Assembly: GCF_006364435.1 (NCBI RefSeq)
Contig: NZ_CP040977.1
Location: forward strand, 1,240,001-1,304,000
Length of the DNA stretch: 64,000 bases
Direction: 5' to 3'
Origin: Candidatus Methylopumilus universalis
Lineage (GTDB): Bacteria; Pseudomonadota; Gammaproteobacteria; Burkholderiales; Methylophilaceae
Shown: positions 1-64,000 of the stretch, piece after piece
Position numbering within the stretch: position 1 is the first letter of the stretch
Layout: every line of letters begins with the position of its first letter
Program-made: the position numbers and the translations under genes
The notes under the pieces: generated by a model
What the model saw: the letters and a program-made list of their open reading frames with translations, nothing else
The model's database searches: none
What the model was told of the DNA's origin: nothing

Positions 1-1
1 A

Positions 2-1396
<1,395 letters not shown>

Positions 1397-2197
1397 ATGG
1401 ACCTCTCACTTTATTTTTCGAGTTTCATTTTAGGCCTCATAGAGGGAGCCACCGAATTTTTACCTGTGAGCTCTACGGGCCATTTAATTATTGCAGCTGA
1501 ACTCTTAAAATTTAACCGAGCTTCTGCAAATGTTTTTGAGATCTTTATTCAGTTAGGATCGATTCTGGCAATAGTCGTCGAATATCGCAAAACACTTTTC
1601 AAAGTCGCAAGCAATGCACTTCATGATAAAACCTCACAAAACTTTGTCTTACGACTCTTCATTGCATTTTTGCCGGCAGCGATCTTAGGTCTTTTATTTC
1701 ATAAAGCGATTAAGGCTTATTTATTTTCACCGCTTTATGTGTCACTCGCTCTCATTCTAGGAGGTATTGTGATGATAGCTATTGAAAAACGTCCCTTAAG
1801 AGCGAATACAAAAGCTACAAACGATATCAGCATGATGCAAGCATTTAAAATTGGTTGCGCGCAATGCTTATCTTTAATTCCTGGCGTATCAAGAGCTGCT
1901 GCAACCATCATGGGTGGCATGCTTACAGGATTAAATCGTAAAACAGCCACTGAATTTTCTTTTTATCTTGCGATTCCTGTCATTGCAGCAGCTTCACTAT
2001 TTGATTTAATCAAAAATTTCCAAGATTTAACCATGCAAGATTTACCTATTTTTGCAATTGGTTTTGTCACTGCATTTTTAAGTGCTTATGCTGTCATTAA
2101 ACTTTTTATTCGTTTTGTCGCCACACATACCTTTATTGTTTTTGCCTGGTATCGCATTATTTTGGGTATCCTCGTTTTTATTTATTTTAGCGAGTGA
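1397..2197 (+). CDS. uppP: Undecaprenyl-diphosphatase UppP (BacA)
   Basis: Integral membrane phosphatase that recycles undecaprenyl pyrophosphate to the lipid carrier used in peptidoglycan and polysaccharide synthesis; its loss or overproduction alters bacitracin tolerance in known bacteria. The 266-residue length is normal. The two family motifs are visible: EGATEFLPVSSTGH (residues 16-29) and PGVSRAAATIMGG (about residue 160), with several hydrophobic membrane segments throughout. The ATG follows the thiC stop without a gap, and the stop overlaps the region of the next start, so co-transcription with thiC and the downstream exoD-like gene is likely. Confidence 0.96.
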   Translation: MDLSLYFSSFILGLIEGATEFLPVSSTGHLIIAAELLKFNRASANVFEIFIQLGSILAIVVEYRKTLFKVASNALHDKTSQNFVLRLFIAFLPAAILGLLFHKAIKAYLFSPLYVSLALILGGIVMIAIEKRPLRANTKATNDISMMQAFKIGCAQCLSLIPGVSRAAATIMGGMLTGLNRKTATEFSFYLAIPVIAAASLFDLIKNFQDLTMQDLPIFAIGFVTAFLSAYAVIKLFIRFVATHTFIVFAWYRIILGILVFIYFSE

Positions 2198-2199
2198 TC

Positions 2200-2847
2200 A
2201 TGTCTAACCATCAAGCACTCATTCAAAAACTCCATGGCATAGCCAAAAAAGCCGAACGTCAATCGGTTAACATCGAAGAAGGCTTATCAGCACTCAATCA
2301 TTTTGGATTTTCATTCATCAGTTTTTTATTGGCACTCCCTTTTATGCAGCCCTTTCCAGTGGGGCCTATCAGTGTATTAGGTGGGGTTACTTTCGCTGCC
2401 TTTGGCTGGCAAATTTTAAAGGGATATACCGCTCCGCATTTGCCTCAGAAAATAAACGAGATTGTGCTAAGCGCTGACAATTGGCGACGTATTACAAATG
2501 CTGCTATTAAAATTATTCAATGGACTGAAAAGTTTACAAGGCCTCGTTTAGCTTTATTAATCCGAGGTTCATTAGGCATTCGAATTGAAGCTTTCATTCT
2601 CATTCTCTCAGGTGTCCTCATGGCAGTGCCCTTTGGCATACTCCCTTTAAATAATTTTTTTCCTGGCCTTGCCATTGTTTTTTGTGCACTAGGCCAACTC
2701 CATAAAGATGGATTTTTTATTTTGATCGCTTTCTTTTGGATTCTTTTTACCATCCTTTATTTTGCTGCATTTTTCATAGGTCTTTATCTTTTAGGGCTAG
2801 AAGGACTCCATAATTTTAGCCATTGGCTTCATCAACTCGTTTCATGA
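2200..2847 (+). CDS. ExoD-family membrane protein
   Basis: A protein of about 215 residues resembling the exopolysaccharide synthesis protein ExoD family. The supporting pattern is a hydrophobic stretch LLALPFMQPFPVGPISVLGG near residues 45-65, later FGILPLNNFFPGLAIVFCALG followed by KDGFF, and a closing hydrophobic pair of helices. ExoD was first described in Rhizobium exopolysaccharide production and alkaline tolerance, but its biochemical role is not established. The ATG at 2200 is preferred; a GTG at 2194, in the same frame, would overlap uppP by 4 bp. The 3' end overlaps mutY by 4 bp (ATGA), which argues for one transcript. Confidence 0.72.
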   Translation: MSNHQALIQKLHGIAKKAERQSVNIEEGLSALNHFGFSFISFLLALPFMQPFPVGPISVLGGVTFAAFGWQILKGYTAPHLPQKINEIVLSADNWRRITNAAIKIIQWTEKFTRPRLALLIRGSLGIRIEAFILILSGVLMAVPFGILPLNNFFPGLAIVFCALGQLHKDGFFILIAFFWILFTILYFAAFFIGLYLLGLEGLHNFSHWLHQLVS

Positions 2848-3866
2848 AATCGTTTGCTGACCTTTTAATTGCTTGGCATGCCAAGTCAGGTCGACATCAT
2901 TTACCCTGGCAACAATCTAAAGATCCTTACTCAGTTTGGGTCTCTGAAATCATGTTGCAACAAACACAGGTTACAACCGTCATTGATTACTACAATCGCT
3001 TCATGAAAAAATTTCCAACTATCAAAGCATTGGCAAATGCCGATGAAGAAGAGGTCATGCAATTATGGAGTGGTTTGGGGTATTACCGACGTGCACGTTT
3101 TTTACATGAAGGTGCACAAATGATTGTGGGCGAGATGGAGGGTAATTTTCCATCTGAGTTTGACATGATGATGAAGATACCTGGCATTGGACGCTCAACT
3201 GCAGGTGCCATCGCTGCATTCTCATTTAATCAAAAGAAAGCGATTCTTGATGGTAATGTAAAGCGCGTCTTAAGTCGTTATTTTTTAATTTCGGAATGGA
3301 CTGGCTTACCTCAAACAGAAAAAAAATTATGGCATTACGCAGAGTCACTTCTTCCAAATAAAAATATCGATACTTATACACAAGCACTTATGGATTTAGG
3401 GGCGACCTTATGCAATAAAAAACCCCAATGTAACTTATGTCCTCTAAAAAAAACATGCCTCGCATTTCAAAAGGGCAAAGTCCATCTCATACCCACCCCT
3501 CGCGCTCAAAAAAAGATACCTACAGAATCTACCCATATGATAATCATCAAACATCACGATGAGATCTTGCTTGTTAAACGTCCTCAAAGTGGGATATGGG
3601 GAGGGCTTTGGTCCCTACCTCAACATGAAAATACATCGATCACACCTAAAACATGGATTAAGAAACATTTTGGATTAGAAACGAGTTTGCTAAAAAAAGA
3701 TTTAAAAGCCTCAACGACGTTTACGCATTTCAAACTTGATATTACTTATAGCATCCTTGAGGCCAAATCGCAGCGCTCAAAAATTCCTCACACTTGGCTC
3801 TCGTTAAATCATATTGAAGGGGCAGCCATTCCCTCGATCATTAAGAAAATACTTTTAAAAATCTAA
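2844..3866 (+). CDS. mutY: A/G-specific adenine DNA glycosylase MutY
   Basis: Base-excision repair enzyme removing adenine mispaired with 8-oxoguanine. The ATG at 2844 (ATGA overlap with the previous stop) gives the expected N-terminus; an in-frame TTG at 2823 only adds 7 unlikely residues. Catalytic residues are seen as Glu35 in SEIMLQQTQV and Asp near 135 in LDGNVKRVL, with the helix-hairpin-helix PGIGRSTAGAI between them. The [4Fe-4S] cysteines are at about 190, 196, 199 and 205, giving CX5CX2CX5C where the E. coli enzyme has CX6CX2CX5C. The C-terminal third carries the NUDIX-like 8-oxoG recognition domain (GIWGGLWSLP). It converges with the GNAT gene, overlapping it by 12 bp. Confidence 0.96.
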   Translation: MKSFADLLIAWHAKSGRHHLPWQQSKDPYSVWVSEIMLQQTQVTTVIDYYNRFMKKFPTIKALANADEEEVMQLWSGLGYYRRARFLHEGAQMIVGEMEGNFPSEFDMMMKIPGIGRSTAGAIAAFSFNQKKAILDGNVKRVLSRYFLISEWTGLPQTEKKLWHYAESLLPNKNIDTYTQALMDLGATLCNKKPQCNLCPLKKTCLAFQKGKVHLIPTPRAQKKIPTESTHMIIIKHHDEILLVKRPQSGIWGGLWSLPQHENTSITPKTWIKKHFGLETSLLKKDLKASTTFTHFKLDITYSILEAKSQRSKIPHTWLSLNHIEGAAIPSIIKKILLKI

Positions 3867-4289
3867 TGTCATATCTCGATGCGGAATCTCCGCATCCAAA
3901 TAAATATCGCTCTTTACTTCAAATCCAAATTTTTTATAAAAATCGATCGCATGGCACTGCGCACTGATATAAATTGCTGAGAGTTGATTAAGTTTTGCTA
4001 TCGTCATGGCCTTTTCTAGTAAGGCACTTCCAATGCCTTGACCACGATACTCTTTTAATACTGCCATACGTCCTAATTGCATATGATCTTTTATCACTAT
4101 AGCCCTTGCACATCCAATAGCGGCCTTATCATTAAAAACTAAAAAGTGAATTGCTTTTTCATCCATACCATCCCACTCTAATTGAGGCGTGACTTTTTGT
4201 TCTTGAATAAACACTTTCTCGCGAATATTCTTAAGTTGTGAAAGGCCATCTATCCACTTTACGATCTCAATTTTCAGATTATTTTTCAT
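3855..4289 (-). CDS. GNAT family N-acetyltransferase
   Basis: A single-domain acyl-CoA N-acetyltransferase of 144 residues. The acetyl-CoA binding loop is clear as RGQGIGSALLE (residues 82-92), preceded by a strand with LGRMAVLKE and followed by a C-terminal ISAQCHAIDFYKKFGF, the usual GNAT closing motif. The overall shape (N-terminal VFIQEQKV, then IGCARAI) resembles the YitI/ElaA-like subgroup. The substrate cannot be read from sequence. It is monocistronic on the minus strand, tail-to-tail with mutY, and divergent from the DoxX gene across a 72-bp gap. Confidence 0.87.
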   Translation of the reverse strand: MKNNLKIEIVKWIDGLSQLKNIREKVFIQEQKVTPQLEWDGMDEKAIHFLVFNDKAAIGCARAIVIKDHMQLGRMAVLKEYRGQGIGSALLEKAMTIAKLNQLSAIYISAQCHAIDFYKKFGFEVKSDIYLDAEIPHRDMTLDF

Positions 4290-4307
4290 AGGTGAAATAC
4301 TTGCATC

Positions 4308-4336
4308 TTGATGCTGTTATAGGCATGATGTATTTT
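4308..4336 (+). promoter_or_regulatory. Putative sigma70 promoter for the DoxX gene
   Basis: TTGATG (4308-4313) and TATTTT (4331-4336) are separated by 17 bases, each matching the consensus at 4 of 6 positions. It lies about 25 bases before the DoxX start codon, which has an AAGGA ribosome binding site. Assigned by eye only. Confidence 0.4.
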
Positions 4337-4361
4337 CTTTATATTTATTTTTAAGGATTGT

Positions 4362-4790
4362 ATGAATAAATTTTTACCTGCTATTGCACGTGTATTTATT
4401 GCACAAATTTTTCTTGTATCCATTCTCATTTCACTTAACGGCATTATGAATACACCGGATGGTTATATCGCTTACCAAAACGGATTGATGAGTCATGGTC
4501 TTCCAGGTATTTTTGCACCGATCTCAGTCATTGTGCAACTTTTAGGTGGTTTAGCTCTTTTTGTGGGCTTTAAAACAAGAGTAACTGCGTTAGTATTAAC
4601 TATTTATACACTCATTAATGCATTATCTTATTTATATACATTCACCATTTTGCCTGCTCCTGTTTATCTCATACCGCTTCAACAAGCGCTTCAGTATTTA
4701 GCAATTACAGGTGGCTTGATTGTTTTAATGCAAAATCCTGTCACCACATTTGCACTTGATAATGTAAGTAAAACAAAAAAGCGCAAATAA
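4362..4790 (+). CDS. DoxX family membrane protein
   Basis: A 142-residue protein with four predicted membrane segments and the DoxX-family layout: an N-terminal helix starting ARVFIAQIFLVS, then a conserved glycine-rich helix (ISVIVQLLGGLALFVGF) followed by a short basic loop TRVTA, and two more helices. DoxX-type proteins are thought to act in membrane redox or thiol-oxidative stress functions, but the molecular role is poorly defined. The start is supported by AAGGA 7 bases upstream. A strong hairpin terminator follows (4805-4836), so this is a single-gene unit. Confidence 0.82.
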   Translation: MNKFLPAIARVFIAQIFLVSILISLNGIMNTPDGYIAYQNGLMSHGLPGIFAPISVIVQLLGGLALFVGFKTRVTALVLTIYTLINALSYLYTFTILPAPVYLIPLQQALQYLAITGGLIVLMQNPVTTFALDNVSKTKKRK

Positions 4791-4804
4791 GATTCACTGA
4801 AATT

Positions 4805-4836
4805 TAAAAAAGCAGCCATCAAGGCTGCTTTTTTTA
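4805..4836 (+). terminator. Rho-independent terminator after the DoxX gene
   Basis: A 7-bp perfect stem AGCAGCC / GGCTGCT (4811-4817 and 4823-4829) with a 5-base loop, followed by a run of seven Ts and preceded by As, so it may also work on the other strand. Confidence 0.9.
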
Positions 4837-4896
4837 TATTGATCTATGTCACATATTGCTATCAACCATGGTTATCATTAAAATAATTTAAGTATG

Positions 4897-4911
4897 CTCA
4901 ATATTTTTGAG
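4897..4911. promoter_or_regulatory. Inverted repeat upstream of cytochrome b561 gene
   Basis: CTCAA-TATTT-TTGAG (4897-4911) sits just before a TAGAAT hexamer (4917-4922) that looks like a -10 box and has no good -35 partner. It is placed where an activator or repressor could bind for the cytochrome b561 gene starting at 4957. The repeat is short and may be chance. Confidence 0.25.
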
Positions 4912-4956
4912 TGCGTTAGAATAGAAATCAAGCTTTACTAAATATAAGGAACTATT

Positions 4957-5556
4957 ATGGCAACAGCATCCACAAAATATACAAAGACCGCGATTATTCT
5001 TCATTGGCTCATTGGTTTTGGCATTATCTTTATGTTTTTATTTGGCTGGTATATGGAGGACTTACCGAAAGAGGCTCCTAAAGCTATGAGTTTTGATTTA
5101 TTTGATTTAGGCATTTATACATGGCAATTGAGCGCAGAAGTTTCTCCTCGCACCTTTTACTTTAATCTTCATAAATCACTCGGTATCACAATCTTAGGTT
5201 TGATTGCATTTAGAGTTTTTTGGAGACTGACACATCCAGCACCAGCCCTTATTAAAACGATGAAGGCTTGGGAGAAAAAATTAGCGAATGCTACCCATCA
5301 TGCTCTATACCTTATTATGGTTTTAATTCCTCTATCTGGTGCAGCGATGGCACTCTATAGTAAATATGGCATTAAGTGGTTTGGTATCCCATTAGCTGAG
5401 GGTTTAGGAGATGATGCTATGAGAGATATCTTTAAAAATGCGCATGAAATTATTGGCATTATTCTTCTTGTCTTATTGGGACTTCATATCCTTGCTGTCC
5501 TGAAACATACATTTGTGAATAAGGATGGCACTTTAAAACGTATGACTTTTAAATAA
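4957..5556 (+). CDS. Cytochrome b561 family protein
   Basis: A 199-residue four-helix membrane cytochrome b of the bacterial CybB/YodB type, expected to carry two haems b and pass electrons between quinol and a periplasmic or oxygen-derived acceptor. Candidate haem-ligand histidines lie in hydrophobic contexts: His16 (ILHWLIGFG), the FNLHKSLG helix, THHALYLI and the last helix AHEIIG...GLHILAVLKH. The N-terminal RYTxxAIxLHWL-like signature (KYTKTAIILHW) is diagnostic of the family. It is convergent with the macB permease gene with only one base between stops. Physiological partner unknown; a role as superoxide oxidase, as shown for E. coli CybB, is possible. Confidence 0.9.
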   Translation: MATASTKYTKTAIILHWLIGFGIIFMFLFGWYMEDLPKEAPKAMSFDLFDLGIYTWQLSAEVSPRTFYFNLHKSLGITILGLIAFRVFWRLTHPAPALIKTMKAWEKKLANATHHALYLIMVLIPLSGAAMALYSKYGIKWFGIPLAEGLGDDAMRDIFKNAHEIIGIILLVLLGLHILAVLKHTFVNKDGTLKRMTFK

Positions 5557-5557
5557 A

Positions 5558-6781
5558 TTATTGGTATCTTAAAGCTTCGATTGGATGAAGCTTGGCAGCC
5601 TTACTTGCTGGATAATAACCAAAGAAGACACCCACACTCGCTGCCACCGAAAAAGCTAATACAATGGATTGCATTGAAATTAAAATTTCGGCGCCTACCA
5701 TCTTTTTTACAAGAAGTGCGCCGCCTAATCCAAGCGCGATACCAATCACACAACCTACGATAGAAATCACGCAAGCCTCCAAAAGAAATTGAAGTAGGAT
5801 ATCTTTTTCACGTGCACCTATCGCCATACGAATGCCGATTTCACGTGTGCGCTCAGTGACCGATACCAGCATGATATTCATGATACCGATGCCACCTACA
5901 AGAAGGGAAATAGACGCAATCGCACCTAACAACATTGACATCGTTTTTGCCGTGTCACTTGCAGTTTTGGCCATCGCTGTTAAATTTCTTACTGAAAAAT
6001 CACTTTCTGCATTTTCACGAATATTATGTCGCTGACGAATCAAATCGTTAATCGCATCTTCAGCAACCCCCATATATTTTTCTGATTTAGCTTGCGCCAT
6101 GATCATACGGACACTTCCTGGAATTTGATTACCAAATAATTTTCTCTGCGCTGTTGTGATAGGTACGATAATGGTATCGTCCTGATCTCGGCCATCGAAG
6201 CTTTGCCCTTTACTTTCTAAAACACCCAAAATTGTAAATGGGCTTTTTTTAATACGAATCGTTTTACCAATAGGATCTATATCATCACCAAATAAATTTT
6301 CAGCAACTGTTTTTCCGATAAGGGCCACTCGATTTGCAGAGCGGATATCAGCATCTGAAAATAATTCGCCGCTATCGACGTTCCATCCTCGAATAGAAAA
6401 ATAGGTGGGGGAAGTGCCAATAATTGATGTATTCCAATTGTTACCTGAAAAAATGATTTGCGCGTTGCCAGTACTTATCGGAGCAATAGCTGCAATATCT
6501 TCCAAATCCCCAACCGCATTCGCATCATTGATATTGAGCGCTGAAGAATTACCTGAACCACTTCTCGAACCTGAGGTGCTAGAAGAGCCTGACAAAATCA
6601 CAAATAGATTGCTACCCATCGAATCAATAGATCGTTTAATAGATTGTTGGGCACCCTCACCTATAGCCATCATCAATATCACAGCACCTACACCAATCAC
6701 CATGCCTAACATCGTTAAAAATGTACGAAGGCGGTTTGCGCTCATAGCGTGCCAAGCTTCACTTAACATAGAAAAAAACAT
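5558..6781 (-). CDS. MacB-like ABC transporter permease
   Basis: Permease half of a MacAB-TolC-type exporter, 407 residues. It has an N-terminal membrane helix after the AMSANRLRTFLTMLGMVIG signature, a large periplasmic domain (about residues 45-275) and three C-terminal helices within the FtsX domain ending ASKAAKLHPIEALRYQ. A Ser/Gly-rich loop (about residues 64-78) is typical of MacB periplasmic domains. In E. coli MacB is one polypeptide with the ATPase at its N-terminus; here the ATPase is a separate gene immediately upstream with no spacer base. Substrate (macrolide, siderophore, lipopeptide or other) cannot be inferred. Confidence 0.9.
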   Translation of the reverse strand: MFFSMLSEAWHAMSANRLRTFLTMLGMVIGVGAVILMMAIGEGAQQSIKRSIDSMGSNLFVILSGSSSTSGSRSGSGNSSALNINDANAVGDLEDIAAIAPISTGNAQIIFSGNNWNTSIIGTSPTYFSIRGWNVDSGELFSDADIRSANRVALIGKTVAENLFGDDIDPIGKTIRIKKSPFTILGVLESKGQSFDGRDQDDTIIVPITTAQRKLFGNQIPGSVRMIMAQAKSEKYMGVAEDAINDLIRQRHNIRENAESDFSVRNLTAMAKTASDTAKTMSMLLGAIASISLLVGGIGIMNIMLVSVTERTREIGIRMAIGAREKDILLQFLLEACVISIVGCVIGIALGLGGALLVKKMVGAEILISMQSIVLAFSVAASVGVFFGYYPASKAAKLHPIEALRYQ

Positions 6782-7486
6782 TTAAGCTTCTGCCTTTTCT
6801 TTGTTGCGAGAATCTTCTACAATTTTTCCATCTAAAAAACGTACTTGTCGACTCGCATGTTCTGCAATATCATTTTCGTGCGTGACAATAATGATGGTGT
6901 TTCCAATTTGATTAAGCTCATCAAATATTTTCATAATTTCATCGCTCGTTTTACTATCTAAATTACCTGTTGGTTCATCGGCTAAAATGATACGTGGTTG
7001 ATTAACAAGAGCTCTTGCAATAGCAACTCGCTGCTGCTGTCCTCCTGAAATTTGACTGGGCTTAGAATTGAAATAATTACCGAGCCCCATTCTTTCTAAA
7101 ATATTTTTTGCTATCTTATTTCTTAATTCTTTTTGATCTTCAGCATACACTAAGGGTAATGATACATTTTCAACCAGGGTTGATCGCGCAAGTAAATTAA
7201 AGCCCTGAAAAACAAAACCAATAGTTTTGTTACGAAGCTTTGCTAGCTCATTACTACTTAAAGATTTAACAGAATGTCCATCGAGAATATATTCTCCCTT
7301 GGTTGGCCGATCTAGACAGCCTAAGATATTCATGAAAGTCGATTTACCAGAACCTGAAGGACCCATGATAGCGACATAGTCTCCGTCATCAATAGTCAGA
7401 TTCACATCTTTGAGAACAGGAAAAACACCTGCAGCAGTATTGTAATCTTTGTAAAGACCCTGAATCTCAATGACTTTTTTTGTCAT
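6782..7486 (-). CDS. MacB/LolD-type ABC transporter ATP-binding protein
   Basis: Cytoplasmic ATPase of the type VII (MacB/LolD) ABC family, 234 residues. Walker A GPSGSGKST (about residues 42-50), signature SGGQQQR, Walker B IILADEPTGN and the H-loop VTHE are intact. It is the second half of a split MacB: the stop codon is contiguous with the permease start codon. The upstream macA-like gene ends 4 bases away, so a four-gene operon tolC-macA-ATPase-permease is very likely. LolD was considered but the MacA and TolC neighbours decide for a tripartite exporter. Confidence 0.93.
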   Translation of the reverse strand: MTKKVIEIQGLYKDYNTAAGVFPVLKDVNLTIDDGDYVAIMGPSGSGKSTFMNILGCLDRPTKGEYILDGHSVKSLSSNELAKLRNKTIGFVFQGFNLLARSTLVENVSLPLVYAEDQKELRNKIAKNILERMGLGNYFNSKPSQISGGQQQRVAIARALVNQPRIILADEPTGNLDSKTSDEIMKIFDELNQIGNTIIIVTHENDIAEHASRQVRFLDGKIVEDSRNKEKAEA

Positions 7487-7489
7487 AGG

Positions 7490-8692
7490 TTAAAAGACTC
7501 GTGGCGGACGATTAGGGCCTTGTGCATTTGAGCCAGCTGGTTTTTGATCTGTTGCCATATCAGCTGTAATCACAAATTCATTAGGCTTAATATCTGAAGT
7601 CACAATCTCAGTATATTTGCCATTGGTAATACTTGTCTTAACTCTAATCATTTCAGGCTTGTTGTTTCTTAAGACATAAACTTTGCCAGAACCTAAACCA
7701 TCGCTCTTTGTTTTAGCTTTATTGTCATCTGATTTTTTATCTTTCTTCATGGCTAATTTCATTTCTTCATTTTTAGGGCGATAACGTAAAGCCGCGTTAG
7801 GCACTAATAAAACATTATTATGTTTTGCGAAATTAATATTCACATACGCAGTCATGCCAGGCAATAAGAGTTGTTCTGGATTGTCCACTGAAACCACAAC
7901 GTTATAGGTCACAACATTCGCTGTATTCGTTGGATTGAGTCTAATTTGCTTAACCACACCCTCAAAATTTTGATTTGGAAATGCATCTACATTAAATTTA
8001 GCTGTTTGACCTACCAGAATGCGACCAATATCTGCTTCTGCAAAACTTGTATCGATTTGCATCTTGGATAAGTCTTGCGCAACTTTAAATAGGGTCGGTG
8101 TTTGTAAACTTGCTGCCACTGTTTGACCCACATCCACCTCGCGATCTACGACAACGCCTGAAACAGGTGACTTAATAATCGAATAACCAAGATTCGTTTG
8201 ATCACGTTTGAGTTGTGCTTTTGTCGTACTTAATAGCGCTTGGGCAGATTTTAAAGCTTGAATCGACTGATCGAGCTCTTGTTTAGATACATATTCTTGT
8301 TGAAATAAGTTTTGCATTCTTGCTTCATTCGCTTTAGCTAATTCCACTGAGGCTTCATTGTTTTTTACATTACCCATAGATTGTGCAATTTGTGCTTTAA
8401 ATAATTCATCTTCAAGCTCTAAAAGAATTTGGCCTTTTTTTACTTGATCGTTATAGTCTGCGTAGATTTTTTTAACGCGACCTGAAACTTGGGTACCTAC
8501 ATTCACAAGCGTCACAGGTTTGATCGTGCCATTGGCTGTAACGTTTTGTTCAATGTCTCCCATTGTGACCGGCTGGAGTCGGAATAAATCTTCGGGTTTC
8601 TTTTTATTCGATAGCTGATAAACATAATAAGCACCAAATAGAAAAGCTAAAATTAAAGCAATATTAATTAAATGGGTGGCTAATTTTTTCAT
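7490..8692 (-). CDS. macA: MacA-like periplasmic adaptor (membrane fusion protein)
   Basis: HlyD/MacA-family adaptor of 400 residues linking the inner-membrane ABC transporter to the outer-membrane channel. An N-terminal membrane anchor (about residues 8-27) is followed by the biotinyl-lipoyl half motif GTIKPVTLVNVGTQVSGRV, a coiled-coil hairpin (about residues 95-170, EARMQNLFQQEYVSKQELDQ) and the second lipoyl half SPVSGVVVDREVDVGQTV. A lysine/asparate-rich insertion around residues 305-330 lies in the C-terminal domain. Located 5 bases downstream of the tolC-like gene and 3 bases before the ATPase gene. Confidence 0.93.
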   Translation of the reverse strand: MKKLATHLINIALILAFLFGAYYVYQLSNKKKPEDLFRLQPVTMGDIEQNVTANGTIKPVTLVNVGTQVSGRVKKIYADYNDQVKKGQILLELEDELFKAQIAQSMGNVKNNEASVELAKANEARMQNLFQQEYVSKQELDQSIQALKSAQALLSTTKAQLKRDQTNLGYSIIKSPVSGVVVDREVDVGQTVAASLQTPTLFKVAQDLSKMQIDTSFAEADIGRILVGQTAKFNVDAFPNQNFEGVVKQIRLNPTNTANVVTYNVVVSVDNPEQLLLPGMTAYVNINFAKHNNVLLVPNAALRYRPKNEEMKLAMKKDKKSDDNKAKTKSDGLGSGKVYVLRNNKPEMIRVKTSITNGKYTEIVTSDIKPNEFVITADMATDQKPAGSNAQGPNRPPRVF

Positions 8693-8697
8693 ATGTT

Positions 8698-10167
8698 TTA
8701 TTGTCTTTTCTTTTCGGGCAATTTTTGAATCATTGCATTATCTAGGACGCCTATCGATTGAGCAAGAGTTGTTCTTGCAATATTCCAATTTAAAATCGAT
8801 TGTATTTTTTGTTGTTTTGCATTGGCTAAAGCGCTTTGTGCATTGAGCGTATCAATTATATTTCCAACACCTTCTTTGTATCGGCCTAATGATACACGCG
8901 AAGATTCTTCAGCACTTAAAAGCAAAACATTAGATGCAGTAATCGATTCATTTGCTGTCTTTAAATTTTGATATGCCGTCCATACATCAAGGGATACCTG
9001 AAGTTTTAGCTGATCTCTTCTTGAAGCATTTAATTCTGCAGTAGCTTCAGCTGAACGAATAAGATAAGTAGGTTTGTAACCCTCAAAAAGAGGAATACTT
9101 AAAAAAATGCCAAGTTGTGAAGTATTTTGAGAGGTTTGCCCTAGTAAATTTTCATCGTATTGATTGGAAGCATCAATCCTAACTTTAGGTTTAGCATCGG
9201 CTTTTAAAGCCTCAATTTTAGCTAATGAAGCTTTTAATTGCGCTTCGCTAGCCATTAGGTCTGGTCTTTGGAGCCTCGCTTGCTCAATGAGAGCATCAAT
9301 ATCTTGATCAATTAATTCAGGAATATCATCAAGCTTGCTGTCAGCTATTTGAAAATTAATATTTGCAGGCGCACCCATGATATTGGCAAGGTTTCCATAA
9401 GCCACTTTCAATGTGCCTTCGTTTCTAAGTTTAGTCAGTGTGGCATTAGCAAATGAGGTTTGCGCTTGAAGTTTATCTGCAGGCGTTGCAACACCTGCAA
9501 TGTACTTAGCCTCGGCTGATTTAAAACTTTCTTGGGAAAGGCGCTCAGTCTCAATCGAGGCATTGAGAATTGCTCGACTTGCATGGACTTGATAAAACGC
9601 ATTCACTGAAGCTAATAGAACAGTTTGGACTGTTGCATTTTGAGTAGCGCTTGCTGCTTTTAAAAGCTGATTAGCATTTTCAAAATTAGCATCGCGACTG
9701 CCGAAATCATACAAAAGATAAGATGCAACAATTCTGTTTGTAGCATTTGAATAGTTCGTTGTCCTATTTTTATTTTCTGTTGCGGATAATGTATCTGTCA
9801 CTGATGGAAAGAAGAGTGATCGCGCTACGCCAACTTGTGCTGCTTGAACTTTAGCGTTTGCATAAACTTCTCTTGTTTGAGGGTTATGACAAAGTGCCGC
9901 TTCGGTGACTTCAACCAAAGATAAAGGTTTGTCATAAGCCTTCTGACTGCATGGGTCACCTCCTGATGAATCGATATAACCATCTGGGATAAGTTGAATA
10001 TTTCCTTCTTTTAAATCCTTGTCTGAATACCATATTGATTCAAGCGCGTGAGCTGGAATAAGGGCTCCTAATAAAGAAAAGGTAAGAAAAAAACGAGGAA
10101 AATTCAAATGTGAAAATCTTTTTAAAAAAAGCTTGTTAAGTGCTTCATATGGACAAAATCTTAGCAT
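8698..10167 (-). CDS. TolC-family outer membrane efflux protein (MacAB operon)
   Basis: Outer-membrane channel of the TolC superfamily, 489 residues, first gene of the macAB-like operon. Two OEP repeats are present, each with the alternating coiled-coil helices and the LARPDL/Q-type turn (here QARLQRPDLMASEAQL, about residues 300-315). A hydrophobic signal-peptide stretch FFLTFSLLGALIPAHA ends near residue 42, unusually far from the first ATG, so translation may start further in at a TTG/GTG codon. After the signal there is a spacer of about 50 residues before the first repeat, as in other large TolC-like proteins. It is divergent from the czcC-like gene. Confidence 0.9.
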   Translation of the reverse strand: MLRFCPYEALNKLFLKRFSHLNFPRFFLTFSLLGALIPAHALESIWYSDKDLKEGNIQLIPDGYIDSSGGDPCSQKAYDKPLSLVEVTEAALCHNPQTREVYANAKVQAAQVGVARSLFFPSVTDTLSATENKNRTTNYSNATNRIVASYLLYDFGSRDANFENANQLLKAASATQNATVQTVLLASVNAFYQVHASRAILNASIETERLSQESFKSAEAKYIAGVATPADKLQAQTSFANATLTKLRNEGTLKVAYGNLANIMGAPANINFQIADSKLDDIPELIDQDIDALIEQARLQRPDLMASEAQLKASLAKIEALKADAKPKVRIDASNQYDENLLGQTSQNTSQLGIFLSIPLFEGYKPTYLIRSAEATAELNASRRDQLKLQVSLDVWTAYQNLKTANESITASNVLLLSAEESSRVSLGRYKEGVGNIIDTLNAQSALANAKQQKIQSILNWNIARTTLAQSIGVLDNAMIQKLPEKKRQ

Positions 10168-10412
10168 GAGAGTGTGACAAATAGACTAGACTCAAGCCTA
10201 TTTAATTCAAAAATAAGGTGTAATTACTTGGCTAGACTTAAATAACGGTCTGGAGATATTAAGTCGACAAGATAAAAAGGGCAATTTTTTTATGCCTATT
10301 TTGAGCTCAAAATTTAATTCTGATTCGTTGTTATAAGCCTTAATTTTTTAGGGATTAAAAACCTCGAGAATCAGTGTTAAAATCAATCAATCCTAGTATA
10401 ATTTTTTGTAAC
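10168..10412. promoter_or_regulatory. Divergent regulatory region between the two efflux operons
   Basis: A 245-base gene-free region between the divergent macAB-tolC and czcCBA-like operons. It holds an inverted repeat GACTTAA (10235-10241) - 17 bases - TTAAGTC (10259-10265), arms 24 bases apart, placed like an operator for a dimeric regulator. A TATAAT hexamer at about 10397-10402 lies only about 10 bases before the preferred czcC start codon (ATG 10413), without a convincing -35 box. No regulator gene (MerR, ArsR, CusRS type) lies next to it. Confidence 0.4.
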
Positions 10413-11666
10413 ATGTTGAAAAATCTAAAAAAAATCCTATATATTGCTTTAATTAATTTAAGTCTAAGCATTTCAGTAATTGCATCACCCAACTTTACTT
10501 TGCAGGACTTAATAGATATTGCAAAAAGGGAAAATCCTATTTTAGATGTTCTTAAAGCTAAAGAGGACGCAGCCAGATCAAGTGTTGTGACTGCTGAATC
10601 TTATCTTAATCCAGAAATTGAGCTTGGCACAGGGCCCTCTCGTTTTAGAACGCCGAATTCTACCGCAAATCAACGAAGAAATTATGGGGTGAATATATCC
10701 CAACCTCTTGAGTTTCCAAACGTTCGTGGTGCAAAAAAAGCGGTTGCCGAATCCAGAGTCAATTACGCTTCATCTGTTACCGAGGCCACAATGATTAATT
10801 TGTCGTTACAAATTAAAAAGGCTTTCTATGATGTACTTCAAAACGAAGCTGTCTTAAAAATTGCCGAGGGTGATCGTGATGCATTAAAAAATATCCGCGA
10901 AAAGGTTGCTCTCCGAGTCGAGGTTGGCGAAGCACCGAGATATGAATTAATTAAAGCAGATACAGAATTGGTTGCAGCACAAAGAGATGCGGATGCCGCG
11001 TTATTAAGAATCTCTGAGAGTAAATTTTATCTCAGGGGTTTGGTCAGTAAATCACTTACTGATTCATTTAGTTTAGTAGGCTCACTTCCTCCGAGTGATA
11101 TTAATCTTAACGCTGATTTATTAAAAAATGAAATTACTAAAAGTCCAAAATTAAAACAAATCAAAGCCTCAGCAGATATTGCAGAAAATCGATTGCGATT
11201 AGAAGAGAAACTTATCAATCCAGGATTAACGCTTAATGCTGGCGTTGATCAAGATCCTGATATTACAAGCTATCGTTTTGGCGTAAGCATCCCCATTCCT
11301 ATTTGGAATCAAAGACAAGGACAAATAGGCGAGGCGGCGGCTGGATATAGAGAACTACAAGCGCAATATACAGACCAGGAATTGGCTCTAAAGCGAGACA
11401 TTGAGTCTGCTTTTCAGCGCTACCTCATTGCTCAACAGCAGGTTAAAACTTTTGAGTCAAGCCTTCTGAGTCAAGCAGAATCAGTCTTAAAAGTAGCTGA
11501 GGCAGCTTATCGCTATGGGGAGCGAGGTATTCTCGAATACTTAGATGCACAAAGAACTTTTCGTTTAGTTCGCAAAGACTATCTAGCATCAAAATATGAT
11601 TACATTGTAGCTATTTTAGAAATTGAACAACTATTAGGTATGGATATCCTGGAGAATAAAATTTAA
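10413..11666 (+). CDS. CzcC-like outer membrane factor of heavy-metal RND pump
   Basis: TolC-superfamily outer-membrane channel, about 417 residues, first gene of a czcCBA/cusCBA-type operon. The signal peptide KKILYIALINLSLSISVIAS directly follows the ATG at 10413; a GTG at 10374 in frame would add 13 residues before it and is less likely. The mature protein has the two OEP repeats of CzcC-type proteins with ENPIL near the N-terminus and SYRFGVSIPIPIWNQRQGQI around the middle, a strong family signature (the second half restarts at the membrane strands), and YRYGERGILEYLDAQRT near the C-terminus. The stop abuts the czcB-like start. Confidence 0.9.
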   Translation: MLKNLKKILYIALINLSLSISVIASPNFTLQDLIDIAKRENPILDVLKAKEDAARSSVVTAESYLNPEIELGTGPSRFRTPNSTANQRRNYGVNISQPLEFPNVRGAKKAVAESRVNYASSVTEATMINLSLQIKKAFYDVLQNEAVLKIAEGDRDALKNIREKVALRVEVGEAPRYELIKADTELVAAQRDADAALLRISESKFYLRGLVSKSLTDSFSLVGSLPPSDINLNADLLKNEITKSPKLKQIKASADIAENRLRLEEKLINPGLTLNAGVDQDPDITSYRFGVSIPIPIWNQRQGQIGEAAAGYRELQAQYTDQELALKRDIESAFQRYLIAQQQVKTFESSLLSQAESVLKVAEAAYRYGERGILEYLDAQRTFRLVRKDYLASKYDYIVAILEIEQLLGMDILENKI

Positions 11667-12809
11667 ATGAAAAAACTTGTTAGCCAATTATTTTTAATTT
11701 TCGTGAGTACATTATTGCTTTCGGCTTGTTCGAAATCAGAGAACGTGAGTGAGCAAAAAAAATTAGATCCCTTAGAGATTATGATTACTCCAGAAATCCA
11801 AAAACAAACTAAAAATGAAGTAGTCAAGTATCAAGATGTCGGGGAAACACTAATGATTCCGGGTCGCCTTGAAACACAAAATCGAAAGCTTGTAAAAATT
11901 GGCTCCCCTATAACAGGAAGAGTGAGCGATCTTTATGTCAGCCTTGGCGATGTTGTAAAAAAAGGCCAGGTGCTTGCAAAAGTAAACAGTATCGAACTGA
12001 CTCAAACACAACTGACCCTTATTAAATCAACGCAGCTCATTGGACTAAAAACCAAAGCAGTTGAGCGAGCTAAACTTCTATTCGAAGCAGATGTCATTAG
12101 TAAAGCTGAAATGCTACGCATTGAAAATGAGCTTGATGCAGTTAAAGCAGATTATAGGGCGAGTCGCGATCAGCTTATGGTGTTGGGTATGAATGAAAAG
12201 ACGCTAGAAAAATTAGAATCTTCAGGTCAAATCAATTCATATGGTGACGTGATTAGTCGATCTGATGGCATTATTATCTCTCGCGCAATTAATTTAGGTC
12301 AAATTGTTAATCCTCAGGATAATTTATTCCATGTAGCTGATCTTTCAAAGCTATGGGCCGTTGCTAACATTCCTGAACAGCAAGCTTCTTTTATTCAAAA
12401 AGATGAAATCGTGACCATTGAAATTCCTGCGCTAGAAAATAAAAAAATTGAAGCAAAAATTATATTTGAGGGAAGTATTGTTGATCCAGAAACTCGTACT
12501 GTCTTGGTTCGGACTGAAATAGACAATCAAAGTTTATCTTTGAAGCCCGATATGCTCACTTCAATGTATATTCAAGCAAAGAAAGTTTCAAGGCTTGCTG
12601 TTCCAACTGCAGCTATTGTAAGAGAAAATGATCGAAATTATGTGTTTATTCAAAACAGTCCAAAAACTTATAGATTGCGAGAAGTTCAATTAGGGCATAA
12701 AGATGGAAATCTCATCACCATACTAAGCGGCTTAGCTGAAGGTGAAACCATTATTTCAGATGGCGCTTTTCATCTGAATAGTGAACGCAAGAAAAAAGAG
12801 CTTGAATAG
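11667..12809 (+). CDS. CzcB-like RND periplasmic adaptor lipoprotein
   Basis: Membrane fusion protein of the heavy-metal efflux RND class, 380 residues. The N-terminus is a lipoprotein signal with lipobox LLLSAC (Cys at about residue 21). It then shows the first lipoyl motif SPITGRVSDLYVSLGDVVKKGQVLA, a short alpha-hairpin, and the second lipoyl half SRSDGIIISRAINLGQIVNPQD. The beta-barrel domain carries the usual PDMLTSMYI motif. No histidine-rich metal-binding N-terminal extension, as found in Cupriavidus CzcB, is present. It starts directly at the czcC stop and ends two bases before the czcA-like gene. Confidence 0.9.
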   Translation: MKKLVSQLFLIFVSTLLLSACSKSENVSEQKKLDPLEIMITPEIQKQTKNEVVKYQDVGETLMIPGRLETQNRKLVKIGSPITGRVSDLYVSLGDVVKKGQVLAKVNSIELTQTQLTLIKSTQLIGLKTKAVERAKLLFEADVISKAEMLRIENELDAVKADYRASRDQLMVLGMNEKTLEKLESSGQINSYGDVISRSDGIIISRAINLGQIVNPQDNLFHVADLSKLWAVANIPEQQASFIQKDEIVTIEIPALENKKIEAKIIFEGSIVDPETRTVLVRTEIDNQSLSLKPDMLTSMYIQAKKVSRLAVPTAAIVRENDRNYVFIQNSPKTYRLREVQLGHKDGNLITILSGLAEGETIISDGAFHLNSERKKKELE

Positions 12810-12811
12810 TT

Positions 12812-15800
12812 ATGATTGAAAAAATTGTCAGGGGATCTCTCCAGCAAAGACTCGTAGTTTTAGTCTTTGCATTTGCGCTGCTTGTCGCAGGATTTTTTGG
12901 TGTCAAAAAATTATCTGTAGACGCGTTTCCTGACGTCACAAATATTCAGGTGCAAATTGCAACACCAGCACCTGGAAAATCACCGGAAGAAGTCGAACGA
13001 TTTATAACAATTCCTATTGAAATAGCAATGACCGGCTTGCCAGGCGTGACCGACATGCGCTCACTCAACAAAAATTCACTTTCGATTATCACGTTAGTTT
13101 TCAATGACAATACAAACGTCTACTTTGCAAGACAGCTGGTCATGGAAAGATTAATGGAGGTGATGGAAAAAATGCCTGATGGCATTGTGCCTGTCTTAGG
13201 TCCTGTATCTACAGGTTTAGGTGAAATTTTTCAATATACCCTTGATAAACCAGGGGATGAAAATAAAGAAATTTCTCAAGAAGAGCTTACAGAGAGAAGG
13301 ACAATTCAAGACTGGGTAGTGCGTCCCATGTTAAGAAGTGTGCCGGGTGTTGCTGAAATTAATTCATTTGGTGGCTTCATCAAACAATATCAGGCGCTCG
13401 TAGATCCTGATCGTTTAAATCATCACGGATTAAAACTACATGATGTTTATGTGGCTTTAGCCAAAAATAATGCTAATAGTGGCGCAGGCGTTCTTCCACA
13501 ATTTGATGAACAGTTTCTCATTCGAGGTGTAGGCCTTATTCAAAATTTAGATGATATTCGTTCTATTGTTTTAAAGGAGCGCAATGGTGTACCTGTCTTC
13601 ATGAAGGATGTCGCGGAAGTCAAATTAGGTCATGAAGTACGCGTAGGCTCTTTAGTTAAAAATGGTGACACCGAAGCAGTCGGAGCTATCGTCATGATGA
13701 TTAGGGGTGGTAATGCGAAAGAAGTTGTGACACGTATCAAAACTAAAGTCGATGAAATTAATGAAAAAAAATTGCTTCCTGGTGGCCTTCAAATCAAATC
13801 GTTCTATGATCGAAGTAAGCTTGTTGATTCTGCATTATTTACTGTGGTTAAAGTGCTCATTGAGGGTGTGATCCTCGTTATTGCAATTCTATTTTTATTC
13901 TTAGGTGATGTGAGATCAAGTTTAATTGTGGTCATGACTTTACTTTTAACGCCACTTATCACATTTATTGCGATGAATTATTTAGGTATCTCAGCAAACC
14001 TCATGTCGCTCGGGGGTCTCACGATTGCAATCGGTCTCATGGTGGATGGCTCAGTGGTGGTGGTAGAAAATACGTTCCATCGGCTGGGGCATGACAAATC
14101 TAATAGCAAGCTTCGTGTGGTATTGGAATCCGCCACAGAGGTAGGTAAGCCAGTTCTATTTGGTGTAGGCATTATTATTCTTGTATTTATTCCGCTCATG
14201 ACTTTAACTGGGATGGAAGGAAAAATGTTTAGCCCTTTAGCAATCACAATCGCCATAGCACTTTTCATTTCACTCGTTCTTTCTTTCACTATCACTCCTG
14301 TGTTGTGCTCATATTTTTTAAAAGGGGGTAGCGGTGAGGATACTAAAATTATTCAAGTGATCAAGGCGCCTTATCTTAAATTGCTTGATCTATCATTGAA
14401 TAATGAAGTCAAAACCATTTTGATTGCAGCAAGTGTTTTCGTACTATCTATTATTGTATTACCATTTTTAGGTACTTCTTTTATTCCTGAAATGAAAGAA
14501 GGAACGCTTGTGGCCAGCATTACGCGTATGCCCAATATTTCTTTGGAAGAATCCATTGATATGGAGAAAAAAGCGACTAAAGCAATCGTAAGTGTGCCAG
14601 GTGTTCTAAGCGTTGTGTCTAATATCGGTCGGGGCGAAAGTCCTGCGGATCCTCAATCGCAGAATGAATCACAAGCAGTGGTAAGTTTAAAAGATAAGGA
14701 TGAATGGCCTAAAGGCTGGACTCAAGACACCATCTCTAAAGAAATCCAAAGTAAATTGAAAACATTACTAGGTGCACAAATTGTCATGATGCAACCTATT
14801 TCTGCAAGAGTTGCTGAGCTGTCCACTGGTGTCAGAGCTGATGTCGCAGTTAAAATCTTCGGTGAAGATATTAAGCTTCTTAAAGCTAAGGCAGATGAAG
14901 TAGCAAGATTAGCAGGACATATTAAAGGTGCGGCAGATATTAAAATTGAAAAAGTATCAGGGCAAGGATATCTAAATATCAATCTAGATAGGCAAGCTCT
15001 TGCGCGCCATGGATTCAATGCGTCTGACATCAATGATCTGATTGAAACTGCTATTGGTGGAAAGATTGCAACTCGAGTTTTTGAAGGCCAAAGAAGCTTT
15101 AGTGCGGCAATAAGATTTCCTGAAGATCATCGTAGCGATGTCGAGACTATTAGTAATACACTTCTTACGTCTCCTAATGGATCTAAAATTGCACTTAGAG
15201 ACTTAGCTTCGATTGAAATTAAAGATGGTCCAGCTCAAATCAGTCGAGAGTATGCGAAAAGAAGAATTGTTGTGGCTATGAACGTTAAAGACAGAGATCT
15301 TGGCGGTTTTGTAGCCGAGCTGCAGACTAAATTAGAGTCTAAATTAAAACTGCCTGATGGTTATTATTTTGTTTATGGCGGACAGTTTGAAAATATGCAG
15401 CGCGCATTAAATCACCTCGCACTCATTGTGCCTGTGACTATTCTTGCCATCTTTTTCTTGCTATTCATTTTATTTAATTCCATTCGTTATGCCACGATGA
15501 TTATTACTGTTCTTCCTTTTGCTGCCATTGGTGGCGTATTTGGGCTAGCTGTCACAGGGGAGTATCTCTCAGTACCTGCGTCTGTTGGGTTTATTGCCTT
15601 ATGCGGTATTGCTGTTTTAAATGGTGTCGTTTTAATCACCTGCATTCAACAATTACGTTCAGAAGGGATGTCGCAAGTAGATGCTATTCGCGAGGGCTGT
15701 AAACAAAGGTTAAGGCCTGTGCTCATGACGGCAACGGTTGCACTTCTAGCACTTGTGCCATTCTTATTTTCGACAGGTCCAGGTTCTGAAGTTCAAAAAC

Positions 15801-15907
15801 CCCTTGCTATTGTTGTCATTGGGGGACTTATTACCTCAACCCTACTCACGCTACTTGTTTTACCTACGTTATATAAAAGATTTGAAGAAAAAAATATTGA
15901 AGCTTAA
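12812..15907 (+). CDS. CzcA/CusA-type heavy-metal efflux RND transporter
   Basis: Proton-driven inner-membrane RND pump of 1031 residues, the normal size, with 12 expected membrane helices and two large periplasmic loops. N-terminal SVDAFPDVTNIQVQI and SPEEVERFITIPIE are hallmark motifs of the heavy-metal (HME) branch. In transmembrane helix 4 the proton-relay sequence reads AIGLMVDGSVVVVEN (about residues 404-418). CzcA-type divalent-cation pumps have DFG at the start of this motif and CusA-type pumps have AIG followed by DA, so this protein mixes the two and the metal cannot be assigned. Last structural gene before a PII-like gene. Confidence 0.92.
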   Translation: MIEKIVRGSLQQRLVVLVFAFALLVAGFFGVKKLSVDAFPDVTNIQVQIATPAPGKSPEEVERFITIPIEIAMTGLPGVTDMRSLNKNSLSIITLVFNDNTNVYFARQLVMERLMEVMEKMPDGIVPVLGPVSTGLGEIFQYTLDKPGDENKEISQEELTERRTIQDWVVRPMLRSVPGVAEINSFGGFIKQYQALVDPDRLNHHGLKLHDVYVALAKNNANSGAGVLPQFDEQFLIRGVGLIQNLDDIRSIVLKERNGVPVFMKDVAEVKLGHEVRVGSLVKNGDTEAVGAIVMMIRGGNAKEVVTRIKTKVDEINEKKLLPGGLQIKSFYDRSKLVDSALFTVVKVLIEGVILVIAILFLFLGDVRSSLIVVMTLLLTPLITFIAMNYLGISANLMSLGGLTIAIGLMVDGSVVVVENTFHRLGHDKSNSKLRVVLESATEVGKPVLFGVGIIILVFIPLMTLTGMEGKMFSPLAITIAIALFISLVLSFTITPVLCSYFLKGGSGEDTKIIQVIKAPYLKLLDLSLNNEVKTILIAASVFVLSIIVLPFLGTSFIPEMKEGTLVASITRMPNISLEESIDMEKKATKAIVSVPGVLSVVSNIGRGESPADPQSQNESQAVVSLKDKDEWPKGWTQDTISKEIQSKLKTLLGAQIVMMQPISARVAELSTGVRADVAVKIFGEDIKLLKAKADEVARLAGHIKGAADIKIEKVSGQGYLNINLDRQALARHGFNASDINDLIETAIGGKIATRVFEGQRSFSAAIRFPEDHRSDVETISNTLLTSPNGSKIALRDLASIEIKDGPAQISREYAKRRIVVAMNVKDRDLGGFVAELQTKLESKLKLPDGYYFVYGGQFENMQRALNHLALIVPVTILAIFFLLFILFNSIRYATMIITVLPFAAIGGVFGLAVTGEYLSVPASVGFIALCGIAVLNGVVLITCIQQLRSEGMSQVDAIREGCKQRLRPVLMTATVALLALVPFLFSTGPGSEVQKPLAIVVIGGLITSTLLTLLVLPTLYKRFEEKNIEA

Positions 15908-15925
15908 ATTAATAGGATCGCGACC

Positions 15926-16261
15926 ATGAAAGAAATTAAAGCCATCATTCCCCCTCACCGCTTACCTAAAATTCGCTCGGCCATGAGAAACCTTAAAAAT
16001 TTTCCTGGCATGACGGTCACTAAGGTTGATGGTTGTGGCCACGGCTTAAAAAAAGTCACCGATGATTTAAAGCAAGAATTAACAGACTACACACCAAAAA
16101 TTCTCATTCAAATGCTAACGCCTGATGATCTAGTAGAAGGTATTTTACAAATTATTGTCGAAGTTGCACATACAGGACAGCAAGGCGATGGACTGGTATG
16201 GGTTACGCCCATTGAACGTATGATTCGTCTATCTGAAAAAATTATTGTTGAAGAGGCTTAA
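15926..16261 (+). CDS. PII-like protein linked to metal efflux operon
   Basis: A 111-residue protein with the PII/GlnB superfamily fold signature: N-terminal MKEIKAIIPPHRLPKIRSAM (strand-helix), an internal ILIQMLTPDDLVEGILQIIVEVAHTGQQGDGLVWVTPIERMIRLS where GlnB has its B-loop and the GDGKIFV-like strand. The T-loop region (about residues 35-52) differs from GlnB/GlnK and lacks the uridylylated Tyr context RGAEY. PII-like genes next to czc/cus RND operons are a known separate group (PII-NG), with ligand and target not settled. The 18-base gap to the pump gene suggests co-transcription. A classical nitrogen-signalling role is unlikely. Confidence 0.82.
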   Translation: MKEIKAIIPPHRLPKIRSAMRNLKNFPGMTVTKVDGCGHGLKKVTDDLKQELTDYTPKILIQMLTPDDLVEGILQIIVEVAHTGQQGDGLVWVTPIERMIRLSEKIIVEEA

Positions 16262-16336
16262 TTTTTTATAGAATTGAACTTAAGATCTTAAAAACTCATC
16301 TTACAATTATTTAATTATTCATAAAAAGGATACATC

Positions 16337-16831
16337 ATGAAAAAGCTATTGATCGCTCTTATGGTTTTGGCTTCAAGCTTTGCGAATGCAGCTGAATTTT
16401 CAGATATGGCAACCGTAAAACGGGTGACGCCTCGTTATATCGAAGTGAATAATCCTATTTCTTCATGCCAAACTTCAACTGAAGCTGCCCCCCCAAAAGA
16501 AAAAGGTATTGCAGGTGCCATTATTGGTGGTGTCGCTGGAGGCTTACTTGGAAGCCGAGTAGGAAAAGGGAATGGAAAAGTAGCTGCGGGTGCAGTAGGC
16601 GCAGCAGTAGGTGCCGTCGTTGGTGACCGTATGCAAAATGACGATACAACTGCGGACACTCGCAATGTAGAACGTTGCGCACAGCGTGACAATTATCAAA
16701 GAGTTCAAGAAGGCTATACCACTGTATTTTCATATCATGGTCATGAGTTTGAAGAAGAAACACAAACAAAGTACCGTGTAGGTCAGAAGGTACCAGTCCA
16801 AGTAAATGCAGTTATTGATCAACTTAACTAA
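16337..16831 (+). CDS. Glycine-zipper 2TM domain exported protein
   Basis: A 164-residue envelope protein with a signal peptide (KKLLIALMVLASSFANAAE, cleavage near residue 19) and a central glycine zipper, IAGAIIGGVAGGLLGSRVG plus AAGAVGAAVGAVVGDRM (about residues 57-96), the two-helix membrane-inserting motif of the Rickettsia 17-kDa surface antigen family. The C-terminal part contains a CAQRDNY...GYTTVFSYHGHEFEEET segment common to many proteobacterial members. Two cysteines (about 36 and 114) could form a disulfide. Function unknown; envelope integrity or stress is the usual inference. It sits 19 bases before htpX. Confidence 0.85.
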   Translation: MKKLLIALMVLASSFANAAEFSDMATVKRVTPRYIEVNNPISSCQTSTEAAPPKEKGIAGAIIGGVAGGLLGSRVGKGNGKVAAGAVGAAVGAVVGDRMQNDDTTADTRNVERCAQRDNYQRVQEGYTTVFSYHGHEFEEETQTKYRVGQKVPVQVNAVIDQLN

Positions 16832-16849
16832 AGAAAGCGTATTTTTAAG

Positions 16850-17731
16850 ATGAAGCGTATCTTTTATTTTCTTGTTACAAACCTTGCAATCGTTTTAGTA
16901 CTCTCTATCACCATGCGACTGCTTGGTGTAGAGCCATTTCTTAACGCGAACGGACTTAACTTAAATAGCCTATTAATTTTTGCAGCGGTGATGGGCTTTG
17001 GTGGTGCTTTCATTTCACTCGCCATTTCAAAATGGTCAGCCAAACAAATGTCGGGCGCTGTGACAATTGAAAACCCAAAGACGCCTGATGAAATTTGGCT
17101 GATGAATATAGTCAAAAAACAATCTCAAGCCGTTGGTATTCAGATGCCGGAAGTGGCTATTTTTAACTCTCCAGCTGTTAATGCATTTGCAACAGGCATG
17201 AGTCGCAATAGCTCTCTTATAGCTGTTTCGTCGGGTTTACTTGAAATGATGACAAAAGACGAGGCAGAAGCAGTTATAGGTCATGAAATATCGCATATTG
17301 CAAATGGCGATATGGTCACCCTAACTTTAATTCAGGGCGTCGTGAATACATTTGTATTATTCTTTTCTCGTGTGATTGGTTATACAGTAGATAAAGTCGT
17401 TTTCAAAACTAGACAAGGCACTGGCCCTGCATTTTTTATTACAATGATTATTTCGGAATTACTGTTGGGTGTTCTAGCTTCAATCGTTGTCATGTGGTTT
17501 TCTCGTCAACGTGAGTATCGAGCTGATTTTGGTGGTGGACAACTCGCAGGAAAACAAAAAATGATTGCTGCTCTTCAGCGCCTTAAAACACAATACGAAA
17601 CAAGCGCTTTACCAAAATCAATAGCAGCATTGGGCATTTCGGGTGAACAAGGAATAGGGCTCAAGGAATTATTCTCGACACATCCAAGCCTTGATGATCG
17701 TATCGCTAGACTTCAGCAAAGCGCAAATTAA
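16850..17731 (+). CDS. htpX: Membrane metalloprotease HtpX
   Basis: Zinc-dependent M48B endopeptidase of the inner membrane, acting in quality control of membrane proteins with FtsH. The 293-residue length and layout are canonical: two N-terminal membrane helices (about residues 4-24 and 38-58), the zinc motif HEISH at about residue 144, a second pair of hydrophobic segments (about 160-180 and 195-215) and the third zinc ligand Glu in REYRADFGGGQLAG. The C-terminus ends STHPSLDDRIARLQ as in the family. It lies tail-to-tail with hemE, 5 bases apart, and may share a transcript with the glycine-zipper gene upstream. Confidence 0.96.
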   Translation: MKRIFYFLVTNLAIVLVLSITMRLLGVEPFLNANGLNLNSLLIFAAVMGFGGAFISLAISKWSAKQMSGAVTIENPKTPDEIWLMNIVKKQSQAVGIQMPEVAIFNSPAVNAFATGMSRNSSLIAVSSGLLEMMTKDEAEAVIGHEISHIANGDMVTLTLIQGVVNTFVLFFSRVIGYTVDKVVFKTRQGTGPAFFITMIISELLLGVLASIVVMWFSRQREYRADFGGGQLAGKQKMIAALQRLKTQYETSALPKSIAALGISGEQGIGLKELFSTHPSLDDRIARLQQSAN

Positions 17732-17736
17732 ATTTA

Positions 17737-18801
17737 TTAAGCGTGAAACTGTTGGCTATATTCACGCACAGTGTTGAGCATTACATCGACATGCTCAGGT
17801 GGAGTGTGTTCTGTAATGCCATGGCCTAGATTAAAGATATGCCCTGATCCTTTGCCATATCTATCTAATATTCTTTTTACTTCTTTTTCAATTGCTTCAG
17901 GTTTAGATAATAGAATCGCGGGATCTAAATTACCCTGAAGAGTAACTTTTTCACCCACTTTTTGGCGTGCGATTCCAATATCAGTTTGCCAATCAAGTCC
18001 TAATGCATCTGAACCTGCTATTAACTGATCCTCTATCCAGAGGCCACCGCCTTTAGTAAACATGATCGATGGAATTTTTTTAGTATTCATCATTTTCAAA
18101 TTGGATAAAATCACTTTCATATATGGCAATGAAAATTCCAAATAGCCTTGATGAGAGAGTGCACCACCCCATGAATCAAAAATCATGATGGTATCGACAC
18201 CAGCTTCAATTTGCGCCTGCAAATATTGCGTCACTGCTTCTGTCGTTGTCTTTAAAATGTGATGAAGTAAATCAGGGCGACTGTAAGCCATTTTTTTGAT
18301 CGTTAAAAAATCAGTCCCACCTTGACCTTCCACCATATAAGTCGCAAGCGTCCAGGGGCTTCCAGAAAATCCAATCAAAGGCACACGCCCTTGTAATGCT
18401 TTTTTGATTTGTGAAACTGCATCAATCACATACTTTAAGTCTTTATCTATATCAGGTATTTTTAATTTCTGAATATCTGCCTCAATACGTAAAGGTCTTT
18501 CAAATTTAGGGCCTTCACCGGCTGCAAAGTACAAGCCTAATCCCATCGCATCGGGCACTGTCAAAATATCTGAAAATAAAATGGATGCATCTAAAAGCGA
18601 ATAACGATCAAGCGGTTGTAATGTAACTTCAGTCGCTAAATTTGGATTTTTACAAAGGCTTAAAAAGTCACCTGCCTTTTGACGTGTGGTACGATACTCA
18701 GGTAAATATCGTCCTGCTTGACGCATCATCCATACAGGTGTGTATGGTGTGGGTTCTCTATGAAGTGCTTTTAAGAAGTTATCGTTTTTGAGTTGTGTCA
18801 T
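17737..18801 (-). CDS. hemE: Uroporphyrinogen decarboxylase HemE
   Basis: Cytoplasmic enzyme that removes four carboxyl groups from uroporphyrinogen III to give coproporphyrinogen III in haem synthesis. All 354 residues align with the family pattern: N-terminal [20 protein letters not shown] with the substrate-binding arginines, then [31 protein letters not shown] and the C-terminal [15 protein letters not shown]. It lies 36 bases downstream of gltD on the same strand. hemL of the same pathway is about 6 kb upstream on this strand. Confidence 0.97.
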
Positions 18802-18837
18802 AGATGATTTTAAAACTTAAAAATAAAGTTTTAAAAA

Positions 18838-20265
18838 TTAACGTGGAAGGGTAGATGTTCCCATCAAGAATTCATCCACTGCACGAGCGCATTGGCGACC
18901 TTCGCGAATCGCCCATACAACTAAAGATTGTCCACGACGGATATCCCCTGCTGCAAAGACTTTAGCTTTCGATGTAATATAAGCATCTTTACCTTCTGTC
19001 GAAGCTTTCACATTGCCGCGCTGATCTTTATCTACACCAAAAAGGTCTAACATTTTTTGTTGTGGGCTCACAAAACCCATTGCGAGCAATACAAGATCAG
19101 CTTTCAATGTAAATTCTGAATTAGGTACTTCCACCATCTTGCCGTCTTTCCATTCAACGCGAGCTGCAATGATTTCTTTAACCTTGCCATTTTCACCTAC
19201 AAAACTTTTTGTAGTGACTGACCAATCACGCTCACAACCTTCTTCATGAGAACTTGATGTGCGTAGTTTAAGTGGCCAATTCGGCCATACCATCTCCTTG
19301 TTTTCTTTTACTGGAGGCTGTGGCATCAATTCGAATTGAGTGACTGACGTTGCATGATGACGATTTGATGTGCCCACACAATCAGAGCCTGTGTCACCCC
19401 CACCAATGACAACAACATGTTTATCTGTCGCTAAAATTTGATTTTGTAATTTGTCGCCTGCCACCACTTTATTTTGTTGTGGTAAAAAATCCATCGCAAA
19501 CATGACACCATTGAGTTCACGTCCAGGTACAGGTAAATCGCGAGGATGCTCTGCACCGCCAGCCAAAATGACTGCATCGTAGTTATTTGTAAGTTCTTCA
19601 GGCTTAACATTTTCACCGATGTTTTGGTTTACTTTAAAAACAACACCTTCAGCTTCCATTTGTTTAACTCGCCGGTCGATGTGGGTTTTTTCCATTTTGA
19701 AATCAGGAATACCATAACGAAGAAGTCCGCCAATGCGATCATTTTTTTCATATACAGTCACTGTATGTCCAACGCGAGCGAGCTGTTGTGCTGCTGCCAT
19801 ACCTGCTGGACCGGAACCCACAATGGCAATTTTTTTATTAGTTTTATGTGTTGAAATTAAAGGTTTTACCCAATTATTTTCCCAAGCCTTGTCAATAATG
19901 GCATGTTCGATCGATTTAATTCCGACAGCATCATCATTGATATTAAGTGTACATGCAGCTTCGCATGGTGCGGGACAAATACGGCCCGTAAATTCTGGGA
20001 AGTTATTTGTAGAATGTAAAACTTCTATCGCTTCTTCCCAATTTTGGTTATAAATTAAATCATTCCAGTCAGGGATGATGTTATTAATTGGGCAGCCTGT
20101 TGTGCAAAATGGAATGCCACAATCCATACAGCGCGCGCCTTGTTTTTTAGCTTCGTCATCACTTAGATGGAGAACAAACTCTTTATAGTTTTTTAAACGT
20201 TCTTGTGGTGGTATGTTTTGTTCGCTGATGCGATCAAATTCCATGAAGCCAGTGACTTTACCCAT
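18838..20265 (-). CDS. gltD: Glutamate synthase (NADPH) small subunit GltD
   Basis: FAD-containing subunit that passes electrons from NADPH to the large subunit in the GOGAT reaction. At 475 residues it shows the N-terminal cysteine clusters [17 protein letters not shown] and CPAPCEAAC (about residues 45-110) for two [4Fe-4S] centres, the FAD fingerprint [13 protein letters not shown] (about residue 150), the NADPH fingerprint GGGDTGSDC (about residue 288) and a closing [18 protein letters not shown]. The start codon overlaps the gltB stop in a TAATG arrangement, implying translational coupling and equal expression. Confidence 0.97.
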
Positions 20266-23200
20266 TATGCAGCTTCCTTTGTAAGTGACGCATGAAGTTC
20301 ATTTAATGCACGTTTATATTCGTTTGGCATGACTTTAATAAATTGAGGTCTTACTTTATCCCAGTTATCTAAAATAAATTTAGCACGTTCACTCTCAGTG
20401 TATTTGAGATGTTTTTCGATGAGTGTTTTTAAAATGACTTCATCAGGCTGATTTAAATGTTGAGGCACTTTGGGTTGTACTTGTTGTGTCTCTACTTTTT
20501 CTAATGACACCATAGATGGATTGCAACGTTTGCTGAACAAACCATCTTCGTCATATACGTAGGCTACTCCTCCTGACATCCCTGCTGCAAAATTTTGTCC
20601 GGTATTACCTAAAACTACGACAGTACCTCCTGTCATATATTCGCAACCGTGATTACCAAGGCCTTCTACCACTGCGGAGGCTCCTGAATTTCTCACACAG
20701 AATCTTTCCCCTGCCACACCACTAAAATAGCTCTCTCCTGTTGTTGCACCATACATCACAGTGTTACCTACAATAATATTTTCATGTGATTTCGCTTTAA
20801 ATGCTTTAGGAGGTTTGATCACGACCCTGCCGCCACATAAACCTTTAGCAACATAGTCGTTACCTTCGCCAATCAATTCCATGGAAATGCCTTGTGCCAA
20901 GAATGCTGCAAAACTTTGTCCAGCGGTGCCATTTAAAGTAATTTGAATGGTATCTTGCGGTAAACCTTCATGACCAAAACGTTTTGCAATTTCATGGGAC
21001 AACATGGTGCCCACAGTGCGATTTGTATTGGTAATCGGTAAATTAATCGATACTTTTTGACGTTTATCTAATGCAAGTTTTGATAATTTAATAAGTTCAT
21101 TATCGAGTGCATGTTCAAGACCATGCGATTGTTCTTCTGTATGACGACGTGAAACTTCTTTTTCAACATTAGGTTGATGGAAAATTTTACTGAAATCAAG
21201 TCCTTGAATTTTCCAGTGCTCAATGCCAGCTTGTGTATCAAGCAGATCGGTGCGGCCAATTAGATCATCAAATTTTCTAATGCCAAGTGATGCCATCCAC
21301 TCACGCACTTCTTCAGCCACAAAGAAGAAATAGTTCACGACATGTTCAGGTTGACCTGTGAAACGTTTACGTAATTCTGGATCTTGAGTTGCCACACCGA
21401 CTGGGCATGTATTCAAATGACATTTACGCATCATGATGCAACCTTCAACCACAAGCGGTGCTGTCGCAAAACCAAATTCATCTGCACCTAACAGGGCACC
21501 GATGACGACATCGCGACCTGTTTTCATTTGCCCGTCGACTTGAACAATGACACGTCCGCGTAAACGATTTAATACTAACGTTTGTTGTGTTTCAGCGAGT
21601 CCAATCTCCCAAGGCGTGCCAGCATGTTTAATCGATGAAATAGGCGAGGCTCCTGTACCACCGTCATGGCCTGCAATCACAATATGATCAGATTTGGCTT
21701 TTGCAACACCGGCAGCGACAGTTCCTACACCTGTTTCAGATACAAGTTTGACTGAAATACTTGCACTTGGATTTGCATTTTTTAAATCATGAATGAGTTG
21801 AGCTAAATCTTCGATCGAATAAATGTCGTGATGCGGTGGTGGTGAAATAAGACCGACACCTGGAACTGAGAAACGAAGTTTTGCAATGTAAGGGCTCACT
21901 TTGTGACCTGGTAATTGGCCGCCTTCACCTGGTTTTGCGCCTTGTGCCATCTTGATTTGAATTTGATCGGCTGAACTTAAATATTCTGCAGTCACGCCGA
22001 ATCGACCGGAAGCGACTTGTTTAATTCGCGAGCGAAGTGAATCCCCTTTTTTAAGTTTAATATCACTTTCAATTAAGTTAAGGCCAATCACATTTGCAAC
22101 GGTATTGTCTTTATCTAAAGTTAAGAAGCGTTTTGCGTCCTCACCACCTTCGCCGGTATTGGATTTACCACCAATACGATTCATCGCGATCGCTAATGTT
22201 GTATGGGCTTCTGTTGAGATTGATCCTAAAGACATCGCCCCCGTTGCAAATCGTTTGACGATTTCTTTCGCCGGTTCTACGTCATCTAAGGAAATTGCTT
22301 TGTCATTCGTTTTTAATTTAAATAATCCACGTAAAGTCATTTGACGTTTCGTTTGATCATTAATGAGGGCTGCATATTCTTTATAAGTACTATATTGGTT
22401 CGTTCTTGTCGCATGTTGTAATTTTGCAATCGAGTCAGGTGTCCACATATGTTCTTCGCCTCTAACTCTAAAGGCATATTCACCACCTGCATCTAATGCA
22501 TTAACTAAGACTGGGTCAGCTCCAAAAGCGGATTGATGAATACGCATAGTTTCTTCTGCAATTTCTTCAATACCGATACCTTCGATATTGGTGGCTGTAC
22601 CTTTAAAGTAAGCATTAATGAGTTGAGAGTTAAGGCCCACTGCTTCAAAAATTTGTGCGCCACAGTAAGATTGGTAGGTTGAAATACCCATCTTAGACAT
22701 GACTTTGTAAAGACCTTTACCAATCGATTTAATAAAGTTCTTGTGAGCGAGAACATGGTCATTTGTCATGGCATGCATAGATTCATATGCCAACCAAGGA
22801 CAAATTGCCTCCGCACCATAACCACCTAAAAGAGCAAAGTGATGAACTTCACGAGCAGAACCTGTATCCACCACTAGGCCTGTATTGGTGCGCAAACCTT
22901 CGCGCACTAGATGTTGATGTATAGCCGAAGTGGCTAACAATGCTGGGATCGCCATACGATCTTTGGATTGATTGCGATCCGATAAAATCAGAATGTTGTA
23001 ACCATCCTTCACTGCTTTATAGACATCTTGCCGAAGAGTGTCGATTGCTTTTTTCATACCATACGCGTCGTCTTTTTTAAGACCCTTCACATCGTATGTA
23101 ATATCAAGTACTAGAGATTTGTATGCATCTTTTGTGAGTTTAGAAATATTTTTTAATTGTTCTAAATCGTCAAGTGTTAAAACAGGCTGACTTGTTTCAA

Positions 23201-24902
23201 GTCTTGTAGTTGGTTTTGTTTCATCGACTGCTAATAAATTAGGCTTGGGTCCAATAAATGTCACGAGCGACATCACCAACTCTTCACGAATAGGATCGAT
23301 CGGTGGATTCGTAACTTGTGCAAATAATTGTTTAAAGTAGTTGTAAATAAGTTTTGGTTTTTTTGAGAGTACTGGAAGTGCAGCATCATTGCCCATCGAA
23401 CCTGAGTTCTCTTCCCCATTTGCCACCATAGGTTGCAAAATAAATTTAATATCTTCTTGTGTGTAACCAAAACTTTGTTGTGTATCGAGTAAGGTCTCTT
23501 TAAGTTCAGTCTTACTATTTGTTTTTGGGAAGTCACCCAGGAAGTAACGAGAGCTATCAATCCACTCGCGATAAGGTTTATGTGTTGCGAGTTCTTTTTT
23601 CACTTCTTCATCATCAATGATGCGGCCTTTTTCCATATCGATAAGAAGCATTTTGCCTGGTTGCAAACGCCACTTCTTAATAATTTTTTCTTGTGGGAAT
23701 TGCAGTACACCCATTTCAGATGCCATCATGACGACACCATCGTCGGTCATTAAATAGCGTGCGGGACGTAATCCATTTCGATCTAGGGTGGCACCAATCA
23801 TACGACCATCGGTAAATGCAACTGCTGCTGGACCATCCCAAGGCTCCATCAATGCAGCGTGATATTCATAGAATGCACGACGATTTTCATCCATCATAGG
23901 ATTACCTGACCATGCTTCAGGAATTAACATCATCATTGCATGCGGAAGACTGTAACCACCTGCAACTAACAACTCTAAACAATTATCAAAACATGCGGAG
24001 TCAGATTGGCCTTCGACAATGAGTGGCCATAACTTTTCTAAGTCATCACCTAATAATGCGGATTGCATACTTTCATGTCTTGCACGCATCCAATTGACAT
24101 TGCCTTGCACCGTATTAATTTCTCCGTTGTGCGCAATCATTCTAAATGGATGTGCTAAATCCCATGCAGGGAACGTGTTCGTTGAGAAACGTTGATGAAC
24201 TAAAGCCAATGCCGATGTCACACGCTCGTCTTTTAAGTCTGGGTAGTAAGTATCCACTTCGTTTGCAAGGAGCATGCCCTTATAAACAATGGTGCGACTT
24301 GAAAGAGATGGAATATAAAATTGTGCAGGATCGTCAAGCCCTAACTTTTTAACGCTATGTTCAATGCGTTTACGAATGACAAATAGTTTTCGTTCGAAAT
24401 GGTTTTGATCTTTGATCTCGCGGCCCTGACCAACGATGACTTGTTTGATCTTTGGTTCAAGTGCTTTCGCAGCATCTGCGATATTAGAATTATTGGTAGG
24501 TACATCTCGCCAAGCTAAAAATGTTTGGCCTTCTTCTTTGATAATGTCAGTGATGATCTTTTCACATTGAGTGCGATGCGAATTTGATTGTGGGAAAAAA
24601 ATAAGACCACATGCATATTGACCAGATAGAGGTAAATCAACAGATAATTTTTTAGCCTCATCTCGAATGAGACCATCTGGCATTTGAATGAGGATACCAG
24701 CACCATCACCTAATTTTGGATCATAGCCTGTCGCACCACGATGCGTTAGGTTGGTTAAGATCTGAAGACCCTGAGCCACAATGGTGTGACTTTTGGTGCC
24801 ATGAATGTTAGCCACAAAGCCAACGCCACAGGCGTCATGCTCATTTTTGGGGTTATAGAGACCTTGTTGCTCAGGTCTTTCGAATTGAGTCATAAACTGC
24901 AT
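20265..24902 (-). CDS. gltB: Glutamate synthase (NADPH) large subunit GltB
   Basis: Makes glutamate from glutamine and 2-oxoglutarate; with glutamine synthetase this is the main ammonium assimilation route. The 1545-residue chain has an N-terminal class II glutaminase domain whose nucleophile is Cys25 (DACGVGF) after a short propeptide, a central domain, the FMN-binding synthase domain with [17 protein letters not shown], the [3Fe-4S] motif [15 protein letters not shown] and the C-terminal beta-helix domain rich in glycines (about 1250-1480). The first ATG at 24902 is used; a second ATG three codons later is also possible. A good sigma70-type promoter lies just upstream. Confidence 0.97.
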
Positions 24903-24926
24903 TAAAAAGATTAAACGGAACCTTCA

Positions 24927-24955
24927 ATAATAAAGCCTAACGCCCTGTAATTCAA
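24927..24955 (-). promoter_or_regulatory. Sigma70-type promoter for gltBD
   Basis: Reading the minus strand, TTGAAT (24955-24950) and TATTAT (24932-24927) are separated by exactly 17 bases, and lie about 25 bases before the gltB start. The -10 box matches consensus at 5 of 6 positions. Confidence 0.55.
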
Positions 24956-24967
24956 CAATTATTGAGC

Positions 24968-26248
24968 TTATTTAAGGACTTGAAAGACTTCTTTTGCGGC
25001 TTCAACCGTTTGATGAATATCCTGATCTGTATGGGCTATAGATACGAAGCCTGCCTCGAATGCTGATGGGCCAAAGTAAAAACCTGACGTTAACATGTGA
25101 TGGAAGAATTGATTGAAATGTTCTTTATTACTTTTCATGATTTCATCGAAGCTTGTGGGCGCTTCTTCACTAAAATAAATGCCGAACATACCACCTACAG
25201 ATTGCGCACTGAATTTAACATCTAAATCATGTGCGGCTTTTGTTAAACCATCCACAAGTAATTTGGTTTTTTTCGTTAAGTCCTCGAAGAAATTTGGGGC
25301 TTGTACAAGTTTCAGTGTTACAAGTCCTGCTGCAACTGCCACAGGGTTTCCAGACAATGTGCCCGCTTGGTATACCGCACCTATGGGGGCTAAACATTGC
25401 ATAATATCGCGTCGTCCGCCAAAAGCACCCACAGGTAAGCCACCACCAATCACTTTACCCAGTGTCGTCAAATCAGGCGTAATGCCATAAAGCGCTTGAG
25501 CGCCACCTATATTGACTCTGAAGCCTGTCATCACTTCATCAAAAATGAGTACAGCGCCATGTTTGGTGCATAACTCACGAAGTGTTTTTAAGAATTCCAT
25601 GTGGGGAATAATGAGATTCATATTGCCTACGACTGGCTCAATAATGACCGTCGCAATCGTGTCGCCTTTTTCTTTAAAGAGCGTTTTTAAGGCTTCGACA
25701 TCGTTATAAGGTAACGTTAAAGTATGTTTTGCAACATCTTCTGGAACGCCTGCGGAACTTGGTTCTCCAAAGGTTAAGAGTCCTGAACCTGCTTTAACTA
25801 ATAGCGCATCTGCATGACCGTGATAACACCCTTCGAATTTAACTAAAGTATCTCGCTTGGTAAATCCACGTGCGACACGAATCGCACTCATCGTAGCTTC
25901 CGTGCCTGAACTCACGAGTCGCACTTGTTCAATACTGGGAACAAGTTTCACGAGTAATTCCGCCATCTCGAGCTCTCGTTTTGTGGGAGCGCCAAATGAC
26001 AAACTATCGAAAGAAGCTTCTTGAACTGCTTTTAAAACTTGTGGGTGTGCGTGGCCTAAAATCATAGGGCCCCAAGAATTGATGTAGTCGATATATTCGC
26101 GTCCATCTTCATCCCATAATTTGCTACCTAAGCCTTTTTTGAAAAAAATCGGTGTGCCTCCAACCGACTTAAATGCTCGAACGGGAGAATTGACGCCACC
26201 TGGAATGACTTTTTGTGAACGTTCAAATAGCGTTTTATTTTGACTCAT
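24968..26248 (-). CDS. hemL: Glutamate-1-semialdehyde 2,1-aminomutase HemL
   Basis: PLP-dependent enzyme forming 5-aminolevulinate from glutamate-1-semialdehyde in the C5 haem route. The 426 residues begin with the typical [25 protein letters not shown]-like N-terminus; the PLP region shows [29 protein letters not shown] with the cofactor aspartate, and the Schiff-base lysine in [14 protein letters not shown] (about residue 265). It is the last gene of a thiD-thiE-hemL run on the minus strand, starting 6 bases after the thiE stop. The C5 route distinguishes this organism from alphaproteobacteria with HemA-type ALA synthase. Confidence 0.97.
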
Positions 26249-26254
26249 AACGAT

Positions 26255-26881
26255 TTAATGAAACATCCTTAAAAATGTTTCTGCAGTTTCCTTAATGGTT
26301 TTAGCTTCGTAAAGACTGGTAATGACAGCGATCGCGTCGATCCCTGTCTCAATCACATCATGAGCATTATTCACGGTGATGCCCCCAATTGCAACGATAG
26401 GAATGTGAATCTCACGCTTTGCTTCTTTTAAAAGCGCTAAAGCAGCTCTCGGAGCATTAGGTTTTGTGGGAGTTGGGAACATTGCCCCAAAAGCAACATA
26501 GCTCGCACCCTCTTTTTGGGCCTGTTTTGCACGACTTAATTGGTTATAACATGAGCTTCCAATGATGGCATCTTCGCCTAAAATGTGCCTAACTTCGGCG
26601 ATATTGTCATCATTTACACCTAAATGAACACCATCTGCCTCCAAATTAAGGCACATCTCCACATCGTCATTCACAATGCATGGCACATCATATTGGCGAC
26701 AAAGACGTAAAATAGCAGCACATTGCTGCATTTTAACGTCACGATCCTGTATTTTACTGCGATATTGCACCATAAAAGCGCCACCTTCAATGGCTAATTG
26801 CGTTTTATGGATAAGTGTATTTAAGTCCGCCATATCTGGAGTGATGGCGTATAAACCTTTAATGATGAATGAATCGCGCAT
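26255..26881 (-). CDS. thiE: Thiamine-phosphate synthase ThiE
   Basis: Couples HMP diphosphate to thiazole phosphate to form thiamine phosphate. Starting at the ATG at 26881 gives a 208-residue protein that begins MRDSFIIKGLYAITPD, the normal family N-terminus; a longer in-frame reading back to 26953 would add 24 residues lying inside thiD and is rejected. Motifs seen are QYRSK (diphosphate site), GVHLGVNDD, GSSCYN, FGAMFPTPTKPNAP and VAIGGI. The gene starts 23 bases inside the end of thiD, so translation is probably coupled. It ends 6 bases before hemL. Confidence 0.94.
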   Translation of the reverse strand: MRDSFIIKGLYAITPDMADLNTLIHKTQLAIEGGAFMVQYRSKIQDRDVKMQQCAAILRLCRQYDVPCIVNDDVEMCLNLEADGVHLGVNDDNIAEVRHILGEDAIIGSSCYNQLSRAKQAQKEGASYVAFGAMFPTPTKPNAPRAALALLKEAKREIHIPIVAIGGITVNNAHDVIETGIDAIAVITSLYEAKTIKETAETFLRMFH

Positions 26882-27698
26882 ATTCCAATTCATCATCATG
26901 AGCCCAAAAGAGTCGATCTGGAATAAATTGGCCCATGCCAGGCTTATACCCATGCTTTAAAGACTGCCAAGTAAAGCGCTGTCCTTCTTGTATCGCCTCT
27001 TCTAAGGTGGATCCTAATGCCATACATCCGGCAATTGCTGAAGCCAAAGTACAACCTGAGCCATGATAACTCCCTGCTAATCTTTCCCAGTTATAACTTT
27101 TCACTTTGCCGTTCTCATTATATAAAGTGTTAATGACTTCGGTCGTCACTTCATGGGTACCTGTAATTAAAGCCAATTGACAACCCGTATTAAGAAGTCG
27201 CTCTGCACATTCATCCAAACTTGCCTCACCAAAATCGTCACCATCTTTAAATGCTAAGCGTCTTGCTTCAATGCTATTTGGTGTAATAAGTGTTGCTTGC
27301 GATAGCAACAAGTCTGACATTGCATTAATCATTTCATTGGTGACTAATGCATCACCTCGACCCGAAGCCAATACAGGATCGATGATGAGTGGAATTGTGG
27401 GATAGTCCGCCACAATTTCTGCAATCATCGCGATCGTTTCAACACTCCCTAATAAACCCAATTTAAATGCGGAGACTTCCATGTCCTCTAATAAGGTGCG
27501 TGCTTGATCATTTACCCAGTCCGCATCAAAAGCCATCATGCTTTCAACGCCTGAAGTATCTTGCACGGTAATGGCTGTAGTGACAGACAAAGGATGACAA
27601 CCTAAACTGGCTAGCGTTAAAACGTCAGCCTGAAGTCCAGCGCCGCCCGTCGGATCGGTCGCTGAAAATGTCATGACACATGGAGGATTTTTTTTCAT
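26859..27698 (-). CDS. thiD: Hydroxymethylpyrimidine/phosphomethylpyrimidine kinase ThiD
   Basis: Ribokinase-fold kinase that phosphorylates HMP and then HMP phosphate, feeding ThiE; its substrate is the product of ThiC at the left end of the window. The 279 residues show the N-terminal FSATDPTGGAGLQADVLTLASLG, a central ITPNSIEARRL and the anion-hole/catalytic motif GSGCTLASAIAG (about residue 215) with the catalytic cysteine. First gene of thiD-thiE-hemL. No TPP riboswitch consensus is seen in the roughly 200 bases upstream. Confidence 0.95.
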   Translation of the reverse strand: MKKNPPCVMTFSATDPTGGAGLQADVLTLASLGCHPLSVTTAITVQDTSGVESMMAFDADWVNDQARTLLEDMEVSAFKLGLLGSVETIAMIAEIVADYPTIPLIIDPVLASGRGDALVTNEMINAMSDLLLSQATLITPNSIEARRLAFKDGDDFGEASLDECAERLLNTGCQLALITGTHEVTTEVINTLYNENGKVKSYNWERLAGSYHGSGCTLASAIAGCMALGSTLEEAIQEGQRFTWQSLKHGYKPGMGQFIPDRLFWAHDDELEYARFIHH

Positions 27699-27901
27699 GA
27701 TTTAATGTGTTTTAGAACTTATAGTTTCAGTAGTATTATGAATTAATTAAACGCTCAAAAGTTTAAAGATGAAAATTATTTTCTAAGTTGTGTGTTTTTT
27801 ATCCTTTGCTACTTTTGCCACATCAAAAATAAATTAAATAATTAATTTAATTCAAAGTTGTTTATAATTTTGCAATAAACTATTTTAAAAGGCCTATTAA
27901 A
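27699..27901. promoter_or_regulatory. Divergent intergenic region thiD / lipoprotein gene
   Basis: About 200 very AT-rich bases between divergent thiD and the lipoprotein gene. A perfect TATAAT (27863-27868) lies about 34 bases before the lipoprotein start codon and is a likely -10 box for that gene; the -35 position is AT-rich without a clear match. Nothing else is recognised. Confidence 0.4.
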
Positions 27902-28249
27902 ATGAACATCAAATACATTCTAATATTAATTACAGCGATTTTTATATCTGCCTGTAGCTCTATGACATACACAACCAAACAAGAATCATCTGAAAAAAAT
28001 AAACCGGTAATTCATGAAATTAAATGTGTGACTCTCAGTGGATGTGAAGCAAAAGCTGCTGAATTATGCGCCGATGGGTATAACGTTCTGAGCACATCTG
28101 AATCAGTACCATATGTATTAAATAAAATGGAAATTTCATGTAAAACAAAAACACCTCCTGTAGTAGAAAAGAAGGAGGAGTTAGAAAAGAAAGAGGACTC
28201 AAAGCTAAATGATGCAATCATCGAAATTGAAAAAGAAATGAAAAAATAA
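27902..28249 (+). CDS. Small lipoprotein of unknown function
   Basis: A 115-residue lipoprotein: hydrophobic signal YILILITAIFISACSS with the lipobox cysteine at about residue 18. The short mature part has four further cysteines (about 42, 48, 56 and 79) that could form two disulfides, and ends in a Lys/Glu-rich charged tail (about residues 88-115) with coiled-coil character. The core pattern CVTLSGCEAKAAELC...GYNVLS is seen in small exported proteins of several proteobacteria, but I know no function. Two bases separate it from the following SYLF gene, so the pair is probably one envelope-associated operon. Confidence 0.75.
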   Translation: MNIKYILILITAIFISACSSMTYTTKQESSEKNKPVIHEIKCVTLSGCEAKAAELCADGYNVLSTSESVPYVLNKMEISCKTKTPPVVEKKEELEKKEDSKLNDAIIEIEKEMKK

Positions 28250-28251
28250 AA

Positions 28252-28791
28252 ATGAAACTTAAATTACATTTTTTTAGTTTCTTTGTACTAATTTTCATTT
28301 CTTCATTAGTCATTGCTGCATCAAAAGAAGAAATTGACGCTAAAACTCAGGAAACACTTCAGACTTTTTATAACTTTTCGAGTGCTGGTAAAGTCCTCTC
28401 TGATAAAGCCGCTGGTATTTTAATTTTTCCAAGCATTGTGAAAGCTGGTTTCTTTTTTGGTGGTGAATTTGGTGAGGGTGCCTTGATAATTGATGGCAAA
28501 GTTTCGGATTATTACAATACAGCCTCTGCATCATTTGGCTATCAATTGGGGGTCCAAGAAAGGTCCCAGGTTATTTTGTTTATGGACAAAACAACGCTAG
28601 ATAAATTCCGTTCTAGTGATGGATGGGATGCAGGCTTAAATGGCAGTATAGCAATTACAACGCTAGGTGCAGGTAAAGACTTCAGTATTGAAAATATAAA
28701 AGAACCGATTATTGCATTTGCATTTTCTCATAAAGGTCTTATGGGCAACATTACGCTCGAAGGCACTAAAATTACAAAAATAAAAAAATAG
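28252..28791 (+). CDS. SYLF (YSC84-like) domain exported protein
   Basis: A 179-residue protein with an N-terminal signal peptide (about residues 1-22) and a SYLF/Ysc84 lipid-binding domain: DKAAGILIFPSIVKAGFFFGGEFGEGAL, then a YYNTASASFGYQLGVQERSQVILFM segment and C-terminal EPIIAFAFSHKGLMGNITLEGTKITKI, all hallmarks of the family. SYLF proteins bind phosphoinositides in eukaryotes; in bacteria they are exported and of unclear role, possibly membrane lipid interaction. It follows the lipoprotein gene by 2 bases and is convergent with priA, 4 bases apart. Confidence 0.87.
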   Translation: MKLKLHFFSFFVLIFISSLVIAASKEEIDAKTQETLQTFYNFSSAGKVLSDKAAGILIFPSIVKAGFFFGGEFGEGALIIDGKVSDYYNTASASFGYQLGVQERSQVILFMDKTTLDKFRSSDGWDAGLNGSIAITTLGAGKDFSIENIKEPIIAFAFSHKGLMGNITLEGTKITKIKK

Positions 28792-28795
28792 CTTC

Positions 28796-31003
28796 TTAAA
28801 ATTCCAATGGGTCAACATCAACGACCCATTTTACTTTCTGACCTAATTTGTTCTCACGTAAATAAGGCACCCATTCGTCAAGCAATTTTTGTAATGCAAC
28901 GCGAGAACTTGCTTGTAAGACTAATTGAGCCCGCTCCATGCCCTTTAATCTTTCCATCATAGGTCGCACTGGATTATAAACAGTCACATGGGTACTTAAA
29001 TTTTGTGCATTGATCATGGCATCATTGAGGAATTGCATCACATGCGTCAATTGATGCGCCTCTCCCTTTAGAAGAACGAGAAATGCAAAAGGACTTAGCT
29101 CTGCTAATTCTCTTTCTTTTAAAAGCTCATTCGCAAAATTTTCATAATCATGTGTTTTTAATGCTTCAAATATGGGGTGATTTGGAAATGCAGTTTGTAT
29201 ATAAACTTCGCCTTTTGTCTTTGCGCGTCCTGCACGGCCGCTTACTTGCATCAATTGTGAAAACAAACGCTCACTCGCTCTAAAGTCGGGACTATATAAA
29301 GCCTGATCCGTATCCAATACACCAACTAAACTTAAATATGGAAAGTCGTGACCTTTAGATAGCATTTGAGTGCCAATCAAAATATCAATCTCACGATTTT
29401 TCATTTTTAAAAATAAATCGTTGAGCGCTTCTTTTGTTTTTGTGGAGTCTCGATCTACTCTTAAAATGCGTGCTTCAGGAAAAAATTCTTTTATTGTTTC
29501 TTCAACGCGCTGCGTACCTAATCCGGTTGGATAAAGATCAGTATTGCCGCATGACGGGCATTGCAGTGGCATTTTTTCATCATGGCCACAATGGTGACAA
29601 CGTAATCGTTTTTGATTTAAATGCACCACTAAGCGGCTGCTGCAACGATGGCAACGGCCTGTCCACTGACATGATGAGCATAAAAGAACCGGTGCGAAGC
29701 CTCGCCGATTAATAAAAATAAGGCTCTGTTCTTTTTTGTTTAAACGATCACGAATCGCCTCAACAAGATAAGGTGAGAAACCTTTTGTGACCGTCGACTT
29801 CGAAATATCAATACACTTAATTTCAGGGAGTGTTGAATCTAGAACCGCACGCGAAGTTAATTTTAAAAAGCCGAATTTTTTGGCGTCTTTGGTTTTGGTC
29901 GCATTAAACCAAGTTTCTAGGGATGGCGTTGCAGTACCCATCACAATGGGAATATTTTCTGATTTTGCCCTAAAGATTGCGACATCCCTTGCGTGATAAC
30001 GTAAACCTTCTTGTTGCTTAAAGGATGCATCGTGTTCTTCATCAATGATGATAAGAGATAAATGTGGCATGGGTGTAAAAATACTTAAACGTGTCCCAAT
30101 CACAATTTGAGCCTGGCCCTCTTTAGCAAGTCGCCAATGAGTTAAACGTTCGTTATCTGTTAAGTGACTATGCAGCGTCACAAGCATATATTTTTCAAAA
30201 CGCGCTCTAAAACGACTCTCAAGTTGCGGTGTTAAATTAATTTCAGGGACGAGCACCAGCACTTGTGCATGTTCTTTTTTTAACGCTTCTTCAATTAAAC
30301 GAATATAGACTTCGGTTTTGCCGCTTCCTGTAATGCCATAAAGCAACCAAGCTGCAAAAGTTTTATTTGTTTTTGAAATTTCATCGAATGCTTTTTTTTG
30401 TTCATCATTCAATGATGGAATAGGCGCTTGTATATAGACTTTATCGTCTAAGGTGATCTCTTCTTTTTCAATCCAACCCATCTCATCCAACGTTTCGATT
30501 GATTTTTTCCAAGCGCTACTCATAGAACGAAGACTCGCTTCATCAAGAAGCGTCGCATCAATTAAGGCCATCACAATGCGTTTTAAAGTCGTTTGTCGAG
30601 ATGGTAATTGATCGACCCCTAGCTCTATAGCCTTGGGCGTTAAACGATATAGATATTTTTTCGCCATCGCCTTTGTATTTATCTTTTTTAATCTAGATGG
30701 CACGGCGGACAAAATGGTTTGCCCTAAGGGATAATGATAATACTGACTGCAGAATTGAAAAAGCTTAAAGCTTTGCTCATCAAAAATCACTTCAGGATCT
30801 AAACGGATAATAGACTTTAATTTTTTAGATTCAATGGCTGTCGTATCAGAAATACCGACCACGACACCGATCATTTTGCGAGCACCAAAAGGCACCACCA
30901 CATACTGTCCAATTTGAGTATTGGGTTTATCCGTCCTATAGTCAAACACTCGATCGAGTGGGACATCGAGGGCGACTTTGAGAATATGAAGTGCGTCAGT
31001 CAT
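28796..31003 (-). CDS. priA: Primosomal protein N' (replication restart helicase PriA)
   Basis: DNA helicase that recognises stalled forks and reloads the replisome. The 735-residue protein has an N-terminal 3'-DNA binding domain (about 1-110), a winged-helix segment, then helicase domain with Walker A GITGSGKTEVY (about residue 225), DEEHD box, and a cysteine-rich zinc region CSSCQWTGRCHRCSSR...CHHCGHDEKMPLQCPSCGN (about residues 440-490) that binds two zinc ions. The helicase motif VSGRAGRAKTKG follows. It is divergent from argS across 76 bases. Confidence 0.96.
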   Translation of the reverse strand: MTDALHILKVALDVPLDRVFDYRTDKPNTQIGQYVVVPFGARKMIGVVVGISDTTAIESKKLKSIIRLDPEVIFDEQSFKLFQFCSQYYHYPLGQTILSAVPSRLKKINTKAMAKKYLYRLTPKAIELGVDQLPSRQTTLKRIVMALIDATLLDEASLRSMSSAWKKSIETLDEMGWIEKEEITLDDKVYIQAPIPSLNDEQKKAFDEISKTNKTFAAWLLYGITGSGKTEVYIRLIEEALKKEHAQVLVLVPEINLTPQLESRFRARFEKYMLVTLHSHLTDNERLTHWRLAKEGQAQIVIGTRLSIFTPMPHLSLIIIDEEHDASFKQQEGLRYHARDVAIFRAKSENIPIVMGTATPSLETWFNATKTKDAKKFGFLKLTSRAVLDSTLPEIKCIDISKSTVTKGFSPYLVEAIRDRLNKKEQSLIFINRRGFAPVLLCSSCQWTGRCHRCSSRLVVHLNQKRLRCHHCGHDEKMPLQCPSCGNTDLYPTGLGTQRVEETIKEFFPEARILRVDRDSTKTKEALNDLFLKMKNREIDILIGTQMLSKGHDFPYLSLVGVLDTDQALYSPDFRASERLFSQLMQVSGRAGRAKTKGEVYIQTAFPNHPIFEALKTHDYENFANELLKERELAELSPFAFLVLLKGEAHQLTHVMQFLNDAMINAQNLSTHVTVYNPVRPMMERLKGMERAQLVLQASSRVALQKLLDEWVPYLRENKLGQKVKWVVDVDPLEF

Positions 31004-31079
31004 AGTATTAGTTTTTAAGGGGAGTCCATCAATTCTAAGTTAAAATAAACGCTTTAATCCTTACCTATCATTCTAAGAC

Positions 31080-32753
31080 GTGAAATCACATCTTCTACAA
31101 TTATTGTTGCCCGTCGCACAATCGATATATCCTGAGATTTTAGCGAATTCTATTCAATTAGATCGTCCTAAATCGATCGAACATGGAGATTTTTCAAGCA
31201 ACTTGGCGATGGCGCTCGCAAAGAGTTTGAAAAAAAATCCGCGTGAATTAGCAGCCCTCATTATTGAAAAGCTACCCGCCTCACCTTTAATTGAAAAAGT
31301 TGAAATTGCCGGTGCAGGTTTTATAAATTTCTATTTAAGTCATAAAGCACGTACCTTCATTATCCATGAGATTTTAAAAAGTCCGGATAGCTTCGGACAA
31401 AATACTTCGGGGCACAATGAAAAAGGTGAGTCGCAAAAAGTCCAAATTGAGTTTGTATCAGCCAATCCCACAGGCCCGCTTCATGTAGGCCATGGTCGAG
31501 GGGCTGCCATTGGGGACTCATTGGCTAGACTTCTAAAATTTAATGGCTGGGATGTGACGCGCGAATTTTATTATAACGATGCGGGTGCGCAAATTGATAA
31601 TCTTACAAAATCAGTGCATGCCAGGTGTCACAATATGGATCCCTCGGATCCTGCATTTCCTGAAGATGGTTATCGAGGTGAATATATTGTCGAAATAGCC
31701 AATGCTTTTTTGAGCAAAAGTAGCATTGAATGTGAAGGTAAAATGATCCATGCGTCTGGCCTAATGGACGACTTAGAATCTATTCGACAATTCAGTGTCG
31801 CTTATTTAAGACATGAACAAGATCAAGATTTAAATGCATTCCAAATTAAGTTTGATGTGTTCACTTTAGAATCTTCTTTCTACCAAAATGGGCACATTGA
31901 AAAAGTAGTCGCGTCTCTCATCAAAAATGGTTTTACCTATGAAGAAGACAATGCGCTTTGGTTAAAAACGACAGAGTTTGGTGATGACAAAAATCGTGTT
32001 ATGAAAAAGTCTGATGGGAGCTACACCTATTTTATTCCTGATGTGGCTTATCACTTCAATAAATGGGAACGTGGATTTAAACGCGTCATCAATGAACAAG
32101 GTTCAGACCACCACAGCACAATTACTAGGGTCAGAGCAGGGCTTCAAGCTTTAAAAGCTGGCATTCCTGAAACTTATCCTGAGTATGTGTTGCATCAAAT
32201 GATCACAGTCATGAAGGGCGGGGAAGAAGTTAAGCTTTCTAAGCGCGCAGGAAATTATGTCACATTGCGCGATTTGATTGATGAAGTCGGTTGCGATGCC
32301 ACACGCTACTTCTTAGTTGCTCGTAAACCTGATTCACAACTCGTCTTTGATATTGATTTAGCTAAAACACAAAATTCGGATAACCCTGTCTATTACATTC
32401 AATATGCGCATGCCCGTATTGCAGGCGTTTTAAGACAATGGGGTGGAGATATCAATCAATTAAATCACGTTAATATTGATGATCTTAAATCGACACAAGA
32501 ACTGATCCTTATTAAACGCTTAAACGAATTTCCAGAAATAGTTTTACATGCCGGTGTTGAATTAGCACCACATACGATTGCAACTTATTTAAAAGACTGT
32601 GCGGCCGATCTTCATAGCTATTATAATGACACTAAGTTTTTGGTTGAGAATGAAAATGAAAAGTTAGCGCGCTTAAGTCTCATCCGTGCCACACAAATTG
32701 TATTAAAAAATGGTCTATATCTTCTCGGTGTCAACGCTCCGGAAAATATGTAG
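31080..32753 (+). CDS. argS: Arginyl-tRNA synthetase ArgS (GTG start)
   Basis: Class Ia aminoacyl-tRNA synthetase charging tRNA-Arg. The reading frame begins at a GTG at 31080, giving MKSHLLQLLLP, with no upstream ATG in frame; the ribosome binding site is weak. The N-terminal tRNA-binding Add-1 domain (IEHGDFSSNLAMALAK) is followed by the HIGH-type motif HVGHGRGA (about residue 138), the KMSKS-equivalent KLSKRAGN, and the C-terminal anticodon-binding helical domain. Length 557 is normal. It starts a run argS-SPOR-dsbA-SDR on the plus strand. Confidence 0.96.
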   Translation: MKSHLLQLLLPVAQSIYPEILANSIQLDRPKSIEHGDFSSNLAMALAKSLKKNPRELAALIIEKLPASPLIEKVEIAGAGFINFYLSHKARTFIIHEILKSPDSFGQNTSGHNEKGESQKVQIEFVSANPTGPLHVGHGRGAAIGDSLARLLKFNGWDVTREFYYNDAGAQIDNLTKSVHARCHNMDPSDPAFPEDGYRGEYIVEIANAFLSKSSIECEGKMIHASGLMDDLESIRQFSVAYLRHEQDQDLNAFQIKFDVFTLESSFYQNGHIEKVVASLIKNGFTYEEDNALWLKTTEFGDDKNRVMKKSDGSYTYFIPDVAYHFNKWERGFKRVINEQGSDHHSTITRVRAGLQALKAGIPETYPEYVLHQMITVMKGGEEVKLSKRAGNYVTLRDLIDEVGCDATRYFLVARKPDSQLVFDIDLAKTQNSDNPVYYIQYAHARIAGVLRQWGGDINQLNHVNIDDLKSTQELILIKRLNEFPEIVLHAGVELAPHTIATYLKDCAADLHSYYNDTKFLVENENEKLARLSLIRATQIVLKNGLYLLGVNAPENM

Positions 32754-32767
32754 CTTAAAAGGTAAAT

Positions 32768-33337
32768 ATGGAAAAAGGTAAATCAGGTAGCTCTTTTATG
32801 AACGGCCTTTTTATGGGCATTCTTGTAGGTATTGGCTTATCTATTGGTATTACCGTTTTTATTACTAATGGTAAAAGTCCTTATGCAAGTAAAGATACGA
32901 ACGGAGCCTGTATTGAAATTCAGGGCGCTAAACCTGAGGGAGAAAACTCAGCAGATAATGCTATCCAAGATCAACCGACTAAATTTGATTTTTATAATAT
33001 CCTGCCTAATAACGATAAAGATATCTCAGATCGAGAAGCAACACAGGCTTTAAAAAATCCAGCTAGCATTCCACAAAAAGAAGTGTACTTTTATCAAGTA
33101 GGTTCATTTAATACAGATAAAGACGCTGATAATACGAAAGCAAAATTGGCACTTTTAGGATTTGAAGCGGTCGTACTTACAGCGCCTTCACAAAATAATG
33201 AAGTAGTCCATAAAGTACGAGTAGGTCCTTTGACAGATGATGCACAAATTATGAAAACAAAAAACGATCTCGTTAAAAATGGCTTTAAACCTATTTTAGT
33301 GAGGGCAACACTTAACAATACGAATACAAATAATTAA
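32768..33337 (+). CDS. SPOR domain protein (FtsN-like)
   Basis: A 189-residue single-pass inner-membrane protein with a short cytoplasmic N-terminus, one membrane helix (about residues 16-35, GILVGIGLSIGITVFI), an acidic linker and a C-terminal SPOR domain (about residues 103-182, VYFYQVGSFNTDKDADNTKAKL-type start and VRVGPLTDDAQI middle). SPOR domains bind denuded peptidoglycan at the division septum. Position right after argS and domain order match the argS-linked FtsN-like genes seen in other proteobacteria. Whether it is the cell-division protein FtsN itself is inference. Confidence 0.85.
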   Translation: MEKGKSGSSFMNGLFMGILVGIGLSIGITVFITNGKSPYASKDTNGACIEIQGAKPEGENSADNAIQDQPTKFDFYNILPNNDKDISDREATQALKNPASIPQKEVYFYQVGSFNTDKDADNTKAKLALLGFEAVVLTAPSQNNEVVHKVRVGPLTDDAQIMKTKNDLVKNGFKPILVRATLNNTNTNN

Positions 33338-33346
33338 GGATATTTT

Positions 33347-33979
33347 ATGAAAAAAATCTTAATCACTTTTTTAATGCTTTTTAGTTCACTTTCGTTTGCG
33401 ATAGAACCTCAAGTGGGAGTCAATTTTGATAAAACAGTACAAGTGGTCCCCACAGATAACAAAGATAAAATTGAAATCACGGAACTCTTTTGGTACGGAT
33501 GTATTCATTGCTACCAAATGGATCCCATGTTGAGTGACTGGGTAAAAAAATTACCTAAAGATATTTACTTTAAACGTATGCCTGCTATTCCTCGTCCTGA
33601 TTGGGCGCCGATGGCACGAGCCTTTTACGCCATGGAAACATTAGGTGTAGCTGACAAGCTACACCTAGCTATATTTGATGCAGTTCATAAGGACCGCACA
33701 CTTAACCCAAGTGACGAAAAAGCGATTCTTCAGTGGGTCACATTAAAATCAGGACTTGATCGTAAAAAAGTAGAGGATGCTTTTAACTCGTTCTCTATGA
33801 ATGCTTCCTTAAATAAAGCTGCTCAAGTTTTTAGAGCATCAGGTGCTACCGGTGTGCCTACACTCATGATTGATGGTAAATACATTACTTCAAGTACGAT
33901 GGCAGGTGGCAATAGTGAAGCGCTTCAGATCGCTGATTTCATCATCAACAATGTCAGAAAAGATCGCAATAAAAAATAA
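33347..33979 (+). CDS. dsbA: Thiol:disulfide interchange protein DsbA
   Basis: Periplasmic thioredoxin-fold oxidase that introduces disulfides. The 210 residues start with a signal peptide (KKILITFLMLFSSLSFA, cut near residue 18). The active site is CIHC in FWYGCIHCYQMDP (about residues 49-55); most DsbA proteins have CPHC, so the second position is Ile rather than Pro. The cis-proline loop TGVPTLMIDGKYI (about residue 170) is intact, as is the helical insertion between. The gene overlaps the next SDR gene by 29 bases in another frame. Confidence 0.93.
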   Translation: MKKILITFLMLFSSLSFAIEPQVGVNFDKTVQVVPTDNKDKIEITELFWYGCIHCYQMDPMLSDWVKKLPKDIYFKRMPAIPRPDWAPMARAFYAMETLGVADKLHLAIFDAVHKDRTLNPSDEKAILQWVTLKSGLDRKKVEDAFNSFSMNASLNKAAQVFRASGATGVPTLMIDGKYITSSTMAGGNSEALQIADFIINNVRKDRNKK

Positions 33980-34745
33980 AGCTTTAAAAGTTTTTATCAC
34001 CGGTGCCACAAGTGGTATCGGTGAATCATTAGCTAATCAGTATGCGAAAGAGGGTGCCATCCTAGGATTAGTGGGGCGTCGGCTAGAGCTTCTTAAAAAA
34101 ATAAAAGCAAAGATTCATGTGCCTTGTGAAATTTATGCAGTGGATGTCTCAGATCAAAAAGGTCTTCAAAAAGCTGCAAATCATTTCATTAAAAAATATG
34201 GTTCTCCTGATATTGTGATTGCCAATGCAGGGGTGAGTACTGGGACACTTGCGGGTGAAAAAGAAGATCTTCATACATTTAAGCGTGTCATTGAGATTAA
34301 TTTATTTGGTGTGATTCACACATTCCTTCCTTTTATTAAGGTTTTTAAAAAACAGAAATCAGGACAACTCGTAGGGATCGCAAGTGTGGCTGGTATTAGA
34401 GGCTTACCTGGTTCGGGCGCTTATAGCACTTCAAAAGCGGCTCTCATTAATTATCTAGAAAGTTTACGTATTGAGATGAAGCCTTTTGGTATTCATGTGA
34501 CAACCATTGCACCAGGCTACATTCATACGCCTATGACAAAACATAATCGCTATACCATGCCTTTTATTTTAGATGCAGACGTGGCGGTGAGTCGCTTTAT
34601 CAAAGCCATTCAAAATAAAAAAAGCTTTGTGATCATTCCTTGGCAAATGAAAATCGTCGGCATTATCATGAAATTTCTTCCCACGTCCGTTTGGGACTTT
34701 TTAGCTAAGGGAGGACCTAAAAAAATTAGGAAAACGATTCAATAG
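33951..34745 (+). CDS. Short-chain dehydrogenase/reductase (SDR)
   Basis: A classical SDR of about 264 residues. The ATG at 33951 gives MSEKIAIKNKALKVFITGATSGIG, with the dinucleotide-binding TGATSGIGE; the longer frame back to 33870 lies inside dsbA and is rejected. The NAG element (VIANAGVS) and catalytic Ser and YxxxK (SVAGIRGLPGSGAYSTSKAA) are present. A C-terminal hydrophobic segment MKIVGIIMKFLPTSVW suggests membrane association, as in the YqjQ/DhbA-like SDRs. Substrate unknown. The 29-base overlap with dsbA implies coupled translation. Confidence 0.88.
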   Translation: MSEKIAIKNKALKVFITGATSGIGESLANQYAKEGAILGLVGRRLELLKKIKAKIHVPCEIYAVDVSDQKGLQKAANHFIKKYGSPDIVIANAGVSTGTLAGEKEDLHTFKRVIEINLFGVIHTFLPFIKVFKKQKSGQLVGIASVAGIRGLPGSGAYSTSKAALINYLESLRIEMKPFGIHVTTIAPGYIHTPMTKHNRYTMPFILDADVAVSRFIKAIQNKKSFVIIPWQMKIVGIIMKFLPTSVWDFLAKGGPKKIRKTIQ

Positions 34746-34817
34746 TTGTCCATATCACGTATATCCATTAAACGTAAAATAAATTAAAATGCTACTTATT
34801 TACTACATTTTTAATTT

Positions 34818-35171
34818 ATGTCAAACCTAGAATACAACGGTCAAGTGCTTACAAACACGCGTCGCGAACTAAAACTTAAAATAGATGATATCGCAACAGA
34901 ATTATGTTTATCTGTGCAACAAGTTCAGGCGATCGAGAGCAATCGTGGTACTTTTTTTCATTCAAATAAATTAAAACAAGCAGTCATCAAGCGTTATTGT
35001 CGGTTTCTTAACATCGATATAAATGCTGTTATTACTCAATATGAAATAGATACAACTGATAATAATTTTCAAAGAGCTAAAAAGGATAGTTTAGGTAAAA
35101 GCTTTAAAAAATATCTTTATATTTTTATGGCAGCATTTATAACAACGCTCGCCTGGAAGTTCTTTGCATAA
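34818..35171 (+). CDS. RodZ-like HTH-membrane protein lacking the periplasmic domain
   Basis: A 117-residue protein with an N-terminal helix-turn-helix of the RodZ (HTH_25) type: VLTNTRRELKLKIDDIATEL, a second helix LSVQQVQAIES and a KRYCRFLNID segment matching the GflRaYArlLgld motif. It ends in one membrane helix (about residues 96-114, KYLYIFMAAFITTLAWKFF) and stops there. RodZ normally has a long linker and a periplasmic beta domain (E. coli RodZ is over 330 residues) and anchors MreB to the membrane. This short form keeps only the cytoplasmic and membrane parts. Ends one base inside the next gene (TAATG). Confidence 0.7.
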   Translation: MSNLEYNGQVLTNTRRELKLKIDDIATELCLSVQQVQAIESNRGTFFHSNKLKQAVIKRYCRFLNIDINAVITQYEIDTTDNNFQRAKKDSLGKSFKKYLYIFMAAFITTLAWKFFA

Positions 35172-35428
35172 TGCTACAAATGTTAAAGGCAATATTTTTC
35201 CGATTTAGGACTAGGCATTTTAAATTTATAGAATTCAGAAAGTCATTGCGTTTTAATACCTCTGGTTACTATCCCTATCAAATTATGGGAATTGGTGAGA
35301 GTTTTTTAATTGATAATGCAAATATAGAGGCAATTCATAAAAAACATATAACGATTAATAAAGAGTTAGGTAAAACTTTTTTAGCTAAAATAGAAGCTGA
35401 TAGTGTCCGAATAACCCGTATTAAATAA
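35171..35428 (+). CDS. Hypothetical protein, 85 residues
   Basis: Unrecognised. A basic N-terminus (IFFRFRTRHFKFIEFRKSLRF) is followed by a segment GYYPYQIMGIGESFLIDNANIEAIHKKHITINKELGKTFLAKIEADSVRITRIK that could form a small beta-rich fold. The start overlaps the RodZ-like stop by one base (TAATG), and the next gene follows after 13 bases with an AAGGAAAA ribosome binding site. The tight coupling supports a real gene expressed with its neighbours. The C-terminal end VRITRIK looks like a DNA- or nucleotide-binding beta hairpin but I would not assign this. Confidence 0.6.
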   Translation: MLQMLKAIFFRFRTRHFKFIEFRKSLRFNTSGYYPYQIMGIGESFLIDNANIEAIHKKHITINKELGKTFLAKIEADSVRITRIK

Positions 35429-35441
35429 TAAGGAAAACAAA

Positions 35442-35852
35442 ATGGAATTTGATCAAAAAGAAGAAACGCCTTTTAATATCCCTGAGAAAAAGAAAACAAA
35501 CAAAAAAACATTAGCGATTTATATTGGCGCGGGATTGATTACGATAAGCTCACTCATTTACGGTTATGCAAGTTATCAGGCGACTTATTTTAAAGATTTA
35601 GAAATTAAAAATCTTAAGGCGCAATTAGATGATGCAAGCACTAAATTACAGCGCATTGATATTCTTGAGAATCAAGTCAAAGAACTGGAAGCATCGTTAG
35701 TTGCTAAAAGTACTGCTAAACCGTCAGCAATCAAGAAAACAAAGATATTGTCTAAAAAAGAAACTAAAAAAGTAGCTCCTTCGAAAAAGGCGGCTAAGAA
35801 AACAAAACCATCTAAAGCTAAAGAAAAGAAGCCGATTAAAAAAGTAAGTTAA
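35442..35852 (+). CDS. Membrane-anchored coiled-coil protein with lysine-rich tail
   Basis: A 136-residue protein with a charged N-terminus, one membrane helix (about residues 27-46, IYIGAGLITISSLIYGYAS), a coiled-coil (about 52-92, heptads in LEIKNLKAQLDDASTKLQRI) and a very basic tail (about 95-136) rich in Lys, Ala, Ser and Pro resembling histone H1-like proteins. No enzyme motif. The gene at 45247-45570 has the same architecture on the other strand. Binding to DNA, peptidoglycan-associated polymer or lipids through the tail are all possible; nothing in the sequence decides. It ends about 35 bases before the first tRNA-Lys-half repeat. Confidence 0.72.
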   Translation: MEFDQKEETPFNIPEKKKTNKKTLAIYIGAGLITISSLIYGYASYQATYFKDLEIKNLKAQLDDASTKLQRIDILENQVKELEASLVAKSTAKPSAIKKTKILSKKETKKVAPSKKAAKKTKPSKAKEKKPIKKVS

Positions 35853-35886
35853 TCAGTGAAGTTTTTTCTTAATTAATTAGGGGAAC

Positions 35887-35974
35887 ACACCTAAGCCCTC
35901 TGCAACCCCCACAAATACTGTAAAATATTACTTTCTGGGGGATTAGCTCAGTTGGTATAGCGGCGGACTCTTAA
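35887..35974 (+). repeat. 88-bp direct repeat, copy 1 (promoter plus tRNA-Lys 5' half)
   Basis: Matches 41271-41358 in the same orientation with about 10 differences by eye over 88 bases. It begins with ACACCTA, contains a conserved CCCTCT..CAAC..CCCACAA..TACT block and a TGTAAAATATTA box, and ends at CTCTTAA of the tRNA anticodon loop. Homology stops abruptly there. The repeat therefore contains the promoter and first 38 bases of a tRNA-Lys gene. Confidence 0.85.
35937..35974 (+). pseudogene. 5' half of tRNA-Lys(CUU), degenerate, truncated at anticodon loop
   Basis: GGGGGATTAGCTCAG forms the 5' acceptor strand, U8 and D-arm start, followed by GCGGA-CTCTTAA, the 5' anticodon stem and loop with anticodon CTT. 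Compared with the second copy, the D-stem 3' side is changed (TAGC for GAGC). No 3' anticodon stem, T-arm or acceptor 3' strand follows; instead the next bases lead in 23 nt to the mtnA start codon. It cannot encode a tRNA but its promoter probably transcribes mtnA. Confidence 0.8.
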
Positions 35975-35997
35975 GTATTATGTAATTAAGGATTGTT

Positions 35998-37065
35998 ATG
36001 AAGGTTAATGGTGAAGATTTTCAGACAATATGGCTTGATTCAACTGAATCTATAATTCATATTATTGATCAAACGAAGTTACCTCATCATTTCACGACCA
36101 AACCCCTTCATTCTCTCGATGAAGTTATCAATGCAATTAAAATTATGGAAGTTCGCGGCGCTCCCTTAATAGGCGTTACCGCAGCATTTGGTATTGCATT
36201 CGCTATGAAGAATAATTCTTCAGATGATTCATTGAAAGATGCGTCATCGCGTCTTTTTCAGTCAAGGCCTACCGCTGTTAATCTTCAATGGGCACTCAAT
36301 CGAATGAATAAAGAACTGATGCCAATCACTTCTGAAAAACGTTTTGAAGCGGCATGGTCTTTATGTCAAACAATATTAGATGAAGACATTAAAACAAATC
36401 AATCCATTGGAAAACACGGACTTGATCTTATTGAAAATAATTTCAATAAAAAAACACTGCAAATATTAACGCATTGCAATGCAGGATGGCTTGCAACCGT
36501 TGATTATGGCACGGCCCTAAGCCCTCTTTATTATGCATATAATAAAGGAATTGATTTTCATGTGTGGGTTGATGAAACAAGACCACGCAATCAAGGTGCG
36601 CATTTAACAGCTTGGGAATTAGGACAACACAAGATTCCCCATACTTTAATTAGCGATAATGCTGGTGGACATTTAATGCAAAAAGGTGAAGTAGATTTTG
36701 TGATTGTAGGTGCTGATCGCATTTCTATGCACGGTGATGTATGTAATAAAATTGGTACCTATTTAAAAGCCGTTGCCGCTTTTGAAAATAACATTCCATT
36801 TTATGTGGCAGCACCTAAATCTACTATCGATAGGGATGCTACAAAAAACTTTTTTGATATCCCCATAGAATCAAGACATGAAGAAGAAGTTTTAATGATG
36901 CAAGGATTAAATAGCAATAATGAATTAACTAATATTCAAATAGCACCAAAAGGCACACGTGCGTTTAATCCAGCGTTTGATATTACCCCTCATAAATACG
37001 TCACTAAAATTATTACGGAAGATGGTGTTTATTCGCCGCAAGAATTAAAATCTATTTACTCATGA
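35998..37065 (+). CDS. mtnA: MtnA-type aldose-1-phosphate isomerase (5-methylthioribose-1-P / 5-deoxyribose-1-P)
   Basis: A 355-residue isomerase converting 5-methylthioribose-1-phosphate to 5-methylthioribulose-1-phosphate. Family signatures are VRGAPLIGVTAAFG (about residue 55), the catalytic cysteine in THCNAGWLAT (about 160), the DETRPRNQGAHLTAWEL loop, and IVGADRISMHGDVCNKIGT with the catalytic Asp (about 240). It starts 23 bases after a tRNA-Lys half and has AAGGA ahead of the ATG. The following gene is a FucA-like aldolase (overlap ATGA), not MtnB, and no mtnC, mtnD or mtnK follows, so the pathway is probably the 5'-deoxyadenosine/MTA DHAP shunt (DrdI-DrdA) rather than the universal methionine salvage pathway. 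Confidence 0.93.
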   Translation: MKVNGEDFQTIWLDSTESIIHIIDQTKLPHHFTTKPLHSLDEVINAIKIMEVRGAPLIGVTAAFGIAFAMKNNSSDDSLKDASSRLFQSRPTAVNLQWALNRMNKELMPITSEKRFEAAWSLCQTILDEDIKTNQSIGKHGLDLIENNFNKKTLQILTHCNAGWLATVDYGTALSPLYYAYNKGIDFHVWVDETRPRNQGAHLTAWELGQHKIPHTLISDNAGGHLMQKGEVDFVIVGADRISMHGDVCNKIGTYLKAVAAFENNIPFYVAAPKSTIDRDATKNFFDIPIESRHEEEVLMMQGLNSNNELTNIQIAPKGTRAFNPAFDITPHKYVTKIITEDGVYSPQELKSIYS

Positions 37066-37712
37066 AAACCTCACAACAACAATTGCTTGAATTAGCATTG
37101 CACCTTCAAACATCAGGCTTAAATGAAGGCTCTTCTGGAAACTGCAGTATTCGAGATCGTGATGGATTTTATATCACTCCTTCAGGACTTAATCCTGAAG
37201 CAATGTCTATCGATGACATGGTATTTATGGATTTTAAGGGAACGATGCAATCTGCACAAAAACCTAAACGCGAACCATCAAGTGAATGGCGTTTTCATCA
37301 TGACATTCTAAAGTCTCGCAAGGATATGAATGTGGTGATTCATACACATTCAACTTTTGCCACAACGCTCAGTCTTTTTAGAAAAGATATTCCTGCGTTT
37401 CATTATATGATCGCTGTGGCTGGAGGTAATTCAATTCGATGCAGCCCTTATCAGCTCTTTGGCACTCAAGCACTCTCTGATGCAGCCCTTAAAGCATTAA
37501 TTGAACGTAAGGCTTGTTTGCTTGCTAATCATGGAATGATTGTTATAGGTCGAGATATTGAAGAGGCATTAAATATTACACATGAAGTTGAAAGGCTTTG
37601 CGAGCAATACAGTTATGCTCTTCAAATTGGTTCCCCTGTCATTCTGTCTGATAAAGAAATGAATGAAGTTATCGAACGATTTAAATCCTACGGAAACTGG
37701 GATAAGCAATAG
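37062..37712 (+). CDS. Class II aldolase, FucA-like (probable 5-deoxyribulose-1-P / methylthioribulose-1-P aldolase)
   Basis: A zinc-dependent class II aldolase of 216 residues, very close in pattern to L-fuculose-1-phosphate aldolase: GLNEGSSGNCSIRD at residue 19, YITPSGL, PSSEWRFH with the catalytic Glu, the zinc ligands in VIHTHST (about 92-95) and the third His in ANHGMIV (about 155), then IPAFHYMIAVAGGNSIRCSPY and a C-terminal FKSYG. MtnB dehydratases differ in these stretches. No fucose isomerase or kinase is nearby; the 4-bp overlap with mtnA makes cleavage of 5-methylthioribulose-1-P or 5-deoxyribulose-1-P into DHAP plus an aldehyde the best reading (DrdA/Ald2 role). Substrate choice is inference. 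Confidence 0.87.
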   Translation: MKTSQQQLLELALHLQTSGLNEGSSGNCSIRDRDGFYITPSGLNPEAMSIDDMVFMDFKGTMQSAQKPKREPSSEWRFHHDILKSRKDMNVVIHTHSTFATTLSLFRKDIPAFHYMIAVAGGNSIRCSPYQLFGTQALSDAALKALIERKACLLANHGMIVIGRDIEEALNITHEVERLCEQYSYALQIGSPVILSDKEMNEVIERFKSYGNWDKQ

Positions 37713-37740
37713 CTATAACCGTCAAAAGTTTTGATTCTTC

Positions 37741-37762
37741 TTTAATCTAGGAGTAGATTAAA
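37741..37762. other. Perfect hairpin between aldolase and cupin genes
   Basis: TTTAATCTA (37741-37749), loop GGAG, TAGATTAAA (37754-37762): a 9-bp perfect inverted repeat followed by As. It lacks a T-run on the plus strand, so it is a poor plus-strand terminator; it could be an operator or an mRNA-processing hairpin separating the aldolase and cupin cistrons. Confidence 0.45.
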
Positions 37763-37786
37763 AAAATTTAATTGGAATATAGGATT

Positions 37787-38227
37787 ATGAAAAAACTATT
37801 TATTGATAGCGATAAAAGAAAAAAACCTCTCAAAGTGGGTGGATTTGATATCACAGTTCTTGCGTCAACTCACGATACGATGGGATATGAGATTTTTGTT
37901 CAAAAAGGCCAGGAAGGTAAAGGCCCTGGACCCCACTTCCATCCATGGGATGAAACTTTTTATATATTAAATGGCAAACTGCATTGCGGTATAGATGAAG
38001 ATGAATTTGTAGCTCTTCCCGGTACCCTTGTTCATATTCCGGGAGGTAAGACGCATTGGTTTAAATTTGGTGTAGGTGGGGCTGAATTTTTAGCTATCAC
38101 TTCAAAAGGCAATGCTTCAGAGATGTTCACCGAATTTGATAAAGGAATTAACTGGGCTAATCCAGATAAAAATAAATTAGTTGAATTAGCAGCGCAATAT
38201 AATCAGACTGTCATTACAAATAAATGA
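37787..38227 (+). CDS. Cupin domain protein
   Basis: A 146-residue single-cupin protein. Cupin motif 1 is seen as GPGPHFHPWDETFYILNG (metal-ligand His-X-His and Glu, about residues 46-63) and motif 2 as ALPGTLVHIPGGKTHWFKF (about 79-97). The ATG at 37787 has AGGA before it; an in-frame TTG at 37772 is less likely. It is not acireductone dioxygenase (MtnD), which is longer and has a different motif. It lies 74 bases after the aldolase with a hairpin between, and may act on the aldehyde or another product, but no evidence decides the reaction. Confidence 0.8.
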   Translation: MKKLFIDSDKRKKPLKVGGFDITVLASTHDTMGYEIFVQKGQEGKGPGPHFHPWDETFYILNGKLHCGIDEDEFVALPGTLVHIPGGKTHWFKFGVGGAEFLAITSKGNASEMFTEFDKGINWANPDKNKLVELAAQYNQTVITNK

Positions 38228-38243
38228 AGCGTTTAATTTAAAT

Positions 38244-39773
38244 TTATATACCAATTAGAGATTGAATTTTTTGATCCTGAAATTTTTTACGTTCATTTTC
38301 TGCTTGAGATGATGAATCAGTAATTGAAAATATGTAAGTCATAAAAAAAGTAACTGTCATTGAAAATAAAGCAGGATATTTATAAGGGAAAAAAGGTTCT
38401 GGAAAATGCAACATATCAACCCATACTGTTGAACTAAAAATCACAAGCAGAATGGCAGTTATTAATCCTAAACCTCCACCAATAATCGCTCCTCTTGATG
38501 TTAAATTCTTCCAGTAAATTGAAAGTAATAACACAGGAAAATTTGTACTTGCGGCGATTGCAAAAGCAAGACCGACCATAAATGCTACATTTTGATTCTG
38601 AAAAAGAATTCCTAGTAATATGGCCAATAAGCCTAAAATTAATGAGGCAATTTTTGATACTCTCATTTCTTTTTTTTCATCTAATGTTTTTTTTGAAACA
38701 AAAAGTGGGAACAAATCATGAGAAATAGCAGACGCTCCAGCCAATGTTAGGCCAGAAACTACAGCTAAAATAGTAGCGAATGCCACAGCTGAAATGAAAC
38801 CCAGAAGCATACTGCCACCAACAGCATGTGACAAATGGACAGCAGCCATATTAATGTCTCCTATTAACTTACCATCTTCAGTCATATAAGTTGGATTATT
38901 TGTAAGAAAAATGATTGCTCCAAATCCAATAATAAATGTAAGAATGTAAAAATATGCCATAAAACTTGTGGCGTAGATGACAGACTTCCTTGCATCTTTT
39001 GCATTTTTTACTGTGAAAAAACGCATCAGTATATGTGGCAGTCCAGCTGTTCCGAATAAAAGCGCAAGTCCTAAAGATATAGCAGAAATAGGGTCAGTAA
39101 TAAGCCCACCTGGGCCCATAATTGCAATTTTTTTTGGGTGCAATTGAATTGCTTGATTAAAAAATGCTGTTAAATCAAAGTGAAAATTAAATAATACTAG
39201 AAATGCAATTATAGAAGCCCCTAATAAAAGTAAGATTGCTTTTATAATTTGCACCCAGGTTGTGGCGAGCATTCCACCAAAAGTTACATATAGCACCATC
39301 ATTGAACCCACAATTATTACTGAAAAATTGTAGGGTATGCGAAATAACATCTCTATTAATTTTCCAGCCCCCACCATCTGAGCGATTAAATAAAAAATAA
39401 TTGTGGTAAGAGCACCGCATGAAGCTAAAATACGTATAGGTTTTTGTTTGAGTCGAAAAGATACACAATCTGCAAAGGTATACTTTCCAAGATTACGAAG
39501 TGGCTCTGCTATTAAAAGTAAGACTATCGGCCATCCGACCAGGAAGCCAATGGAATAAATTAATCCATCGAAACCAGCGCTAAATACCAATCCTGAGATA
39601 CCGAGAAAGGAAGCGGCTGACATAAAATCTCCAGAAATTGCTAATCCATTCTGCAGTCCAGTTATATTTCCACCTGCCGCATAAAAAGTCTTTAAATTTG
39701 ATGTACGTCTGGCGGCCCAAAAGGTCACTATCAATGTGAGTGATATAAAAATAAAAAACATAAATATAGCCAT
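38244..39773 (-). CDS. ActP-type sodium/solute symporter (acetate permease family)
   Basis: A 509-residue member of the solute:sodium symporter family with about 13 membrane helices. It starts [41 protein letters not shown], the signature of the ActP cation/acetate branch, with [24 protein letters not shown] in the middle. The partner DUF485 (YjcH-like) gene is 3 bases upstream, as in E. coli yjcH-actP. Substrate acetate or another short organic acid is likely but not proven. It lies inside the segment between the two tRNA-Lys halves, convergent with the cupin gene 16 bases away. Confidence 0.88.
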
Positions 39774-39776
39774 AGT

Positions 39777-40091
39777 TTATTTTTGCGATTTCTTAATTAA
39801 ATAATTTTTATTGGGCTTTCTTAGCTGATTAATAAGAGGTTCAATCAATTTGTTAGTCAAAACTGCATATAACGCCGTCACAAATAAGATAATGAAAATT
39901 AAACCTAATCCCAGAACTAAGCCTAAAGAAATAACAGAAGTTCCAAGTGATTGTGAAAGAACTTGTGGCATATATGCGATTAATAATATAAACCCCATGT
40001 ATGTAGAAATAGTAACAATTAATAAGGGAAGTTTTATATATAAACTTCTCCGAATAAGTTTTCTATAAACAGTCTGTTTTGTAATGTCCAT
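39777..40091 (-). CDS. DUF485 (YjcH-like) membrane protein
   Basis: A small membrane protein of about 104 residues with two hydrophobic helices (about 20-45 and 50-80), the DUF485 layout. Members of this family are co-transcribed with actP-type symporters and may aid assembly or activity. The ATG at 40091 is chosen; the longer reading at 40100 begins with TTG. The C-terminus is basic (RKPNKNYLIKKSQK), so both ends are likely cytoplasmic. Three bases separate it from the symporter gene, so the pair is one operon. Confidence 0.8.
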   Translation of the reverse strand: MDITKQTVYRKLIRRSLYIKLPLLIVTISTYMGFILLIAYMPQVLSQSLGTSVISLGLVLGLGLIFIILFVTALYAVLTNKLIEPLINQLRKPNKNYLIKKSQK

Positions 40092-40202
40092 CAATGACAA
40101 ATAGCTTACTTTCTTAAATTAAGTCTTATCAACCAGTTGTGTTATATACCAGATTTGTGTTGTACCTTTAACGCCTTGCTCAGACATTATGTTCTTTAGA
40201 TC

Positions 40203-40236
40203 TTCCGAAAAAAAGCCACTGCTAAGAGTGGCTTTC
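40203..40236 (-). terminator. Terminator after the Cache-domain gene
   Basis: AAAGCCACT (40212-40220), loop GCTAAG, AGTGGCTTT (40227-40235), a 9-bp stem with a T-run when read on the minus strand. Nearly the same hairpin recurs at 40603-40630. Confidence 0.85.
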
Positions 40237-40260
40237 TATGAAACTAATAAAATATAGGCT

Positions 40261-40575
40261 TTACTCAGCGTCCTTGAAAACAGCTATAGCACCTATTAAC
40301 TTACCATCTTTATCAGTAAGTGGTGCTACCTTTGAATCAACTAGCTTACCAAATAACATTAACCTACCGTTATAAGATTTTTTCTTAAGCAATGCCTTGT
40401 ATCCTGGATAGTTCCGATCCATCTTAGTATTGATTGCAGGATTACCATTTTCATCGATCAAGGTGGTATCAGTACGAATAAAATCTTGGCCGTCAAAAGA
40501 AAATATAGAGCTGCCTAATTCTGCAAAACTTAATGTGGAAAAACAAAACAAACAGATAAAGATAATTTTTTTCAT
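40261..40575 (-). CDS. Exported stand-alone Cache-type sensor domain protein
   Basis: A 104-residue protein with a signal peptide (KKIIFICLFCFSTLSFA, about residues 2-18) and the second lobe of a Cache_3/Cache_2-type ligand-binding domain: FIRTDTTLIDENGNPAINTKM, then a DRNYPGYKALLKKKSYNGRLMLFGK segment and the closing APLTDKDGKLIGAIAVFKD. In bacterial chemoreceptors and sensor kinases this domain is tethered by a membrane helix to a signalling domain; here there is none, so it would be free in the periplasm. It has its own terminator and lies upstream of the symporter pair. Ligand unknown. Confidence 0.75.
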   Translation of the reverse strand: MKKIIFICLFCFSTLSFAELGSSIFSFDGQDFIRTDTTLIDENGNPAINTKMDRNYPGYKALLKKKSYNGRLMLFGKLVDSKVAPLTDKDGKLIGAIAVFKDAE

Positions 40576-40602
40576 GATATTTACCTTAATATATAGAATA
40601 CA

Positions 40603-40631
40603 AAAAAGCCACTACAAAGAGTGGCTTTTTT
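40603..40631. terminator. Bidirectional-looking terminator between the two small exported genes
   Basis: AAAAAGCCACT (40603-40613), loop ACAAAG, AGTGGCTTTTT (40620-40630), 11-bp stem with T-runs on both strands. Serves the minus-strand gene ending at 40646. Same stem sequence as the terminator at 40212-40235. Confidence 0.88.
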
Positions 40632-40645
40632 ATTTTTTACCTAAT

Positions 40646-41098
40646 TTACTTTCCACCCCATGTAAGCGAATTAAAAATTGTTGTAGATGATGCTTTTGTC
40701 ACCTTACACTTTTTTAGCCACGCATCAAATTTGGGCCAATCTTTCCAGTCAGGTGTTCTAGCAAAGTGATCTTCAACACCAGCAGGCGATTCATAAATTT
40801 CAGATAAGATAAAAACCTTTTTTCCAGTAGTTTTTGATTTCAGATCTGTTGGATTTGAGAGTTCATCCATTTCTGAAACATCATAACTTAAGAGTGCTTT
40901 TGGTCCAGAGCGGCTGTGTGTAGACTTCATCCATGTTGCATGTGAAAGAAATAATTGTTTACCTTCCTGCGATAAACTTCCAGGAGCTACGATTGTGAAA
41001 GTCAGCTTGGTTTTACCCATAGTATCTTGCTCACCAGCGAAAACTTGGTTCGTAAATGATATGAATAACAAAAACAATAAACTAGTAATTCTTTTCAT
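40646..41098 (-). CDS. Exported protein, possible dimeric alpha-beta barrel fold
   Basis: A 150-residue protein with a signal peptide (about residues 1-21, LLFLLFISFTNQVFAG). The mature part has alternating strand-helix pattern, with KVFILSEIYESPAGVEDHFARTPDWKDWPKFDAWLKKCKV near the C-terminus reminiscent of antibiotic-biosynthesis-monooxygenase-like (dimeric alpha-beta barrel) proteins. No catalytic motif is certain and the function is unknown. It has its own terminator and sits next to the Cache-domain gene with a similar layout, so both may be envelope proteins of the same accessory segment. Confidence 0.65.
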   Translation of the reverse strand: MKRITSLLFLLFISFTNQVFAGEQDTMGKTKLTFTIVAPGSLSQEGKQLFLSHATWMKSTHSRSGPKALLSYDVSEMDELSNPTDLKSKTTGKKVFILSEIYESPAGVEDHFARTPDWKDWPKFDAWLKKCKVTKASSTTIFNSLTWGGK

Positions 41099-41270
41099 TT
41101 AAATCTCCTTTTTTGATTATTAAATGTAGTATAAATTTTATAAACTAACCCTGAGCACGTTAAGCTGAGGCTATAAATTACTATATACCTATAGTTTTGC
41201 ATGTCTACAATAATTAGCATTATTTTGACGCTTTACAACACACCCCTATTCCACCCAGGCCAAAAAGCCC

Positions 41271-41358
41271 ACACCTACCCCCTCTACAACGCCCACAATT
41301 ACTATAAAATATCACTTTCTGGGGGATTAGCTCAGCTGGTAGAGCAGCGGACTCTTAA
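41271..41358 (+). repeat. 88-bp direct repeat, copy 2 (promoter plus tRNA-Lys 5' half)
   Basis: Partner of 35887-35974. Contains CCCTCTACAACGCCCACAA, a TATAAAAT box (41304-41311) about 10 bases before the tRNA start, and the first 38 bases of the tRNA. The 222 bases upstream (41099-41320) hold no gene; only this repeat is recognised in them. Confidence 0.85.
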
Positions 41359-41361
41359 TCC
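41321..41361 (+). pseudogene. 5' half of tRNA-Lys(CUU), intact to the anticodon stem
   Basis: GGGGGATTAGCTCAG plus GAGC D-stem, A26, GCGGA, loop CTCTTAA with anticodon CTT, then TCC of the 3' anticodon stem, after which the sequence TGTAAATTTAATC does not continue as a tRNA. D-arm pairing is complete, unlike copy 1. No T-arm or 3' acceptor strand is found within the next 200 bases. Start of the Old Yellow Enzyme gene follows 32 bases later. An intact tRNA-Lys(CUU) must be elsewhere if it is used. Confidence 0.8.
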
Positions 41362-41393
41362 TGTAAATTTAATCAAATTTCAAAAAGAACCTT

Positions 41394-42491
41394 ATGACAA
41401 TACATGCACTTTATAGTCCATATAATTTAGGCAATTTAACTCTCAATAATCGTTGCGTTATGGCACCATTAACGCGGAATCGTGCTAATGCAGACCGTGA
41501 ACCTATAGATATGAACGTCACTTATTATGAACAACGTGCAAGTGCTGGTTTAATCATTGCGGAAGCCACACAAATTTGCCCTGAGGGTCAAGGCTATATT
41601 TCAACACCTGGTATTTATTCTGAAGGGCAGATTCAAGGCTGGAAAAAAATTACCAACGCCGTACATCAAAAGAATGGGAAGATTTGTTTACAACTTTGGC
41701 ATGTCGGTCGTATTTCACATAGCGAACTATTACCGAATAACATTGCACCTCAAGCACCTTCAGCGATTAGGGCCAAAGCAAAAACATTTAATAGTAAAGG
41801 TTTAGTCGATGTATCAGATCCTAAAGCGTTAGAGGTTAATGAAATTAAATCTTTAACAAAAAAATATGTAGAAGCTGCTTTAAATGCAAAAAAAGCTGGG
41901 TTCGATATGATTGAAGTGCATGCGGCAAATGGATATCTGATTGATCAATTTTTAAGAGATAAAACAAATCATCGAACTGATGAATTTGGTGGCTCGATCG
42001 AAAATCGTGCGCGCTTTTTGTTAGAAGTGATCGATGAAATTATTAAGGTATATCCAGCCAATTTAATTGGTTGTCGAATTTCACCTGCATCCACATTTAA
42101 TGACATTGATGATTCAGATCCACAAAGCTTATATAGCTATGTCGTGTCTGAATTAGGTAAACGAAAAATTGCTTATCTCCATATCATTGAAGGTGAAACA
42201 GGTGGGCCTCGAGATGCCAATCCGAAAGTTAATTTTGCTGAGTTGAAAAAATTATTTAAATCTCATGGTGGCATGAATATCATGACAAACAATGGTTATC
42301 ACAAAGCCATGGCTGAAAGTGCGATTGATAATAACGAAGCTGATCTTATTGCTTTTGGTGTGCCTTTTCTTGCAAATCCAGATTTAGTTAATCGGTTGGA
42401 GAATAATTATCCGCTTAATAAGCCTGATCAAAAAACATTTTACGGTGGCACAGAAAAAGGTTATACCGATTACCCTTTTTATAGCAGTTAG
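41394..42491 (+). CDS. Old Yellow Enzyme family NADH:flavin oxidoreductase (NemA-like)
   Basis: An FMN-dependent ene-reductase, 365 residues, reducing activated C=C or nitro compounds. The TIM-barrel signatures are the N-terminal VMAPLTRNRA, LQLWHVGRISH (about residue 100), the substrate-binding pair in EVHAANGYLIDQFL (about 180, His and Asn), TNHRTDEFGGSIENRARF and near the C-terminus DLIAFGVPFLANPDLV. It resembles the NemA/glycerol trinitrate reductase branch. The ATG at 41394 lies just beyond the second tRNA-Lys half, whose promoter may drive it. It converges with a small membrane gene with a 4-base overlap. Confidence 0.9.
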   Translation: MTIHALYSPYNLGNLTLNNRCVMAPLTRNRANADREPIDMNVTYYEQRASAGLIIAEATQICPEGQGYISTPGIYSEGQIQGWKKITNAVHQKNGKICLQLWHVGRISHSELLPNNIAPQAPSAIRAKAKTFNSKGLVDVSDPKALEVNEIKSLTKKYVEAALNAKKAGFDMIEVHAANGYLIDQFLRDKTNHRTDEFGGSIENRARFLLEVIDEIIKVYPANLIGCRISPASTFNDIDDSDPQSLYSYVVSELGKRKIAYLHIIEGETGGPRDANPKVNFAELKKLFKSHGGMNIMTNNGYHKAMAESAIDNNEADLIAFGVPFLANPDLVNRLENNYPLNKPDQKTFYGGTEKGYTDYPFYSS

Positions 42492-42814
42492 ATAATTTTC
42501 TTTTTTGTAGGCGTTTTTTCTGAAGATTTTTTAGGGTCGTTACCTAGATGAAGATCGACGCCTTTGACTAAATTTTTAAACTCGTCTGTATACGTAATTT
42601 TTTTATTTTGGGGTTGTCTGCCGTAAAATGAAATCGCAGAAAAAATTAGGGCATATAAAAGAATCACTGTAGCGACCACTGTAGTCTCAAAAAAGTAATC
42701 ACGCACTAAAATCAAAACAGGGTCTAACCACAACCAGCCATCTTTCACCTGATACTCAAGATTTTCTACCCAAACCGATTGAATGGTATGCAAATATTCA
42801 AATAAAGCCGTCAT
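42488..42814 (-). CDS. Small membrane protein with basic C-terminus, unknown function
   Basis: Unrecognised, 108 residues. A polar N-terminal half (EYLHTIQSVWVENLEYQVKDGW) is followed by one membrane helix (about residues 44-64, TTVVATVILLYALIFSAISF) and a charged C-terminus ending KKSSEKTPTKKKII. The stop overlaps the OYE stop by 4 bases on the other strand. Coding on a separate strand with its own ATG and no overlap elsewhere makes it a probable gene. Could be a stress- or envelope-associated single-pass protein; nothing decides. Confidence 0.55.
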   Translation of the reverse strand: MTALFEYLHTIQSVWVENLEYQVKDGWLWLDPVLILVRDYFFETTVVATVILLYALIFSAISFYGRQPQNKKITYTDEFKNLVKGVDLHLGNDPKKSSEKTPTKKKII

Positions 42815-42920
42815 GATGAACTCCTCTTATATAAATCAAATTATAAGTGAAATCCGCATCCATAAAAGACAAGCCTTAAACAAAAGAGGTAAAATATAGC
42901 TTTAAATACAACGAATTATT

Positions 42921-44243
42921 ATGAAAATTACAGTTGTTGGGACAGGGTATGTGGGTTTAGTGGGTGCGGCATGTTTAGCCGAGGTGGGTAATCATGTCTT
43001 AGGTCTTGACGTAAACGCAGAAAAAATCCGGATTCTAAAAGAAGGTGGCATTCCTATTCACGAACCAGGACTTTTGGAAATTGTGCGTCGTAATGTTGAA
43101 AATGGTCGTCTTTCTTTTACCACTAATATCGAAGAAGCTGTTCACTTCGGTGAAGTGCAATTTATAGCCGTTGGAACACCCCCCGATGAAGATGGGTCTG
43201 CTGATCTTCAATACGTGACAGAAGCTGCGCGAAATATTGGTCGCTTTATGACTTCAGAAAAAGTGATTGTGGATAAATCAACTGTACCCATTGGTACGGG
43301 AGACAAAGTCAGAGCAGCTGTAACAGAAGAATTAAAAAAAAGAAATGTCGATATACATTACAGTGTTGTTTCTAATCCAGAATTCTTAAAAGAAGGGGCT
43401 GCAGTTGAAGATTTTATGCGTCCTGACCGAATTGTCATTGGGACTGAAGATCCAAAAGCGATCGAAGTCATGAAACAAGTTTATGCTCCCTTTCAAAGAA
43501 ATCACGAAAGACTGGTAGTCACTAACCTAAGAAGCGCTGAACTCATTAAGTATGCAGCTAATTCAATGTTAGCTACACGAATTAGTTTTATGAACGAATT
43601 AGCTAATTTAGCTGAAATTGTAGGCGCTGACATCGAGATGGTAAGACAAGGCATTGGTTCTGATCCGCGAATTGGCTATCACTTTTTATATCCAGGTTGT
43701 GGTTATGGCGGTTCATGTTTTCCAAAAGATGTGAAGGCTTTAATTAAAACCGCTAAAGATGTGGCTGGTTTCGATTTGAAGTTACTTAAAGCCGTTGAAG
43801 AAGTGAATGATCTTCAAAAATTTGTATTGCCTAAAAAAATTAAAAAGCAATTTGGTGAAAGTTTAAAAGGCAAACATTTTGCATTATGGGGCTTAGCATT
43901 TAAACCGAACACTGATGATATGCGAGAAGCTTCAAGTCGCGTGCTAATTGATGAATTGATTAAAGTAGGGGCTACTATCACAGCCTACGATCCTGTCGCA
44001 ATGGATGAAGGAAAACGTATTTTTAAAGATGAAAAAAATATAACTTTTGCTGATACACAAGATGAAGCACTTAAAAATGCAGATGCACTCATCATCGTCA
44101 CAGAGTGGACGGAATTTCGAAGTCCAGATTTTGCTTTAATTAAAGCCTCACTTAAATCTCCCATGATTTTTGATGGTCGCAATCTTTATGATCCAAAAGC
44201 CGTTCGTGCACTTGGATTTAACTACTTTCCTATTGGACGTTAA
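42921..44243 (+). CDS. ugd: UDP-glucose 6-dehydrogenase
   Basis: NAD-dependent enzyme oxidising UDP-glucose to UDP-glucuronate. The 440-residue chain starts with the Rossmann motif [18 protein letters not shown] (about residues 7-24), has the catalytic cysteine in [14 protein letters not shown] (about residue 260) and the C-terminal UDP-binding domain with [17 protein letters not shown]. The stop codon abuts the start of the epimerase gene, a typical pair for making uronic-acid precursors of capsule or LPS. The ribosome binding site is weak and the promoter is not evident. Confidence 0.95.
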
Positions 44244-45245
44244 ATGAAAATATTGGTGACGGGTGTAGCCGGTTTTATTGGCATGCATAGCGCCAAAAAA
44301 CTTCTTGATGATGGTCATGAAATTATTGGTATTGATAATCTGAATGATTATTACGATGTCACTTTAAAAAAAGATCGGCTTAAATTATTAGAAAGTTATA
44401 AACATTTTCGTTTTATAAAGATTGATATTAAAGATCAAAAAGATGTACTCGAACTTTTTAAAAAAGAAATGCCTCAACGAGTCCTTCATCTTGCAGCACA
44501 AGCAGGTGTGCGTTACTCCATTGAAAATCCATATGTATATATTGATTCCAACATTCAAGGATTTATTAATATTTTAGAAGGTTGTCGCACAATTAAACCT
44601 GAACATCTTGTATTTGCAAGCAGCTCGAGTGTATATGGCGGAAATGAGAAGGTGCCTTTCAGCGAACATGATAATGTCGATCATCCAATAAGCCTTTATG
44701 CTGCGACAAAAAAAGCTAATGAACTCATGGCACATACTTATAGCCATCTTTATCAAATCTCTACAACAGGTTTACGTTTTTTTACGGTGTATGGTCCATG
44801 GGGAAGACCGGATATGTCGCCTATGTTATTTACGAAGGCTATTTTAGCTAATGAGCCTATTCAAGTATTTAATCATGGCGATATGATGCGTGACTTTACT
44901 TATATTGATGACGTAACAGAGTCTGTCAAAGAAACATTATTCAAGTCTGCAACACCTAATGCCAATTTTGATGCAAAAAATCCCGATCCAGCTTCAAGTC
45001 ATGCACCTTATCGTATTTTCAATATCGGCAATAGTCAACCTGTCCCATTGATGCAATTCATCGAAACGCTTGAGGAAGCTTTAGGTAAAAAAGCAATTAA
45101 GAAAATGATGGATATGCAGGCAGGGGATGTTAAAGAAACTTCAGCAGATACTTCTGAACTTAATCGGTGGGTCAAATTTAAACCTAACACCTCCATTAAA
45201 GAAGGCGTTAAGCGATTTGTTGAATGGTATAAAATCTACTACTAA
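44244..45245 (+). CDS. NAD-dependent epimerase, UDP-glucuronate 4-epimerase type
   Basis: Extended SDR of 333 residues. The N-terminal GVAGFIGMHSAKKLLDDGHEIIGIDNLNDYYDVTLK (Rossmann) is characteristic of UDP-glucuronate/galacturonate epimerases; the catalytic YAATKKANE and the SSSSVYGGN loop are present, and the C-terminal FNIGNSQPVPLMQFIETLE fits. It abuts ugd, so UDP-glucuronate made there would be converted to UDP-galacturonate for a surface polysaccharide. The glycosyltransferases are not in the window. Confidence 0.9.
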   Translation: MKILVTGVAGFIGMHSAKKLLDDGHEIIGIDNLNDYYDVTLKKDRLKLLESYKHFRFIKIDIKDQKDVLELFKKEMPQRVLHLAAQAGVRYSIENPYVYIDSNIQGFINILEGCRTIKPEHLVFASSSSVYGGNEKVPFSEHDNVDHPISLYAATKKANELMAHTYSHLYQISTTGLRFFTVYGPWGRPDMSPMLFTKAILANEPIQVFNHGDMMRDFTYIDDVTESVKETLFKSATPNANFDAKNPDPASSHAPYRIFNIGNSQPVPLMQFIETLEEALGKKAIKKMMDMQAGDVKETSADTSELNRWVKFKPNTSIKEGVKRFVEWYKIYY

Positions 45246-45246
45246 G

Positions 45247-45570
45247 TTATTTCTTTTTAGAAGCTTTATGTGCTTTATGAGATTTTTTATTCGCCTTAGT
45301 TTTAGCTGAAGCTTTTGCTGGTGCAGATGCTTTTGTTTTTGTTGCTAATTTTGCTTCTAAATTTTTTACTTCCGTCTGAAGCGCCTTATTTTGATTGATC
45401 AGCTCTTCATTTTGAGCAGCCTGATCGGTTAATACTGCCACTTGATTTTGTAATACTTTAATTTCGCCTGCTTGATCGGTAATTTTATCCTGTGCATTGT
45501 AAGCCGTGAATAATGAGCCTACTACAATAACGCCAGCAACTGCATACTGCACAATTGTTTTAGTTTCCAT
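45247..45570 (-). CDS. Membrane-anchored coiled-coil protein with lysine/alanine-rich tail
   Basis: A 107-residue protein: one membrane helix (about residues 8-26, QYAVAGVIVVGSLFTAYNA), a coiled coil (about 30-75, EIKVLQNQVAVLTDQAAQNEE) and a Lys/Ala/Ser tail (about 76-107) with histone H1-like composition. Same architecture as the gene at 35442-35852 but no clear end-to-end sequence identity, so either convergent or fast-diverging paralogues. Convergent with the epimerase gene by one base. Function unknown; possibilities are nucleoid or envelope tethering. Could also be a general small stress protein. Confidence 0.7.
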   Translation of the reverse strand: METKTIVQYAVAGVIVVGSLFTAYNAQDKITDQAGEIKVLQNQVAVLTDQAAQNEELINQNKALQTEVKNLEAKLATKTKASAPAKASAKTKANKKSHKAHKASKKK

Positions 45571-45703
45571 TTAAGTTAATGTCCTTTTTTATGTAAATAA
45601 ACTTCTAAGTAATATTTTATCCTTTTTACGAAGACCTTTAAATTATTTTTTTGATAGGTATTAGTTTTGTTGAATAAATAAGGGTGCCGGAGATTGAAGG
45701 TTA

Positions 45704-47536
45704 TCATTCAACCGTGACAGACTTTGCTAAATTGCGTGGCTTATCTACGTCTGTACCTTTAATAAGAGAAACATGGTAAGCCAATAATTGAACTGGGATA
45801 GAGTGGATAATCGGGGACAAAACACCTGTATGTCTTGGGGTTCTTATTACCCGCACACCAGGACTTTCCAAAAAATGACTGTCAGCATCTGCAAATACAA
45901 AAATTTCTCCGCCACGCGCCTTGACTTCTTGCATATTAGATTTTACTTTTTCGAGTAAATTATCATTTGGTGCAATGACTACGACTGGCATATCGTTATC
46001 TACTAACGCTAAAGGGCCATGCTTTAATTCACCTGCGGGATAAGCTTCTGCATGAATATATGAAATCTCTTTTAATTTTAATGCTCCTTCCATAGCAATG
46101 GGGTAATGAATACCTCTGCCTAGAAATAGCGCATGTTTCTTTTTAGCAAATAATTTTGCCCACTCTTTAATTTGTGGTTCTAAATTCAGTGCTTGTTGAA
46201 TACTGCCTGGTAACTGTCTCAAATTTTCTAGATAGCTTTTTTCCTCTGTTTTATTAATCAGCTTTTTAAAAGAAGCAATCGTGACTGCTAAACTAAAGAG
46301 AGATACTAATTGTGTCGTAAAAGCTTTAGTTGATGCCACACCAATTTCAGCCCCCGCTCTGGTATATAAAACAAGCTTCGATGCCCGCGCAATAGCGCTT
46401 TCTTGAACATTACAAATTGCTAAACTTAAATGCTGGCCTAAAGATTTGGCATGCTTTAAAGCTTCCATCGTATCTAAGGTTTCGCCAGACTGCGAAACAG
46501 TGAGTATCAATTGATTGGGATTAGGCACCGAATCTCGATACCTGTATTCACTTGATATTTCAACGGTGGTTGGTATTTTTGCAATACCTTCTAACCAATA
46601 CTTAGCTGTGACTCCTGCGTAATAACTTGTCCCTGCCGCCAAAATTAAAATACTATCTATTTTAGAAAATACATCTTTAGCGTCTTGTCCGAACAGACTT
46701 ACATCAAAATGACCTTCATCAATAATGGCTTCAATTGTATCTGTCAATGCGCGAGGCTGTTCATAAATTTCTTTTTGCATGAAGTGATCATATGGGCCTA
46801 GCTCCATGGAAGACAAAGTAACGTCACTGATATGTGTTTTGCGTGTAATCAGTTTTTTTTCTTTGTCGAAAATTTGAATACCATCTTTTTTAACTTGCAC
46901 AACATCACCGTCTTCAAGATAGATCACTTTTTTAGTGACCGCCAAAAGCGCTGAGATATCAGATGCAATGAAATTCTGTGTATCACCTAATCCAATAATG
47001 AGTGGGCAACCTAATCTCGCGCAAATCATTTCATCAGGATTTTTGAGAGAGATCACCGCAATAGCAAAAGCTCCTCTTAATTCGTGACCTAACATTTGCG
47101 TTGCTTCTAGAAGAGATTTATTTTTATGTTTAATAAAATAATGAATGAGGTGTGCAATAACTTCAGTATCCGTTTGTGATTCAAACTTATACCCTAGTTT
47201 CTTAAGGCGCTCACGCTCTTCCTCATAATTTTCGATAATGCCATTATGAACGACTGCAATTTCTCCTTCAGACACATGAGGATGCGCATTGAGTTCAGTG
47301 ACGCCTCCATGCGTTGCCCATCTTGTATGGCCTATGCCTAAAAATCCTTCTAACTTTTGATCTTTCACCATAGTTTCAATTTCAGCGACACGGCCTACAG
47401 ATCGAACACGCTCAATACCGTTTCGCAATACCGCAATACCTGAAGAATCATAACCACGATATTCGAGTCGACTTAATCCTTCGATTAAATTTGGAACGAT
47501 ATTTTTATTTGAGATTGCACCTACAATGCCGCACAT
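45704..47536 (-). CDS. glmS: Glutamine-fructose-6-phosphate aminotransferase GlmS
   Basis: Makes glucosamine-6-phosphate for peptidoglycan and LPS. The ATG at 47536 puts the nucleophile Cys at position 2 (MCGIVGAIS), as required after Met removal; a longer in-frame reading lies inside glmU and is rejected. 610 residues, with the N-terminal class II glutaminase domain ([15 protein letters not shown]), two SIS domains ([26 protein letters not shown]) and the C-terminal [12 protein letters not shown]. glmU ends 4 bases upstream, so glmU-glmS form one operon. Confidence 0.97.
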
Positions 47537-47540
47537 ATAT

Positions 47541-48905
47541 TTAAGTCTCTTTATTTTTTGTAGGTTTAGTCCAACCAGAAATACTGGTTTGTTTTGAACG
47601 AGCCACCGTAAGATCTCCTGGAGGAGCATCTTTAGTGATGGTCGATCCTGCCCCAATCGTGGCGCCCTTACCAATTTTCACTGGGGCCACCAAAGCAGTG
47701 TTTGAGCCTATAAAAACATCATCTTCAATCTTAGTGGGATGTTTATTAGCACCATCATAATTACATGTTATGGTCCCGGCACCGATATTCACCGATTTAC
47801 CTACAAGACTGTCGCCCACATAACTTAAGTGATTGATGTTGGTGTGATCATTAATTTCGCTATTTTTAATTTCAACAAAATTTCCAATGTGCACATGGCT
47901 TTGAAGCTTCGTACCGGGTCTCAATCTTGCAAATGGACCAATACGACAATGACTACCCACTTTACTTTCATCAATATGTGAATAAGGTTCAATCGAGGAG
48001 TGGTCTCCGATAATGCTATCTTTTATATGTGAGTAGGCTGCAACTTTCACGTGATTACCTAGAACGACCTTGCCTTCAAAAATGCAACCCACATCAATCG
48101 TCACATCTTTTCCTGCTGTGACTTCGCCTCTAATATCAATGCGGCTTGGATCTATAATCGTGACACCTTGGTCCATCAATGTTTTTGCTGTCATAAGCTG
48201 ATAGTCTCTTTCCATGTTTGCTAATTCAGATTTCGAATTAATCCCGGTAATGGATACTTCATTATCCGCAGATTCACTTAATACTTCAATGTTATCTTCA
48301 ATAGATAGCCCTACAATATCTGTCAAATAATATTCTTTTTGAACATTCTGATTGGTCAGCCTTTTAAGCCAATTTTTTAAGAGATGATTGGGCGCGCACA
48401 TAATGCCCGTATTAATTTCTTTGATATTTTTTTGTGATTCATCACAATCTTTTTCTTCTACAATTTTTTGTATTCGGTCATCTTTCCTTACAATTCTGCC
48501 GTAGCCTTTTGGATCTTTTTTTGAGTAAGTTAGAACAGCTAAATTTTTTTGACCTTTTATTACTAGGCGTTCAATCGTTTTTTGGTCAATTAACGGTACA
48601 TCGCCATATAAGATGAGTGTATTACCCTCATCTTTGATTAAAGGAGCGGCTTGTTGCACAGCATGACCTGTGCCTAATTGTTCTTTTTGCTCTACCCATT
48701 GAATATGGGGAGATGGAAATGTTTTTTTGACGAGATCACCACCATATCCATAAACCACCACAAGCTCTTTGGGCTTGAATGACATAGAAGCATCAATGAC
48801 ATAACCGAGAAGCGGTTTATGAGCAAGCGGTTGCAAGACTTTGGGTAAATCAGAACGCATGCGCGTCCCTTTGCCTGCAGCTAAAATCACAATAGATAAA
48901 GACAT
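47541..48905 (-). CDS. glmU: Bifunctional UDP-N-acetylglucosamine pyrophosphorylase / glucosamine-1-P acetyltransferase GlmU
   Basis: The last two steps to UDP-GlcNAc in one 454-residue protein: N-terminal uridyltransferase with [20 protein letters not shown] (residues 7-25) and the C-terminal left-handed beta-helix acetyltransferase with repeated hexapeptides (about 250-430; for example [12 protein letters not shown] and [13 protein letters not shown]). Start at 48905 lies 41 bases after the atp terminator, so it needs its own promoter; a palindrome occupies that spot. Ends 4 bases before glmS. Confidence 0.97.
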
Positions 48906-48927
48906 CTTTGCTATTTTATCGTTTATT

Positions 48928-48942
48928 TGTCATCACATGACA
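48928..48942. promoter_or_regulatory. 15-bp palindrome upstream of glmU
   Basis: TGTCAT-CAC-ATGACA (48928-48942), perfect arms of 6 bases with a 3-base centre, lying 23 bases before the glmU start codon and just after the atp terminator. A candidate operator for glmUS; no known regulator is assigned. A weak TAAAAT -10 box lies beside it on the minus strand. Confidence 0.35.
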
Positions 48943-48945
48943 TAA

Positions 48946-48973
48946 AAAAAGCAGCTTAAAAGCTGCTTTTAAT
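48946..48973 (-). terminator. Terminator of the atp operon
   Basis: Complementary arms AAAAGCAGCT and AGCTGCTTTT around a short AA-rich loop (stem about 48948-48970) followed on the minus strand by a T-run. Located between atpC and glmU. Confidence 0.88.
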
Positions 48974-48993
48974 AGTTTTGTAAGTTTTGTACC

Positions 48994-49416
48994 TTAGTGT
49001 TTTTGTCGTAATTTTTGAATCGCTTGAATTTGAGCAATCGCTTCAGCTAATTCAGCTTGTGCTTTTGCATAATCCACATCAGATGATCGATTTTTCATTG
49101 CTTCTTCAGCCGCTTTTTTAGCTGCATTCGCTTGCGCCTCATCAAGATCATGTCCACGAATCGCTGTATCCGCTAACACGGTAACTACCCCTGGCTGAAC
49201 TTCTAAAATACCACCTGAAATATAAATGAGCTGCTCTTCATTTTTATCCGCTAATTTGATGCGAAGCGCGCCGGGTTTAATCGATGTAATCATCGGTGCA
49301 TGATGCGGATAAATACCCACTTCACCCATTTGTGCCGGTGCCGCGACGAATTCAGCTTCACCTGAAAAAATAGATTCTTCAGCACTTACTACATCAATAT
49401 GAACCGTTGCAACCAT
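48994..49416 (-). CDS. atpC: ATP synthase F1 epsilon subunit AtpC
   Basis: Regulatory epsilon subunit of the F1 rotor stalk, 140 residues. N-terminal beta-sandwich ([45 protein letters not shown]) and a C-terminal two-helix arm ([21 protein letters not shown]...[18 protein letters not shown]). It is the last gene of the operon, 19 bases after atpD, followed by the terminator at about 48.96 kb. Confidence 0.95.
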
Positions 49417-49435
49417 GTCGTTTTTACCTAATCGA

Positions 49436-50881
<1,446 letters not shown>

Positions 50882-50900
50882 CTAAATAATTAATTCAATG

Positions 50901-51767
50901 TTATGCAACCGCAGCTGCACCACCCACAATTTCCGAAATTTCTTTTGTAATTGCCGCTTGACGCGCTTTGTTATAAATCAATTTCAATTCGCCAATCACA
51001 TTCTTCGCATTATCTGAAGCAGACTTCATTGCAACCATTCGTGCGGATTGTTCTGACGCCATATTTTCTGTGACGCCGTGATAAATCAAAGATTCGATAT
51101 AACGCGTTAATAATTGATCGATCACACTTTGTGCATCCGGCTCATAGATATAATCCCATGGACCTTCTGGACTTCCAATTTTATCCCCTGAGAGTGGTAA
51201 CAATTGATCCACAACAGGCTCTTGCTTCATCGTATTAATAAATTTGGTATAGCAAATAAAGAGCTGGTCAACTTCACCATTCACATAGGCATCTAACATC
51301 ACTTTAATTGCACCGATGAGTTTTTCAACATGAGGTGTATCACCTAAGCCTATGATGTGTGATTTCACATTCGCGTTAATACGCGTCATGAAACCTAAGC
51401 CTTTATTACCTAATGCACTCACATGTACTTTTTTACCTTGTGATTCCCATTGCTTCATCTGATTGACAGACATTCTTAATACGTTGGTATTAAGTCCGCC
51501 ACACAAACCTTTATCTGAAGTAACCACAATTAAACCAATATTTTTTACTTGGTCTTTTTTCACAAGGAATGGATGTTTATATTCCGATTGTGCGTAGGAC
51601 AAATGTGCTGCCACATTTCTGATTTTCTCAGCATAAGGACGAGCTTGACGCATACGCTCTTGCGCTTTACGCATCTTTGACGCTGCGACCATCTCCATCG
51701 CTTTGGTGATCTTTCGTGTATTTTCTACACTCTTGATCTTGGTTCTAATTTCTTTACTACCGGCCAT
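50901..51767 (-). CDS. atpG: ATP synthase F1 gamma subunit AtpG
   Basis: Central stalk subunit of 288 residues. The typical N-terminal helix is visible: [20 protein letters not shown] and [15 protein letters not shown], and the C-terminal helix with [41 protein letters not shown], which form the rotating coiled coil. Between them is [18 protein letters not shown]. Gap to atpA is 14 bases, to atpD 37 bases. Confidence 0.96.
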
Positions 51768-51781
51768 AATGACTCTTTATA

Positions 51782-53323
51782 TTAGTAAGCGTTACTTGAT
51801 TTGAAATCTTCAATAGCTTTTTCAAGTGCTTTTTCATTGTCACCTGATAAGTCAGCTGTTTTTTCGATGTCTTGCATAATCTTTTTGTATTTAGAATTCA
51901 TAAAGCCATGCAATGCATTTTCAAATGCCAATACTTTAATCGTTGGAACATCATCAAAGTAACCTTTGTTTGCTGCAAATAATGTCACAGCCATTTGCGA
52001 AACACTTAAAGGGGCATATTGTGATTGCTTCATAAGCTCTGTAAACATGCGACCGCGGTCAAGTTGTTTACGTGTGGCTTCATCAAGATCAGATGCAAAT
52101 TGCGCGAACGCTGCTAACTCACGATATTGAGCTAAAGCTAAACGTACACCACCACCTAATTTTTTAATTACTTTAGTTTGCGCAGCACCACCCACGCGAG
52201 ACACAGAAATACCTGCGTTGATCGCTGGACGAATACCTGCATTAAATAAATCTGTTTCAAGGAAGATCTGACCGTCAGTAATTGAAATTACGTTTGTCGG
52301 CACGAATGCTGATACGTCACCTGCGGCTGTTTCAATGATTGGCAATGCAGTAAGTGAACCTGTTTTTCCTTTCACTTTACCTTTTGTAAATTTTTCTACA
52401 TATTCTTCATTCACACGTGCTGCTCTTTCAAGTAAGCGTGAGTGAATATAAAAGACGTCGCCAGGATAAGCTTCACGGCCTGGTGGACGACGCAAGAGTA
52501 ATGAGATTTGACGATAAGCAATCGCTTGTTTTGTTAAGTCATCATAAATAATAAGAGCATCTTCGCCACGGTCACGGAAATATTCACCCATCGTGCAACC
52601 CGCGTAAGGTGCTAGGAATTGTAATGCTGCTGAATCAGAAGCTGAAGCTGCAACGATAATCGTGTATTCCATCGCGCCGTGTTCTTCAAGTTTTCTAACA
52701 ACGTTAGCGATGGTTGATGCTTTTTGACCAATCGCCACATAGATACAGGTCATGTTTTGACCTTTTTGATTAATAATTGCATCTGTTGCTACAGCTGTTT
52801 TACCTGTTTGACGATCGCCAATAATCAATTCACGTTGGCCTCGTCCGACCGGCACCATAGAGTCCACAGATTTCAAACCTGTTTGAACTGGTTGAGATAC
52901 AGATTTACGCGCAATCACGCCAGGTGCTACTTTTTCAAGCTTGTCAGTTAGTTTTGTTTTAACTGGGCCTTTACCATCGATGGGTTGGCCAAGAGCATTT
53001 ACCACGCGACCAATTAATTCTGGGCCTACAGGCACTTCTAAAATACGACCTGTACATTTACATACATCACCTTCAGTAATGTGTTCATAATCACCTAACA
53101 CCACAGCACCCACAGAATCACGTTCAAGATTCAATGCAAGCCCATATGTGTTTCCTGGGAATTCGATCATTTCACCAGACATCACATTTGATAATCCGTG
53201 AATACGAACGATACCGTCAGTCACTGATACGACTGTACCCTGTGTTCTCGCTTCAGCGGTTGTCGAGAAATTCTCTAATCGACTTTTGATGAGTTCACTA
53301 ATTTCTGATGTTGATAACTGCAT
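51782..53323 (-). CDS. atpA: ATP synthase F1 alpha subunit AtpA
   Basis: Nucleotide-binding alpha subunit of 513 residues. Walker [10 protein letters not shown] (about residue 170), the ATP synthase signature [36 protein letters not shown] (as ISITDGQ...), and [16 protein letters not shown]-terminus [19 protein letters not shown] is standard. It follows atpH after 24 bases. Confidence 0.97.
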
Positions 53324-53347
53324 TACTATCTCCTGATAATGATTAGC

Positions 53348-53884
53348 TTACGACTTCAACGCGTAGGCTAAATTTTGTAATTGCTCACGAACTGAAGCAT
53401 CAATCACGGTGTCGCCCACAATCACTTTAATACCACCAATGATTGCTTCATCAATCGTTACTTTTGCATCAATTTTTTTATTAAATTTCTTTTCTAAGCT
53501 TTTCACTAATGTATCGACTTCTTTATCTGTCGGCTTTGATGCAACAATAATTTCAGCATCAAGCGTTCCTTCATCCGTCGCTTTTAATGTTTCAAAAAGC
53601 TCACTGATTTGAGGTAACACATTAAGCCTCTTATATTCAATCAAAAGCTTAATAAGATTTTCACCATAAGCATTAAGTTTTTTTTCGGCAATTTTAATGA
53701 GTGTCTTTTCACGATCCTCATCTGATACTTTTGAATCATTAATGAAAGCATGCATGCGTTCATCTAAAGATACTTGCGCTAAAAATTCCAACATCTCAGA
53801 CCACTCTGTAAGAGATTTTTTTTCTTTAGCAAGATTAAATGCTGCAACTGCATAAGGTCTTGCGATGGTTGAAATTTCTGCCAT
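53348..53884 (-). CDS. atpH: ATP synthase F1 delta subunit AtpH
   Basis: Peripheral-stalk delta subunit (OSCP type), 178 residues. N-terminal helical domain starts with ISTIARPYAVAAFNLAKEK and the C-terminal domain has DEAIIGGIKVIVGDTVIDASVREQLQNLA, the family signature. It joins F1 alpha to the b-subunit dimer. Gap of 7 bases from atpF. Confidence 0.95.
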   Translation of the reverse strand: MAEISTIARPYAVAAFNLAKEKKSLTEWSEMLEFLAQVSLDERMHAFINDSKVSDEDREKTLIKIAEKKLNAYGENLIKLLIEYKRLNVLPQISELFETLKATDEGTLDAEIIVASKPTDKEVDTLVKSLEKKFNKKIDAKVTIDEAIIGGIKVIVGDTVIDASVREQLQNLAYALKS

Positions 53885-53891
53885 ATGGATC

Positions 53892-54362
53892 CTAAAGTTC
53901 TTTCGCTAATTTACTTAACATATCGCTATGTGCTTTTTTATCAATTTCTTTTGATAAGATTTTTTCTGCACCCGCGATAGCAAGTGTTGACACTTGTTCA
54001 CGTAAAGATTCTTTCGCGCGATTTACTTCTTGATCAATCTCTGCTTTCGCACCTAAGATAATACGATCGCCTTCGGTTTTCGCTTGATGCTTTGCTTCTT
54101 CTAAAATTTCTGAGGCTCTTTTTTCAGCTTGAGAAATAATTTCAGATGCTTTCTGTTTGGCTTCGTTAAGTTGTTGTGTTGTTTTTTTTGCAGCCACTTC
54201 TAAAGAAGCTTTACCTTCTTGTGCTGCAGCTAAACCGTCGGCAATTTCTTTTTGACGCGTTTCAATTGCATTTAAAAGAGGCGGCCACACATACTTCACG
54301 GTAAACCAAATGAGAATCGCAAAAGCAATCGCTTGGGCAATTAACGTAAAATTAATATTCAT
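53892..54362 (-). CDS. atpF: ATP synthase Fo b subunit AtpF
   Basis: Peripheral stalk b subunit, 156 residues. One N-terminal membrane helix ([18 protein letters not shown], about residues 3-20) and a long amphipathic coiled-coil that runs to the C-terminus with [25 protein letters not shown] and the tail [20 protein letters not shown]. Located between atpE (40-base gap) and atpH. Confidence 0.96.
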
Positions 54363-54402
54363 TTTTGCTCCTGTCTAAGTTCGGTTAAAAGAACCTAAAC
54401 AA

Positions 54403-54705
<303 letters not shown>

Positions 54706-54718
54706 TTAAATAAAAAAA

Positions 54719-55537
54719 CTAATGGCCTTCATGCGCCATCGATAAATACACCACCGTTAACATCATGAAGACAAATGCTTGTAGCCCCACAATTAGAATA
54801 TGGAATATGGACCAACCTGCGCCCAATAATGCTCCAAAAAATACGCCTGTCACACTCGTTGACGCTAGTAAGCCGAGGAGTAAGAAAATTACTTCTCCTG
54901 CGTACATATTTCCGAAAAGTCGGAGTGAGTGAGATAAAGGTTTAGAAATGTATTCGATGATATTAAATAAAAAGTTTGCAGGCCATACCCAAACTTTGCT
55001 ACCAAAAGGGGCTGTAAACAATTCATGAAGCCAACCACCAAAACCTTTCACTTTAATACCAAAATAAATCATAAGAATCCACACTGCGATCGCAAGTGCA
55101 AATGTTGTGTTGATGTCTGAAGTGGGGACGCTGCGCCACTCATGAATGCCTAAAGGTGCATAAATAAAATGTGCCATCACATCAATAGGGAGAAAGTCCA
55201 TAGAGTTCATCACAAGGACCCAAATAAAAACTGTTAATGCAGCAGGGGCAATAAAAGCATGACGATCGCCATGGAATATATTTTTAACTTGATCGTCAAT
55301 GAAACCAAACATAAGCTCTACAAATGCCTGGCCTTTTGAAGGAACGCCAGCTGTTGCTTTTCGAGCAACCATCCAGATCAAAGCCATTGAAATAATACCA
55401 AGCAAGACACCCATAACAAGTGAGTCAATATTAATTGCCCAGAATGCACCTTCACCAATAGCCTTCGTATTAAAGGTTAAATGGTGGGTAATATATTCAC
55501 TCGGTGTTAATGTGCCTTCAGTTGCCATAGCTTCCAA
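54719..55537 (-). CDS. atpB: ATP synthase Fo a subunit AtpB
   Basis: Membrane stator subunit forming the proton half-channels, 272 residues with five to six membrane segments. The essential Arg lies in [21 protein letters not shown] (about residue 205), and C-terminal [22 protein letters not shown] is diagnostic. It follows atpI by 16 bases and precedes atpE by 40. Confidence 0.96.
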
Positions 55538-55553
55538 TATTTCCTAACGACTT

Positions 55554-55958
55554 TTATTTGTCTTCATTTAATTTTGTAATCGATGCGCCTGAAATAATGG
55601 CTGACAATACAAGCCCCGCAATCAGTGCAAATGGCACAAGCGCTGTATAAAACTTAAACGCTGACCAAAGCGATACAAGTACTACAAAAATTTTTACGGC
55701 TTCAGCTTTTAATACATTAATAATGATAGCTGCGGGCTCTTTACTCAAAGCCGTTTTGTGAGCAATTTTTGAGGCGAGAAGTACACCGAATATAACGGAG
55801 ACACTACCGATCAACGCAGAAACACCTGCATGCTTTCCAAATACTGCTGCAACTAAAACCGTTAATATGCCAGCGGCTTTAACCTGCAAACTCAACATTT
55901 TTTGAATGATTTGAGGGAATCGCTTCATTCTTTCAGTGATTTCATCAATATCAGACAT
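55554..55958 (-). CDS. atpI: ATP synthase accessory protein AtpI
   Basis: Small membrane protein of 134 residues at the head of the atp operon, thought to help assemble the c-ring. Four hydrophobic segments are visible after a polar N-terminus (VKAAGILTVLVAAVFG, VSALIGSVSVIFGVLLAS, LVSLWSAF and LVPFALIAGLVLSAIISG). The operon position is the strongest evidence; AtpI proteins are poorly conserved. First gene after the putative promoter at 56.0 kb. Confidence 0.85.
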   Translation of the reverse strand: MSDIDEITERMKRFPQIIQKMLSLQVKAAGILTVLVAAVFGKHAGVSALIGSVSVIFGVLLASKIAHKTALSKEPAAIIINVLKAEAVKIFVVLVSLWSAFKFYTALVPFALIAGLVLSAIISGASITKLNEDK

Positions 55959-56000
55959 TTATGCTCACTGAATGCAAAACTTTGAGTTACAAAGGGTTGA

Positions 56001-56029
56001 ATTTTCCCTGTAATTGGCGGTTCCGTCAA
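56001..56029 (-). promoter_or_regulatory. Putative sigma70 promoter of the atp operon
   Basis: On the minus strand TTGACG (56029-56024) and GAAAAT (56006-56001) are 17 bases apart, between parB and atpI. The -35 box matches consensus at 5 of 6 and the -10 at 4 of 6 positions. The transcript start would be about 35 bases before atpI. Confidence 0.5.
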
Positions 56030-56043
56030 GGGTAAAGCGTACT

Positions 56044-56907
56044 TTATCCTTTGATTTTTTTAAGAATCTCATCCAATTGCTCCAAATTGCGATAATGCAC
56101 TTTTAAAGTACCCGAACCATTCTTTTTAGCATCAATAGTGACTGACGCGCCCAGGGTTTCTGCTAGAGAGTCCTCAAGCTGACGCACGTCCGCATTCGTC
56201 TTTTTCGGGGGGGCTTTTTGAGTATCGGTTTTGTAACTATTCTGTAAGTTTTTAACGAGCGCCTCAACTTCGCGCACAGATAGATTTTTTTGAATCGCTT
56301 CTTCGCACAACATAATCTGTTGGCTGCCCTCTAGGCCAATCAGAGCTCTTGCATGGCCCATATCAATTTTTCCACTTAATAGTCGATCTTGAACAGGCTT
56401 TGTTAAAGTTAAAAGTCTTAATAAATTAGAAACGGTGACGCGCGATTTGCCAACCGCATCTGCCGCTTCTTCATGCGTCATATCAAACTCATCAATCAAA
56501 CGCTTAATGCCGATCGCTTCTTCTAATGGATTTAAATCTTCACGTTGAATATTTTCAATCAATGCCATTGCGAGCGCTGATTCATCTGGAATATTTTTGA
56601 TGATGACAGGCACTTCACTAAGATTTGCCAATTTTGCAGCGCGCCATCTTCTCTCGCCTGCGATGATTTCGTATTGATTGTTCCCCACAGGTCGCACAAT
56701 AATAGGCTGCATGACGCCTTGTTTTAAAATAGATTGTGAAAGCGCATGTAAAGCTTCTTCTTGCATGATGCTTCGAGGTTGATATTTACCAGGTTGTAAT
56801 TCACTGATCAATAAAGTCTGAAGTGAGCCTTCGTTTTTTTGAACATCTTCCTCGCCACTTAATAATAATGCATCAAGTCCGCGACCTAATCCTTTAGCTT
56901 TAACCAT
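56044..56907 (-). CDS. parB: Chromosome partitioning protein ParB
   Basis: Centromere-binding CTPase of the chromosomal ParABS system, 287 residues. N-terminal KGLGRGLDALLLSG, the ParB/Srx CTP-binding motifs ISELQPGKYQPR and GERRWRAAKLA (about residues 35-95), the helix-turn-helix DEFDMTHEEAADAVGKSRVTVSNLLRLL and a C-terminal dimerisation domain. The start overlaps parA by 8 bases. Its binding site parS occurs twice at about 60.3 kb. Confidence 0.97.
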   Translation of the reverse strand: MVKAKGLGRGLDALLLSGEEDVQKNEGSLQTLLISELQPGKYQPRSIMQEEALHALSQSILKQGVMQPIIVRPVGNNQYEIIAGERRWRAAKLANLSEVPVIIKNIPDESALAMALIENIQREDLNPLEEAIGIKRLIDEFDMTHEEAADAVGKSRVTVSNLLRLLTLTKPVQDRLLSGKIDMGHARALIGLEGSQQIMLCEEAIQKNLSVREVEALVKNLQNSYKTDTQKAPPKKTNADVRQLEDSLAETLGASVTIDAKKNGSGTLKVHYRNLEQLDEILKKIKG

Positions 56908-57676
56908 GTGACTTCCTCATTTCTTTTTCTATAATTTCTTCAGCAAGTTTTAAATAAGCAACGGCTCCTCTAGATGATCGGTCATACATTAAGATAGGCA
57001 TGCCGTGACTTGGCGCTTCTGCCAGTCTTACATTTCTTGGAATAATCGTTTCATATACCTTATCGCCAAAGTGGGCGGTGAGTTGATCCGACACTTGTTG
57101 AGCTAACATATTGCGCTTATCAAAGAGCGTTTTTAATAAACCCTCAATTTCAATTTTAGGATTTAAATTACTCCTTACTTTTTTGATCGTGTTAACTAAA
57201 TCTGATAAACCTTCTAACGCATAATATTCACATTGCATGGGAATTAAAACGGCATCTGCAGCAGTCAATGCATTTACTGTGACTAAATTGAGCGCGGGTG
57301 GACAATCTAATAATACATAGTCGTAATCTTTTTTTAAATGTTGCAACGCTTCTTTTAATCGTGTTTCGCGTTTACTTTCATTGACAAGTTCAACTTCAGC
57401 ACCTGCAAGATTTCGATTTGACGGAGCCAAATCAAAACCACCGCGTTCGCAATGAATCACAATATCTTTAAATGATTTACTTTGAATCAAGACATCATAA
57501 ATTGATGTTTTAATACTCGATTTATCTATACCTGAGCCTGTCGTTGCATTGCCTTGTGGATCAAGATCAATGAGAAGCACAGATTTATTTTTCGCAGCTA
57601 AGCTTGCGGCTAAATTTACCGATGTAGTGGTTTTACCTACGCCGCCTTTTTGATTCGTCACCGCTAATATACGCAT
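56900..57676 (-). CDS. parA: Chromosome partitioning ATPase ParA
   Basis: Walker-type ATPase driving origin segregation, 258 residues with no N-terminal helix-turn-helix, so a chromosomal (Soj-type) ParA. The deviant Walker A is KGGVGKTT in TNQKGGVGKTTTSVNLAA (residues 7-24), followed by DLDPQGNATTG and YDYVLLDCPPALNL. It begins 2 bases after the rsmG stop and overlaps parB by 8 bases. Confidence 0.97.
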   Translation of the reverse strand: MRILAVTNQKGGVGKTTTSVNLAASLAAKNKSVLLIDLDPQGNATTGSGIDKSSIKTSIYDVLIQSKSFKDIVIHCERGGFDLAPSNRNLAGAEVELVNESKRETRLKEALQHLKKDYDYVLLDCPPALNLVTVNALTAADAVLIPMQCEYYALEGLSDLVNTIKKVRSNLNPKIEIEGLLKTLFDKRNMLAQQVSDQLTAHFGDKVYETIIPRNVRLAEAPSHGMPILMYDRSSRGAVAYLKLAEEIIEKEMRKSHG

Positions 57677-57678
57677 AA

Positions 57679-58317
57679 CTAAAAAACTTCTTTCTTCAAT
57701 TGAACTAAATATCGTTCAGCATTAATAAAGGGCACTTCAAGCGGAACCATTGTGTATTGATTCTTTTCGAATGCTTCCAATTCTTCTTTGACATCTTTTG
57801 ATTTCATCGCCAACCACATACCATTTTTTTGCAATGTATGTTGTGTAAGTGAGATCATATTTTTTAAATTTGAAAACGCTCTTGACGTCACCGCATCAAA
57901 AAGTATTGTCGGCTGATATTCCTCAACGCGACCATTCACTACATTTAAATTGGTAAGTGATAATTCACTTTTCACCTGTTGCATGAATGTCGTTTTTTTA
58001 TTAACCGAATCCATCACAGTTACTTTCATTTCAGGCTTTACAATTGCCAATACAACGCCTGGGAATCCTGCACCACTTCCGACATCCAACAAATTTTTTA
58101 CATTGACATAATTTAAAATAGATAAGCTATCGAGAAAATGCAGTTTAATCATTTCATCACGGTCGCGAATCGCAGTTAGGTTGTACACACGATTCCATTT
58201 TTCAACTAAGTTTAAATACGCCATCAGCTGATCATTCATTTGATCAGATAAATTTAAGCCCATATGACGTGACCCCTCGATCAACAGATCGCGGTCTTTT
58301 TTTATTACCTCATTCAT
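57679..58317 (-). CDS. rsmG: 16S rRNA (guanine(527)-N7)-methyltransferase RsmG
   Basis: SAM-dependent methyltransferase (GidB) modifying G527 of 16S rRNA; loss gives low-level streptomycin resistance in known bacteria. The 212 residues carry [27 protein letters not shown] and the SAM motif [17 protein letters not shown] (about residue 75). Start overlaps the mnmG stop by 4 bases (ATGA). Confidence 0.96.
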
Positions 58318-60227
58318 GCCACTTTTTCTGGACGCTTCGTTATTATTTTTTTAGGTTTATTTTTACGCTTAACAAACACTAAAAGTAATGAAATAGTTGC
58401 TGGGGTAATACCAGAGATTCGTGATGCTTGTCCTAAATTTTCCGGCTTATGCAAATTTAATTTTTGTTGCGCTTCAACACTCAATCCATGTACTTCTTTG
58501 TAATCAAGATCGATAGGTAATGGAATATCTAATTGATCTCGACTTCGATCTACCTCTTCTTGCTGTCTCACAATGTAACCTTTATATTTCGCTGAAATTT
58601 CTACTTGCTCTCTGACAGCAGGGTCAATCAAACCTGCATCTTCTTGCATGAGTTCTTTTACGCCCTCAAAACTCACTTCGGGGCGTCTTAATAAATCAAA
58701 TAAGTTATATTCGTGATCAATCACTTTCCCAATAATGGCTTGTTGTTTTTCAATTGAAATATCTTGTGGCCTTACAAAGAATTTTTTTAATCGTGCTTCT
58801 TCTGATTGGATAGTCTCTTTTTTTTGATGAAACATATTCCACCGCTCATCATCGACCAACCCTAAATTGCGGCCTATTTCTGTCAATCTTAAATCGGCGT
58901 TATCTTCTCTTAACATCAAGCGGTATTCAGCTCTGCTTGTAAACATTCTGTATGGCTCAGAAACCCCGCGAGTAATAAGGTCATCTACTAAAACACCCAA
59001 ATATGCCTCATCACGCTTAGGGCACCAAGATTCTTTATCTTGTGTCATTAAAGCGGCATTTGTTCCTGCTAATAATCCTTGAGCCGCAGCCTCTTCGTAA
59101 CCCGTCGTGCCATTAATTTGTCCTGCAAAGAATAGTCCTTGAACGGATTTCGTTTCCAAGCTGGATTTCAAATTACGTGGATCGAAATAATCATATTCAA
59201 TCGCATAACCGGGTCTTAAGATGTGTGCATTCTCTAACCCATTGATTGAACGGACTAATTTGTACTGGATATCAAATGGAAGGCTAGTTGAGATACCATT
59301 TGGATAAACTTCATTTGTATCTAAACCTTCCGGCTCTAAAAAAATCTGGTGCGAATCTTTGTCTGCAAATCGATGAATCTTGTCTTCAACGGATGGACAA
59401 TATCGTGGGCCCACACCTTCGATTACCCCGGTATACATAGGGGATCGATCTAAACCGCTTCGAATAATGTCATGCGTAGATTCATTCGTATGTGTAATCC
59501 AACAAGACACTTGTTTTGGGTGTGTTGTTTTTTTGCCATAAAAAGAAAAATAAGGGGTCGGACTATCGCCAGGCTGCTCTTGCATCACAGCATAATTAAT
59601 GGTGCGCCCATCAATTCTTGGCGGTGTTCCGGTTTTGAGTCGGCCTACAGGCAATCCAATTTCTCTTAAACGATGGGCCAAAGAAATGGAAGGTGGATCG
59701 CCTGCGCGACCTGCCTGATAATTTTTCAAGCCCACATGAACAAGTCCGCCTAAAAATGTACCAGCGGTTAAAACAACGGTTTTAGATTTAAATTGAATGC
59801 CAATTTGCGTAACAACACCAGCTACACGATCCTTGTCCAAAAGAATGTCGTCGACTGCTTGTTGGAAAAGCCAAAGATTGGGTTGATTTTCAAGACGATG
59901 TCGAATTGCGGCTTTATATAAAATACGGTCTGCTTGAGCGCGAGTGGCTCTTACTGCAGGACCTTTACTACTATTTAAAATACGAAACTGAATACCAGCT
60001 TCATCCGTCGCAATGCCCATGGCACCACCTAAGGCATCAATCTCTTTAACCAAATGCCCTTTGCCAATCCCACCAATAGATGGATTACAAGACATTTGAC
60101 CTAAGGTTTCAATGTTATGGGTTAAAAGCAAAGTCTTTTGCCCCATGCGAGCGGAAGCTAAGGCTGCCTCTGTACCAGCATGCCCTCCACCCACCACAAT
60201 GACATCAAAATTATGCGGAAATTCCAT
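58314..60227 (-). CDS. mnmG: tRNA uridine-5-carboxymethylaminomethyl modification enzyme MnmG (GidA)
   Basis: FAD-dependent partner of MnmE in making cmnm5U34 in several tRNAs. The 637 residues begin [23 protein letters not shown] (FAD fingerprint at residue 11), have [24 protein letters not shown], the conserved cysteine loop [14 protein letters not shown] and a C-terminal helical domain. The promoter region upstream contains two parS sites. Confidence 0.97.
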
Positions 60228-60293
60228 GGTTTTACGTCAGTTAGAAAAGGTGTAATTTTACTTTATTCTGGGGTGAATCACTATGAAAACCAT

Positions 60294-60309
60294 TGTTTCA
60301 CGTGAAACA
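60294..60309. promoter_or_regulatory. parS site 1
   Basis: TGTTTCACGTGAAACA, a perfect 16-bp palindrome identical to the canonical bacterial parS consensus bound by ParB. Lies in the mnmG-mnmE gap, about 3.4 kb from parB. Confidence 0.93.
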
Positions 60310-60332
60310 TTTGCTTAAAAAAGAAGAAAAAG

Positions 60333-60348
60333 TGTTCCACGTGGAACC
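60333..60348. promoter_or_regulatory. parS site 2
   Basis: TGTTCCACGTGGAACC, a parS variant of the pseudomonad type with a perfect 14-bp palindromic core, 39 bases centre-to-centre from site 1 in the same intergenic gap. Confidence 0.88.
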
Positions 60349-60353
60349 AAGAA

Positions 60354-61712
60354 TTACTTTCCAATACAAAAGCGACTGAAAATCTCACCCAGAAGGTCGT
60401 CTGGAGTAAATTCGCCAGTAATGGAAGCTAATGAAGTTTGTGCTTGTCTTAACTCTTCGGCGACCAATTCAGGGGACTGAATCTGATTCACCGATTCATT
60501 TAAATGTTTTGAGACAGTATTAAGTGCATCTAAATGCCTTTGTCTCGCCATAAAAACACCTTGATTTCCGTCCTTACTAAATTCAACACCGGCCATTTTT
60601 AATAAAGTCGTTTTAAGCTGAGCCAAACCTTCTCCATTTTTTGCTGAAATAAAAAGATGATGCTCGCCGTCAATCATTTCAGATGAGGCTTTTTTGGATA
60701 ACAAATCAATTTTATTGTGAACCCACACCTTAAAAACGTCTTTTGGAATGCGATTTAGAATGATTTTCTCGTAATCGGTAATACCCTTGCCAGCATCCAC
60801 TAAAAATAATGCGATATTGGCCTTTTCTATCGAAATCCATGTTTTTTCGATGCCCATTTTTTCAATTTCATCATGGGTATCTCTTAATCCGGCGGTATCA
60901 ATCACATGAATCGGGATGCCATCGATTTGAATTTCACTTTTAATAGGGTCACGAGTTGTGCCTGGAATAGAAGTCACGATCGCCTGGTCATTGCCTGACA
61001 ATTGATTGAGTAAACTCGACTTACCCACATTGGGCTGACCTACCAATACAACGGTCAAACCTTCGCGCAATAAGTGGCCTTGTTTGGCAGATAAAATTAC
61101 TTCATCCATACGTAACTTTAGACTTAAAAGCTTTTCTTTAACTTTGCCAGTCGTAATAAAATCAATTTCTTCCTCGGGAAAATCTAGACAAGCTTCAATA
61201 TACATACGTAAATCGATGAGTTCTTTAAGTAAGTCATTGATTTTATTCGAAAAATAACCATTTAAGGAAAGCATAGCGCTTTTTGCAGCCTCAGAGGTTG
61301 AAGCATTGATTAAATCTGCAACAGCTTCCGCCTGAGCCAAATCAATTTTGTCATTAAGATAAGCGCGCTCGGTAAATTCTCCAGGCATTGCCAGTCTCGC
61401 ACCACATTCTATGCATCGCGCCAATAAAAGCTGCATCACAGCAATACCGCCATGGCCTTGAAGCTCTAAAATATCTTCACCAGTATATGAATGGGGGGAT
61501 TTAAAAAAAAGTGCGATGCCACGATCAATCACTTGACCATTTACATCTAAAAAAGATAGGTAAGACGCTAAACGATTTTCAGGACAAACACCCAAAAGAT
61601 GTTTCGCAACATCGCTCGCTTTTGGGCCTGATATTCTCACGACCCCAATGCCGCCAGCACCCGAAGGTGTTGCAATGGCGGCAATGGTATCTAAATTATT
61701 TGCGAGCTGCAT
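60354..61712 (-). CDS. mnmE: tRNA modification GTPase MnmE (TrmE)
   Basis: GTPase partner of MnmG, 452 residues. N-terminal tetrahydrofolate-binding domain starts [27 protein letters not shown]; the inserted G domain has [14 protein letters not shown] (about residue 225), the G3 DTAGLRDT and NKIDL; the C-terminal end FCIGK is the conserved catalytic cysteine motif. Start lies 17 bases inside the 3' end of yidC, so it is translationally coupled to it. Confidence 0.97.
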
Positions 61713-63327
61713 TGCCTTTCTTAGCTAATGCGGCTGCATGAATGGATCGATTGATCATCCATTGTTGAAGAATAGACAATACGTTATTAATCACCCAATA
61801 GAGTACTAAGCCTGCGGGAAAGAAAAAGAAAAATACACTAAATACCACCGGCATGATCATCATCAATTTTGCTTGCATCGGATCCGTAGGTGCTGGATTA
61901 AGTTTTGTTTGAATGATCATGCTGATGCCCATAATAATAGGCAATACATAGTAAGGGTCTTTTACAGAAAGATCGGTAATCCATAACATGAAAGGTGCGT
62001 GTCTTAATTCAACAGCACCCATCAACACCCAATAGAGGGAAATGAAAACAGGGATCTGAATAAGAATAGGTAAACAACCACCCATCGGATTAATTTTTTC
62101 TGTGCGATAAAGCTCTAACATAGCTTGCTGAAATTTAGCTTTGTCATCTCCAAATTTTTCTTTCATGCTTTGCAAGCGCGGACTTAATTCACGTAATTGA
62201 GCCATTGATTTATAACTTGCAGCTGAGAGCGGATAAAAGAGAATCTTAATTAAGACAGTCAAAAGAATAATTGCACCGCCCCAATTATTTACTAATTTAT
62301 GAATCCAATGGAGCACCATAAACAATGGTGAAGCAATAAAAGTTAACCAACCATAGTCCACTGTATAACTTAGCCCTGGTGCTGCTTTTTCAAGCTCCTC
62401 TTGAATTTGCGGTCCCGAATAAAGTTTAGTTGAAAATTCTTTTTTCTCGCCAGATTGAATAGTTGGAAGCTGAGTCAACACACCTGATGAATAAATATTT
62501 TGCGTAACTTCTTTTGTATAAAATTCACGCTTTTGGTTGCCAGGCAAAATCCATGCGCTCGCAAAATAATGTTGCACAACACCAATCCAGCCATCGAGCG
62601 AAATCAAAGATAGGTCATGTTTTTTCATATCTTTAAAATTAATTTTTTTAAACTTATCAGCTTCGTTATAGTAAGCGCCGCCAATAAATGTAGGTGTAAT
62701 TTTACTTTCTTGAGCAGAGCCATCATCATGCACAAGCTGGTAATAAGCTGATGGCGTAATCGCTGATTTACCATGATTCATAATTTCATAACGCACTGCT
62801 ATTTGATAGCTACCGCGATCAAAAGAAATAATTTTTGAAACTTCAACATCTTGATTTTTGTAATTCAATTTGACATCTAAATGATTTTGTCCATTTTCTA
62901 AAACATAATTTGTTTTTTCAGATGTGAATGTTGATTTGTGTGTTGGTAAATCATTACCAATAAGTCCAGTTTGTGCCACATAAAATAATGGCTTTTGTGA
63001 GTCATCTAATAACACAAATTTATCTTGCGCATTATCAGCCAAATGATTATTTAAAAGTAAACGGCGAATATCGCCGCCGATCGTATCAATTTCAATCTGG
63101 TATAAATCAGTAGCCACTTTGATACGCGAACCTGTTTCTAATTTGAAATTAGAATCGGGTGCAATAGTTTTAGTGTCAATGGAATTTAATTTTTGTGATG
63201 ACGGAACACTCGCATCTTGTTGGGTTGCAACTTCAGCGACTGGAGTATGTTTGCGTTGCCATGAATCCCACAGCAAAAGAATTGAAAAAGAAAATACAAC
63301 AAACAGTATTAAACGCTTCGTATCCAT
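61696..63327 (-). CDS. yidC: Membrane protein insertase YidC
   Basis: Inserts and folds inner-membrane proteins, including the Fo c subunit encoded in this window. 543 residues: N-terminal membrane helix ([17 protein letters not shown]), a large periplasmic domain (about 40-340) and a five-helix core from [30 protein letters not shown] onward, with [23 protein letters not shown] near the C-terminus. It lies 19 bases after yidD in the classic rpmH-rnpA-yidD-yidC-mnmE order. Confidence 0.97.
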
Positions 63328-63346
63328 AAATTATAAAATTCCAAAA

Positions 63347-63556
63347 TTAAATAACAGGGTCATGACCACCCTTGCACCATGGATGACATTTACCTATTCG
63401 TTTCATTGATAAAAAAATACCTTTTATGACACCTTTTTTATCTATCGCATCAATAGTGTATTGCGAACATGTAGGTGTAAAACGACATTGCTGACCAAAA
63501 AAAGGGCTTAATAATAATTGATAACATCTGACAAATAAAATTGCGATTGATTTCAC
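63347..63556 (-). CDS. yidD: Membrane protein insertion efficiency factor YidD
   Basis: A small conserved protein of 69 residues that assists YidC-dependent insertion. The signature CRFTPTCSQYTIDAI and the C-terminal KCHPWCKGGHDPV are complete, with all conserved cysteines. Overlaps rnpA by 4 bases upstream. Confidence 0.95.
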   Translation of the reverse strand: MKSIAILFVRCYQLLLSPFFGQQCRFTPTCSQYTIDAIDKKGVIKGIFLSMKRIGKCHPWCKGGHDPVI

Positions 63557-63885
63557 TTTTTTAATCTTGCAATCATCTGGTCAACTTCTGTTTCAATCTC
63601 AACAAAATCGTTTCGATAAAACGATTTTTGAATGCGTATCACTATATCAAAATTTAAGAGTTGTTCTTGTTTTTTTCGCATTAATTCGCGCAAGACGCGT
63701 CTCATATAATTACGCTTCACAGCTAATTTCTGTGTTTTTTTGCCCACGACCATACCCAAACGAAACAAAGACAGAGTATTAGGTTGATAGTGAAAACTGA
63801 GGTGCTGAGATGAAAGTCGCTTACGGAAATTAAAAACGGATGAAAATTCATCCGTTTTTGTAAGTTTGGTTAATTTAGTTTGCAA
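63553..63885 (-). CDS. rnpA: Ribonuclease P protein component RnpA (TTG start)
   Basis: Protein subunit of RNase P, 110 residues, basic. The family motif is LAVKRNYMRRVLRELMR (about residues 53-69), preceded by SLFRLGMVVGKK. No ATG is available in frame upstream of this region; the only plausible initiator is the TTG at 63885, directly preceding QTKLTKLTKTDEFSSVF. Uses a rare start, which may keep expression below rpmH. Four-base overlap with yidD. Confidence 0.93.
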   Translation of the reverse strand: MQTKLTKLTKTDEFSSVFNFRKRLSSQHLSFHYQPNTLSLFRLGMVVGKKTQKLAVKRNYMRRVLRELMRKKQEQLLNFDIVIRIQKSFYRNDFVEIETEVDQMIARLKK

Positions 63886-63912
63886 ATTATGAAGAATTTG
63901 CCAGATGGGTCT

Positions 63913-64000
63913 CTATAGACCGATACGAGCACGGCCTTTAGCACGGCGGGCTGATATTACAGCGCGTCCTGCACGAGTCTTCATGCGTACTAAAAAACCA
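63913..64000 (-). CDS. rpmH: 50S ribosomal protein L34 (5' end outside window)
   Basis: The minus strand from the window edge reads GFLVRMKTRAGRAVISARR and then AKGRARIGL followed by a TAG stop (63913-63915), which is the C-terminal two thirds of the 44-residue L34. The N-terminus and dnaA with oriC should lie just to the right of the window. rnpA begins 27 bases downstream of its stop. Confidence 0.95.
   Translation of the reverse strand, partial: GFLVRMKTRAGRAVISARRAKGRARIGL

Follow-up and report, generated by a model that had tools for sequence, protein, structure and literature searches.

Three open reading frames between an SDR gene and mtnA

The window, by which we mean the whole 64,000-nucleotide stretch analysed here, spans positions 1,240,001-1,304,000 of the 1,304,290-base single-contig genome of Candidatus Methylopumilus universalis, a streamlined freshwater methylotroph. 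Three open reading frames, whose coordinates we confirmed, lie in it between a short-chain dehydrogenase (SDR) gene on one side and mtnA on the other. They encode proteins of 117, 85 and 136 amino acids, to which we refer as the stub, the small protein and CC. The features of the locus are as follows.

34818..35171, + strand: stub, a 117-aa RodZ-type HTH protein with a predicted C-terminal membrane helix (tail anchor), periplasmic domain absent
35171..35428, + strand: small gene, 85 aa, with residues 30-84 assigned to the phage 'VGDSF' small-protein family
35429..35434, + strand: TAAGGA, a ribosome-binding-site-like sequence of the CC gene, also present where the stub/small pair is missing
35442..35852, + strand: CC, a 136-aa single-pass membrane coiled-coil protein, predicted N-in

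The stub and the small gene overlap by one base as TAATG, a coupling that the first-pass annotation had described and that recurs with identical spacing in 7/7 genomes. By pairwise dN/dS, the three open reading frames appear to be genuine genes subject to purifying selection, with ranges of 0.07-0.25 (stub, 6 genomes), 0.13-0.35 (small gene, 6 genomes) and 0.03-0.12 (CC, first 90 codons, 7 genomes, where 5 of 21 pairs were too divergent for a value). No Shine-Dalgarno sequence is visible upstream of the stub. A search of the region with the sigma-70 consensus returned 3 promoter-like sites against 5.7 expected and 0 terminators, and an Rfam search for RNA elements gave 0 matches. Among named records that contain the small gene the nearest is Candidatus Methylopumilus universalis MMS-RIV-52, which matches the DNA here at 92.9% over 2,878 bases.

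The stub/small pair is optional and CC stands without it

The stub/small pair is present in 7 of the 16 genomes of the genus and CC in 13, while the small gene and CC were found in 0 of 171 other genomes of the bacterial family, representing its other 23 genera. The three genes had been annotated as a single cluster; as such the cluster is largely not conserved. Six of the 13 CC genomes lack the pair, whereas none of the 7 pair genomes lacks CC, which directly follows the pair in all of them. Among the pair-less genomes, some of which are drafts, CC adjoins SDR in G014 and G003, dsbA in G002 and G008, and other genes in G011 and G012; the junction itself was seen in the first four, and G014 and G003 have clean empty sites between SDR and CC. 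TAAGGA precedes CC in 12/13 genomes and GGAG in the thirteenth. Gains and losses of the pair numbered 3 on a dsbA+CC tree (11 genomes) and 2 on a CC tree (13 genomes), trees in which few branches are supported. The small gene is frameshifted in G006; in G009 a frameshift hits the stub and leaves the small gene intact, but G009 is a draft assembly, so this frameshift may be an error. Since 2 of the 7 pair genomes carry a damaged copy of one gene or the other, the stub and the small gene may at times do without each other.

The small protein carries a bacteriophage-family domain

The 85-residue gene had been reported as unrecognised. On the basis of sequence comparison, its residues 30-84 belong instead to a widespread, uncharacterised bacteriophage family with the motif YPxxMxVGDSFLVP...GVRVWR. 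In tblastn against phages, the small protein matched 16 records at E <= 10; the match to one of these had E 3e-3 and covered residues 34-84. This phage protein together with one relative led to 44 viral contigs with the VGDSF family. Because these contigs were found through two short blocks that include VGDSFLV, the invariance of VGDSFLV among them reflects how they were selected. A phage-family profile built from 24 of the 44 contigs and the two phage records (26 members) aligned with the Methylopumilus profile over residues 30-84 with an hhalign probability of 97.4 and E 1.3e-11. In hmmsearch with single sequences, 6/6 orthologs scored at E <= 1.3e-5 and 0/3000 shuffles scored below E 8. The converse search, through 2,675 viral ORFs, yielded 42 matches at E <= 1 (best E 6.5e-11), and all 25 among the matches listed are in the family. 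The YP-x-x-M-x-[VI]-G-[DE]-S-F-L block is present in the small protein as YPYQIMGIGESFL, and KTFLAKIEADSVRITRI aligns with the C-terminal KF..R....GVRVWR block, with T in place of W. Membership is defined by the profile built here, with no curated model over its cut-off: the small protein had 0 matches in Pfam at E <= 10, none in NCBIfam or PADLOC, and in PHROGs a weak match to phrog_10287 only (E 0.049).

Residues 30-84 share the pattern YP..M..G.SFL...F.....R. with the phage 'VGDSF' proteins (phrog_10287, phrog_7597 and DUF7303, PF23978). They differ from them in reading IGESF for VGDSF and RITR for RVWR, and in the first 29 residues, which are specific to Methylopumilus and for which our searches found no match beyond the genus. 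The genes also differ in their setting, since the small gene is chromosomal and lies behind an HTH gene whereas its VGDSF relatives are carried in phages. A RodZ-type HTH was found in none of 46 viral loci with the VGDSF family (profile used, E <= 0.01), so the stub/small partnership is known only here. Close relatives of the stub and of the small protein were likewise not found in viral contigs; the stub had no match in phage records in a close-relative search, and the small protein none in plasmid records. The VGDSF family is common in phage contigs (L074-L123), where its neighbourhoods are varied, with no constant neighbour by eye. A literature search of main texts found no paper naming DUF7303.

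The fold predicted for the small protein, at moderate confidence (mean pLDDT 63.8), is a short helix followed by strand-helix-strand-strand. Its best viral matches in Foldseek are small phage proteins annotated without a function (best E 6.3e-4, one at E <= 0.001), and a fold search of the PDB returned many designed proteins (best E 0.057). We rejected an amphipathic, membrane-binding N-terminus, the hydrophobic moment being at most 0.31.

The stub is a RodZ-type HTH protein that ends with a predicted membrane helix

The stub matches HTH_25 (PF13413) at E 3.1e-9, with 36.9 bits against a cut-off of 24.6, and ends with a hydrophobic segment at residues 100-116 preceded by a basic flank of net +5; the RodZ_C domain (PF13464) is absent. 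The earlier description of a RodZ-type HTH and a membrane helix without the periplasmic domain therefore holds. Given the hydrophobic end and the basic approach to it, the stub is best read as tail-anchored, with membrane anchoring and a cytoplasmic HTH predicted from these features. Its structural model, of six helices plus a helix at 94-116, has a mean pLDDT of 46, and this low confidence made it too poor for a fold comparison. In PADLOC, the stub weakly matches HTH_VI (E 4.8e-6), a match that a general XRE-type HTH could give.

Four genes in the genome exceed the HTH_25 cut-off, namely the stub, a full-length RodZ and two short ones. Downstream of the short gene of 96 aa come a membrane protein and an AraC-type HTH, and that of 81 aa has an AraC-type HTH directly after it, both AraC labels being given by reading of the sequence. 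Other genomes of the genus hold further short HTH_25 genes, four of which are followed by an XRE-like HTH. HTH_25 followed by an AraC-type HTH recurs as a unit at loci L004, L031 and L044, and HTH_25 followed by an XRE-like HTH at L029, L037, L038 and L039. In a tree of the HTH, the stub orthologs come together in a single clade (99/94) next to the XRE-partnered short group (95/59) and apart from full-length RodZ. As this tree has 68 columns and a single branch, that of 95/59, carries the link, the grouping of the stub HTH with other short RodZ-type HTH genes rather than with full-length RodZ is suggestive only. The separate clades in the same 68-column tree led us to set aside an origin of the stub by recent truncation of full-length RodZ.

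The full-length RodZ of the genus is divergent

A check for a full-length rodZ elsewhere, as proposed in the first-pass annotation, found a divergent RodZ of 310 aa with HTH_25 at 1,123,917-1,124,849 (L003:1480-2412), which rules out the stub as the genome's only RodZ. RodZ_C had no match in this genome at E <= 1 and none in the 16 genomes of the genus at E <= 0.001, a threshold that it passes in 138 of 187 genomes of the bacterial family, from 23 of its 24 genera. Compared over RodZ_C with typical RodZ, of which 4 of 20 sequences were captured, the genus RodZ initially gave a weak match (prob 29.7, E 5.6e-4). Profile-profile comparison of the C-terminus of the Methylopumilus full-length RodZ with that of the sister genus g15 gave a probability of 98.6 and E 1.3e-15, and the HTH tree unites the Methylopumilus full-length RodZ with the g15 set (98/87). 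RodZ proteins of g15 reach RodZ_C, over the cut-off in G074 and G090 and below it in two scanned proteins (E 0.0014-0.0018). By these sequence comparisons the full-length RodZ of the genus is a divergent RodZ that has drifted beyond the RodZ_C model. MreB is present in the genome (E 6.3e-144). In a literature search of main texts, Methylopumilus and RodZ occurred together in one paper, a review on another subject.

The chlamydial RodZ CT009 is described as having no periplasmic domain and as requiring Y66 and F70 for MreB binding (PMC4047632). These residues are reported to correspond to F60 and Y64 of E. coli RodZ (PMC4047632, PMC6946637). When the stub profile was compared with solved structures, CT009 (PDB 4gqm) came closest, at a weak E of 0.28 and with an ungapped alignment. 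The stub has L52 where CT009 has Y66, and V56 where it has F70, given an offset of 7 between chain and paper numbering that we infer from the aromatic pair. The stub orthologs have L52 and V56 as well, the aromatic MreB-contact residues thus being replaced. Typical Methylophilaceae RodZ has F at the second contact site in 20/20 sequences, in a search whose pattern required F, Y, M or H there, and at the first site 5 of them carry F and the other 15 carry I. In the sister genus g15 the two sites read F and C, and in the full-length RodZ of the genus they are M54 and S58. Loss of the aromatics is therefore not peculiar to the stub and alone does not exclude MreB.

CC is predicted to reach into the periplasm

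CC has an N-terminal membrane segment at residues 23-39, a heptad-repeat stretch and a tail with 20 lysines in 48 residues, in line with its first description as a membrane coiled-coil protein with a lysine tail. The net charge is +3 before the membrane segment and -1 after it. Positive charge on the N-terminal side of the helix points to an N-in orientation, in which the coiled coil and the lysine tail are predicted to be periplasmic. This predicted placement of the tail speaks against the nucleoid tethering that had been offered as an explanation.

The Pfam models of FtsL and DivIC score CC at E 0.027-0.028, with 14.7-14.8 bits against cut-offs of 24.6-28.9. Like proteins of the DivIC/FtsL type, CC would have a short cytoplasmic N-terminus, one membrane helix and a periplasmic coiled coil; unlike them, it ends in a long lysine tail and scores far below the cut-offs. 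A second small membrane coiled-coil protein, of 107 aa with 12 lysines in its last 33 residues, is encoded at 45247-45570 on the - strand and is a distant relative of CC by its match to the CC profile (E 3.8e-5).

By published markers the locus lies in an island, and a tRNA-Lys repeat follows it

The tycheposon island fGI-3 is reported to start at tRNA-Met(CAT), to hold xerD and to end at glmS, and repeats of the tRNA-Lys(CTT) end are reported as the hallmark of the additive island fGI-2 (PMC10872708). In this genome, tRNA-Met(CAT) is at 1,140,553-1,140,629, a tyrosine recombinase at 1,147,368-1,147,886, and a gene that reads as glmS-like at 45704-47674 of the window. By those markers the locus is inside fGI-3.

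A tRNA half had been noted after the three genes. We identify it as the 38-base 5' half of tRNA-Lys(CTT), downstream of CC at 35937-35974. It is part of a direct repeat of 89 bases, 89% identical between 35886-35974 and 41270-41358, made up of some 50 bases and the tRNA-Lys(CTT) 5' half, which breaks off right after the anticodon loop. The repeat is of the type published for fGI-2, found here away from fGI-2 and, by the markers above, inside fGI-3. Nothing in the same-species stretch L077 matches 35877-38230 or 40609-42401. Elsewhere, tRNA-Lys half repeats flank the unit of short HTH_25, membrane protein and AraC-type HTH (G000:C1:636797-639490, which is L158, and also L159, L160 and L161), and in G061 and G010 intact tRNA-Lys(CTT) genes lie beside such a unit.

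Weighing the explanations

The first-pass annotation had proposed a three-gene cytoskeleton- or nucleoid-tethering module. The genes are adjacent and on the same strand with short gaps, two of them encode membrane proteins, and CC directly follows the pair wherever the pair occurs. However, six of the 13 CC genomes are pair-less, two with CC at the same site after SDR and two with it beside dsbA; CC has its own ribosome site, and its charge flanks put the lysine tail in the periplasm. We regard such a module as highly improbable. Since the pair is optional and CC independent, the three-part tether to the cytoskeleton is not supported, and what is left of a cytoskeletal role, that of the stub, is weakened by the lost aromatics and the separate full-length RodZ. 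That remaining role would make the stub a shortened working paralog of RodZ that binds MreB at the membrane in the manner of CT009. Its HTH_25 match over the cut-off, the weak match to CT009 as the closest solved structure and the presence of MreB fit such a paralog. Chlamydial RodZ has no periplasmic domain (PMC4047632), and E. coli RodZ 1-142 or 1-155, with most of the periplasmic domain gone, is reported to keep cells rod-shaped (PMC6946637). The stub resembles RodZ in having HTH_25 and one membrane helix after a basic linker, but it has no RodZ_C, ends in its membrane helix and groups apart from the full-length RodZ of the genus. It resembles CT009 in its RodZ HTH and membrane helix, yet it has L and V in place of the Y66 and F70 that CT009 needs to bind MreB, typical Methylophilaceae RodZ having F at the second site in every sequence counted, and it comes as an optional addition to a full-length RodZ encoded elsewhere. 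The M54 and S58 of that full-length protein suggest that the contact may have changed in the lineage. On balance we consider an MreB-binding paralog unlikely.

An HTH protein that controls a small phage-derived effector, in a toxin-antitoxin-like or anti-phage pair, would accord with an overlapping, optional two-gene unit, placed in an island by published markers, with a partner from a phage family and a weak HTH_VI match in PADLOC. The frameshifted stub beside an intact small gene in G009, a draft, is hard to reconcile with a small protein that is toxic alone; the small protein has no PADLOC match, and phage records hold no match to the stub, nor plasmid records to the small protein. Judged on these sequence data, a pair of this kind is quite unlikely. 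We think it very unlikely that the pair consists of decaying, functionless leftovers of an integrated element. A broken gene in 2 of 7 genomes and a patchy distribution would suit leftovers, but the dN/dS values of both genes and the TAATG spacing kept in every pair genome argue against decay.

Alongside the gene structure, homology, purifying selection and clean presence or absence between SDR and CC observed here, the reading we prefer, and consider plausible though slightly short of probable, is that two independent units stand side by side. One would be an optional two-gene operon of about 0.65 kb serving as an accessory membrane-tethered regulatory cassette. In it, the stub would be held in the inner membrane by its C-terminal helix with the RodZ-type HTH facing the cytoplasm, and the small protein, whose translation begins at the overlapping codon, would join a genus-specific basic N-terminus to the phage-family domain. 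The two proteins might cooperate at the membrane as an accessory regulatory pair, a less supported step suggested by their coupling; the HTH may bind a protein or nucleic-acid partner, with the small protein as its modulator or cargo. A regulatory role is proposed by analogy with the other short HTH genes, and the pair would be cargo that the island gained or retained, not a part of the core MreB machinery. The other unit would be the genus-core CC, whose rod and lysine tail would reach into the periplasm and there contact anionic envelope polymers.

More speculatively, and in our estimate unlikely, the RodZ-type HTH may have escaped its tie to the cytoskeleton in these bacteria and given rise to a set of short proteins, often encoded on islands, each of which opens a small cassette. 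The stub would then have gained a tail anchor and become coupled to a phage-family protein, as an undescribed membrane-tethered regulator or phage-response device.

In this small-genome freshwater lineage, several short accessory genes have arisen from an HTH domain of cell-shape proteins, and the full-length RodZ has lost the usual MreB-contact residues. A common, uncharacterised phage domain now has a chromosomal host version that appears to be under selection and has a constant operon partner, which makes the function of the phage domain testable.
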